From: a virus
Reading direction: 5' to 3' (one strand)
Virus record (IMG/VR): IMGVR_UViG_3300035670_000486
Coordinates: 1 to 41,914 of that record
Length of the DNA stretch: 41,914 nucleotides
Part shown: positions 1-41,914 of the stretch, one piece after another
Numbering within the stretch: the stretch's first letter is position 1
Layout of the letters: every line of letters begins with the position of its first letter
Program-made: the position numbers and the translations under genes
Notes under the pieces: generated by a model
The model's input: only the letters and a program-made list of their open reading frames with translations
Databases searched by the model: none
Told to the model about the DNA's origin: nothing

Positions 1-311
1 AAACCACTAATTGTACGTTTGTATAATAATGTACATGGGAAGCGGTCAAAGTATGGGATGGATGACTTATATAACGGGTCATAGATGTACATATACATCT
101 TCCCAGGCATCAACTTAGTTGTAAGTTGTGTTGGGTTTCCCTTCAGAACAGTCCACGGACTGTTAATCTGCTTCATCAGCAAAATCATCTGCTGTTCATA
201 CCATGCCTTGGATTTACGGAAAGCTGTTTTTAGATCGTACTTGTTCTTCTCGAAAATATCGAGAGCAGCGATCTGAGCAGCTGTACGGCTTTGTTTAATC
301 GGAGTAGGCAT
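1..311 (-). CDS. Truncated conserved T4-like phage protein (N-terminal 103 residues)
   Basis: The reading frame starts at the minus-strand ATG whose complement is 309-311 and runs open off the left edge, so the C-terminus is missing. The visible part begins MPTPIKQSRTAAQIAALDIF, continues with a basic, Lys-rich helical stretch and ends in a YDPLYKSSIPYFDRFP segment. I recall this YDP...PY(Y/F)D(R/K)FP pattern from conserved proteins of marine T4-like phages, but I cannot assign a function. It lies 14 bp downstream of gp4 on the same strand, so the two are probably co-transcribed. In T4 the neighbours of gene 4 include genes 2 and 3 (DNA end protector, tail completion), which makes a head or tail completion role a reasonable guess only. 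The coding call is firm; the function is open. Confidence 0.75.
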   Translation of the reverse strand, partial: MPTPIKQSRTAAQIAALDIFEKNKYDLKTAFRKSKAWYEQQMILLMKQINSPWTVLKGNPTQLTTKLMPGKMYMYIYDPLYKSSIPYFDRFPCTLLYKRTISG

Positions 312-325
312 ATTGACTATTTAGG

Positions 326-760
326 TCAAACTCCCAATTCCTTTTCCGTTATGATTTTGAACTCCCAACCACGGTCTTTAGCATATTCCGTGGCAGCCTT
401 CCACTTGGCTTGGTTCTTAATGAATCCATATGATTCAGCTAAATATCTCTGTGTTCTGCGTCCAGGGAACACAGGTGGAGCAGTTTGTTTTAGAGGTTTA
501 ATCTCTATCAAATAAGTTCTAGTTGAACCGTCTTTTTGTTGGACTTTTATCTTAAAGTCTATGAAATAACGGTGTAGTTTATTGTCAGTTGGACAAACGT
601 ATGGGATTACCGTTTCTTCTGAACTCCAACGAATTATGGCTGGATTTGAGTCGCACCACTTGGCGAATCTTCTTTCCCATGAAGATCTGCAAATGATGTT
701 GGATACATCCCCCGAGTATTTTTCAGGGTGCATCGGAACATATCTTGATTTATGGAACAT
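326..760 (-). CDS. 4: gp4-like head completion protein (PD-(D/E)XK nuclease-like fold)
   Basis: This 144-aa protein matches the T4 gp4 (gp50/65) head-completion family, which is needed to finish DNA-filled heads before tail joining. Visible family features are the start pattern SRYVPMHPEKYSGD, then CRSSWERRFAKWCDSN, then YFIDFKI and LIEIKP. The Glu in SSWERRF, the Asp in YFIDF and the E-x-K in IEIKP are spaced like the active site of TnsA-type PD-(D/E)XK nucleases. The frame is open up to 805, but a start there would overlap the divergent gp48 start and adds a hydrophobic leader unlike the family. MFHKSRY at 760 was therefore chosen; Met at 733 is a fallback. No clear ribosome-binding site is seen. 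It is transcribed divergently from the structural operon. Confidence 0.88.
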   Translation of the reverse strand: MFHKSRYVPMHPEKYSGDVSNIICRSSWERRFAKWCDSNPAIIRWSSEETVIPYVCPTDNKLHRYFIDFKIKVQQKDGSTRTYLIEIKPLKQTAPPVFPGRRTQRYLAESYGFIKNQAKWKAATEYAKDRGWEFKIITEKELGV

Positions 761-765
761 AAATA
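758..765 (+). promoter_or_regulatory. Candidate T4-type late promoter before gp48
   Basis: The octamer CATAAATA matches seven of eight bases of the T4 late -10 element TATAAATA. It lies 33 bp upstream of the gp48 start, in the only gap between the divergent gp4 and gp48 genes. It would drive the baseplate operon. It overlaps the gp4 start codon, which could couple the two directions. The call is by motif and position only. Confidence 0.5.
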
Positions 766-798
766 AATAATCAAATAAGAATAATTTAGGAAACCTAA

Positions 799-1956
799 AT
801 GGCAAACATAGTCGATTATATTAGAGATGGAGTTACATCTGCTAAGACTACAGTTTCAGACTACATCACTGGTGCAGCTGATAAAGTTAAAGGTATTGCT
901 GGTGGCGTTAAGGATGCAACCACAAAAGCTGTCAACCCGCCGAGGGGTGATTGGATCAACAACACCAGAAAAAATTATGAAGTAAACAAGTACAAGGTTG
1001 ATCAACACTCATATCCAATGGATTTGCTGTCACCTATTTATGGTGGAAATTATGCGATTTTCTATATCAACGTTTCAGACGCATCAAGATTAGCATTAAC
1101 TGAAGAGACCGTAGACCTGAATCCTAAAACAGAAGCTAGAATGCGCGGTTCATTAGTCGGTAATGCGAAGAGACTAGAGAATTTGTTTGATACTGGTGTT
1201 GGTAAGGCGAACGAAGTTTTACCAGAAGCTGCTAACATCAATATTGACGCCATTAAGAATGCAGTACCGTTCAATGGTAGAAGCCAAAGAAGATTAAAAA
1301 CAGCTATTGCTTTGCACGTACCTAATCAATTGAGCGTTCGCTACGCAACAACTTGGGGTACTGCAGAAAACACTGCTGGCGCTCAAGCACTTATGTCAGC
1401 TGGTAGTTCAGTTGGTGAAGCCCTTGCAAATAATCCAACTGCTGCAATTAAGAACTTAACAGACGCTGCCGCCACTGGCGCTGAAGCATTCGTTGCTAAT
1501 AAGATGGCGAATAACAAATATTCACAGATTATCTCAGCCGCGACTGGAACTGCAGCAAACCCTAAAAAGGAACAAGTGTTCGAGGGTGTAGAATTCCGTA
1601 AGTTTGCTTTTGATTATCAGTTCTACCCAAGAGATGAGTTTGAAGCAGAGAACGTGCTTAATATTATTCACCAATTCAAGCTACATATGCACCCTGAGTT
1701 CAAAAGTGAGTTGAACTATGTTTGGATCTACCCTTCTGAATTTGACATCACGTATTATACGAATGGTGCAGAGAATCTTAATTTGCACAAGCACACATCT
1801 TGTATATTGGAAAGTATGAACGTCAACTATACTCCAAATGGAAACTTCTCTGTTTTTGCTAATGGTATGCCAACTCAAATCAACTTATCGTTAGAGTTTA
1901 GAGAACTACAACTTGCTTCCAAAGAAACCATTGGTCTAACGCCAGGAGGTCTATAA
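799..1956 (+). CDS. 48: gp48-like baseplate tail-tube cap / tube initiator
   Basis: This 385-aa protein (T4 gp48 is about 364) resembles the T4-like gp48 family, which with gp54 sits on the hub and nucleates tail-tube polymerisation. Visible features are an Ala/Gly-rich N-terminus, a SYPMDLLSPIYGGNYAIFYI segment near residue 75 typical of marine T4-like gp48, and a conserved C-terminal half with FDYQFYPRDEFEAENV, YVWIYPSEFDITYYTNG and a tube-like NLSLEFRELQ end. The start ATG is preceded by AGGA at 788-791. It is the first gene of the rightward structural block and is separated by one base from gp53. A distinct gp54 was not found, so this protein may serve both steps; that is inference. Confidence 0.8.
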   Translation: MANIVDYIRDGVTSAKTTVSDYITGAADKVKGIAGGVKDATTKAVNPPRGDWINNTRKNYEVNKYKVDQHSYPMDLLSPIYGGNYAIFYINVSDASRLALTEETVDLNPKTEARMRGSLVGNAKRLENLFDTGVGKANEVLPEAANINIDAIKNAVPFNGRSQRRLKTAIALHVPNQLSVRYATTWGTAENTAGAQALMSAGSSVGEALANNPTAAIKNLTDAAATGAEAFVANKMANNKYSQIISAATGTAANPKKEQVFEGVEFRKFAFDYQFYPRDEFEAENVLNIIHQFKLHMHPEFKSELNYVWIYPSEFDITYYTNGAENLNLHKHTSCILESMNVNYTPNGNFSVFANGMPTQINLSLEFRELQLASKETIGLTPGGL

Positions 1957-1957
1957 T

Positions 1958-2767
1958 ATGTACTTCAAAGGCTTCCCTCAATTTCTTTATGATTTCAATT
2001 ATGGTGATAGAGTTAAGACAAGTATTGTAAAAGATATTACACGAAATATCCGTGTAAGGAGAGAAATCTTATCAAATGTTACATTATTTGATGAGTATGA
2101 TATCATCGACGGTGAAACACCAGAAATGATTTCTGAGAAGTTCTATGGAACTCCGGAATACCATTGGGTTGTTATGTTATGTAATGACAAGTATGATTAT
2201 CGCGCAGACTTCCCATTACCAGAAGCTGTTTTGGCGAAACATATTGCTTCTGTGTATAACCCAACTTTATATTCATCTGATTGGTATTGGAATACAGATG
2301 CTAATGGTCAAGTAATTTTTTACATTAGGATTACAAGCGTAGAGGTTCCATTTGACGCTGCGTATTTGACAGCTCCAGTTAAGATCAATATCAGAGATGA
2401 TGATAGTTCGTTTGTCATTGACATCAATTTCCCAGTAGACCCAATTGGTCTAGATGCCGCTACACAATACTTCTATTTTCCAGTCCCAAGCCATAATGAT
2501 GCATGGTTAGTTGCTCATGGCAAAGAAGGATCCACTGCTGATGCTGGCGTTGGTAATGTTGAATTAACTATTAACACTGAAGGTAGAGAATACAATCCAG
2601 TGTATTATGTAAATAATAAAGGTTTTACAATTAACCCAACTGATGGCGCTATTGCTGTTACAGGCGATGTACAGCATAGATTTGAAAATGACCAGAAGCG
2701 AAGAATTAAACTAATTGCACCTAGTTTATTAGAAACACTTCTTAGAAACTATCAAGATGAGCTATAA
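1958..2767 (+). CDS. 53: gp53 baseplate wedge protein
   Basis: This 269-aa wedge protein is recognisable from its N-terminus, FPQFLYDFNYG...VKDITRNIRVR, followed by the LysM-like core DEYDIIDGETPEMISEKFYG and EYHWVVMLCNDKYD (residues about 46-80). These are hallmarks of T4 gp53, which sits at the wedge-hub interface and helps hold six wedges together. It is longer than T4 gp53 (196 aa), with extra sequence after residue ~100 that looks beta-rich. AGGAGG at 1944-1949, inside the end of gp48, is an excellent ribosome-binding site for this start. The stop overlaps the next ATG by one base (TAATG), which suggests translational coupling with the hub gene. Confidence 0.92.
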   Translation: MYFKGFPQFLYDFNYGDRVKTSIVKDITRNIRVRREILSNVTLFDEYDIIDGETPEMISEKFYGTPEYHWVVMLCNDKYDYRADFPLPEAVLAKHIASVYNPTLYSSDWYWNTDANGQVIFYIRITSVEVPFDAAYLTAPVKINIRDDDSSFVIDINFPVDPIGLDAATQYFYFPVPSHNDAWLVAHGKEGSTADAGVGNVELTINTEGREYNPVYYVNNKGFTINPTDGAIAVTGDVQHRFENDQKRRIKLIAPSLLETLLRNYQDEL

Positions 2768-4047
2768 TGCCTGAAATTATTAATCCCGCTAATACGTTAA
2801 GATATGCTGGCGATGTTAACATCGAGAAGGTTGAAATCATCACGCCCAAAGGTATCTACCAAAACGTTAGAAACCAGATTATTCAATTAAGGATTTACGA
2901 GGATATCTTTTCCCCATTTATAACTGGTTCATTGGTATTAAAAGAATCGTTTGACTTGCAATCACTTCTACCATTGATTGGTGAAGAGTTTATTGAAATC
3001 AAAGTTTCAACTCCAACTCTAGACAAACCAATTAGCGGGTTGTTTCATATTTACAAGATGAACGATAAAGTCAACCTTGGTGATAGAGCCGTTGGTTATG
3101 AGTTGAGTTTCATCTCCGCAGAATCCCTAGTTGACTCTAACAAGAAGATTAGCAAGGTTTTTTCTGGTAAGATTTCAGACATAGTTAGGGCTTTCGTAGT
3201 TGATAAGATTGACGGTATGGAGAGCAAGAAGAAGTTCAACGTTGAGAATACTCGTAACACTATTAAGTACGTTTCCCCATATTGGGGTCCAATTCAGAAC
3301 CTAACATTCTTGTCTGAAAACTCTATCTCTGAGAACCAATCTCCTTCGTTCTTGTTTTATGAGAACAGAGATGGTTTTAATTTTAGATCGATTGAAAGCC
3401 TATACAAATCAAAGTCATTCCAGCAATTTATCATGGATAAGTATTCTCGTGATAACTTCCCGCAAGGTGGTAACGCACTGAACATTTTGGAAGATTACAA
3501 ACGTGTTGGTGAAATTGACTTCATTGAGTCATATGACTATATGGATAGATTATCTGGCGGTATGTATAACTCTAAGTTGATATCATATGACTCAACTAAG
3601 AAAACGTACACTGTTAAGAACTTCGATATTAAAAATAAGTTTCCTAGACAGACTCACTTAAACCCATATCCTCTTTTCTCTGATAAAGTTGTTGGTAGAA
3701 GTAACGCTAAACAGATTCTATTCCCAAGAGCGTTTGAAACTTTTACTTCTTTCGGTGATACGACTAACGCTCGTATTCTTCAAGAACGTATTTCTTTCTT
3801 GAAGATGGCAGAAGCGCAAAAGATCAACATCACAGTGGCTGGTCGTTGCGACTATACAGTTGGTCAGGTTGCTGAGTTAACGCTTTATAAAAAGCAACCG
3901 ATGAGAAAAGGTGACAGAAACGAAGATTTGATTGATGACGTAAATAGCGGTAAGTATCTGGTTTCTGCTATCAACCATCAAATTTCAGTAGACGGTCATA
4001 CATGTTTTATTGAATTGATTAAAGATTCTATGAAGAAGAAAGTTTAA
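2767..4047 (+). CDS. 27: gp27-like baseplate hub subunit
   Basis: This 426-aa protein fits the hub protein gp27 (T4 391 aa), the trimeric torus that holds the gp5 spike and matches the tail-tube diameter. Visible signs are the N-terminal beta-barrel pattern NQIIQLRIYEDIFSPFITGS and LPLIGEEFIEIKV, a second barrel (GLFHIYKMND... VGYELSFISAES), and a C-terminal domain with TVAGRCDYTVGQVAELTLYK and GKYLVSAINHQISVDGHT, as in Mu gp44/VgrG-type hub folds. It directly precedes gp5, the partner it must hold. Two bases separate its stop from the gp5 ATG. Assignment rests on fold-level pattern and synteny. Confidence 0.82.
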   Translation: MPEIINPANTLRYAGDVNIEKVEIITPKGIYQNVRNQIIQLRIYEDIFSPFITGSLVLKESFDLQSLLPLIGEEFIEIKVSTPTLDKPISGLFHIYKMNDKVNLGDRAVGYELSFISAESLVDSNKKISKVFSGKISDIVRAFVVDKIDGMESKKKFNVENTRNTIKYVSPYWGPIQNLTFLSENSISENQSPSFLFYENRDGFNFRSIESLYKSKSFQQFIMDKYSRDNFPQGGNALNILEDYKRVGEIDFIESYDYMDRLSGGMYNSKLISYDSTKKTYTVKNFDIKNKFPRQTHLNPYPLFSDKVVGRSNAKQILFPRAFETFTSFGDTTNARILQERISFLKMAEAQKINITVAGRCDYTVGQVAELTLYKKQPMRKGDRNEDLIDDVNSGKYLVSAINHQISVDGHTCFIELIKDSMKKKV

Positions 4048-4049
4048 TA

Positions 4050-7000
4050 ATGGCGCAAAATATTTACTTCGGTGTTGTTGAAAACCGTGTTGACCCACTA
4101 GAACTTGGTCGTTGTCAGGTTCGCGTTGTGGGTTTACACACTCACGATAAGAACTTACTACCAACAGCAGACCTACCATGGTGTGCTTCAATGCAGCCAA
4201 CTACTTCTGCTGCTATGAACGGTATCGGTCATACACCGCTTGGTCCAGTTGAAGGCACTTCAGTTGTCGTAATGTATCTTGACGATTCATACCAGCAAGG
4301 TATCATGTTGGGTGCAGTTGGTGGTATCGCAACGAACCCCGTCCCTATTGACTTTGATGACTCTGGACCAATCGTCGAAACTGATACTGCCAGTAAAGAT
4401 ATTATTCGTTTAAGAAGTATTCCTGGACCACAAAACGGGCAGATTATTAAATTGTATGACCCTGAATATAACCGTCAGGATCTTACATCAAACTTGTCCG
4501 CCAACATGCGCGTCAGCGGGTTCGGTATTGAGTATGGGTCAGTTATTGTTTCCATTGATAGTGGAACACAAATCACCATCTCAAAACCAGTTCGCGAATA
4601 TGTTGAAAACATTATTGAATTTGAACCACCATTGGCTTCTGTTCGAGCTGTTGTTGCTTCAAAGACTAATATCACTGGTTCTACGCTAGACCAAAAATCT
4701 GAACCAGTTAGAACAACACCAGTAAACGGCGAGATCCCAACCCTCCCTCCATTGCCAGAATTTAAAAATACACAAACTAAAGCATCGGAGGGTATCAAGG
4801 CACTTATCGCTGCATGTGATAAAGTTGGTTTGGTTACCAAAGAACAGAAGTGCGCTTTACTAGGTATCGCTGGTGGTGAATCTGGATGGATCCCACAAAA
4901 AGAATCTTACAACTATTCAGACTCTAGGTTGAAACAAATCTTCAGTTTTGCCACTGATGAAGACGTTGTAAAATATGCTAATGCGACTAAGAAGGGTGTA
5001 ACCCGCGAAGAGTTTTTCTCTTGGTGTTATGGTCCAACTAAACGTGGTAAAGGTTTCTTTGGTCACACATCTGATGCCATGGCGGGCAAATACTACGGTC
5101 GTGGTTTCATTCAGTTGACTGGTTATTCAAACTACAAACGATATAACGACATGGCAAAAGCTGCAGGTTTGGATATCGACATTGTCAACGACCCAGATTC
5201 TTTAGACACTGATATTAACGTATCAGCCCTTGTAGCTGCTCTATACATTAAAGACAGAGTATCAAAGGGTGTTAATCCAAATTCACACCCAGACTATTTT
5301 TATGCAGCTAAGAAAGCTGTTGGTGTAAACTCACCAGATATCGCCGCACGTAAACTTCGTTATTATGAATATTTTTACGGTAAACAAGGTAGCGGTGGCG
5401 TTTCTAAAGATGCTGGAGCAGCTATTCCAGCTGTTGAAGACTCAACTGAATCAAAACCAGGACCATCTAAAAAGTCTATCGAGACTGGTTCGTTTGGTTT
5501 GGGGTTCCGCGATCCAAATAATAAATACCCACTTCAAGAATACATCGGCGAATCTGACGTGAACCGTTTGGCTCGTGGTGTTATTGAAGGTACAGTTGTT
5601 AAGTTAAAAGACGCAAACCGCAAGATTGGTATCCCAACTGCTAGTGGTGGACAATGGGATCAACCAGCTGCCCCATTCGGCGCCAAGTATCCTTTCAACA
5701 AGGTTTATGAAACTGAATCAGGGCACATTCAAGAGTTTGACGACACCCCTGGTCAAGAACGTGTTAACACATATCACCGCTCGGGTACATTTACTGAGAT
5801 AGACGCCAACGGCACCCAAGTTAATTATATTGTTGGTGATAACTTTGTTCTTATGGAACAAAATGGATGTATCCACGTTGCAGGTGAATGTAATATCACT
5901 GTTGATGGACAAACAAACATCCTTGCTCGTTCTGACGCTAATATCAAGGTTGAACAAAATGCCATTGTCACAGTTGGTAACAATTTAGAACTCGGTGTGG
6001 CGAATGACGTTTCCATGGCAGTTGGTGGAGATTTTACAGCAAAGGTTGGCGGAACATTTAAACTAGATGCTGGTGATTTGGTTATGAAATCACAATCAGA
6101 CTACACTGTTCAATCAGTTGGCGAATATTCTGCCAAAGGTGCTAAGGTTGCCATTGAGTCTGAGGGTGATGCTGACTTCAACGTTGCTGGAACATTCAAT
6201 ATGAATTATGCTGAAGGTAACTTCGGTGTGAGCGCAGGAAGCGCAGCTGATGTTGGTAATGTTGAGTTGGCTGCTCCTCCAGCTGGTACTCCATTAAATT
6301 CTGTTATTGGGTATTCTATTGCCCCTCCAAGAGAGTTTGAAGAGAAAGCTGTTGTTGAGACCCCAGATGATTGGGATACTCCAGAAGGTAGAGCTGCTGC
6401 GCAAAAACAAGCAGCCACTGAGGGTGTTGTTGGCGCAGTTATTCTTCCTGTTGCAGATGAGGTCGCACCATCACCTACTGGTGGTTCTAACAAACCAGTT
6501 GCCGTTGATAAGAACGACATTCAGAACACAAGAGACTTCACTAACGATTACCGTCTGTCTAAGAACATCGTTCTTGGTATGATGATTGCTGACAAGAAAC
6601 ACGTACTAACCCCTCAGATGTTGCAACCAGCTTCTGGTGGTCAAGAACGTCTATACACTGTACAGGAAATTGTAGGTAACTTGGCTGAAACAGCTAATAA
6701 CATTCTGGAGCCAATCATTGACGTGTTGCCAGGTGGTCGTTCTGGTTATGGCACTCAATGGGTTATCTCTTCAGGGTATCGTTTGAAGGGTGTTATTAAG
6801 AATGAATCTCCAACATCAGACCACTGTAAGGGTCACTGTGTTGACATTGTGTTGAAGTTGCCAGACAAGTACAATAAGACATATGAGATGATTCAGAAGA
6901 TTGAACCATTGATTGTATATGATCAACTTATCTTGGAATACCGTTTCCCAGAATCTGTATGGATTCACATGAGCTATCGTAAGGATAACAACCGTAAGAT

Positions 7001-7103
7001 GGCGTTCACTATGGTAAACGATAAGGCATACAAGCGTAACGCTAAAGGTCTACCAGCTGGATTCTTCTTGTTGAATACTATTCCTCCGAAGGGTACAGTA
7101 TAA
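4050..7103 (+). CDS. 5: gp5-like spike/tail lysozyme with GH19-type glycosidase and C-terminal M15-type peptidase domains
   Basis: At 1017 aa this is far larger than T4 gp5 (575). Domain order: residues ~1-95, an OB-fold (FGVVENRVDPLELGRCQVRV, ending MLGAVGGI); ~96-240, a beta-rich linker; ~245-445, a GH19 chitinase/lysozyme-like domain with LLGIAGGESGW (candidate catalytic Glu277) and YYGRGFIQLTGYSNY (348-362); ~555-730, a Val/Gly-rich strand repeat forming the trimeric beta-helix needle; ~740-820, a Pro/Ala-rich linker; ~830-990, an M15 peptidase-like domain with SSGYR, SDHCKGHCVDI (ligands His925, Asp932) and WIHMSYR (His973). T4 uses a GH24 lysozyme and has no peptidase. Together the domains could cut both glycan strands and peptide stems when the spike enters the periplasm. 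It sits between gp27 and the small PAAR tip gene. Confidence 0.9.
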   Translation: MAQNIYFGVVENRVDPLELGRCQVRVVGLHTHDKNLLPTADLPWCASMQPTTSAAMNGIGHTPLGPVEGTSVVVMYLDDSYQQGIMLGAVGGIATNPVPIDFDDSGPIVETDTASKDIIRLRSIPGPQNGQIIKLYDPEYNRQDLTSNLSANMRVSGFGIEYGSVIVSIDSGTQITISKPVREYVENIIEFEPPLASVRAVVASKTNITGSTLDQKSEPVRTTPVNGEIPTLPPLPEFKNTQTKASEGIKALIAACDKVGLVTKEQKCALLGIAGGESGWIPQKESYNYSDSRLKQIFSFATDEDVVKYANATKKGVTREEFFSWCYGPTKRGKGFFGHTSDAMAGKYYGRGFIQLTGYSNYKRYNDMAKAAGLDIDIVNDPDSLDTDINVSALVAALYIKDRVSKGVNPNSHPDYFYAAKKAVGVNSPDIAARKLRYYEYFYGKQGSGGVSKDAGAAIPAVEDSTESKPGPSKKSIETGSFGLGFRDPNNKYPLQEYIGESDVNRLARGVIEGTVVKLKDANRKIGIPTASGGQWDQPAAPFGAKYPFNKVYETESGHIQEFDDTPGQERVNTYHRSGTFTEIDANGTQVNYIVGDNFVLMEQNGCIHVAGECNITVDGQTNILARSDANIKVEQNAIVTVGNNLELGVANDVSMAVGGDFTAKVGGTFKLDAGDLVMKSQSDYTVQSVGEYSAKGAKVAIESEGDADFNVAGTFNMNYAEGNFGVSAGSAADVGNVELAAPPAGTPLNSVIGYSIAPPREFEEKAVVETPDDWDTPEGRAAAQKQAATEGVVGAVILPVADEVAPSPTGGSNKPVAVDKNDIQNTRDFTNDYRLSKNIVLGMMIADKKHVLTPQMLQPASGGQERLYTVQEIVGNLAETANNILEPIIDVLPGGRSGYGTQWVISSGYRLKGVIKNESPTSDHCKGHCVDIVLKLPDKYNKTYEMIQKIEPLIVYDQLILEYRFPESVWIHMSYRKDNNRKMAFTMVNDKAYKRNAKGLPAGFFLLNTIPPKGTV

Positions 7104-7651
7104 TGGCTGCTGTTTGGAATATTGAAGAACTTCCAAACATAGATGAGTACGTTGCGTTCAGCCATTCGTTCACGTACTCAGATGACGAGTTTCCATCTCA
7201 AACATATACCGTTGTTTTAACTCCTTCGGAGGCTAACCCAGAGACAGTCTTTATTAGTGGCAACAACGTTTCTGGTTACTATTCGGACGTATTCGATATG
7301 TTCGTCAAGTACAAGACAAAAGCTGTACCTAACGAGTATATTGAAGTGAACAACTTTAGAAAAATTGTGGTTGAAAAACTGGAACAAATTATTGAATATA
7401 GTCCAGACTTAACCCCAAACAAGACATACACTTATACTGCGAATGTTTACAGTGAAGGTGACTTAGTTGACGCAAGAGTCTTTACAAAAATTGTTAACAA
7501 TAATTGGGATTTGAACAAGGAGCTTTTGCTTCGTTACATAACAAACACAACTGTTGCCGACGAAACTCTTTACAAACAGTGGATAAATAGTATTAATGCT
7601 GCTCCAGTTAGATGGAAGAACACGTCTAACGTTGTAATTAATTGGATATAA
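7103..7651 (+). CDS. Uncharacterised virion-associated protein, 182 aa
   Basis: I do not recognise this protein. It starts MAAVWNIEELPNIDEYVAFS, is acidic and Tyr/Thr/Val-rich, and looks mainly beta-stranded. There is no signal peptide, membrane segment or catalytic motif. The start overlaps the gp5 stop by one base (TAATG) and the stop is one base before the next gene, so it is embedded in the hub operon and probably translated by coupling. It lies between the spike protein and a collar-domain protein, so a baseplate or peripheral spike component is plausible. Trp-rich ends (QWINS...RWKN...INWI) may form a contact surface. Coding is supported by tight packing and length; the function is unknown. 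Confidence 0.8.
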   Translation: MAAVWNIEELPNIDEYVAFSHSFTYSDDEFPSQTYTVVLTPSEANPETVFISGNNVSGYYSDVFDMFVKYKTKAVPNEYIEVNNFRKIVVEKLEQIIEYSPDLTPNKTYTYTANVYSEGDLVDARVFTKIVNNNWDLNKELLLRYITNTTVADETLYKQWINSINAAPVRWKNTSNVVINWI

Positions 7652-7652
7652 A

Positions 7653-8363
7653 ATGCAAATCCCAAATACGTTTAAACTAAGAACTGGTGCCATTCAATTG
7701 GCAGACTTAGATGCAAACTTCGATATTATCCAAGTTACAGTAAACACGCAAGCTGAGACTATCCTTAAAGTCCAGACAGATATTTCTAACATCCAAACTT
7801 CTATTGCTAACTATTCAGCAATTCCTATCGGATGTATTGTTATGTGGGGTGGTTCTGTATCAAACATACCTTCTGGGTGGAGACTATGTGATGGTACAAA
7901 TAACACCCCAGATTTAAGAGATAGATTTGTTATTGGCGCAAGGTCAGATTCTTCTGGTCCAGCTACAACTTTCGTTACTGGTGCTGATACGAAGTCTGGC
8001 GGTAATAAAGACTCAGTTGTTGTTAGCCACGGGCACACTGCCACATCTTATGCTTCTTCTTCTGGTTCGCTGACATCTGACTCAGACGCTTGGTCTGCTA
8101 CATTTTACGCTTCTGACTCTGGTTTATATGCAGCTGGGGGTTCTGCGTCTAACGCTGGGTATAATGGCGATACATTCTCTGATAATTCATTCTCTTCAAC
8201 TAACAATGAAAACAGAGGTGTCACTATTTCTAGATCAAGAAGCCACAGTCACACCGCAACGATCACAACAACAGTTACAACTACTGTTACGGATTCTGGA
8301 CAGTCTGGCACTAACAGAAACCTACCACCATATTACGCATTAGCGTATATTATGAAGGTTTAA
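7653..8363 (+). CDS. Tail-collar domain protein (gp12-like short fibre/tip)
   Basis: This 236-aa protein has an N-terminal segment found on baseplate-attached fibres (RTGAIQLADLDANFDIIQ) and a short heptad-like region (VNTQAETILKVQTDISNIQT) likely to trimerise. It then has a Phage Tail Collar domain: IPIGCIVMWGGSV, IPSGWRLCDG, TPDLRDRFVIGA, and the terminal NLPPYYALAYIMKV. Between them lies a Ser/Thr-rich loop ending in SRSRSHSHTATIT, whose His-x-His pairs resemble the metal-binding threads of short tail fibre tips. T4 gp12 has the same collar element but is longer (527 aa) and lies elsewhere. Here it sits beside the spike genes, so it may be an accessory adhesin or a spike-proximal fibre. 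Confidence 0.85.
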   Translation: MQIPNTFKLRTGAIQLADLDANFDIIQVTVNTQAETILKVQTDISNIQTSIANYSAIPIGCIVMWGGSVSNIPSGWRLCDGTNNTPDLRDRFVIGARSDSSGPATTFVTGADTKSGGNKDSVVVSHGHTATSYASSSGSLTSDSDAWSATFYASDSGLYAAGGSASNAGYNGDTFSDNSFSSTNNENRGVTISRSRSHSHTATITTTVTTTVTDSGQSGTNRNLPPYYALAYIMKV

Positions 8364-8364
8364 T

Positions 8365-8667
8365 ATGTCGGGGGTTTCAGTTATCGGAGACACTACAACA
8401 GGGCACGAAGGCTATCCACCAACTAAAATGGTATCTTCCCCAGTATCTAAGACCAAGTTTAACGGTAAGAAACCAGGAGTTGTTGATGAGGCTTGTCAGT
8501 TTGCAGCTCATTCTAAAGGCAACTCAGTGCACCCACAGGATATAAGATACCCAGTAGAAGGTTCTAAAAAGACCAAAATTGAAGGTTATTACCTTGTAAG
8601 AATCGGGGATAAGTTAGCAGACGGAGACGTTATTGCTAAAGGATCTGACAACACTTTTATAGAATAA
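8365..8667 (+). CDS. PAAR-like spike tip protein (T4 gp5.4 analogue)
   Basis: This 100-aa protein resembles PAAR-repeat proteins, the small metal-bound cones that cap the gp5/VgrG beta-helix and sharpen the spike. Visible signs are the N-terminal GVSVIGDTTTGHEGYPPT, His residues at HSKGNSVHP, and the terminal IGDKLADGDVIAKGSDNTFI, which matches the PAAR pattern of a GD..xxG..I..GS..V end. T4 gp5.4 (97 aa) is the size match. It follows the collar protein by one base and precedes gp25. If it caps the spike, it must share the tip with the C-terminal peptidase domain of gp5, which is structurally unusual. Zinc or iron ligands cannot be fixed from sequence alone. Confidence 0.82.
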   Translation: MSGVSVIGDTTTGHEGYPPTKMVSSPVSKTKFNGKKPGVVDEACQFAAHSKGNSVHPQDIRYPVEGSKKTKIEGYYLVRIGDKLADGDVIAKGSDNTFIE

Positions 8668-8682
8668 GAATAAATAATATCT

Positions 8683-9075
8683 ATGGCAAGAAATACAAGA
8701 ACGTTCTCAGATTTAGATTTTAACTTCTCCCCTCACCCTGTGACGGGAGACTTAGTGCAACGTTACGACGAAAACGCTATCAAGCAATCCGTCAAAAATC
8801 TTCTTCAAATTCGTCACTATGAGAAACCATTCCATAGTGAAATTGGTAGCCCATTGAGAGAACTACTATTCGAGAACATCACACCACTTACTGAGAAGAT
8901 GGCACGTAGAGCCATCATCGACGTCATTTCTAACTTTGAACCAAGAGTTAACTTGATCGACGTCAACGTTATTGCTTCTGATGAAAATAACTCACTATAC
9001 ATCAATGTGGTTTTTAAAATTGTTAACACTGAACGACCAATAACTCTTGACTTCGTATTAGAGAGAACACGATAA
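8683..9075 (+). CDS. 25: gp25 baseplate wedge protein
   Basis: This 130-aa protein is the near-universal GPW/gp25 wedge protein (T4 gp25 132 aa), homologous to TssE of type VI secretion. It forms part of the core bundle with gp6 and gp7 and starts sheath polymerisation. Visible motifs are FSDLDFNFSPHPVTGDL, IRHYEKPFHSEIGSPLRELL and the diagnostic NFEPRV (the EPR core) followed by beta-strands ending in TLDFVLERTR. The family name sometimes includes 'lysozyme', but no catalytic residues are expected. The stop overlaps the gp6 ATG by one base. Upstream there is no Shine-Dalgarno-like sequence, only an AATAAATA octamer seven bases before the start. Confidence 0.95.
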   Translation: MARNTRTFSDLDFNFSPHPVTGDLVQRYDENAIKQSVKNLLQIRHYEKPFHSEIGSPLRELLFENITPLTEKMARRAIIDVISNFEPRVNLIDVNVIASDENNSLYINVVFKIVNTERPITLDFVLERTR

Positions 9076-10913
9076 TGGCACAATCAACAAAAAGAATTAA
9101 AGTTAATGCATTAGATTTTGACGAAATTAAGGATAACCTTAAGACGTTTCTTTCTTCTCAAGAGAAATTCCAAGACTACGATTTTGAAGGTTCTTCTTTC
9201 AACATCCTGTTGGATTTATTGGCATATAACACTCACTACAACAACCTGTACACTAACTTAGCGGTCAACGAAATGTTCCTTGACTCAGCTTCTAAGCGTG
9301 CGTCAGTTGTTTCTATCGCTAAGACGCTTGGTTATGTTCCAAGCTCTGCGGTGTGCGCCAAAGCATATGTAAACGCTACAATTACTGCGCCAACATACTA
9401 TCAAAGCGTTATTACTCTTCCAGCGAACCAGCCGTTCTTGACTTCTATTGATGGTGTATCATATACATTCTATAACACTTCTGACGTTACTACTGTTGCC
9501 GTTGGAGGTACTTACACATTCAACGACATTGAATTGATTGAAGGTATCCCTTTAACATACAACTATACGATCCGTCAAGGTCAAAAATACATCATCCCTA
9601 ATCAGAACGTTGACCTTTCAACATTAATTGTTAAGATTCGTGAAACAGCGGATGATGACACGTTCATTGTTTACACTCCAGCCGCTGCTGTTACTAGCAT
9701 GGACGCTAACTCTAAGTCTTACTTCTTGAAAGAACTAGACGATGGTGTTTATGAAATTTACTTCGGTGATGGTGTTGTTGGTTATAAACCAATTGATGGT
9801 AACTATCTAACACTTGAATATTACGTTTCTTCTCTAGAAGGGCCAAACGGTGCTAATCAGTTCTCTTATGCTGGTACTGCTCTTTTAGGTTCTGGTCTTA
9901 CAGTTGTTGCTTCTACTTCAGCTGTGGGTGGTGCATCGCCTGAAGACGTTGAGGCTATCAAGTATAATGCTCCACGTATGTTCGCTGCACAGAACCGTGC
10001 AGTTACAACTGAAGACTATAAGACGCTGATTATCAGAAACTTCCCTGCAGCTTCTTCTGTTGTTGTTTGGGGTGGCGAAGATAACGACCCTCCAATCTAC
10101 GGTAAGACTTTCATCTGTGTTAAACCTAAAGACACTAACAAGCTAACTGATACTGAAAAAGATTACATCAAGAATCAGATTATCGCACCAAAGTCTGTTG
10201 TTTCTATTACGCCTGAGTTTATTGATCCGGAATACTTTAACGTTCAGATTGACGTTACTGCGTATTATAACGCCAAAGTATCTGACAAGACTCCTGCTCA
10301 GTTAGAAACTCTAATCCGCGAAGCCATCTATGAGTATGACGACACAAACTTGAAGCAATTCGACGGTGTTCTACGTTACTCTCAATTGGTTCGTTTGGTT
10401 GATGAAGTTGACCAAGCTATTGTAAACAACACAACTAAGATCCTAGTTCGTCGTGAATTTACTCCACGATATAACCTGTCAGCGGAGTATAAGTTGAACA
10501 TGATTAACCCAATCTTCAACTCTACAATCCCTGCTGAATCCGTTATCTCAACTGGTTTCTATATTCCAAACACCGCCAACGTTCACTATATTGACGATGA
10601 TGGACAAGGTAATTTGCGTCTTTTCTACTATGACGCTCAACAAAACAAATATATCGTTAACCCAAAGATTGGTGAAGTTGACTACGCCAGCGGAACTCTA
10701 ATCGTTCGTAACTTGACAATCACTTCTATGGCTGATGCAACTTTCGAGTTTATTTTGAAGCCAGAATCTTATGACGTTGTTACAGCTTATAACCAGATCG
10801 TACAAGTTGCTCGTAACTATTTGAACGTTAAGGTTATCAACGATATGACTGCTGCTGGTTCTAACCAAGCTGGTAAGAACTACGTCTTCACTTCTATTAG
10901 AAACCTAAAGTAA
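9075..10913 (+). CDS. 6: gp6 baseplate wedge protein (Baseplate_J family)
   Basis: This 612-aa protein (T4 gp6 660) is the wedge scaffold whose dimers make the continuous ring of the baseplate. Visible features are the N-terminal FDEIKDNLKTFLSSQEKFQDYDFEGSS pattern (given in part), then LLDLLAYNTHYNN and NEMFLDSA, which is the classic J-protein entry. The J core follows near residues 285-330 (GGASPEDVEAIKYNAPRMF, NRAVTTEDYKTLI) and a C-terminal IDVTAYY and EYDDTNL region. Start and stop are tightly packed, with a one-base overlap with gp25 and one base before gp7. CGT/CGC arginine codons dominate here. Assignment is secure from both motif and synteny. Confidence 0.95.
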   Translation: MAQSTKRIKVNALDFDEIKDNLKTFLSSQEKFQDYDFEGSSFNILLDLLAYNTHYNNLYTNLAVNEMFLDSASKRASVVSIAKTLGYVPSSAVCAKAYVNATITAPTYYQSVITLPANQPFLTSIDGVSYTFYNTSDVTTVAVGGTYTFNDIELIEGIPLTYNYTIRQGQKYIIPNQNVDLSTLIVKIRETADDDTFIVYTPAAAVTSMDANSKSYFLKELDDGVYEIYFGDGVVGYKPIDGNYLTLEYYVSSLEGPNGANQFSYAGTALLGSGLTVVASTSAVGGASPEDVEAIKYNAPRMFAAQNRAVTTEDYKTLIIRNFPAASSVVVWGGEDNDPPIYGKTFICVKPKDTNKLTDTEKDYIKNQIIAPKSVVSITPEFIDPEYFNVQIDVTAYYNAKVSDKTPAQLETLIREAIYEYDDTNLKQFDGVLRYSQLVRLVDEVDQAIVNNTTKILVRREFTPRYNLSAEYKLNMINPIFNSTIPAESVISTGFYIPNTANVHYIDDDGQGNLRLFYYDAQQNKYIVNPKIGEVDYASGTLIVRNLTITSMADATFEFILKPESYDVVTAYNQIVQVARNYLNVKVINDMTAAGSNQAGKNYVFTSIRNLK

Positions 10914-10914
10914 T

Positions 10915-13047
10915 ATGGCTGAAAACAACGACTTTAGAGTTGGGCTGAAGAATTTAGCAGCCCAACAATTACCAGAGTTCGTAAGGGCAGAATATCCAAC
11001 ATTCGTTGCTTTCGTTGAAGCGTATTACGAATTCTTGGATATTCAAGGAGTTGACCTTAGAGAAGTCAGGGACATCGACACAACTCTGGATGAGTATATT
11101 AAATACTTCAAAGCTGAATTAGCTCACAACTATCCAGCTGTTTCCAGTGAAACTAAATCAGAACGTTTCTTGCTGAAACATATTAAAGAGCAGTACCTTG
11201 CAAAAGGTTCTGAGTCTTCATATAAACTTCTATTCCGTTTGTTATATGGTAAAGACGTTTTTATTGATTATCCTGGGCGTCAGATGCTTCGAGTTTCTGA
11301 TGGACGCTGGACGCAAGACGTTTCTATCTTCGTTCAAGTCGGCCAAGGTGATCCAAACGAATTAGTTGGTAAAACGATTAGCGTACAGACAGGCAAAAAA
11401 ATTTACAATACTGCAGTTGTATCTGGCGTCGATTCGTTTTCTGGGGTTCAGGTAAGCGTTCAAAAAGCAGTTGTTGTTGATGAAGCCTTAGATATATGGG
11501 AACTTTTCCTTGATAGAAACTTCTATGGTGAGATCTCACCAAACAATACTGTTAAGTATGGGTCATCATTCCAAGCAACTATTCTACCAAATACAGCTAA
11601 GATTAAGATCGTAGATGCTGGTAGAAATTTCAGACCAGGTATGGTTTTCCAGTTAAACACTGGCGAAGGTACACCATTCTGGTTTAAAGTTGCGACTGTA
11701 ACAGACGTTGGTGGTTTGAAAACCATTGACGTCATTAAGTTTGGTTTATTCTATAATACCAGCTTCTCTGTTACAGTTCTACCAACATCGGCAGTATCCA
11801 CAAAAACTAAAAAAATATCTCAAATCTCAGATTTGACATATACAGTTACAAGTAACGGTAAAATTGTTTTTTATGAGTTACTAAACCCTGGCCAAAATTA
11901 TGTTTCACCTCCACTGGTTGAAATCACAGGAGATGGTACTGGTGCTGCTGCCCACGCTGTTATTGTCGATGGTAAAATTACAGAAATTGTGGTTGATAAT
12001 TTTGGCGAAGGATATACTACTGTCTTTGCACAGATCACTAATGCACCAGGAGATATTACTGGCACTGGCGGGTCTGTTAAACCAACTATTGGTTCAGATT
12101 ACAATTATAGGTTCAATGATAAGACTCAAGGTTTTACTGAATCTGGTTATGTTAACTATGGTGACTATTGGTCTCATGAGTTCTCAGACGGTACATACGT
12201 TGGTACTATTGCTCGTCAGTTCTTTATTAACGCTGCTGACACCTTGGGTGACAACCCAGCTATTTTGAACGTTAGTTTAGATGCTGTTTCCAAATACCCA
12301 GGATATTACAGAACAAACGACGGCTTCTTGGATGATTCTATGTTCATACAAGACTCATACTATTTCCAAGCGTTTGCTTATGTGTTGAAGATTGATGAAC
12401 AACTAGAGAAGTATGCTTCTGTTGTCCGTTCTATGCTACACCCTTCTGGTATGGCTATGTTCGGGGAATACTCCATCAACAACAAGATTGCTCTTTCTGT
12501 TGGTCTTACATCTCTTGTCAAGTCTCTTGGTGTTACTTTATACGATACTGTATTGGCTGATGATAGTTATTTACTTGATTCTAATGGTAACGTTATTCGT
12601 GGAACAGTGTTCACAGCATACAAGTATCTGGAAACAGATTATACTAATGCGTTCACAGATACTACGAAGTATCTATTCACCAAGACTCTGGAAGATTCAT
12701 ACACAACAAGCGAAGTGTTTGACAAATTCTTCACTAAAGGCATTGGTTTAACAGGTCAGGCTGAAACTGTGTTCATGACAGAACTTGTCAATAAATATTT
12801 TGGCAAGAGCCTTAATGACACAACTAGTTTAATTGAAAACTTTACTAAGTTACTAACAACTAAATCATTTACAGATTTCGCCCCAATGGGCGAGCAGCAC
12901 ACTATTGCATTTACCCTAAATACCATTGATGATCCAACTTCTGGGGTGTACCCAGAATCTGGGTACATAGTTTTGAATCCGTATGATGAAGGTTCTTATC
13001 AAGCAGAACACTATTCAAACACTAGAGATTCTACTTTCTCAACTTAA
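10915..13047 (+). CDS. 7: gp7-like baseplate wedge protein (marine T4-like type)
   Basis: This 710-aa protein follows gp6, as gene 7 does in T4, but is shorter than T4 gp7 (1032). The start region LPEFVRAEYPTFVAFVEAYY, KHIKEQYLAKGSESSYKLLF and DVFIDYPGRQMLRVSDGRWT is a pattern I recall from gp7-position proteins of cyanophages and other marine T4-like phages. Residues ~300-385 contain two units of the GxGY..PP.V.ITG.G.GA repeat also found in gp8, gp18 and the DUF4815 protein. A domain with VVRSMLHPSGMAMFGEYSIN lies near residue 510 and a low-complexity Thr/Tyr-rich tail follows. In the wedge it would link gp8, gp10 and gp6. The gene symbol rests on synteny more than on direct T4 similarity. 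Confidence 0.75.
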   Translation: MAENNDFRVGLKNLAAQQLPEFVRAEYPTFVAFVEAYYEFLDIQGVDLREVRDIDTTLDEYIKYFKAELAHNYPAVSSETKSERFLLKHIKEQYLAKGSESSYKLLFRLLYGKDVFIDYPGRQMLRVSDGRWTQDVSIFVQVGQGDPNELVGKTISVQTGKKIYNTAVVSGVDSFSGVQVSVQKAVVVDEALDIWELFLDRNFYGEISPNNTVKYGSSFQATILPNTAKIKIVDAGRNFRPGMVFQLNTGEGTPFWFKVATVTDVGGLKTIDVIKFGLFYNTSFSVTVLPTSAVSTKTKKISQISDLTYTVTSNGKIVFYELLNPGQNYVSPPLVEITGDGTGAAAHAVIVDGKITEIVVDNFGEGYTTVFAQITNAPGDITGTGGSVKPTIGSDYNYRFNDKTQGFTESGYVNYGDYWSHEFSDGTYVGTIARQFFINAADTLGDNPAILNVSLDAVSKYPGYYRTNDGFLDDSMFIQDSYYFQAFAYVLKIDEQLEKYASVVRSMLHPSGMAMFGEYSINNKIALSVGLTSLVKSLGVTLYDTVLADDSYLLDSNGNVIRGTVFTAYKYLETDYTNAFTDTTKYLFTKTLEDSYTTSEVFDKFFTKGIGLTGQAETVFMTELVNKYFGKSLNDTTSLIENFTKLLTTKSFTDFAPMGEQHTIAFTLNTIDDPTSGVYPESGYIVLNPYDEGSYQAEHYSNTRDSTFST
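11820..12060 (+). repeat. GSGYT-type repeats in gp7 (two units)
   Basis: Two protein repeat units are readable here: NPGQNYVSPPLVEITGDGTG, then NFGEGYTTVFAQITNAPGD. Both keep the Gly-x-x-Tyr turn and beta-strand spacing of the larger arrays in gp8 and gp18. They are diverged at DNA level. Confidence 0.7.
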
Positions 13048-13057
13048 AGGAGACCCT

Positions 13058-13519
13058 ATGAACGAAATTAAACAAGGAAGCGAAGTATGCCCAAAGGGTT
13101 GGGTTACTATCACTAAAACAAATGAAGCAGGTCAAGTTACTGATCAGTTTGAAGTTCCAAACCTAGTTGTTACGACTGGCAAGGTTTACATTGCTGGTAA
13201 AATGATTGCAACTAACTCAGACGTTCCAGTTGCTATGACCCACATGGGTATTGGTACTGGTACTGCTTCCCCACTAGCCGAAGACACTACACTAGGTACT
13301 CAAACTGGTCGTGTTCTATTGTCTGGTAATATCCAAGAAAACAACTCTATCACTTACACTGCCACTTTCCCAGCAGGTACTGGTACTGGTGCTATTACTG
13401 AAGCTGGCATTTTCAATGCTTCTACTGGTGGTACTATGCTTTGCCGCACAGTGTTCCCAGTTGTTACTAAACAAGCTGGTGATACTATCGCTATCACTTG
13501 GAAAGTTACAGTAAGTTAA
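13058..13519 (+). CDS. Small conserved phage structural protein, 153 aa
   Basis: The start was set at 13058 because a strong ribosome-binding site (AAAGGAG, 13046-13052) lies five bases upstream. The frame is open further left (to 12983), but that part overlaps gp7. The protein has CPKGWVTIT near the start, then NLVVTTGKVYIAGKMI, MTHMGIGTGTASPL, and an ending ITYTATFPAGTGTGAITEAG... AITWKVTVS. I recall this Gly/Thr-rich beta-sandwich pattern from small virion or fibre-associated proteins in many phages, without an assigned function. It lies between gp7 and gp8, where T4 has no extra gene. The strong ribosome-binding site, unusual in this operon, suggests high expression, as for a decoration or fibre subunit. 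Confidence 0.8.
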   Translation: MNEIKQGSEVCPKGWVTITKTNEAGQVTDQFEVPNLVVTTGKVYIAGKMIATNSDVPVAMTHMGIGTGTASPLAEDTTLGTQTGRVLLSGNIQENNSITYTATFPAGTGTGAITEAGIFNASTGGTMLCRTVFPVVTKQAGDTIAITWKVTVS

Positions 13520-13567
13520 TCTGAGTTTTTCTATATTATAATAAGTTAAACTATCGACGGAATAAAA

Positions 13568-16500
13568 ATGGCAGATACAAAATTAGTAAAATCGATCTTA
13601 TTTAAAGCACTCGCTGAGGGTGTTTATAGAGACGTTGTTACGAAGTCTTCATCATATTACTACTTTTTGGGTCAAACCTTACAATGGGTGGATGAGAACA
13701 ATCCACCAGCACCCGTTGACAGTTTAACTTACGAACACGAAGTTCGTAATGAGATTATCACAATCAAAGAGATTAAACCATCAGACGTTGCTTTCGTTGT
13801 AAAGCGTAGAGATTGGGCGTCTGATGTTGTTTATGACATGTATGACGATCGCTATTCTGATGAAGTTCTTGGTTTGAACATTGTTTCCGGTGGTACAAGC
13901 TATATTAACCTTGATGATATTACAATTACTATCGAGGGTGGCGGTGGTTCTGGTGCAACTGCCGTTGTATCTGAACTTACAGGTTCTTCTATCTCTGGCG
14001 TTGTTTTGACTAACCCAGGGTCAGGTTATACTTCTGAACCAACTGTTACAATTACTTCAGCATCTGGTACTGGCGCTGAAATGAAAGCTGTTATTGGTAT
14101 TTCATCTACTGGCGTTCAAAAACTTGAAGATGCGGCTTTCTATGTTGTTACTGACGAATATAACGTCTATAAGTGCCTTGATAACAATAATGGCGCTTTG
14201 TCTAAGATCAAACCTTCTGGCACACAATTAGCACCAATCAAAACTACTGACGGATACATTTGGAAGTTCATGTATAACATTCCAATCAACCTTCGTAACA
14301 AATTCTATACTGATGAGTATATTCCCGTGGTTTCGGCTTTGACCAACCACTTCTACTCAAATGGTACAATTGACAACGTTTATATTACTAACCGTGGTGA
14401 GGGTTATTCTAGCGCGATCGTTTCTGTAACTGGTGATGGTTATAGAGAATCTGACCCTATTCTTATTACAGCTGCAACTGTTGTTACTGAAGGTACTGGT
14501 TATTCTGAGGGTGCTACTATTGAGTTTGCCCCACCATTTACATCATTCTCCCCATTCATTCCAAACGGTTCTGTAAACCTTGGACAAATTATCAAGAATG
14601 GTTATGATGACTTCTATGAAGTCTCAACACCAGGTCAAATGGGACCAGTACAACCTAGTCATAAATTTGGAACAGTTCTGAGTGGAACATCTGCATTAAA
14701 GTATCGTGGTACTACAATGCGCGGAACAGTCACCCTTAGAAATGATAAAAACATAACAGCTATTGAAGTTGTGAGCGGTGGTTCTGCATATACTCAGGTT
14801 CCAACAATTACAATTAATGACCCAACAGGGCAGGGTGCACAGGCTACTGCTATCATTGGCGATTCTTCTATCAGTTCTATCACAATTAATAACTCTGGTT
14901 CAAACCATAATTACGTTTCACCAATCTTAACAGTCATTGGTGGTGGTGGTTCTGGTGCAATCCTACAACCAGTTCTTGTTAACGGTGATATTGACGAAGT
15001 TGTTGTGATATCTGGTGGCCAAGGATACACAGAAGTGCCAACAATTCGTATTGAAGATGTATCTGGATCTGGTTGCACGATGACTGCAATTCTTTCAGGT
15101 TCTCCTATTTTGGACATTCTGATAGTCGATGGAGGTGAAGGATACACGGATCCAGAAGTGGTTATTACTCCAGTTGTTGGTGATTCTGGTTTCGGCGCTA
15201 TCGCTGAAGCTATGGTTGAAACTGGTGTTATTGATGATGTGGTATTAGTTGGTAGTGTTCGTGAAGTTGTACTCATTAGCCCTGGATCTGGTTATTTAAA
15301 ATCACCAGAAGTTACAATTAGTGGCGGCGGTGGCAACTATGCCGTTGTTCGTTCTAAGTTGTACGCTGATAAAGTTATCTCAACAACCGTTATCAATTCT
15401 GGTGAAAACTATCTCGGTGTACCATCTGTAACATTCGGTACACCATGGGCACAAGGCTTAGAAGTTTACACAAACGATCAATTTTCTAATGGATCCAACC
15501 TGTACACTGTTGTTGAAGCTGGCTTCTTCGGTCACGTATCTCCATCTTGGAACAGCGGAACACAATATACTTCTGTTCCATGGGCTGCAACAACTGAAGT
15601 TTTTGAGGGCGATACTGTATATCAAGAAATTTCTGGAGTAAAACACTTATATCTGATCCTTGAAGATGGATATACAAGCACAACTGCCCCTGACTTTACT
15701 TCTGGTGATGGTGCTGGTGCAACATATGGCGTTGGTTTAAGATATGTTGGAGTTGTTGCAAGTTTAAGACGCGATGGTTCTGTTGCAACTGGCTATGCTG
15801 TTATGCGTTATGGCGCTGGCTATTCTGTAACACCAGCTGTTAACATTATCGACAATAATGGCACTGGCGCTGAGGTTAACTTCTTTACCGCCAAATCGGA
15901 AGCTAAGATTTCTGCGATTACAGAAAATGGACAAATCATTTATTTGGTTATTGACGACCCTGGCGTTGGTTACACTAAAGCATCATTGAGCGTTACTGGT
16001 GATGGAGAAGGTGCTTTATTAACAGCTGACTTATCTCTTGGTGCTATTTCTTCCCAACAAGCTAACAATGAAATCTTAACACCAGCTGGCACAATTGATG
16101 CAATCGCTATCATTTCTGGTGGTTATTCTTATGGTGTTGCTAACATCCTTATTGAAGGTGACGGTACTGGCGCAACTGCAAAAGCTATTATTGATCCAAT
16201 CACTCAAGCTATCACTAAAGTTCAGATCGTCACACGTGGTGAGGGCTATACATATGCCAACATCAAAGTTATCGGTAACGGCTCTGGTGCTAATTTAAGA
16301 GCTATCATTTCCCCATATGGTGGTCACGGTAAGAGTTCCCCTGAAGAATTGTATGCAACTAACTTGATGTTCTATACTAACATTTCTAACGACCTTAACC
16401 AAGGTGTTGTGGTTGGTAACGACTATCGCCAAGTTGGTATCATTAAAGACCCTCGTGTATTTGACGGCTTTGAGAGATTCCAAGGTTCATTGGGTTCTGC

Positions 16501-17005
16501 TTGTTTTATTGTACAAGCCCCTGTTAATACGTTGAGATTCTCTAAGGATGAGGAACTTTACATTGAGCGTATTTCTCACCCAGATATTGAATGGGCACCT
16601 TCTTTACTATTGAACACTGGTGACTTTATCTGGACTGAAGAAAGAATTTATGCTGTTGCTGAAGGTGGCGTAGCAGGTTCTTCTGCTCCAACTTCTACTA
16701 CTGGCACTGAAACAAACGGTTTTGCTAAATTGAATTACGTTGGTTCCACAAAACAAAAGAAACGTTATCGTATCGTTTCTTTATCTTCTGCGTTCGCCTT
16801 GGTACAATCTCTTGATAGTGATATTCCAGAGTCTAATGATGTTTTCATTAGAACTGCAAACATATCTGATAACTTTACTGCTATCTCTGTTGGTATGCCA
16901 AACTTTGATAAGTTCTCTGGTCAAGTTTTATATATTGACAACAAACAAGGATTTACACCTTCTGGCGACGAAACTATTACACTAAGAACTATTGTTCAAT
17001 TTTAA
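13568..17005 (+). CDS. 8: gp8 baseplate wedge protein, greatly enlarged by repeat insertions
   Basis: At 1145 aa this is more than three times T4 gp8 (334). The core is recognisable: SYYYFLGQTLQWVDEN near the start, FVVKRRDWASDVVYDMYDD (77-95), then YNVYKCLDNNNGALSKIKPS (198-217) and TTDGYIWKFMYNIPI (226-240) and DEYIPV. The family's C-terminal part appears at GGHGKSSPEELYATNLMFY and NDYRQVGIIKDPR, ending in LYIDNKQGFTPSGDETITLR. Between these lie many GSGYT-type repeats, in about residues 100-170, 270-320, 395-620 and 735-915. Gp8 dimers sit on the outside of the wedge, so the insertions probably project outwards. A 48-bp gap precedes it; the start has only a weak GGA-type site. Confidence 0.9.
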   Translation: MADTKLVKSILFKALAEGVYRDVVTKSSSYYYFLGQTLQWVDENNPPAPVDSLTYEHEVRNEIITIKEIKPSDVAFVVKRRDWASDVVYDMYDDRYSDEVLGLNIVSGGTSYINLDDITITIEGGGGSGATAVVSELTGSSISGVVLTNPGSGYTSEPTVTITSASGTGAEMKAVIGISSTGVQKLEDAAFYVVTDEYNVYKCLDNNNGALSKIKPSGTQLAPIKTTDGYIWKFMYNIPINLRNKFYTDEYIPVVSALTNHFYSNGTIDNVYITNRGEGYSSAIVSVTGDGYRESDPILITAATVVTEGTGYSEGATIEFAPPFTSFSPFIPNGSVNLGQIIKNGYDDFYEVSTPGQMGPVQPSHKFGTVLSGTSALKYRGTTMRGTVTLRNDKNITAIEVVSGGSAYTQVPTITINDPTGQGAQATAIIGDSSISSITINNSGSNHNYVSPILTVIGGGGSGAILQPVLVNGDIDEVVVISGGQGYTEVPTIRIEDVSGSGCTMTAILSGSPILDILIVDGGEGYTDPEVVITPVVGDSGFGAIAEAMVETGVIDDVVLVGSVREVVLISPGSGYLKSPEVTISGGGGNYAVVRSKLYADKVISTTVINSGENYLGVPSVTFGTPWAQGLEVYTNDQFSNGSNLYTVVEAGFFGHVSPSWNSGTQYTSVPWAATTEVFEGDTVYQEISGVKHLYLILEDGYTSTTAPDFTSGDGAGATYGVGLRYVGVVASLRRDGSVATGYAVMRYGAGYSVTPAVNIIDNNGTGAEVNFFTAKSEAKISAITENGQIIYLVIDDPGVGYTKASLSVTGDGEGALLTADLSLGAISSQQANNEILTPAGTIDAIAIISGGYSYGVANILIEGDGTGATAKAIIDPITQAITKVQIVTRGEGYTYANIKVIGNGSGANLRAIISPYGGHGKSSPEELYATNLMFYTNISNDLNQGVVVGNDYRQVGIIKDPRVFDGFERFQGSLGSACFIVQAPVNTLRFSKDEELYIERISHPDIEWAPSLLLNTGDFIWTEERIYAVAEGGVAGSSAPTSTTGTETNGFAKLNYVGSTKQKKRYRIVSLSSAFALVQSLDSDIPESNDVFIRTANISDNFTAISVGMPNFDKFSGQVLYIDNKQGFTPSGDETITLRTIVQF
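13870..16320 (+). repeat. GSGYT-type repeat insertions in gp8
   Basis: Repeated units follow the pattern (I/V)..GG.GYT..PTVTI.GGGG.GA.A.A(V/I). Clear copies include NPGSGYTSEPTVTITSASGT, ISGGQGYTEVPTIRIED, LISPGSGYLKSPEVTISGGG and VTRGEGYTYANIKVIGNGSG. Blocks are separated by conserved gp8 segments, so repeats entered at several loops, not at one end. Units are diverged in DNA, unlike the fresh copies in gp18. Confidence 0.85.
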
Positions 17006-17026
17006 TAACTAAATAATAGAGTTATT
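17004..17026 (+). promoter_or_regulatory. Candidate late promoter within an inverted repeat, before the DUF4815 gene
   Basis: ACTAAATA at 17008-17015 resembles the late -10 element and has the same sequence as the one before gp18. It lies 34 bp before the next start. It is flanked by AATAACT (17004-17010) and its exact complement AGTTATT (17020-17026), giving a 7-bp AT-only stem with a 9-base loop. The gap between gp8 and this gene is 44 bp, one of the few real gaps. Confidence 0.45.
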
Positions 17027-17049
17027 GTTTAACATAAAGAGACAAAAGA

Positions 17050-20000
17050 ATGGCACTTGATTTTAACACAGAACCGTACTTTGACGATTACGACGCTAAG
17101 AAAGACTTTTATCGTGTTCTGTTCCGCCCAAGCTATGCGGTACAGGCACGTGAACTTACTCAGTTGCAAACTATCCTGCAACATCAGGTAGCACGTTTCG
17201 GTGATCACGTATTTAAAAACGGTTCCCAAGTAATCCCAGGTTCAGTGAACGTAGATAATAAAGTTCACTTTATTAAACTTGAACAATTTACTGGTACTGT
17301 TGACGTTTCCACGTATATTGAAACATTCAAGAATAAGATTATCACTGGTGAAACATCTGGTGTTAAAATGCGTGTTCTTGATACTTCTGGCGGTTCTGCT
17401 GTTGTTGATCAATTAAATGTTCCAACACTCTACTGTAAGATTGAAGGTACTGCAGAAGATACTATCACTAATCGTTTGCAGCCAGGCGAAAACATTATCG
17501 CCTACACTGAAGATAACTTAATCTCCACAAACTTCCGCCTATCAGAAGATCAATTAACAGATATTACAGCTGTTATTAAGTTGACTGGTTCTGCTTCTGA
17601 AACTCCAACAACTTATACAAACAATGCTTCTTCTGACGTTATTGGTTATGGTTATAGTGTTGACGTTGGTGCAGGTATCTATTATGTTGACGGCACATTC
17701 GTTCGTAATGACGATCTAAAATTATATGTAAGTCGTTTCAACAACACACCAACTTGTCGTGTTGGTTTTAGAGTTACTGAAGAAACTGTTGCTCCAGAAG
17801 ACGATGAGTCTATCCTAGACAACGCTACTGGTTCTTATAACTTCGCTGCTCCTGGCGCGCACCGTTACAAAATCTCTTTATCTCTAGTTAAGCTACCACT
17901 TACTGGAACAGATACTTTCAAATTCATCGAACTAGTTCGTATTGTTGATGGACGCGTTCATCAGAAAGTTACAAACAGTTCTTACGCTGAATTGGAGAAG
18001 TCTCTTGCTCGTCGCACTTATGATGAGTCTGGTAACTATGAAGTTAACAAGTTCAAACTTTCTGTTCGCGAACATTTGAACGATGGCACAAACCAAGGTA
18101 TCTACACACCATTAGCTGATGGAACACTTCCAGTTGAAGGTGTTACTTATGGTGATGATGATAAATTCTGTTTGGTTGTAGATCCAGGTAAAGCATATAT
18201 CCAAGGTTATGAAGTAGAATCTTCAGCTTCTCAGTTCGTAAACTTTAATAAAGCACGCGAGATTGATGGCGTGGAAGGTAATCACATCCAACGTACTGAT
18301 CAACAAACTGTTGGTCTAAACCTTGGCAGCTATGTAGAAATTAAGAATCTATACAATATCCCAGATATCCTAAACTATGAGAAGGTATATCTGACAAAGG
18401 TTCTACAACCACGTGTTGCTAAAGCTACTTGTACAGTTAATCCATCTACTGGTGAAATTTCAACTGTCACTTTAGTTGACGGTGGTACTGGTTATACTGC
18501 TGGTTGGGATGAGAGCACACCAGGGTGGTCTGCTCACTTCTCAGTTGTCGCAAGAACTGGCACTGGTTCTGGTGCTCAATTAAACGTTACTGTCACAAAC
18601 GGTGTTGTGACTGGTATTACTATCGCTGCAGGTGGTTCTAATTACAGCGCATCTGTTCCACCAGAGATTCGTTTAGACTATAACATCCCTGTTGGTGTGC
18701 AACCATCACAATCTAACATTGTAGGTACTGCCCGTGTTAGAGGTATCCAACTATCTGATATTGATTCTTCAGTTGATACTAATTCCATCTACAGACTAGG
18801 TCTTTTCGACATCAAGATGTTCGAAGGTCAATCTTTTGAACGTGATGTTAAGTCTGTAATTGGCTTAGGTGTTACTGATAACTTCGCTTGCGATATTTCT
18901 CCATCAACATATGCGATCCCAGGTACTGCAACTTCAATATCTGGCGACACAGTTATCAAAGGTCAAGGTACAGTTTTCAACTCTACTATTAAAATCGGCG
19001 ATATCGTTTTCTTGAATGATGTGTTTATTGGTACTGTTGCACAAACTACTGGTACTGTAAGCGGAACAGAACTTGGTAACTTTGCGTTCCAATTGTCTGG
19101 TAACGCACCAGTAAGTATTGCAAACGCACGTATTACAGTTTTCAGCACTAAGCTAAACCTACCAACATTCGAATCTCTACTATTCCCAGTTGGTCAAAAT
19201 AACATCAAGACTCTACGTGGTTACTTGAATGGTGCAGACAGCTTCAAGAATAGCAGCATCATCGTTCGTCGTCAATTTGAGGTTCGTTCTTCTACAAGTA
19301 ACTCTGTAACATGGGAGCTAACTGCCGATAACGAAAACTTCTTGTCTGATCAAGATGATTCTAACTATTTGTTAGTGAACGTTAATTCTGGTCTACCAGT
19401 TTATTGGACAGTTGATGATACTTCTAAAGTATATGTCTCGTTCGACAATGACGAGAACCGCACAGAAGTTACATTCAACAACGTTCCACCAGGTCAGAAC
19501 TATTATTTGATCGCTTCTGTCCTTCAATATTCTAACTCTGCTCAAGAAGCTGTTAAGTCTCTAAACAAGACAGGTTCTATGGAGATCGAGAACAAGAAGA
19601 TTGTAAACTCAAATACTATTGAGTTGGCTCATGCTGATATCTTCAAATTAGTAAGCGTTGAAATGACACCAGATGATGGTACTTACACGTTCAACGAAGA
19701 TAACGTTGTAGATATTACTGATCGTTACACTTTGGATAACGGTCAACGTTCTTCTTACTACACTTATGGTGCATTGAACTTAAAACCAGGGCAGCCTGTA
19801 CCAAATGGTCCAATTCGCGTTAAGTACTGGTATTTCACTTACTCTAAGTCTGGTGGCAACGGTGGCAACTACTTCTCTGTAGACTCTTACACTATTGGCA
19901 CTAACGGTATCAAGTATGAAGAAATCCCTTCATACTTCACAACTGATGCTGTTACTGGTAAGACTAAAGAAGTTAGTTTGACTGACGTTGTTGACTTCCG

Positions 20001-23000
20001 TCCAGTTCTAACTGCACCTTCTGCAAACGCATGGAACCCAGAGCTACCAATGCTTGGTTCTGATATGGCTTGCCCTCGCGCAAACTACGTTGGTCGTATC
20101 GACAAAGTTGCTCTTGACTCTTTCGGTAAGTTTAATGTTATTACTGGTGTTCCTGCTGAGACCCCTAAAGAACCAGATGATCCAAAAGAAGGTATGGTTC
20201 TTGCAACTGTTACAGTTCCACCATACACTAAGTCTGTTAAAGACGTTACTGTAACACAACGTGACAACCGTCGTTACACAATGCGCGACATTGGTCGTCT
20301 AGAGCGTCGCATCAATAAACTTGAATACTATGTAACTCTATCTCTACTTGAGAAGGATACTGCTCAACTTTCTATCGTTGATGAGACTACTGGTCTAGAT
20401 CGTTTCAAGAACGGTTTCATTGTTGACCAATTTACTGGTCACGGTGTTGGTGATGTTAAACACGAAGACTATCGCATTGCTGTTGATTCTAAGAACAAGA
20501 TTCTGCGCCCAATGCACTATACCAACGCAGTTGAGTTAGTTGAAGATTTAACATCTGGTTCTGACCGTGGTAACAAGACTTACCAGAAGACTGGCGATCT
20601 AATCACTCTACCATATACTGAACAAGATTATATCTTCAACGTTAATGCAACTCGTACAATGGACGTTCGTGCCATCTCAATGGGTGCGTTCAAAGGACAA
20701 GTATATCTGTTCCCAGAAGGTGATAACTGGAAGTCTGTAAATCGTCGTCCAGACCTAACTGTTATTGATGATAACAACTACGATGCGATCAAATTTATCG
20801 CTGACTACACTGGTGTAACTGGTACTGATTGGAACGAGTGGCAAACTCACTGGACTTCAATCACAACTACAACATCAGAGTATCGTTCTGGAAACACTCA
20901 ATACGAAGCTACAACTACAAATTACAGCGGTTACAACGATCGTTCTGGTGTAACAACTACTTTAACTTCTTCTGTTAACACTCAGTCTTATGGTGATCGT
21001 GTTGTGGATATGTCTTATATCCCTTACATGAGAGCAAGACCAGTTACCTTCGTTGCTCAGAACTTGAAGCCAAATACACGTTTCTATCCATTCTTTGATA
21101 AGATTCCTGTTAAAGAATATGTGAAGCCAGCTGATGTGTTTAAGGTTACTCGCGTTTCTAACTCTCTAATGAATTTTGAGTTAGCAGACCTTCAAAACAA
21201 CGTTCTAGTTGATGATCCACGTCGTTCTTTTGATGGCACTGTTTATAGATCAGTTGTTGGAGAAACTGGTAGCCGTGTTGAACCAGCGTTCAGTTTTGGT
21301 GATGTTATTACCAATACAACTCATACTGCAACAAACATTGTTTCTATTGCTAACCTGATTGCTCCAGCTACAACTTTCACAATGGTTGTTTCTGATACTA
21401 GCAACTTATATGTTGGTAACCACGTTGTTCTATACAATCTAAACTACCACAACTCAACTCCAGCTACACGTTGGCAAGATTACTCTGGTACAGTTATTCC
21501 AGTAAGTAACAAACTTATCAACCCAGCTGCAAGTTCTAAGCAACTTAACTTGAGAACTTTCAAGATTGTTGCTATCAACGGTGGCACTTTAACTCTTGGT
21601 AACATTGACGGTTCTTCTATCGAAGCGTTTGATGCATATTCTACTGCGTCTTATGATGATGGACAGAAAGGTCGTTTATACCGTCTAAAGGCTTCTGCTG
21701 TTGTGGCTTATGGCGGAATGATTCATAGCTCAGATACTATTGGTCCAATCCAACAAGACATTCACGTTGTTAACATCAAGAACGGATTTGGCGTTGGTGA
21801 GACTTTAACTGGTACTGTTGCAATCGGTTCTACTGGCTCTTACAACGGTTTCGTTGTTAATGAGATCAATAGTGCAACTACTGGCGTTGTAATGAAGAGC
21901 ATCGGTGGTCATAGCACTACTGATGACGATGGTTCTGTTGTTGGTGTATTCTTTATCCCAGAAACTGATGCTTTGGCATTCCGTACTGGTGAGCGTACAT
22001 TCAAGCTAACAGATAACCTATCTGATAGCAGCGCACAATTCGACTCTTCAGGTTCTGCTGTTTACTACGCACAAGGTATCGCTCTTGACAAAGAACGTAC
22101 TGTTGTTTCTACTCGTGCTGCGCAGTTTATCCAATCTGCTGCATACGAAAACACGCGCGACCAAGGTCTACCGCCAGTTCGTCGTTCTACAACTTCTACT
22201 CGTGTTCTATACCAATACAGTACTGACCCATTGGCTCAGACTTTCGTGGTTAACAATCCAGGTGGTGCGTTTGTAACTGGAATTGATTTGTACTTCTCTG
22301 AAGCTGGTCGCCGTCCAGTTGCTCTAGAACTACGTCCAACTGACAATGGTGTTCCTTCTTCTACTAAGGTTATCCCATTCTCTCAAGTTGTTAGAACTCC
22401 TTCTGAGATCGTAGTTTCTGAAGACAGCTCTAAACCAACTTCGTTCAAGTTCAGATCTCCAATCTATCTACAAGATAACGAAACATATGCGTTCGTTGTT
22501 ATGACTGACGAACCAGGTGCCCAAATGTGGGTGTCTGAGATGGGTCAGAGAGACATCTTAACTGGTAACACTATTGCTGGACAACCTCTAACTGGTTCTC
22601 TGTATGCGTCTCAAAACGCTCAAGAGTGGGAAATTCACACTCTGTTGGATATTAAGTTTGTTCTTCGCACTGCTAAGTTCAACACTAATGTTCAATCTGA
22701 ATTGTTCTTGAAGAACGTATCGCCAGAGAATATTGGTCTTGACAGCAATCCATTCACTATCACTACTGGTCTTACAAAGGTTCGCGTTAAAGCTAGAAAC
22801 CACGGTTTAATGGCTGGACATACTGTAACTATCAGAGGTGTACCACAAGGTTTTCATGGTTCAATTGACCCAACTAAAGGTATCCCAGACACGTTGTTCA
22901 ATACAACACATGAGGTTCTTTCTGAAGGTCTAGATAAAGATAGTTTCATTATCCAGTTGACTACAACTGAAGCTGGTAGCGGAAATAACTTACTATCTGG

Positions 23001-24372
23001 CACATCCGCTGACTTCACTACTGGTCAATATGGTGGAAGCACAGTTTCTATCACCCGTGGTCTATTCATGGATGACTTGTATCTGAAGACTTCTGACCTA
23101 GTGTTTACTGATACAAAGGTTGATTACTACGCTAAAACAATGAACACAAACAGTGTGATTGGCGAGTATCTTCCAGTTGTTGCAAATAGCGATAACAACT
23201 TCAATACACGCATGATGATCCCTGCGTTAGAAAACTACAATACTGTTAACAACGTTAAAGTAGCCCCTCTGCAAATTAAAGCAGTGTTGTCTTCTACAAA
23301 CCCTAACGTTTCTCCAGTTATTGACTTGCAACAATTGTCTGGCTTTGCTATCTCTAACTTGATCAACAATACTTCTGCTTCTGAAATTAACGTTGCTGGT
23401 ATTGATACTCGCGTGCTGTTAACTGCAAACGATATCGTAACTGCTGATACAGAAGAACAAGGTACTGGTAATCTTACATCAGCTAGCACTTCTAGCACTT
23501 CTATTGCTGGTACTGATACTTTGTTTAGATCTCAAGTATTCCCAGGTAACAAGCTGTACAGAAAGAGCGATAACCAACTAATTGGTACTGTTGCTACTGT
23601 TAGCGGTACTGTTGACACTAGTTTAACTCTGACTGCTAACTCTCTAATTGATATTAGTGGCGCAACTGAGTTTATCATTCAAGCTAACCCAACTCTATCT
23701 TTCGCGAACAACGCTGATGGTTTGGGTAAGATTAGCACTAACATTGATACTGCGGATAACCTGTTGTCTTCAGCAAGTGTTGGTAAAGTAATGATCATCA
23801 CTGGCGTTGATGGCGATGCTGTATCTCCAAAACTAATCGACGGCACTTATACAATTACTGACGTTCAAGTTATCGAAGACAGAACTGTTTATGCTGGTAA
23901 CTCTGAGGGTGATATCTGTATCATTACTCTAGATCGTGGTTTTGGCACTACTGCCACTATTGACATGATCACTGATGGTAATTTCAATATCTCTATCTTG
24001 GATAAATATGTTGATGATACTGCACCATACGGAGCTTCTAACAATGCTAACTACATTACAAGAACTCTATCTCTAGCTGAACCAGCGGAAGTTATCAAGG
24101 TTATGTTTGATGCAAACATTCCAAACAGCACTGAGATCAAGGTGTATTACAGAACTTGGACTGGCAACGACGTTGATTTGAGAAAGCTACGTTGGAATGA
24201 TACTGGTTACGTGAGCGACGCCAAAGACGTAAGCAGTGATTTCGTAGAACGTGAAATCACTAAGTCTGGTATCCCATCATTCAACAACCTACAAATCAAG
24301 ATTGTTATGAAGTCTACTAGACCTGTTGCTGTTCCTAAGATTAAAAACCTAAGAGTATTGGCGCTTACATAA
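17050..24372 (+). CDS. Giant DUF4815 virion protein (baseplate/fibre-attachment structural protein)
   Basis: At 2440 aa this is the largest gene in the window. The N-terminus (YFDDYDAKKDFYRVLFRPSY, AVQARELTQLQTILQHQVAR, NGSQVIPG) is the DUF4815 signature found in large structural proteins of cyanophages and other marine T4-like phages. Residues ~460-545 hold two GSGYT-type repeats. Near 1073 is a helical segment, MRDIGRLERRINKLEYYVTL, probably coiled coil. Near 1720-1760 is a conserved DPLAQTFVVNNPGGAFVTGI region, and the end is FNNLQIKIVMKSTRPVAVPK followed by a short strand. It lies between gp8 and the fibres, where T4 has gp9-gp12, so it probably replaces some of them as the peripheral baseplate arm that carries fibres. 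That role is inferred from position. Confidence 0.85.
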   Translation: MALDFNTEPYFDDYDAKKDFYRVLFRPSYAVQARELTQLQTILQHQVARFGDHVFKNGSQVIPGSVNVDNKVHFIKLEQFTGTVDVSTYIETFKNKIITGETSGVKMRVLDTSGGSAVVDQLNVPTLYCKIEGTAEDTITNRLQPGENIIAYTEDNLISTNFRLSEDQLTDITAVIKLTGSASETPTTYTNNASSDVIGYGYSVDVGAGIYYVDGTFVRNDDLKLYVSRFNNTPTCRVGFRVTEETVAPEDDESILDNATGSYNFAAPGAHRYKISLSLVKLPLTGTDTFKFIELVRIVDGRVHQKVTNSSYAELEKSLARRTYDESGNYEVNKFKLSVREHLNDGTNQGIYTPLADGTLPVEGVTYGDDDKFCLVVDPGKAYIQGYEVESSASQFVNFNKAREIDGVEGNHIQRTDQQTVGLNLGSYVEIKNLYNIPDILNYEKVYLTKVLQPRVAKATCTVNPSTGEISTVTLVDGGTGYTAGWDESTPGWSAHFSVVARTGTGSGAQLNVTVTNGVVTGITIAAGGSNYSASVPPEIRLDYNIPVGVQPSQSNIVGTARVRGIQLSDIDSSVDTNSIYRLGLFDIKMFEGQSFERDVKSVIGLGVTDNFACDISPSTYAIPGTATSISGDTVIKGQGTVFNSTIKIGDIVFLNDVFIGTVAQTTGTVSGTELGNFAFQLSGNAPVSIANARITVFSTKLNLPTFESLLFPVGQNNIKTLRGYLNGADSFKNSSIIVRRQFEVRSSTSNSVTWELTADNENFLSDQDDSNYLLVNVNSGLPVYWTVDDTSKVYVSFDNDENRTEVTFNNVPPGQNYYLIASVLQYSNSAQEAVKSLNKTGSMEIENKKIVNSNTIELAHADIFKLVSVEMTPDDGTYTFNEDNVVDITDRYTLDNGQRSSYYTYGALNLKPGQPVPNGPIRVKYWYFTYSKSGGNGGNYFSVDSYTIGTNGIKYEEIPSYFTTDAVTGKTKEVSLTDVVDFRPVLTAPSANAWNPELPMLGSDMACPRANYVGRIDKVALDSFGKFNVITGVPAETPKEPDDPKEGMVLATVTVPPYTKSVKDVTVTQRDNRRYTMRDIGRLERRINKLEYYVTLSLLEKDTAQLSIVDETTGLDRFKNGFIVDQFTGHGVGDVKHEDYRIAVDSKNKILRPMHYTNAVELVEDLTSGSDRGNKTYQKTGDLITLPYTEQDYIFNVNATRTMDVRAISMGAFKGQVYLFPEGDNWKSVNRRPDLTVIDDNNYDAIKFIADYTGVTGTDWNEWQTHWTSITTTTSEYRSGNTQYEATTTNYSGYNDRSGVTTTLTSSVNTQSYGDRVVDMSYIPYMRARPVTFVAQNLKPNTRFYPFFDKIPVKEYVKPADVFKVTRVSNSLMNFELADLQNNVLVDDPRRSFDGTVYRSVVGETGSRVEPAFSFGDVITNTTHTATNIVSIANLIAPATTFTMVVSDTSNLYVGNHVVLYNLNYHNSTPATRWQDYSGTVIPVSNKLINPAASSKQLNLRTFKIVAINGGTLTLGNIDGSSIEAFDAYSTASYDDGQKGRLYRLKASAVVAYGGMIHSSDTIGPIQQDIHVVNIKNGFGVGETLTGTVAIGSTGSYNGFVVNEINSATTGVVMKSIGGHSTTDDDGSVVGVFFIPETDALAFRTGERTFKLTDNLSDSSAQFDSSGSAVYYAQGIALDKERTVVSTRAAQFIQSAAYENTRDQGLPPVRRSTTSTRVLYQYSTDPLAQTFVVNNPGGAFVTGIDLYFSEAGRRPVALELRPTDNGVPSSTKVIPFSQVVRTPSEIVVSEDSSKPTSFKFRSPIYLQDNETYAFVVMTDEPGAQMWVSEMGQRDILTGNTIAGQPLTGSLYASQNAQEWEIHTLLDIKFVLRTAKFNTNVQSELFLKNVSPENIGLDSNPFTITTGLTKVRVKARNHGLMAGHTVTIRGVPQGFHGSIDPTKGIPDTLFNTTHEVLSEGLDKDSFIIQLTTTEAGSGNNLLSGTSADFTTGQYGGSTVSITRGLFMDDLYLKTSDLVFTDTKVDYYAKTMNTNSVIGEYLPVVANSDNNFNTRMMIPALENYNTVNNVKVAPLQIKAVLSSTNPNVSPVIDLQQLSGFAISNLINNTSASEINVAGIDTRVLLTANDIVTADTEEQGTGNLTSASTSSTSIAGTDTLFRSQVFPGNKLYRKSDNQLIGTVATVSGTVDTSLTLTANSLIDISGATEFIIQANPTLSFANNADGLGKISTNIDTADNLLSSASVGKVMIITGVDGDAVSPKLIDGTYTITDVQVIEDRTVYAGNSEGDICIITLDRGFGTTATIDMITDGNFNISILDKYVDDTAPYGASNNANYITRTLSLAEPAEVIKVMFDANIPNSTEIKVYYRTWTGNDVDLRKLRWNDTGYVSDAKDVSSDFVEREITKSGIPSFNNLQIKIVMKSTRPVAVPKIKNLRVLALT
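18430..18690 (+). repeat. GSGYT-type repeats in the DUF4815 protein (two units)
   Basis: The two units read TLVDGGTGYTAGWDESTPGW with a following GTGSGAQLNVTV segment, and IAAGGSNYSASVPPEIRLDY. They share the Gly-Tyr turn and Gly-x-Gly-Ala segment of the gp18 and gp8 arrays. Confidence 0.75.
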
Positions 24373-24373
24373 A

Positions 24374-24622
24374 ATGAGTTTAGAAAAAGTTGAGGGTTAC
24401 ACCCATCTTAGAAAAGACACCTCCTCTGGGGGTGTCGTAAATGTTGACAAAAAGTCTTTCGCTTCGTATAAGACGCAAAGACTTTTTGCTCTTCAAAAAC
24501 AAGAAGAAACTAAACATACAATTGATTCTGTAACTAGGTTAGAAACAGAAATAAATAATATCAAGAGCGACATGCAAGACATCAAGGTTATGTTGATGTC
24601 ATTACTAGAAAAAGGTAAATAA
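24374..24622 (+). CDS. Small conserved T4-like protein with C-terminal coiled coil, 82 aa
   Basis: This short protein begins MSLEKVEGYTHLRKDTSSGG and has VVNVDKKSFASYKTQR. I recall the HL.(K/R)D..(S/T)G(A/G)(I/V)(V/I)N.D pattern from small conserved proteins next to structural genes in marine T4-like phages. The last ~35 residues (DSVTRLETEINNIKSDMQDI, then KVMLMSLLEKG) show heptad spacing of Ile/Leu/Met and should form a coiled coil. It starts one base after the DUF4815 stop and overlaps the next fibre gene start by one base (TAATG), so it is coupled to both. A role as a connector or assembly factor for the fibre is possible. A strong DNA hairpin lies inside its 5' coding part (see findings). 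Confidence 0.78.
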   Translation: MSLEKVEGYTHLRKDTSSGGVVNVDKKSFASYKTQRLFALQKQEETKHTIDSVTRLETEINNIKSDMQDIKVMLMSLLEKGK

Positions 24623-25845
24623 TGGCTATCATTCATTTAAGACAAGATAAAGAAAGACCACTTACAATTGAAGAGGTCGATTCCAATTTTGATTCTTTAA
24701 ACCAAGAAGTTGCACAAAAGCTAGACACGATCTCGTTCACTGCAGAAAACATTCTGAACTTGTTGGAACCAGTTTCTGGTACAGACTCTACAGTTGACGC
24801 TAATAGGCTTCAAGGGTATTATCCAAGTAGAACCTCTCAACCAAACACAGTTGCAATTAGAGATTCTCTTTCTAACATCTACGCAAACCAGTTTTATGGT
24901 GTACACGTTGGTGCTGTTCTTGGTAACGTTACAGGTAACTTAGTTGGTACTGTAACTGGTAATGCATCAAACGTTGATGGTGTTGTTCAAGTTGAACATG
25001 GTGGAACTGGCGCTTCAAACGTTGCAAGTGCAAGAAACAACCTTGGACTTGGTAACATGGCTGTTCAAACCAAGGATAATATTGATATCACTGGTGGTAC
25101 AATTACTGGCATTACTGATATCACTGTTGCTGATGGTGGCACGGGTGCTTCAAATGCTTCTGGTGCTCGTTCAAACCTTGGTTTAGTTATCGGTTCTGAC
25201 GTTCAAGCATACGCTGCAACATTATCTGGTTTATCTGCTACATCAGGCGATGGTATCTTAGTTAGAACTACTACAAACTCTGCAGTTGTTCGTAAGTTTG
25301 TGGCTGGTAACTCTATCAACCTTACAAATGCAACTGGAGTTGCAGGTGATATCAATATTGGCGTTTCTCTGACACCTTCATTCAGCAGCATCACTAAAGT
25401 TGGAACAAACGGTTCTGGTGACCTTGGTCAAAGTAGCAATCGCTGGGGTGTTATTTGGGGGCAAGGTTTATCTGTTGGAACAACTGCTGCAGCTGGTGCT
25501 GGTGAAGTATTGGCAACTGGTAACGTTGTAGCGTATTACTCTGATGACAATTTAAAGACTAAACTTGGTAGGGTTGAAAACGCTCTTGATAAGATTGAAG
25601 AGCTAGAAGGTTTCTATTACGAGGCTAACCAAACTGCCCAAGATCTAGGGTATAAAGTAAAGCGCGAGGTTGGAGTTTCCGCTCAAAGAACTAAAGGTGT
25701 TATGCCCGAGATTGTTCACCCTGCCCCAATCGACGATAAATACTTAACAGTTGATTACGAACGTTTCGCTCCATTGTTTATCGAAGGTATCAAAGAGTTA
25801 AGAGCTGAACTTCGTTCTATCAAAAAACATATTGGGATGGAGTAA
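24622..25845 (+). CDS. Tail fibre with C-terminal S74 intramolecular chaperone
   Basis: This 407-aa fibre starts with an attachment motif common in T4-like fibres (PLTIEEVDSNFDSLNQEVAQ). It continues with repeats such as VEHGGTGASNVASARNNLGL and VADGGTGASNASGARSNLGL, typical shaft units. It ends in a Peptidase_S74/intramolecular chaperone auto-processing domain. The domain starts at YYSDDNLKTKLGRVENALDK (Ser of SDDNLK is the candidate self-cleavage residue) and includes IEELEGFYYEANQ, VGVSAQRTKGVMPEIVHPA and YERFAPLFIEGIKELRAEL. In S74 fibres the chaperone drives trimer folding and then cuts itself off. The mature fibre would therefore lose about the last 110 residues. It is the first fibre of the cassette. 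Confidence 0.92.
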   Translation: MAIIHLRQDKERPLTIEEVDSNFDSLNQEVAQKLDTISFTAENILNLLEPVSGTDSTVDANRLQGYYPSRTSQPNTVAIRDSLSNIYANQFYGVHVGAVLGNVTGNLVGTVTGNASNVDGVVQVEHGGTGASNVASARNNLGLGNMAVQTKDNIDITGGTITGITDITVADGGTGASNASGARSNLGLVIGSDVQAYAATLSGLSATSGDGILVRTTTNSAVVRKFVAGNSINLTNATGVAGDINIGVSLTPSFSSITKVGTNGSGDLGQSSNRWGVIWGQGLSVGTTAAAGAGEVLATGNVVAYYSDDNLKTKLGRVENALDKIEELEGFYYEANQTAQDLGYKVKREVGVSAQRTKGVMPEIVHPAPIDDKYLTVDYERFAPLFIEGIKELRAELRSIKKHIGME

Positions 25846-25848
25846 TAG

Positions 25849-27051
25849 ATGCCATTAATTACCACTCGCTCAACTACCGCTGTAGATGCGACAACTAAAA
25901 ATTCACCATTAACAAACACTGAAATTGATACCAACTTTATCAATTTAAATAACGCATTAATTCAATCTGGCGATATTACAGGGTTTTCTGATAGAACTTC
26001 AAGCACTCTATCATTTAACGATTCAACCAGAACGCTAACATTAGCGCCAACTGGTTCTAATTTCACAATTTACTATAAAGGTAAAGCTGTTGTTATAAGT
26101 TCATCCCAAACAGTTACTATCGCTAACTCAGCTGGTTCACACTGGATTCATTGGGATTATTCTCAAAATAGATTAATTGACCTTGGAAACTCACCCAACT
26201 TCAAAGATAATCTTTTGGTTGCATACATTTATTGGGATTCTTCATCAACGTATGCGATGATTTTCGCGGATGAACGACATTCTGTTTCTAGAGATTTAAA
26301 CTGGCACTATTATCAACACACAACAAATGGTGCCATTTGGAAGTCTGGTGGTGATGCTACTTATACTGTAAACAATACAAACACTGTTGGTATTGCTTTC
26401 TCTTCTCCAATTGTTTTAGCTGATGAAGACTTAGAACATTCTATCACAAACTCTGAATCGCCAGCTCTTCCATATGAACAGACATTGTCTAACCAAGTTG
26501 CAGGGTTGGCGAACCTACCAATAGTTTATCTAAATGGTACATCATATAAACAACTTTCAGCTACAACTATTCCATGGTACCCATCTACAACAAGGGCATA
26601 CTATAACCCTGTTGCTTCAGGTTCTGGTTCATTAACAACCGCAGCCGCCGACGACACATATATTGTGTATTGGGTTGTCGCGACAAACGACACTCGTGCT
26701 CCTATTAAATTAATTATGGGTAGAAACGCATGGAATTCAGTTGGCGAAGCAGAAACAGAGAATTTTGATTCTTATGGTTTCCCTATGCCTGAAGTTGCAC
26801 CAATGTATAAGGTCATTCTAAAGACTAGATCTTCTTATACTCAAAACACAGCTCGTGTTAACATTATCTCTATCAGAGAAATTGTAGGTAAACAAAACGC
26901 TAGAGCAAATACATTTGATACATTATCTCATGATGCTCTATCAGATAGATTTTCATCAAACCAACATAGCATTAGTTCAATCACTGATTTACAGGCAACG
27001 TTAGATAGCGTCGCTGGTGCTTCTGTTGCTATGGCTATCGCACTAGGATAA
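25849..27051 (+). CDS. Putative tail fibre protein, 400 aa
   Basis: The N-terminus carries the same kind of attachment motif as the preceding fibre (SPLTNTEIDTNFINLNNAL). The middle is beta-rich with many Trp/Tyr/Ser residues (SAGSHWIHWDYSQNRLIDLG, then YIYWDSSSTYAMIFADERH). The C-terminus (LSHDALSDRFSSNQHSISSI, then DLQATLDSVAGA) is a helical segment that could trimerise. No S74, collar or C1q element is seen. It starts three bases after the S74 fibre. A similar 'fibre or large virion protein' is common at this site in marine T4-like phages, but the role of this one is inferred from the N-terminal motif and context. Confidence 0.75.
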   Translation: MPLITTRSTTAVDATTKNSPLTNTEIDTNFINLNNALIQSGDITGFSDRTSSTLSFNDSTRTLTLAPTGSNFTIYYKGKAVVISSSQTVTIANSAGSHWIHWDYSQNRLIDLGNSPNFKDNLLVAYIYWDSSSTYAMIFADERHSVSRDLNWHYYQHTTNGAIWKSGGDATYTVNNTNTVGIAFSSPIVLADEDLEHSITNSESPALPYEQTLSNQVAGLANLPIVYLNGTSYKQLSATTIPWYPSTTRAYYNPVASGSGSLTTAAADDTYIVYWVVATNDTRAPIKLIMGRNAWNSVGEAETENFDSYGFPMPEVAPMYKVILKTRSSYTQNTARVNIISIREIVGKQNARANTFDTLSHDALSDRFSSNQHSISSITDLQATLDSVAGASVAMAIALG

Positions 27052-27062
27052 TAAATAAAGTT

Positions 27063-27380
27063 ATGGCTAATACATTTAAATCTTATCTTGCTTCTAACGT
27101 TACTGCTCAAACATCAGTTTTAACTGCAGCAGTAAGCACACAAACCACGTTGATTGGTTTATCCGCAGCTAATACAACAACTGGTGCAGCCTCTGTTACA
27201 GTTGTATTATCTAGAAGCGGAAGCGACTATCACGTTATTAAAAACGCAGCTGTCCCTGCTAATGATGCTCTAGTTTTATATGGTGGAGATCAGAAACTAG
27301 TAATGCAGGCTGGAGATGTCTTAAAAGTTACTTCTTCTGCTGCAGTTGATATCATTGTTTCAGTTCTTGAGGTGAATTAA
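27063..27380 (+). CDS. Small beta-sandwich structural protein, 105 aa
   Basis: The protein begins MANTFKSYLASNVTAQTSVL, followed by alternating Thr/Val/Ser strands (AASVTVVLSRSGSDYHVIKN, AVPANDALVLYGGDQKLVMQ, AGDVLKVTSSAAVDIIVSVL). I recall this layout from small virion proteins of marine T4-like phages. It resembles an adaptor or cap more than an enzyme. There is no signal peptide. It lies between two fibre genes, overlaps the next ATG by one base, and probably associates with the fibres or the tail. An AATAAATA octamer ends five bases before the start and no Shine-Dalgarno sequence is present. Confidence 0.78.
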   Translation: MANTFKSYLASNVTAQTSVLTAAVSTQTTLIGLSAANTTTGAASVTVVLSRSGSDYHVIKNAAVPANDALVLYGGDQKLVMQAGDVLKVTSSAAVDIIVSVLEVN

Positions 27381-28378
27381 TGGCTTTACTATCTGGTAGC
27401 GGAAGTGCCGCTTATAAGAGCGTTGACAGAACAAACTTTACAGCCACTGCTGGACAGACTACATTCACCCTTTCCCAAGGTTACTCTGTTGGAGACATTG
27501 ATGTCTTCATGAACGGTATTAAACTTGTTGAGGGTGATGACTTCTTTGCAACTGATGGTACAACTGTTGTTCTGACTTCTGCCGCTGCAGCAAACGACTT
27601 CGTGCAGGTTGTTGCATATAACTCATTCTACGCTGCTAACACTTACACTAAATCTGAAGCTGACACTAGATATATGGTTGCCACTGGCCAGACGCCAATG
27701 CAATCATATTTGAGAACGCCAAACTATGGTGTTTCATCTTGGTCTGATTCTGCATCTGCTTCTCTAGAAGCGAGCGCTGGTGCTGGTACGCAAGGTGTTG
27801 GTGTTAAAGCATGGGGTCGTTCAGTATCCACATTCGGTGGAGACATTCATTACATAGCAGACACCAGAGGCGCAAGTGGATCTCATCGTTTCTATGGTTG
27901 GAATGGGTCATCGTGGACTGAAACAATGAAAATTGATTCAGCTGGTAGGATGAATACACCAAATCAACCTTGTTTTTATGCGTTTCAAGGGGCAACAGGC
28001 ACAACAACTTCTACTGGTGTTTTAGTTTTCACTTCTACTAGAATTAATGTCGGTGGTTCATATAATACATCTAATGGTAGATTTACTGCGCCAGTCTCTG
28101 GTAATTATATGTTCTCAGCGCACGTTTTACATCGAGGAAATGGTACATCTGGTAACCTCGAATTGACATTCTATAAGAATGGTTCTAACATTAACAGTCG
28201 CGGTATGGCATACTCTGTTGCTTCGCAGAGTAGCGGTCACATTCCAGTTCATACAACTGCTATTATTCCTCTAGTCGCAGGCGATTATGTTCAAACTGGA
28301 TTACATGCAGTGACTTCTGGTTCAGATGGTTATCTAGCCGATAACCTTGCCCATTTTTCAGGTTACTTAATTGGATAA
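27380..28378 (+). CDS. Tail fibre with C-terminal C1q/TNF-like globular domain
   Basis: This 332-aa fibre begins MALLSGSGSAAYKSVDRTNF, with a conserved fibre domain (TAGQTTFTLSQGYSVGDIDV, FMNGIKLVEGDDFFATDGTT) and TYTKSEADTRY, a known fibre linker motif. The last ~135 residues look like a C1q-type beta-sandwich: QPCFYAFQG, VLVFTSTRINVGGSYNTSNG, RFTAPVSGNYMFSAHVLHRG, LELTFYKNGSNI and ADNLAHFSGYLIG. The family has the same F.AP..G.Y.F.......G sequence. C1q-like tips occur on phage and bacterial adhesins and usually trimerise. This could be an alternative receptor-binding tip. It is followed after three bases by its likely accessory gene. Confidence 0.85.
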   Translation: MALLSGSGSAAYKSVDRTNFTATAGQTTFTLSQGYSVGDIDVFMNGIKLVEGDDFFATDGTTVVLTSAAAANDFVQVVAYNSFYAANTYTKSEADTRYMVATGQTPMQSYLRTPNYGVSSWSDSASASLEASAGAGTQGVGVKAWGRSVSTFGGDIHYIADTRGASGSHRFYGWNGSSWTETMKIDSAGRMNTPNQPCFYAFQGATGTTTSTGVLVFTSTRINVGGSYNTSNGRFTAPVSGNYMFSAHVLHRGNGTSGNLELTFYKNGSNINSRGMAYSVASQSSGHIPVHTTAIIPLVAGDYVQTGLHAVTSGSDGYLADNLAHFSGYLIG

Positions 28379-28381
28379 AAT

Positions 28382-28666
28382 ATGACAAAACAATATATTG
28401 TAGAATTAACTGATGCTGAAGATAAAGCATTAAGCGTTGTTGCTATTGATCAACACGATTGGATTTTAAATGTCGCGAAAGAACGCTGCCGTATTGCAAT
28501 TGAAGAAATTGTCTCTGCTGAAGTTCAACGTCTTTTAGCTGAAGGTAAGCCAATCACTGGAACAAAAGAAGATATTGTTCTAGCAGCGGATATTGAAACT
28601 GCAGCAGAACGCCAATTGCGCATGGAAGAAGAATTTAGAAAATTCCAAGAAGAACAACAAGGTTAA
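28382..28666 (+). CDS. Small conserved phage protein following a fibre gene, 94 aa
   Basis: This short acidic, helical protein reads MTKQYIVELTDAEDKALSVV, then DQHDWILNVAKERCRIAIEE, IVSAEVQRLLAEGKPITGTK, EDIVLAADIETAAERQ and a Glu-rich end. I recall near-identical patterns (LTDAE.KAL..V......W..N..KER.RIA..EIV) as small conserved proteins of unknown function in many phages, often next to fibres. No catalytic motif is visible. It sits between the C1q fibre and the tandem paralogues with 3-bp gaps on both sides. A fibre assembly or chaperone role is a guess from position only. Confidence 0.8.
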   Translation: MTKQYIVELTDAEDKALSVVAIDQHDWILNVAKERCRIAIEEIVSAEVQRLLAEGKPITGTKEDIVLAADIETAAERQLRMEEEFRKFQEEQQG

Positions 28667-28669
28667 TAC

Positions 28670-29278
28670 ATGAGTCTAGCTAGAAACATGTCAAAGGTTG
28701 ACGTTGACGGTAACGGATACGTCAACCAATCATCTTTGGCGAGCATTGATGGTTCTGTGTTTTCTGGTAGATTACCAGGAACAGTTTTCCCATCAGGTTC
28801 TTCCGTTCAAATGGTTTCTAGTTTATATCAGTGGTATAATTCTGTTTCTTTATCTACATCTTGGGTTGATGTGCCAAATATGGCATTATCAATAACCCCA
28901 AAGTTTAGTAATTCTAAAATAAAAGTTGAGATGCGTTGGTTTGGGGAAACACAAACTGCATGGGACGCTGTGTTTGGTATTACTAGAAATGGTACATTAA
29001 TCAACATGCCAATCAACGTTTCTACTAGAGATCCAGCTATTGCGATACCATGTCAAACATATATTGCAGATGATAACAACAGCACGCCAGAATTAGCTTA
29101 TATCTACACTGTTGACACACCGAACAGTATAAACGTTCCAGTCACTTATAGATTAGTATGTAAATGTAACACAACTGGTAGAACATTGATCACTGGTAAA
29201 GTTTTTGATACAGGTAACGGTGGAACAAACTACGAACAAGGTTCTTGCGAGATTATCTTAACGGAGTATGCATTTTGA
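28670..29278 (+). CDS. Fibre paralogue 1 of 3 (putative receptor-binding/fibre tip protein)
   Basis: This 202-aa protein starts MSLARNMSKVDVDGNGYVNQ, the ARN(M/I) start typical of phage fibre tips, and has a beta-rich C-terminal ~130 residues: WVDVPNMALSITPKFSNSKI, MRWFGETQTAWDAVFGITRN, ADDNNSTPELAY, YRLVCKCNTTGRTLITGKVF, NYEQGSCEIILTEYAF. The next two genes are clear paralogues over the same region. Arginines are mostly AGA, unlike the sheath gene. It ends in a TTGA overlap with paralogue 2. The role as an adhesin is inferred from the family, the cassette position and tandem diversification. Confidence 0.82.
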   Translation: MSLARNMSKVDVDGNGYVNQSSLASIDGSVFSGRLPGTVFPSGSSVQMVSSLYQWYNSVSLSTSWVDVPNMALSITPKFSNSKIKVEMRWFGETQTAWDAVFGITRNGTLINMPINVSTRDPAIAIPCQTYIADDNNSTPELAYIYTVDTPNSINVPVTYRLVCKCNTTGRTLITGKVFDTGNGGTNYEQGSCEIILTEYAF

Positions 29279-29898
29279 GTAACGCTAGAAATATGGCTAG
29301 GTTAAAAGCAACCAGCGCGGGTGTTATTGCGACTGCGTCTATGCCTCCAGTATCACCATCTAAGGTTTCTACTGGAACTGTTAACAGAAACTACCTACCT
29401 TCTGGTAGCGTTTTACAGGTTGTTTCCAAAGTAAACACTTCATATAGCACAGCCACTGTAGATCTTGGTTATTGGACAACCGTGCCAGATATGTCATTAC
29501 AGATAGTGCCACTACGAGCAAATTCTAAATTTAGAATTGATATTCGTTGGGGAGGTGAAGTTGCTGGTGCATGGGACGTTGTTTTTGCAATAAGTAGAAA
29601 TGGTGCTATTATTGGCACTCCAACCCAAGAAGGATCCCGTATGGGCGCAGTTGGTATGCCGTTGCAATCATACATTGATGATGATAATAATAGCACTTTA
29701 GAGTATTCGTGCTTCTCATACATTGATGAACCAAATCTTGGTCAAACGCTATCAGTTCTACCACAGACATACAGTTTAGTTGCTAAAGCGTGGACTTCTA
29801 GAACATTATATACTGGGTGTGTTGTTAACATTGGACAAGATAGTTCAAACTATGAGAGAATCTCAACAGAGATTAGTATAACAGAGATAGCGACATGA
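29275..29898 (+). CDS. Fibre paralogue 2 of 3, probable TTG start
   Basis: Alignment to paralogues 1 and 3 (MSLARNM and MSKARNI) shows that this protein starts at the TTG at 29275, giving (M)SNARNMARLKATSAGVIATA. An in-frame ATG at 29245 lies inside paralogue 1, gives an unmatched ten-residue leader, and was rejected. The resulting 207-aa protein keeps the beta-rich core: WTTVPDMSLQIVPLRANSKF, IRWGGEVAGAWDVVFAISRN, DDDNNSTLEYSCFSYIDEPN, YSLVAKAWTSRTLYTG and ISTEISITEIAT. The loops between these differ strongly from those of its neighbours. It overlaps the stop of paralogue 1 at TTGA and the start of paralogue 3 at ATGA. Translation is therefore probably coupled. Confidence 0.82.
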   Translation: MSNARNMARLKATSAGVIATASMPPVSPSKVSTGTVNRNYLPSGSVLQVVSKVNTSYSTATVDLGYWTTVPDMSLQIVPLRANSKFRIDIRWGGEVAGAWDVVFAISRNGAIIGTPTQEGSRMGAVGMPLQSYIDDDNNSTLEYSCFSYIDEPNLGQTLSVLPQTYSLVAKAWTSRTLYTGCVVNIGQDSSNYERISTEISITEIAT

Positions 29899-30497
29899 GT
29901 AAAGCAAGAAATATAGCTAGATTGATGTTGAACAGTTCTGGTGTACTGCCAGAGAGCTCAATTCAAACAATTAGTGCTTCAAATATCACTTCAGCATTAT
30001 CACCATCAACAACATCGTCTGGTCAGGTTTTACAAGTTCAAACATCGTTTTATGGGTGGTATAATAGTCAAACATTGACAGCTTCTTGGCAAGATGTACC
30101 AAATATGGCTGTTAGTATTACACCTAAAACATCTAATTCTAGATTTAGAGTTGACGTTAGATGGTTTGGCGAAGTTTCTTCCGCGTGGGATGTCACTTTT
30201 GGCATTACACGAAATGGTACAGCAATTAATTTACCTTCGCAAGAATATAGTCGTCATGGGTGCTTGGGTATGCCTAATCAATCATACGTCCAAGATGATA
30301 ATGACTCAACGCCAGAATATTCATTCTTTTCAACAATAGACTCCCCAAATACATTAAGTGCATTAACATACAGAATGGTGTATAGATGTTATTCTGGTAC
30401 AAGAACAATTTACAATGGGCGAGTTTTCAGCGGAACTACCAACGGTAACTACGAACAGGGTTCTGCATCAATTACAGTAACGGAGTATGCTACATGA
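29895..30497 (+). CDS. Fibre paralogue 3 of 3
   Basis: This 200-aa protein has the shared start (MSKARNIARLMLNSSGVLPE) and the shared core: WQDVPNMAVSITPKTSNSRF, VRWFGEVSSAWDVTFGITRN, QDDNDSTPEYSFFSTIDSPN, YRMVYRCYSGTRTIYNGRVF, NYEQGSASITVTEYAT. It looks closer to paralogue 1 in the ITPK, RWFGE, GITRNGT and NYEQGS blocks, and closer to paralogue 2 at SAWDV and SIT.TE. This pattern suggests duplication followed by exchange. It starts at an ATGA overlap and ends in another ATGA overlap with the small accessory gene. It is presumably a fibre tip or a variant receptor-binding protein. Confidence 0.82.
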   Translation: MSKARNIARLMLNSSGVLPESSIQTISASNITSALSPSTTSSGQVLQVQTSFYGWYNSQTLTASWQDVPNMAVSITPKTSNSRFRVDVRWFGEVSSAWDVTFGITRNGTAINLPSQEYSRHGCLGMPNQSYVQDDNDSTPEYSFFSTIDSPNTLSALTYRMVYRCYSGTRTIYNGRVFSGTTNGNYEQGSASITVTEYAT

Positions 30498-30802
30498 GAC
30501 ATCAAGCAATTAGAAACCTATATCCAAATGTTTGGACAATCTCAACTGATGAAACTGGCGATCATGCATTTGACCAAGTTGGAGTTGCTATCGAGTATGA
30601 TGAAGGTTTAGTTGCTGCAGAAGCGCAACGTTTAAACACAGAGGCACTAAATAATCAGTATAAGTCTTTGAGAGCAAAAGAATATCCATCAGTTAAAGAG
30701 TTTGCGGATGCTATGTATTGGGCATCGCAAGGTGATGATACAAAGCTCCAAGAATATTACGCAGCATGTGCTGCTGTAAAAGAAAAATATCCAAAGGGTT
30801 AA
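30494..30802 (+). CDS. Small fibre-accessory protein with a KEYPS...KYPK C-terminal module, 102 aa
   Basis: This 102-aa protein has an N-terminus unlike its relatives (MRHQAIRNLYPNVWTISTDE). Its C-terminal module YKSLRAKEYPSVKEFADAMY, with an end AAVKEKYPKG, is the pattern seen again in the genes at 32290 and 33263. I recall such R.(E/Q)YPS.E...D..Y...........VK.KYPKP modules from small phage tail-assembly or fibre-associated proteins. It follows the three tandem paralogues by an ATGA overlap. A chaperone or connector role for the preceding fibre is inferred from this repeated association, not from a known function. Confidence 0.8.
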   Translation: MRHQAIRNLYPNVWTISTDETGDHAFDQVGVAIEYDEGLVAAEAQRLNTEALNNQYKSLRAKEYPSVKEFADAMYWASQGDDTKLQEYYAACAAVKEKYPKG

Positions 30803-30805
30803 TCC

Positions 30806-32278
30806 ATGTCATTATTATCAGGTAAAACTGCTTCATCATATTCTCAGTACACAGCAGACCAGTTAATTGGTAATGGTTCACAGACAGTTTTTTCATTGTC
30901 TAGAACCCCACCGTCACCAGCTGCATTGATTGTTACCATTGATGGTATTAAACAACATAGTTCTACATACTCTGTTGGTTCAAATCAAATTACATTCTCT
31001 GAAGCCCCACCAAGCGGTTCTTCTATTGAATGTACAGCTATTGGTTCTCCAGGTATTGCATATGAACCAACTGACGGTTCTATTACTGCTCAAAAGTTAG
31101 CAGGTGAAGCTGTAACCACAGTAAAGATTGCAGATTCTGCAATTACTACTGCCAAAATTGCAGATGGTTCTTTAACCGCTTCAAAATATGACAGTTTAAG
31201 TTCTAATGGAACTGGCGGATTGGCCATGCCATCTGGCACAACTGATCAAAGACCGCTGAATCCACCAAACGGAACTGCTCGTTATAATACAGATTTTAGA
31301 TGCGTTGAATATTACTATAACACATTCTGGTTAACTGCAGATCCATCACAACAACCTACAATGCCTGTTGGTTCTCATATTTGGACCAACAATCAGAGCA
31401 ATGGTTATATTGCTTCAATTGGTAAGTCTTGGACGGCTCGCGGAGAGCAAACTTCAGATTTGACATGGGTTGTCCCTGCAGGGGTTTATTGGATTTTTGT
31501 TAAGTTGTGGGGTGCTGGTGGAGGTGGCGGTGCATATGGTGGTTGGCGCCAAGGTTCCAACGGAGGTGGCGGTGGATATACTCAGGCTATTATTCCAGTA
31601 GTTCCTGGGGAAACTATGACAACACGAGTTGGCCAACGTGGTTATGCCCGTTGGGGAGCCAACAGAGCATATCCAGATGGTGGCGGATCATCAACTGGTG
31701 GTGGTGACAATCAATATACTGCTGCAGGTGGCGGATCAAGTTCAATCAAAATTCCTTCAGTTTCTTCAGAATATTGCCTATTCGCAGGCGGTGGCGGTGG
31801 CGGTGGTTCTGTAACTGGTTATGCTTTTAATTCTGGTGGCGCAGGTGGTGGATTACAAGGTCAACCTGGGGCAAGAACATCATACACCCAAAGTAGCGGT
31901 ACAAATTTTGGCGGCGGTGGCCAACAAACAACTGGTGGAAGAGCTGGATCTGGTAATAACACATCAGGCGGCGCAGGTTCATTTAAACAAGGTGGTACTC
32001 ACCAAAACGGAAACTGCTATGGTGGCGGTGGCGGTGGCGGATGGTATGGCGGTGGTTCTGGCGCTTATGGTGGTTCATCTATGGGTGGCGGTGGTGGTGG
32101 TTCTGGCTACGTTCACCCATCTATAACAGGTATGACTATGACTGGTTCTGGTAATATCCCAGCTAACCACACTGACGTTTGGCTTGGTCGTTTTGTTGGA
32201 CAAGATGATCTACAATACGCTAGAGGTGGTGAAGAGGATGGCTTCGGTGGTCCTGGTCTGATGATTTGGTGGTGGTAA
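30806..32278 (+). CDS. Tail fibre/adhesin with large glycine-rich receptor-binding domain
   Basis: This 490-aa protein has three parts. The N-terminus (MSLLSGKTASSYSQYTADQL, FSLSRTPPSPAALIVTIDGI, KQHSSTYSV) is a conserved fibre domain. A helical or repeated stretch follows (ITAQKLAGEAVTTVKIADSA, ITTAKIADGSLTASKY). After LTWVVPAGVYWIFVKLWGAG, residues ~233-440 form a glycine-rich domain with runs such as GGGGGAYGGWRQGSNGGGGG and GGGGGGGWYGGGSGAYGG. The start of this domain (VPAG...V.LWGAGGGGG) is typical of phage tail glycine-rich domains. Poly-Gly II helices are known in the adhesin gp38 of T-even-like phage S16. It ends in GFGGPGLMIWWW. It is probably the main receptor-binding tip of one fibre. 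Confidence 0.88.
   Translation: MSLLSGKTASSYSQYTADQLIGNGSQTVFSLSRTPPSPAALIVTIDGIKQHSSTYSVGSNQITFSEAPPSGSSIECTAIGSPGIAYEPTDGSITAQKLAGEAVTTVKIADSAITTAKIADGSLTASKYDSLSSNGTGGLAMPSGTTDQRPLNPPNGTARYNTDFRCVEYYYNTFWLTADPSQQPTMPVGSHIWTNNQSNGYIASIGKSWTARGEQTSDLTWVVPAGVYWIFVKLWGAGGGGGAYGGWRQGSNGGGGGYTQAIIPVVPGETMTTRVGQRGYARWGANRAYPDGGGSSTGGGDNQYTAAGGGSSSIKIPSVSSEYCLFAGGGGGGGSVTGYAFNSGGAGGGLQGQPGARTSYTQSSGTNFGGGGQQTTGGRAGSGNNTSGGAGSFKQGGTHQNGNCYGGGGGGGWYGGGSGAYGGSSMGGGGGGSGYVHPSITGMTMTGSGNIPANHTDVWLGRFVGQDDLQYARGGEEDGFGGPGLMIWWW
31507..32118 (+). repeat. Glycine-rich low-complexity segment (poly-Gly)
   Basis: The DNA is dense in GGTGGC/GGCGGT-type runs coding for repeated GGGGG blocks broken by Tyr, Trp, Ser, Asn and Gln. 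It is GC-rich compared with its surroundings and produces many false ORFs in other frames. It is coding, not a regulatory repeat. Confidence 0.85.
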
Positions 32279-32289
32279 TGGAGAATAAA

Positions 32290-32619
32290 ATGGATATCAT
32301 ACAAGCACTAATGTTTATTATGCCCATGGCGAAATACCACTTCAATGGAGATACCATCCCTGAAGGTGGTTGGGTTTATGAAGATTTAGTTTGGGATGAT
32401 TTATTCTTCCCAAAACCAACAGAGCAACAACTAAAAGAAGCCTATGCGTTGAGTCAGGCTACTTATAGCAATCCATCTGGTGATTATAGAAATCTTCGTA
32501 AAGAACACTTTCCAACAGCCGAAGAACAACTAGCTATGATCTACGATGTTGGTATTGAAGGGTGGAAAGAATATATCAAGAATGTCAAACTTAATATTCC
32601 AAAGCCAGAGGTAAACTAA
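32290..32619 (+). CDS. Small fibre-accessory protein with a KEHFPT...PKPE module, 109 aa
   Basis: The start was set at 32290 because GGAG at 32280-32283 is spaced six bases upstream; an in-frame ATG at 32278 (TAATG with the fibre stop) is the alternative. The protein reads MDIIQALMFIMPMAKYHFNG, GGWVYEDLVWDDLFFPKPTE, QQLKEAYAL, with the C-terminal module YRNLRKEHFPTAEEQLAMIY and WKEYIKNVKLNIPKPEVN. The first residues are hydrophobic, but they look like part of a small domain, not a cleaved signal. The C-terminal module is shared with 30494 and 33263. It directly follows the glycine-rich adhesin. Function is unknown; an assembly partner for that adhesin is the natural guess. Confidence 0.8.
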   Translation: MDIIQALMFIMPMAKYHFNGDTIPEGGWVYEDLVWDDLFFPKPTEQQLKEAYALSQATYSNPSGDYRNLRKEHFPTAEEQLAMIYDVGIEGWKEYIKNVKLNIPKPEVN

Positions 32620-32620
32620 T

Positions 32621-33253
32621 ATGGCATTAACACGAATTAATCCAAACCTTCTTTCAGATAATGCTATCAGCACAGCAAAGTTAGCAGATAGTTCAGTTAC
32701 TTCTGCTAAGATAGCAAACTCTACTATTATTGGTACAGACTTGGGGTTCCCAGGTGTAACATATCAGATTAAATCTGCAATGTACAATACACAGTTCTCT
32801 ATGTCTTCTGGTACAATGTATGATTTGAACTGTGGTATTACAATTACCCCAACAACCAATACCAGTAAGTTTATGCTTCTTGGTTATGGTCACGCTGATG
32901 ATAACTCTTCAACTTCTTGGGGTATTGGTTTAGCAATTATGTGTGAAGTTTCTGGTTATGGTAACAGATATTATTCTCACCAAGGTACTCACCACACTTA
33001 TGTTTCTGGTTCGGCAGACCACTATTTCCACGCCAACATTCAAGAAGTGGATGACGGTTCTGGACATGAAGGTGGTTCTATTCCAATTGTTGCTGGTGTT
33101 CCGAGAACTTATCGTTTATATGGTTGTTCTCACAACGACTCTTGCCGTTGGAATGCTTCTAGTATTTCTCAAAACTCTGCGACATTATCTAGATCCCCAG
33201 GTAATTCTAACACCTATGGTTCCAGATTTATTGTTATTGAATTTGCAGGTTAA
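32621..33253 (+). CDS. Putative tail fibre/tip protein, 210 aa
   Basis: This 210-aa protein opens with MALTRINPNLLSDNAISTAK, LADSSVTSAKIANSTIIGTD, which is a fibre shaft start. Its beta-rich C-terminus (CGITITPTTNTSKFMLLGYG, IPIVAGVPRTYRLYGC, SRFIVIEFAG) has the same block order as the three paralogues at 28670-30497: ITP..NTSKF, then (I/V)P...TYRL, then a short terminal strand. It is probably a distant member of that fibre-tip family. It carries clustered His residues (YYSHQGTHHTYVSGSADHYF). It is followed after nine bases by another small module protein. Adhesin function is inferred. Confidence 0.78.
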   Translation: MALTRINPNLLSDNAISTAKLADSSVTSAKIANSTIIGTDLGFPGVTYQIKSAMYNTQFSMSSGTMYDLNCGITITPTTNTSKFMLLGYGHADDNSSTSWGIGLAIMCEVSGYGNRYYSHQGTHHTYVSGSADHYFHANIQEVDDGSGHEGGSIPIVAGVPRTYRLYGCSHNDSCRWNASSISQNSATLSRSPGNSNTYGSRFIVIEFAG

Positions 33254-33262
33254 GGATAAAAC

Positions 33263-33640
33263 ATGATTGATTTACAAACTCAAAGATCAAAAGCACCAAC
33301 TAGAATTTTATCGGATATTGCAACTGAAAATTCTTTGAAATTTTTACTTGTTGGCGCTGTTGATGAAAATATCAAAGAAGCAGATTTCAATAGAGTTATT
33401 TGGATGCCTTTGGATAAGACTTTTGTTAATGGTACAGAAAAATCTTTACCATCTCCAGTTACATGGAGTTATTTCAAGCAGAGATTAGAAGAATACCTCT
33501 TAATGATTGATTACAAATATAATCGAAGAAATGAATATCCATCTATTGAAGAACAACTTGACACTATCTTCCATGACGGTCTAGATGTTTGGAAAGAACA
33601 AATCCAAGCGATCAAAGATAAGTATCCAAAACCAGAATAA
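33263..33640 (+). CDS. Small fibre-accessory protein with an NEYPSIEEQLD...KYPKPE module, 125 aa
   Basis: This 125-aa protein reads MIDLQTQRSKAPTRILSDIA and WMPLDKTFVNGTEKSLPSPV, with the most complete C-terminal module of the three relatives: YKYNRRNEYPSIEEQLDTIF, HDGLDVWKEQIQAIKDKYPK plus PE. I recall this EYPS.EEQLD.(L/I)(Y/F)..G...WK..I..(I/V)K.KYPKP sequence from many phage tail proteins, as a free protein or as a fibre C-terminus. It closes the fibre cassette. The next gene begins the neck/packaging block after a 29-bp gap with a promoter-like element. Function is not established. Confidence 0.82.
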   Translation: MIDLQTQRSKAPTRILSDIATENSLKFLLVGAVDENIKEADFNRVIWMPLDKTFVNGTEKSLPSPVTWSYFKQRLEEYLLMIDYKYNRRNEYPSIEEQLDTIFHDGLDVWKEQIQAIKDKYPKPE

Positions 33641-33661
33641 ATAGTTCTATTACGAACTAGG
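33636..33661 (+). promoter_or_regulatory. Candidate late promoter plus inverted repeat before gp13
   Basis: AATAAATA (33636-33643), a late -10-like octamer, overlaps the stop codon of the preceding gene and lies 26 bp before the gp13 start. An exact inverted repeat, TAGTTC (33642-33647) and GAACTA (33654-33659), follows. It would form a hairpin close to the AGG-type ribosome-binding site. It marks the switch from the fibre cassette to the neck genes. Confidence 0.5.
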
Positions 33662-33669
33662 AAAATCTA

Positions 33670-34635
33670 ATGGCTGTCGCAACTAGAGAACAATTAAAAC
33701 AATATGCACTACGTGCTCTTGGCGCACCAGTGCTAGAAATTAACGTGGACGATGTTCAGTTAGAAGATCGCCTAGACGAAGCGTTAGATTACTGGAATCT
33801 ATACCACTACGAGGGTGTAGAGCAGATGTATTTGAAGCACCGTATTCGTGCTTCAACTCTTAACCTTCAATCTAACAACGGTACAGACTTTGTGGTTGCC
33901 GAGGTTATCACTGGCGCGACTTCTGGCGCTCAAGCTAAGGTTATCCTAGAATCTGGCAGTCAACCAGTTAATGGAAGTATCTATGTACGAAACGTTGTCG
34001 GTACATTTGTAGCTGGGGAAACTATCAATGGTTCTTCTGGACATACTGCTGTTCTTGCTGCTACTAATCCAGTCACTCTTGGCGAGTACGATCTAAAATA
34101 CATTACAACACCAGACTATGTTTATGGTGTTACAAAAGTTTTAAACATTGGTCAAGCATCGTCATCTAAAAATATCTTTGATCTACAATACCAACTTCGC
34201 TTAAACGACTTATACGACCTTACTTCTACATCTATCGTATATTACAAAACAGTGATGTCACACTTAGCGATGCTTGACCTTGAATTAAACGGTCATCCAT
34301 TGTACCGTTTCAACCGTATGCAGAACCGTTTGTATCTTGATGTAAACTGGGAAACTGATATCATTATCGGCGACTACGTTTTACTACAAGGATACCGCGC
34401 AATCAACCCATCGGATTTTGCTAAAGTATTTGGCGAACCATGGTTGAAGCACTATGTTACTGCTCTGTTTAAAAAGCAGTGGGCAGTTAATATTAAGAAG
34501 TTCTCTGGTCTACAGCTTCCAGGTGGTGTAACACTTGATGGTGATAAGCTATATGCTGAAGCCACTAAGGAGATTGAGGATCTAGAAGACGAACTACGCA
34601 CAAAATCAGCACCGCTTGACTTCTTCTTGGGGTAA
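33670..34635 (+). CDS. 13: gp13 neck protein
   Basis: This 321-aa protein (T4 gp13 309) belongs to the head-completion/neck family that seals the packaged head below the portal. The start TREQLKQYALRALGAPVLEI, DRLDEALDYWNLYHYEGVEQ and YLKHRIRAST is diagnostic. Residues ~70-140 contain a Gly/Thr-rich beta stretch (FVVAEVITGATSGAQAKVIL, FVAGETINGSSGHTAVL) that looks like an insertion between conserved helices. The C-terminal half (VMSHLAMLDLELNGHPLYRF, NRMQNRLYLDVNW, WLKHYVTALFKKQWAVNIKK, LPGGVTLDGDKLYAEA) is conserved. It is followed after three bases by gp14, the partner with which it forms the collar ring. Assignment is secure. Confidence 0.94.
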   Translation: MAVATREQLKQYALRALGAPVLEINVDDVQLEDRLDEALDYWNLYHYEGVEQMYLKHRIRASTLNLQSNNGTDFVVAEVITGATSGAQAKVILESGSQPVNGSIYVRNVVGTFVAGETINGSSGHTAVLAATNPVTLGEYDLKYITTPDYVYGVTKVLNIGQASSSKNIFDLQYQLRLNDLYDLTSTSIVYYKTVMSHLAMLDLELNGHPLYRFNRMQNRLYLDVNWETDIIIGDYVLLQGYRAINPSDFAKVFGEPWLKHYVTALFKKQWAVNIKKFSGLQLPGGVTLDGDKLYAEATKEIEDLEDELRTKSAPLDFFLG

Positions 34636-34638
34636 TCT

Positions 34639-35298
34639 ATGGCAACAAATCCATACTTCACCCAAGGAACAACAAGGGAACAAGATCTCATTGAAGAGAT
34701 CATCATTGAGTCTCTCAAGATTTACGGCAAAGACTTTCTATACATTCCAAGAACACAAGTATCAACTGACCGTATCTTCGGCGAAGATCGTCTAAGTAAA
34801 TTTGAGCACGCCTATCCAATCGAGATGTATTTCGATAACATTGAGAGCTTGGCTGGTCAAGGTGCAATGATTCAGAAGTTCGGTTTGCTAATGGATCAAT
34901 CTGCGACTTTAACAGTTGCTCGTAAACGTTGGACTGATTTAATTGGAATCCACGGTACAACATATCTACCAAACAGACCAAACGAAGGTGATTTGATTTA
35001 TTACCCGTTGACTAAAGGTTTATTTGAAATCAAGTTTGTTAAGCACCAAGAACCTTTCTATCAACTAGGTCGTTTGTACACTTACAAACTTGACGTTGAA
35101 CTATTCCAATACAGCAGCGAGAAGATTGATACTGGTGTTGCTGAAGTTGATGTATTTGAAGATCTAAAATCTTTCGACACCACTATCAATCCGCAAGTTG
35201 AAGATGCAACTGGCTTTGCTGATAACCAAGTATTCAAAGATAAAGCTACCTCTGAAAATGCGCTATTTGATGAGAGTAATCCGTTTGGAGAAGTTTAA
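34639..35298 (+). CDS. 14: gp14 neck protein
   Basis: This 219-aa protein (T4 gp14 256) is the neck partner of gp13. Recognisable parts are the start NPYFTQGTTREQDLIEEIII, ESLKIYGKDFLYIPR, ALGAP-type context from gp13 next door, FEHAYPIEMYFDNIESLAGQ, ATLTVARKRWTDLIG, RPNEGDLIYYPLTKGLFEIK and EPFYQLGRLYTYKLDVELFQ. It ends in a flexible acidic tail, ALFDESNPFGEV. It overlaps the gp15 start by one base (TAATG) and carries the gp15 ribosome-binding site GGAG (35287-35290) inside its last codons. The role is to close the head and give the tail terminator a docking site. Confidence 0.94.
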   Translation: MATNPYFTQGTTREQDLIEEIIIESLKIYGKDFLYIPRTQVSTDRIFGEDRLSKFEHAYPIEMYFDNIESLAGQGAMIQKFGLLMDQSATLTVARKRWTDLIGIHGTTYLPNRPNEGDLIYYPLTKGLFEIKFVKHQEPFYQLGRLYTYKLDVELFQYSSEKIDTGVAEVDVFEDLKSFDTTINPQVEDATGFADNQVFKDKATSENALFDESNPFGEV

Positions 35299-36068
35299 TG
35301 TTAAATAACAGCGTATTTTATCACGGGATTGTTAGAAAGTGTATTATCGGCTTTGGTCGTTTGTTTTCTAACATCTATATTGACCGTAGAGAAGACGATC
35401 CAGTAAATGGACCAACTGTACAACGTCTACACGTTCCTTTATCTTATGCTCCGAAAGAGAAGTGGTTAGTTCGTTTGGATGAAGATCCATCATTGGAAAA
35501 CCACACATTGACATCTCTACCAAGAATGTCATTTGAAATTATTGCATACACTTACGATTCTTTGCGTAAGGTAAACCGTATGCAATATATGAAGAACGAT
35601 GCAGTTGCTGCAAACGGTGACACTTCTACTTCTCTCGTTAGAACTCCTGTACCATACAACATTGATATGTCTTTGTATATTGTTACAAAGACTCAAGAAG
35701 ACGCTCTTCAAATTATTGAACAGATTCTTCCATGGTTCACCCCAGAATACTCAATGACTATTAATGCAGTTGATGACATGGGAATTAAGTTAGACGTTCC
35801 AGTCGTTCTAAACTCAGTTATTGTTTCCGATGAATTCGAAGGTACTTTCCAACAAAGACGTTTCGTTATTCACACTATTAACTTCCAGATGAAAGTTTCT
35901 ATGTTTGGTCCAGTTTCTCAACAGGGAGTTATCCTCCAGTCTGACGCTGGATTAGGTACGAACACTAATCCAGAAACACCGATCAGCGCAACATATCGCG
36001 CAACTGGTGAGTTTGGTCCAGATGGTGAACAAATAATTACTTCAGATGGGTGGATAAACGAACTCTAA
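35298..36068 (+). CDS. 15: gp15 tail sheath stabiliser and terminator
   Basis: This 256-aa protein (T4 gp15 272) forms the hexameric ring that ends the tail, stabilises the sheath and joins the tail to the neck. Visible motifs are NNSVFYHGIVRKCIIGFGRL, FSNIYIDRRED, QRLHVPLSYAPKEKWLVRLD, LPRMSFEIIAYTYDSLRKVN, PVPYNIDMSLYIVTKTQEDA, LQIIEQILPWFTPEYSMTIN and GTFQQRRFVIHTINFQMKV. Placement after gp13 and gp14 matches T4. In T4 gene 16 follows, but here the next start, only three bases after the stop, belongs to gp17. Confidence 0.94.
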   Translation: MLNNSVFYHGIVRKCIIGFGRLFSNIYIDRREDDPVNGPTVQRLHVPLSYAPKEKWLVRLDEDPSLENHTLTSLPRMSFEIIAYTYDSLRKVNRMQYMKNDAVAANGDTSTSLVRTPVPYNIDMSLYIVTKTQEDALQIIEQILPWFTPEYSMTINAVDDMGIKLDVPVVLNSVIVSDEFEGTFQQRRFVIHTINFQMKVSMFGPVSQQGVILQSDAGLGTNTNPETPISATYRATGEFGPDGEQIITSDGWINEL

Positions 36069-36071
36069 TTT

Positions 36072-37649
36072 ATGGCTGAAATTTATAATAGTAATGCGAA
36101 CTTAAAAGCTGCTGGTATTACCTTCCAATTTACTCCTGACCAAGTTCAGGAGTATGTTAAGTGCGCTCAAGACCCGATCTACTTTATTGAGAACTTCTGT
36201 TATATTGTTACACTTGACTACGGTTTAAAACTTTTCAAGTTATATGATTGTCAAAAGAAGAAGATTGACATCATCCACAATAACCGTCGTGTTATTCTTA
36301 TGGAAGGTCGTCAGCAAGGTAAGACGACTTCTTCTGCTGCCTACATTCTTTGGTACACCCTATTCCACGATAACAAAACAGTTGCTATTCTAGCTAACAA
36401 AGCTGCAGCTGCCCGAGAAGTTCTTGACCGTTATCAAACGATGTACGAGAACTTACCTAAGTGGATGCAACAGGGTGTTACTGGTTGGAACAAAGGTGAC
36501 ATTGAACTAGAAAACGGTTCAAAGGTATTCACTGCTGCTACTGGTAAGTCTGGTATTCGTGGTAAGTCTGTTAACATGCTGTACGTTGACGAAGCTGCGA
36601 TTATTCCAAACAACGTTGCCGAAGAATTCTTCACTGCGGTTTACCCAACTATTTCTGCAGGTCAAACTACCAAGATTCTTCTATCTTCCACTCCGCTAGG
36701 TTACAACCACTTCTGGCGTTTCTGGAATGATGCTGAGAACGACCGTAACGGTTTCGTTCCGTTGTTTATTCCTTACTGGGAAATCCCAGGTCGTGATGCT
36801 GCGTGGGCTGAAGAACAGAAGCGTATGCTTGGTGAACTCAAGTTCAACCAAGAGGTTTTATGTAACTTCTTGGGTTCTAGCTTAACTCTAATCCGTGCTG
36901 ACGTTATCGCTAAGATGACAGTCGACCAACCTATCCTACAAAAGGATGGTTTAGACGTATTTGAGCGACCACAAAAGAACCACACTTATTGTGGTGTTAT
37001 TGATATTGCCGCTGGTGTTGAGGGTGACTCTTCAACTATCCAGATGATTGATATCACGGAAACGCCATATCGTATTGTGGCTAAGTATAAGCGAAACGAT
37101 ATTACACCGCTGTTGTTCCCATCAGTAATCTTCAAGGTTGCAACAGAATACAATAATGCATTTATCTTAATTGAAACTAACGTCTCTGATCAAGTCGCCC
37201 AAATTATGCACCAAGAACTAGAGTATGAGAATATTCTTATGGTTTCTAGAGCTAATGGTGTACAGTCTATCGGTGGTGGTTTCGGCGGTCAGAAGTCTCA
37301 GTTAGGTGTTAATACTGATAAGCGTGTTAAACGTATCGGTTGCCATAACTTTAAAGCTATGGTTGAGGAAGATAAACTTCTCATCACAGACCCAGACACT
37401 ATTTCTGAAATCTCTACATTTATTGAAAAACGTGGCTCTTATGAAGCCGACGAAGGATATCATGATGACTTGGTTATGCCTCTAGTTCTGTTTGGTTGGT
37501 TAACAACACAGTCATATTTTAAAGAACTAAATAATATCAATATGCGCAAGATTATGTATGAAAAGCAAATCAAGGCTATCGAAGAAGATTTGACTCCGTT
37601 TGGATTCTATGATGACGGTAAACCTGAAGCCGATCCTTTGAATTTTTGA
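36072..37649 (+). CDS. 17: gp17 terminase large subunit (packaging ATPase/nuclease)
   Basis: This 525-aa motor (T4 gp17 610) packages DNA into the prohead and cuts concatemers. ATPase signs: Walker A GRQQGKTT (79-86), Walker B MLYVDEAA with Asp173/Glu174, and coupling motif LLSSTP (204-208). Nuclease signs: Asp311 in GVIDIAAGVEGDS, Glu368 in FILIETN, and Asp465/Asp466 in YHDDLVMPLVLFGW, matching the Asp-Glu-Asp triad of the T4 enzyme. All key residues are present. The protein is shorter than T4 gp17 mainly at the ends. It lies three bases after gp15 with no gp16 gene between. The start has no clear ribosome-binding site, so coupling to gp15 is likely. Confidence 0.97.
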   Translation: MAEIYNSNANLKAAGITFQFTPDQVQEYVKCAQDPIYFIENFCYIVTLDYGLKLFKLYDCQKKKIDIIHNNRRVILMEGRQQGKTTSSAAYILWYTLFHDNKTVAILANKAAAAREVLDRYQTMYENLPKWMQQGVTGWNKGDIELENGSKVFTAATGKSGIRGKSVNMLYVDEAAIIPNNVAEEFFTAVYPTISAGQTTKILLSSTPLGYNHFWRFWNDAENDRNGFVPLFIPYWEIPGRDAAWAEEQKRMLGELKFNQEVLCNFLGSSLTLIRADVIAKMTVDQPILQKDGLDVFERPQKNHTYCGVIDIAAGVEGDSSTIQMIDITETPYRIVAKYKRNDITPLLFPSVIFKVATEYNNAFILIETNVSDQVAQIMHQELEYENILMVSRANGVQSIGGGFGGQKSQLGVNTDKRVKRIGCHNFKAMVEEDKLLITDPDTISEISTFIEKRGSYEADEGYHDDLVMPLVLFGWLTTQSYFKELNNINMRKIMYEKQIKAIEEDLTPFGFYDDGKPEADPLNF

Positions 37650-37665
37650 GTGAAAACAACTAAAA

Positions 37666-37673
37666 ACTAAATA
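37666..37673 (+). promoter_or_regulatory. Candidate late promoter for the sheath gene gp18
   Basis: ACTAAATA, the same octamer as before the DUF4815 gene, lies 52 bp before the gp18 start in a 76-bp gap. A second copy, ACTAAATA followed by ATATC, occurs at 37526-37533 inside the end of gp17 and could also serve gp18. Sheath protein is made in large amounts, so a dedicated promoter here is expected. Confidence 0.5.
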
Positions 37674-37676
37674 AAA

Positions 37677-37701
37677 TTGTAGACAGTTTTTGTCTAGGCA
37701 A
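37677..37701 (+). other. Hairpin in the gp17-gp18 gap
   Basis: TAGACA (37680-37685) pairs with TGTCTA (37691-37696) around a five-base loop. The stem can extend with TTG (37677-37679) and CAA (37699-37701) over a two-base bulge. No T-run follows, so it is not a standard terminator. It would lie in the 5' leader of gp18 mRNA, ahead of the ribosome-binding site AAGGAG (37713-37718), and may stabilise the message. Confidence 0.55.
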
Positions 37702-37725
37702 TCATTATAAACAAGGAGAACAACA

Positions 37726-40641
37726 ATGCCGTTTCAATTATCTCCAGGCGTTGCAGTCGTAGAAAAAGACTTTACTTCTATCGTTCCTGCCGTAGCAACC
37801 TCCATCGGTGCGTTTGCTGGTCAGTTCGACTGGGGTCCAGTTTTGGAACCAATTACGGTTACATCAGAAGACGAACTAGTTCGTCGTTTTGGTACACCAA
37901 ACAACAATAACTTCCAGTCTTTCTTTACTGCTGCTAACTTCCTATCTTACTCTAATAACCTATTGCTAGTTCGTCAGCAGACTACTAACATGAAGAACGC
38001 TGTTGTTACTCCAACAGGTGCTTTAACTTCAGTCGACGTTATCCTTGCTGGTACTGGTTACGACTCTCTAGCAACACCACCAACTGTACAGATTCTGACA
38101 GAAGGTTTGTTGGGCGTGGTCACTGTTACTAACCAAGGTTCTGGCTACACTAATACAGAAATATCACACCCAACAGTTGCAGTTGATGATCCAACTGGTT
38201 TTGGTGCTGTATTGGAAGCAAACGTTTCTAATGGACAAATTATTTCTATTGACGTTATTGCTCCAGGAGCTAACTATACTTCACCTACTATCACTATTAC
38301 TGGTGGTAACGGTACTGGCGCAACTGCAACTGTAACCACAGTCGATGTTCAAGAACCAGGTGGTATCCAACCAACTGCTAGTGCAGTTCTTTCTGGTGGC
38401 GCAATTACTGCTATTAACCTATCTTCTGCTGGTTCTGGTTATACAACTGCCCCAACAGTGGCAATTGTTACAGCTACTGGAGATTTTGGTACTGGCGCAA
38501 CTGCAACTGCAGTTCTTTCAGGGTCTGGTTTAACTGGTATCACTGTTGGCTCTACTGGTTCTAACTACACTTCACCAACAGTATCATTTACTGGCGGTGG
38601 CGGCACTGGCGCAGAAGCTTCTGCAGTTCTTGCTGGTCCAGTTTCTTCTATTACTTTAATCAACGCTGGTTCTGGTTATACAACTTCTCCAACAGTAACT
38701 ATTACTGGTGGTGGTGGTTCTGGTGCTACTGCAACTGCAACTACTGACGGTAACGTTATTACTTCTATCTCCATTGTTTCTGGTGGCGCAGGATATACTT
38801 CTGAACCAACAGTAACTATTACTGGTGGTGGTGGTTCTGGTGCTGTTGCTGACTCTGTTGTTAACTATAACATCATTAGCTCTATCACTATTACTTCCGC
38901 TGGTTCTGGTTATACAACTGCCCCAACAGTAGTTATTACTGATTCCACTGGTACTGGCGCCGATGCAACTGCTACAATTGGAACTAGTTCTATTGCATCT
39001 ATCTCTATCGCAAACGGTGGTACTGGATATAAAAACACTCCAACAGTAACTATTACTGGCGGCGGTGGTTCTGGCGCAACAGTAGGTTCTGTCACTGTTG
39101 GTGCTTCTTCTGTAACTGGCATTACAGTTATTGAAGGTGGTACTGGTCTTTCTGCACCTCCAGCGATCTTGATTGAGGATGCTCCATCTCAGAACGGTGT
39201 TACTGCTATTGCTACTGCAAACATCACTACTGCTGGTGTTGCAATTCTTAACGGTCAATTCTACTCTGCAAACTTCATCAACGGTGGTGGTGTTACTGGT
39301 GAGTGGGCTGCTAAGTATCCAGGCAAACTAGGTAACTCTCTAAAAGTTTCTATGGCTGACCGCGATACTTACGCAAACTGGGCGTACAAAGACGAGTTCG
39401 ATGCTACTCCAGGAACATCTGAAGGTGCTTCTGTTATCGGTGGTTCTAATGATGAAATGCACATTATCATCATCGATGAAAAGGGTTATATCTCTGGCGT
39501 TGAGAATGCAGTTCTAGAAAAGTTCGCGTTCGTATCTAAGGCTTCTGATAACAAGAAAACAGACGGCACAAACAACTACTACAAAGACGTTATCAACGGT
39601 CGTTCTGAGTGGTTGTGGTGGACTGATCACACTGATATGGTTACTGGCGGTTACGAGAACAATAACTGGGGTCAACCAATGGCTGGAACTTCGTTCAAGT
39701 CTATGACTGCCCCTCTAACTCAGTCTCTATCTGGTGGTATCGACGATAACTCTTCAACTGAAGGTCAGAAGATGGCTGCGTATGAGTTATTCGCTAACGC
39801 TACTCTTTATGACGTAAGCCTAATTATGATGGGTAAATCAAGCTCTACTGTTGTTAACTATGTTATCGACAATGTTGCTTTAGAGCGTTTGGATGCTGTT
39901 GTGTTCATCTCCCCAGAAGATACAGAAACTGGCGAAGTTATTATCGGCGATGGTTCTGTTCACGTTAACAAGATCATTGACTTCCGTAATGAATTGAATT
40001 CTAACTCTTACTCTGTAATGGATTCTGGTTACAAGTACCAGTATGACCGTTACAATGACGTGTATCGCTGGGTTCCATTGAACGGTGACATTGCTGGTCT
40101 ATGTGCTCGTACTGACTACACTAACGACCCATGGTGGTCTCCAGGTGGTCTGAACCGTGGTCAGATCAAGAACGTTGTTCGCTTGTCTTGCAACCCAAAC
40201 CAGACTATGCGCGATAACCTGTATCGTAACTCTGTTAACCCAGTTGTTACTTTCCCAGGTCAAGGTACTGTTCTGTTCGGCGATAAGACTCTATTGGCTA
40301 AACCATCTGCATTCGACCGTATCAACGTTCGTCGCTTGTTTATCGTTCTTGAGAAGTCTATCGCAACTGCTGCTAAGTATCAGTTGTTTGAGTTCAACGA
40401 TGCGTTCACTCGCGGTCAGTTCAAGAACCTAATTGAACCGTTCCTACGTGACGTACAAGGTCGTCGTGGTATTACCGACTTCCTAGTTAAGTGTGATGAG
40501 TCTAACAACAGTGGTGAAGTTATCGATCGTAACGAATTCGTTGCTGACATCTTTGTTAAACCAACTCGTTCTATCAACTTTATTACTCTTAACTTCGTGG
40601 CTGCTCGTTCTGCTATTGCCTTCAGCGAGCTAGGTGGCTAA
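37726..40641 (+). CDS. 18: gp18 tail sheath protein with ~400-residue repeat insertion
   Basis: This 971-aa contractile sheath subunit (T4 gp18 659) starts LSPGVAVVEKDFTSIVPAVA, with GAFAGQFDWGPV and NFLSYSNNLLLVRQ, all typical. At about residue 97 the family sequence is interrupted by ten GSGYT-type repeats, ending near residue 500. It resumes at GEWAAKYPGKLGNSLKVSMA. The C-terminal core (ERLDAVVFISPEDTETGE, RWVPLNGDIAGLCARTD, DPWWSPGGLNRGQIKNVV, GQGTVLFGDKTLL, RINVRRLFIVLEKSIATAAK, YQLFEFNDAFTRGQFKNLIE) is highly conserved. Every arginine codon I read in this gene is CGN, which suits high expression, as does AAGGAG at 37713-37718. The insertion should form an extra domain on the sheath exterior. 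It lies between gp17 and gp19 as in T4. Confidence 0.97.
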   Translation: MPFQLSPGVAVVEKDFTSIVPAVATSIGAFAGQFDWGPVLEPITVTSEDELVRRFGTPNNNNFQSFFTAANFLSYSNNLLLVRQQTTNMKNAVVTPTGALTSVDVILAGTGYDSLATPPTVQILTEGLLGVVTVTNQGSGYTNTEISHPTVAVDDPTGFGAVLEANVSNGQIISIDVIAPGANYTSPTITITGGNGTGATATVTTVDVQEPGGIQPTASAVLSGGAITAINLSSAGSGYTTAPTVAIVTATGDFGTGATATAVLSGSGLTGITVGSTGSNYTSPTVSFTGGGGTGAEASAVLAGPVSSITLINAGSGYTTSPTVTITGGGGSGATATATTDGNVITSISIVSGGAGYTSEPTVTITGGGGSGAVADSVVNYNIISSITITSAGSGYTTAPTVVITDSTGTGADATATIGTSSIASISIANGGTGYKNTPTVTITGGGGSGATVGSVTVGASSVTGITVIEGGTGLSAPPAILIEDAPSQNGVTAIATANITTAGVAILNGQFYSANFINGGGVTGEWAAKYPGKLGNSLKVSMADRDTYANWAYKDEFDATPGTSEGASVIGGSNDEMHIIIIDEKGYISGVENAVLEKFAFVSKASDNKKTDGTNNYYKDVINGRSEWLWWTDHTDMVTGGYENNNWGQPMAGTSFKSMTAPLTQSLSGGIDDNSSTEGQKMAAYELFANATLYDVSLIMMGKSSSTVVNYVIDNVALERLDAVVFISPEDTETGEVIIGDGSVHVNKIIDFRNELNSNSYSVMDSGYKYQYDRYNDVYRWVPLNGDIAGLCARTDYTNDPWWSPGGLNRGQIKNVVRLSCNPNQTMRDNLYRNSVNPVVTFPGQGTVLFGDKTLLAKPSAFDRINVRRLFIVLEKSIATAAKYQLFEFNDAFTRGQFKNLIEPFLRDVQGRRGITDFLVKCDESNNSGEVIDRNEFVADIFVKPTRSINFITLNFVAARSAIAFSELGG
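38014..39226 (+). repeat. Tandem ~39-codon (117-bp) repeats inside the sheath gene
   Basis: About ten protein units follow the pattern SAGSGYTTAPTVTITGGGGS with GA.A.A and a following I..I strand. Units start about every 39 residues (Gly-Tyr turns near 236, 278, 315, 354, 393, 432, 472). At DNA level the segment beginning CCAACAGTA recurs at 38689, 38806, 38923 and 39040, exactly 117 bp apart. The copies at 38689-38727 and 38806-38844 are identical over 39 bases. Confidence 0.92.
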
Positions 40642-40649
40642 TCATAGAT

Positions 40650-40675
40650 GAGGGGGAGAAATTCCCCTCGTTTAT
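40650..40675 (+). terminator. Probable intrinsic terminator after gp18
   Basis: GAGGGG (40650-40655) pairs perfectly with CCCCTC (40664-40669). A G-T and an A-T pair continue the stem to a GAAA tetraloop (40658-40661). A short GTTTAT tract follows. It is the most GC-rich hairpin in the window and lies directly between the sheath and tube genes, so it could end or attenuate sheath transcription. The T-run is short, so it may instead be an mRNA-stabilising 3' hairpin. Confidence 0.7.
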
Positions 40676-40679
40676 AACG

Positions 40680-40687
40680 AATAAATA
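40680..40687 (+). promoter_or_regulatory. Candidate late promoter for gp19
   Basis: AATAAATA lies 24 bp before the gp19 start, just after the terminator-like hairpin. A strong ribosome-binding site, AAGGAG (40699-40704), follows. The order terminator, promoter, ribosome-binding site gives the tube gene its own unit, separate from the sheath. Confidence 0.6.
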
Positions 40688-40711
40688 TAGGTAATAACAA
40701 GGAGATTTTAA

Positions 40712-41299
40712 ATGGCAAATATTGCTGACTTTAAAGCCCAGATGATCGGTGGTGGTGCACGTCCGAACCAATTCAGAGTTGAGTTGACTTTCCCATCATT
40801 CGTTACTCTAGGTGTTATTGCTGGTCAAAGAGCACAGTTCCTATGCCGTGCTGCATCTTTACCTGCATCAACTATTGAAACAATTTCTATTCCGTATCGT
40901 GGTCGTCCAGTGAACTTCGCTGGTGAGCGCTCATTCCAACCTTGGACTGTTTCGATTTACAACGATACTACTTTCAACATCCGTAATGCCCTAGAGCAAT
41001 GGCAGTCTGGTATTCAACAATACAATACAACTAACGGTCGTACTAACCCTACTGACTATCAGGTTGACTTGTCTGTTCACCAGCTAGACCGTAACGGTGC
41101 AACTATTAAGTCTTATAAGTTCACTGATGCGTTCCCAACTAACATTGGCGCTATCACTCTAGACTACGAACAACAAAACGCAATCGAACAGTTCGACGTT
41201 GAATTCATCTACAACTTCTTCACTTCTAATGAAGGTGCTGGTGCTAACTTCGGTATTAACGTTGGTATTAACACACCAGTTGGTACTTTCCCAGTTTAA
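40712..41299 (+). CDS. 19: gp19 tail tube protein
   Basis: This 195-aa protein (T4 gp19 163) makes the inner tail tube. Visible family features are MIGGGARPNQFRVELTFPSF, QRAQFLCRAASLPASTIETI, SIPYRGRPVNFAGERSFQPW, TVSIYNDTTFNIRNALEQWQ and, near the end, YKFTDAFPTNIGAITLDYEQ and IEQFDVEFIYNFFTS. The end (EGAGANFGINVGINTPVGTF) is an extra Gly/Asn-rich tail. The ribosome-binding site AAGGAG (40699-40704) is strong, as expected for an abundant protein. It sits between gp18 and gp20 as in T4. Confidence 0.97.
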   Translation: MANIADFKAQMIGGGARPNQFRVELTFPSFVTLGVIAGQRAQFLCRAASLPASTIETISIPYRGRPVNFAGERSFQPWTVSIYNDTTFNIRNALEQWQSGIQQYNTTNGRTNPTDYQVDLSVHQLDRNGATIKSYKFTDAFPTNIGAITLDYEQQNAIEQFDVEFIYNFFTSNEGAGANFGINVGINTPVGTFPV

Positions 41300-41319
41300 T
41301 CTAGAAGGACGAGTATATA

Positions 41320-41914
41320 ATGCAGCTTTTTGGCTTTGAAATCAAACGCGCGAAAGATGAGCAGGTTCTACCGATTCCTTCGGTAGTTCCTCCATCGAAC
41401 CAAGACGGCTCCACCGTAGTAAACACTGGCGTTAATGCTGGCGGGTACTACGGTATGGTTGTCGACCTAGATGCATCCCTTAAAAACGAAAACGACCTTA
41501 TTCGTCGTTACCGTGAAATTTCTCAGTACACCGATTGCGATGCTGCTATTGAAGACATCGTAAACGAGGCACTTATCTCTGATGAAACTAAACAACCTAT
41601 TGAGATTATTCTCGATGACCTAAAAGTTTCAGCAGGTATTAAAACTAAAATCGCAGACGAGTTCTCTGAAGTTCTTAGACTATTGAAGTTTAATGACAGA
41701 GGTCACGAGATTTTCCGTCAGTGGTATATTGACGGTCGTTTGTATTACCAAGTTCTGTTAGACGAAAATAACGTCAAGGCTGGTATTCAAGAATTACGTT
41801 TTATTGATCCCCGTAAGATCCGTAAAATCAAAAACATCAAGAAGGAGAAAACTCCTCAAGGTGTTGAAATTGTTAAGACTATGGAAGAGTTCTACCTTTA
41901 CAACGATAAGGGTA
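41320..41914 (+). CDS. 20: gp20 portal vertex protein (N-terminal 198 residues, runs off the right edge)
   Basis: The frame opens at ATG 41320, ten bases after AAGGA (41305-41309), and stays open to the end of the window. The translation (MQLFGFEIKRAKDEQVLPIP; GGYYGMVVDLDASLKNENDL; IRRYREISQYTDCDAAIEDI; VNEALISDETKQPIEIILDD; HEIFRQWYIDGRLYYQVLLD; IQELRFIDPRKIRKIKNIKK) is the N-terminal part of the T4-like portal. The portal is the dodecameric ring for DNA entry and neck attachment. T4 gp20 is 524 aa, so more than half is missing. Order 18-19-20 matches T4. Confidence 0.96.
   Translation, partial: MQLFGFEIKRAKDEQVLPIPSVVPPSNQDGSTVVNTGVNAGGYYGMVVDLDASLKNENDLIRRYREISQYTDCDAAIEDIVNEALISDETKQPIEIILDDLKVSAGIKTKIADEFSEVLRLLKFNDRGHEIFRQWYIDGRLYYQVLLDENNVKAGIQELRFIDPRKIRKIKNIKKEKTPQGVEIVKTMEEFYLYNDKG

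Follow-up and report, generated by a model that had tools for sequence, protein, structure and literature searches.

In phage T4, the baseplate spike protein gp5 (1k28; 5iv5) combines an OB-fold domain, a GH24 lysozyme and a triple-stranded beta-helix; it ends at this needle without a C-terminal peptidase, and the PAAR protein gp5.4 is separate. A related anatomy is found in type VI secretion, where the evolved VgrG protein VgrG2b likewise has a gp5-like needle, a linker region and a distal zinc metallopeptidase; this HEXXH-type peptidase is a toxin paired with an immunity protein, the linker holds a TTR-like domain, and no inner glycosidase is described (PMC6899460). Among virion lysins, a 2017 review gave two-enzyme proteins only for phages of Gram-positive hosts, and just one endopeptidase demonstrated for a Gram-negative phage (PMC5380687). 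Furthermore, a 2021 survey described the PAAR proteins of jumbo phages as unfused and stand-alone (PMC7824862).

The window analysed here is a 41,914-base IMG/VR record from an uncultured phage, whose terminase shares about 50% identity with the terminases of T4-like cyanophages and of a Pelagibacter phage. According to Pfam, PHROG and the T4 gp5 alignment, the ORF at 4050..7103 (plus strand, as are all the features below) codes for a T4-gp5-type baseplate central spike of a T4-like phage. This protein of 1017 aa shares with T4 the order OB-glycosidase-triple beta-helix, the baseplate block and the separate PAAR gene. It differs in its two predicted peptidoglycan-hydrolase domains, an inner domain of GH19 rather than GH24 type and, past the needle, an M15-type zinc peptidase. 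The reading we favour, with a probability of about 0.78, is that of a T4-like central spike with GH19 at the needle base and a tethered M15 at the tip, both cutting the wall at entry.

The spike ORF is intact and lies between a gp27-like hub/tail gene (2767..4047; PHROG 350 tail protein, 8e-77), whose product would be gp27 by gene order, and further baseplate genes. It begins 2 bases past the stop of this upstream neighbour, its own stop codon overlaps the next start, and the surrounding block, with tail-tube-cap, gp53, gp25, gp6-position and PAAR genes, is the neighbourhood of a T4-type gp5. The gp27-like and gp5 products come from separate phage tail-block genes, so that the protein is not an evolved VgrG, in which gp27 and gp5 of a type VI system are fused. 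An artefact of ORF fusion was ruled out, since 38 distinct contigs and Synechococcus phage BUCT-ZZ01 show the same open architecture. Between gp5 and the collar fibre, positions 7103-7651 hold a 182-aa gene (PHROG 1168). Many 'YTSxPTVTITGGGGSGATA'-like repeats were also spotted by eye in the translations at the sheath position (37726-40641, 971 aa) and at a wedge position (13568-17005, 1145 aa).

Five segments follow each other along the spike. The OB-fold domain (residues 1-98, 4050..4343) aligns with T4 gp5 (1k28) and matches Pfam Gp5_OB PF06714 over residues 33-96 (3.4e-25). It is followed by the GH19 domain (residues 243-450) and by the gp5C triple-stranded beta-helix needle (residues ~531-735, 5640..6254), which was recognised by sequence only, through the T4 gp5 alignment (spanning 512-679), PHROG 430 (5e-86) and comparison with needle-only gp5 proteins; its distal boundary is approximate because the alignment is poor past the conserved needle start. 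A Pro/Ala-rich linker (residues ~736-825, 6255..6524; 85-93 residues long in aligned relatives) joins the needle to the M15-type domain (residues 826-1000, 6525..7049). By homology with T4, three gp5 chains would form a trimer with an OB collar and a beta-helix needle. Pooled over close pairs, dN/dS was 0.046 for OB, 0.058 for M15, 0.061 for GH19 and 0.069 for the needle, with the highest value, 0.097, in the linker before M15; the M15 domain is thus held about as strictly as the remaining protein.

The inner domain (4776..5399) is of the GH19 type by profile and by modelled fold. Its Pfam score exceeds the curated cut-off of 25.5 bits both in the whole protein (25.6) and in the domain alone (26.9), and 45 of 46 aligned relatives also match, the best at 3.5e-9. 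A profile of the 46 members finds, in the PDB, the GH19 endolysin 8p8e (3.5e-15) and the SPN1S endolysin 4ok7 (4e-11). The predicted structure (pLDDT 86.9) gives Foldseek matches to 9ms6, 8p8e, 4ok7 and 9eoi with E values of 2e-5 to 4e-5, and a further one to the dual-function type VI effector TseP. The motif GGESGW contains E277 (4878-4880), and YYGRGFIQLTGYSNY lies near residue 348. E277 and E285 (4902-4904) are invariant in 26 full-length gp5 proteins and are, by analogy only, candidate catalytic residues.

The case for the C-terminal domain rests on relatives and fold, because the single sequence falls short in Pfam: the window sequence alone scores 17.4 bits with PF08291, where the curated cut-off is 23.2, and for this reason the domain is filed as M15-type, a divergent relative. 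The spike C-terminus matches PHROG 894 (2.5e-11), and 59 of 89 aligned homologues match PF08291 at E<=0.01, the best at 4.9e-22. The model of the domain (pLDDT 94.4, pTM 0.90) retrieves the zinc DD-peptidase 1LBU first among PDB structures, a moderate similarity (probability 0.99, TM 0.42, E 0.016), followed by Hedgehog proteins and, lower down, ChiX and VanXY, which places it in the M15/Hedgehog/DD-peptidase superfamily. The zinc-site pattern of this superfamily, SxHxxGxxxD and WxH with a Glu, is present as S-D-H925-C-K-G-H-C-V-D932 and W-I-H973, numbered through alignments. By homology H925, D932 and H973 are the putative zinc ligands, which the fold match suggests would converge in three dimensions, and E963 is the likely catalytic residue. 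R911, S923, H925, G928, D932, D958, Q959, L962, E963 and H973 are invariant in the 89 sequences, including the H, D, E and H of the zinc site. Peptidase activity is a prediction from sequence and model, and M15 enzymes mostly cleave peptidoglycan peptides.

Hedgehog proteins suggest another reading of the same data. In a PDB search by sequence profile they ranked above the M15 enzymes, in the reverse of the order given by fold, and H925, D932 and H973 fall on SLHYEGRAVD and IHCS of Shh, its zinc-ligand motifs. Hedgehog retains zinc ligands, hence their conservation is no proof of activity, and the M15 fold of the spike might be non-enzymatic, binding peptidoglycan stems, a receptor or the PAAR cap and leaving GH19 as the sole cutter. 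The closeness of Hedgehogs by profile and the moderate similarity to active M15 enzymes would agree with this, but the invariance of all zinc ligands, E963, R911 and D958-Q959 in 89 diverse sequences would not. Furthermore, no inner enzyme is recognised in the gp5 of pf16, which carries M15 on gp5, or of Astolliot and Vibrio 1.244.A, which carry it on PAAR, so that M15 is the only candidate wall cutter of these spikes. We regard a purely binding domain as unlikely.

Together, the motif and profile matches of the spike are far beyond chance, and they bear out the first-pass annotation, which had proposed two cell-wall-cutting domains on one spike, GH19-type inside and M15-type after the beta-helix. 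The motifs lie at the residues it had named (E277, YYGRGFIQLTGYSNY, H925, D932 and H973), and its domain limits of 245-445 and 830-990 agree with ours. The outcomes that it had named as refuting did not arise: the inner domain is matched by a GH19 profile, relatives of M15 type and an M15 fold were found, and the ligands align with the Hedgehog zinc motifs.

The same annotation had also held that an enzyme at the tip is at odds with the PAAR cap, and here the locus suggests otherwise. A 100-aa PAAR tip protein of the T4 gp5.4 type is coded by a separate gene at 8365..8667, 1.3 kb downstream of the spike gene (PHROG 281, 1.1e-15; PDB 9f4b_BA, 5e-5; T4 gp5.4 5iv5_ZA, 0.0015), and a separate PAAR gene is likewise close by in 48 of the 62 gp5-fused M15 loci with at least 1.5 kb of downstream sequence. 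Since the linker spans about 90 residues, PAAR could keep its place in the presence of M15, whose position is therefore not paradoxical; we infer that M15 would lie at or beyond the needle tip, perhaps beside PAAR. A tip role is further suggested by Astolliot, Milchi and Vibrio 1.244.A, in which PAAR itself carries the M15 and gp5 ends at the needle. PAAR-M15 genes were seen in cultured phages, including the jumbo phage PA5oct, at L111:5416-6438, L112:5374-6381, L006:5934-6938, L007:5340-6329 and L113:4455-5459. An 'ESI-MS/MS' note on the PA5oct protein was discounted as virion evidence, since nucleotide-metabolism enzymes of this phage bear the same note.

Related loci were gathered by similarity to the window, so that the following counts are not those of a random sample: 76 of 89 distinct IMG/VR M15 loci code for a gp5 in which M15 follows the needle (41 of the 76 also include GH19 in the ORF), two carry a PAAR-M15 fusion, a third (L100) probably does, and the remaining ones have M15 alone or are truncated. 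In cultured phage records a matching needle was present in 1898 and a matching M15, anywhere, in only 78. The gp5 of BUCT-ZZ01 is OB-GH19-needle-M15, that of pf16 is OB-needle-M15, that of Cr30 pairs a tail-lysozyme-like inner domain with an M15 of this kind at the tip, and that of Melnitz spans two genes with a VanY-like inner domain. PAAR-M15 is found among named phages in Astolliot, Milchi, Vibrio 1.244.A, PA5oct and Peetri. Beside the tip M15 the inner position thus varies between GH19, GH24 (L058, 2.3e-36), a VgrG3-like domain (PF21277 in L093, 5.8e-55), the Cr30-type lysozyme, a VanY-like domain, an unassigned domain and none recognised. In the M15 tree, which is indicative only because it was made by a quick method and has several long branches, GH19 carriers do not all cluster together, and those with PAAR split into two groups, although two origins are not forced. 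M15 is a recurrent tip module on gp5 or PAAR, and the inner enzyme an exchangeable cassette.

Several of these loci have unusual forms of gp5. At L050:1258-6519, one open frame codes for a gp5 of 1754 aa that has needle and M15 together with two GH19-like domains, and hence three wall-enzyme domains per chain. L067 (3889-4880), L079, L088, L080 and L085 have, between OB and needle, inner domains that are related to each other and match nothing in Pfam; they may represent a further class of wall enzyme. Two adjacent genes, one for OB and enzyme and one for needle and M15, make up gp5 in L093 (3026-4117 and ~4117-6450) and Melnitz (L004:4959-5999 and 5999-8002), and also in L075, L077, L089, L092, L094, L097, L099, L102, L106, L107 and L110. 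T4 gp5 is cleaved by a protease during maturation, and the split point lies near the corresponding site.

The two enzymes probably act at entry, because the single M15 sits in the spike and endolysin-size GH19 frames are separate. Nine long virus records each have one M15 of the spike type, inside the spike, and nine of 10 further records have a single M15, the tenth, BUCT-ZZ01, having an additional stand-alone 182-aa M15 frame. Separate GH19 frames of endolysin size, 209 and 216 aa, were present in two of the four long relatives searched. It could be supposed that both domains serve lysis from within and form a multi-domain endolysin that became fused to gp5 by chance, given that endolysin is the label of both PHROG 181 and PHROG 894 and that stand-alone phage M15 endolysins exist. 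These two separate frames, the place of the gene in a baseplate block and the intact OB and needle domains speak against such a fusion, which we hold to be extremely improbable.

Our preferred reading, a wall-cutting spike, would work as follows. Each of the three chains would place a GH19 glycosidase by the needle base, where T4 has its lysozyme, and an M15 peptidase on its linker at the distal end, with the PAAR protein capping the needle tip. Sheath contraction would drive the needle through the outer membrane and bring both enzymes to the peptidoglycan, where M15 may cleave stem peptides or cross-links and GH19 glycan strands, so that a hole would open in the wall for the tail tube. It is plausible that the peptidase would be delivered first. 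The family's preference for peptidoglycan peptides and the sufficiency of an entry role weigh against an M15 that is injected to damage the cell or keep out competing phages. In anatomy the spike does resemble evolved VgrGs that end in a peptidase, such as VgrG2b (PMC6899460), and the likeness to VgrG effectors drawn in the first-pass annotation stands to that extent; nothing indicates a toxic effector of the type VI kind, wall breaching in the periplasm is the simpler explanation, and we think an injected effector very unlikely.

We lean, with some reserve, towards a wider view, in which many T4-like and some jumbo phages bear a conserved M15 warhead at the spike tip, on gp5 (three copies) or on PAAR (one) and as a rule not on both, with the inner enzyme swapped. 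If true, phages would have their own equivalent of the tip effectors of type VI secretion, and two published views would need correction, that the PAAR proteins of jumbo phages stand alone and that virion lysins with two enzymes are confined to phages of Gram-positive hosts; the loci described here do not fit either generalisation (PMC7824862, PMC5380687). A class of wall-cutting enzymes would then be hidden under 'hub' or 'PAAR' annotations. If M15 is active, the module offers a way to test whether a peptidase goes first in contractile tails, and it bears on the origin of type VI secretion tip effectors.

Full-text searches of the open-access literature found no description of a gp5-M15 spike, whose single parts are known and whose architecture is already deposited and thus not unique to the window. 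The gp5 of BUCT-ZZ01 (UTS51949.1) has the same four domains at about 30% identity to the window spike. UniProt A0A6J7WXM8, a Gp5 OB protein of 1025 aa whose M15 domain shows 65% identity in the fold alignment, probably has this architecture too; both are annotated only by their hub or OB part. Cyanophage A-1(L) also has glycan-cutting and peptidase domains together on a single trimeric baseplate protein, gp15, whose endoglucanase and peptidase domains have shown cell-hydrolysing activity, but its enzymes are on the hub, neither on the spike nor past the needle (PMC10966104). The PAAR-M15 proteins of PA5oct, Peetri, Astolliot, Milchi and Vibrio 1.244.A bear a homologous M15 at the spike tip and differ in its carrier, PAAR in probably one copy as against gp5 in three.
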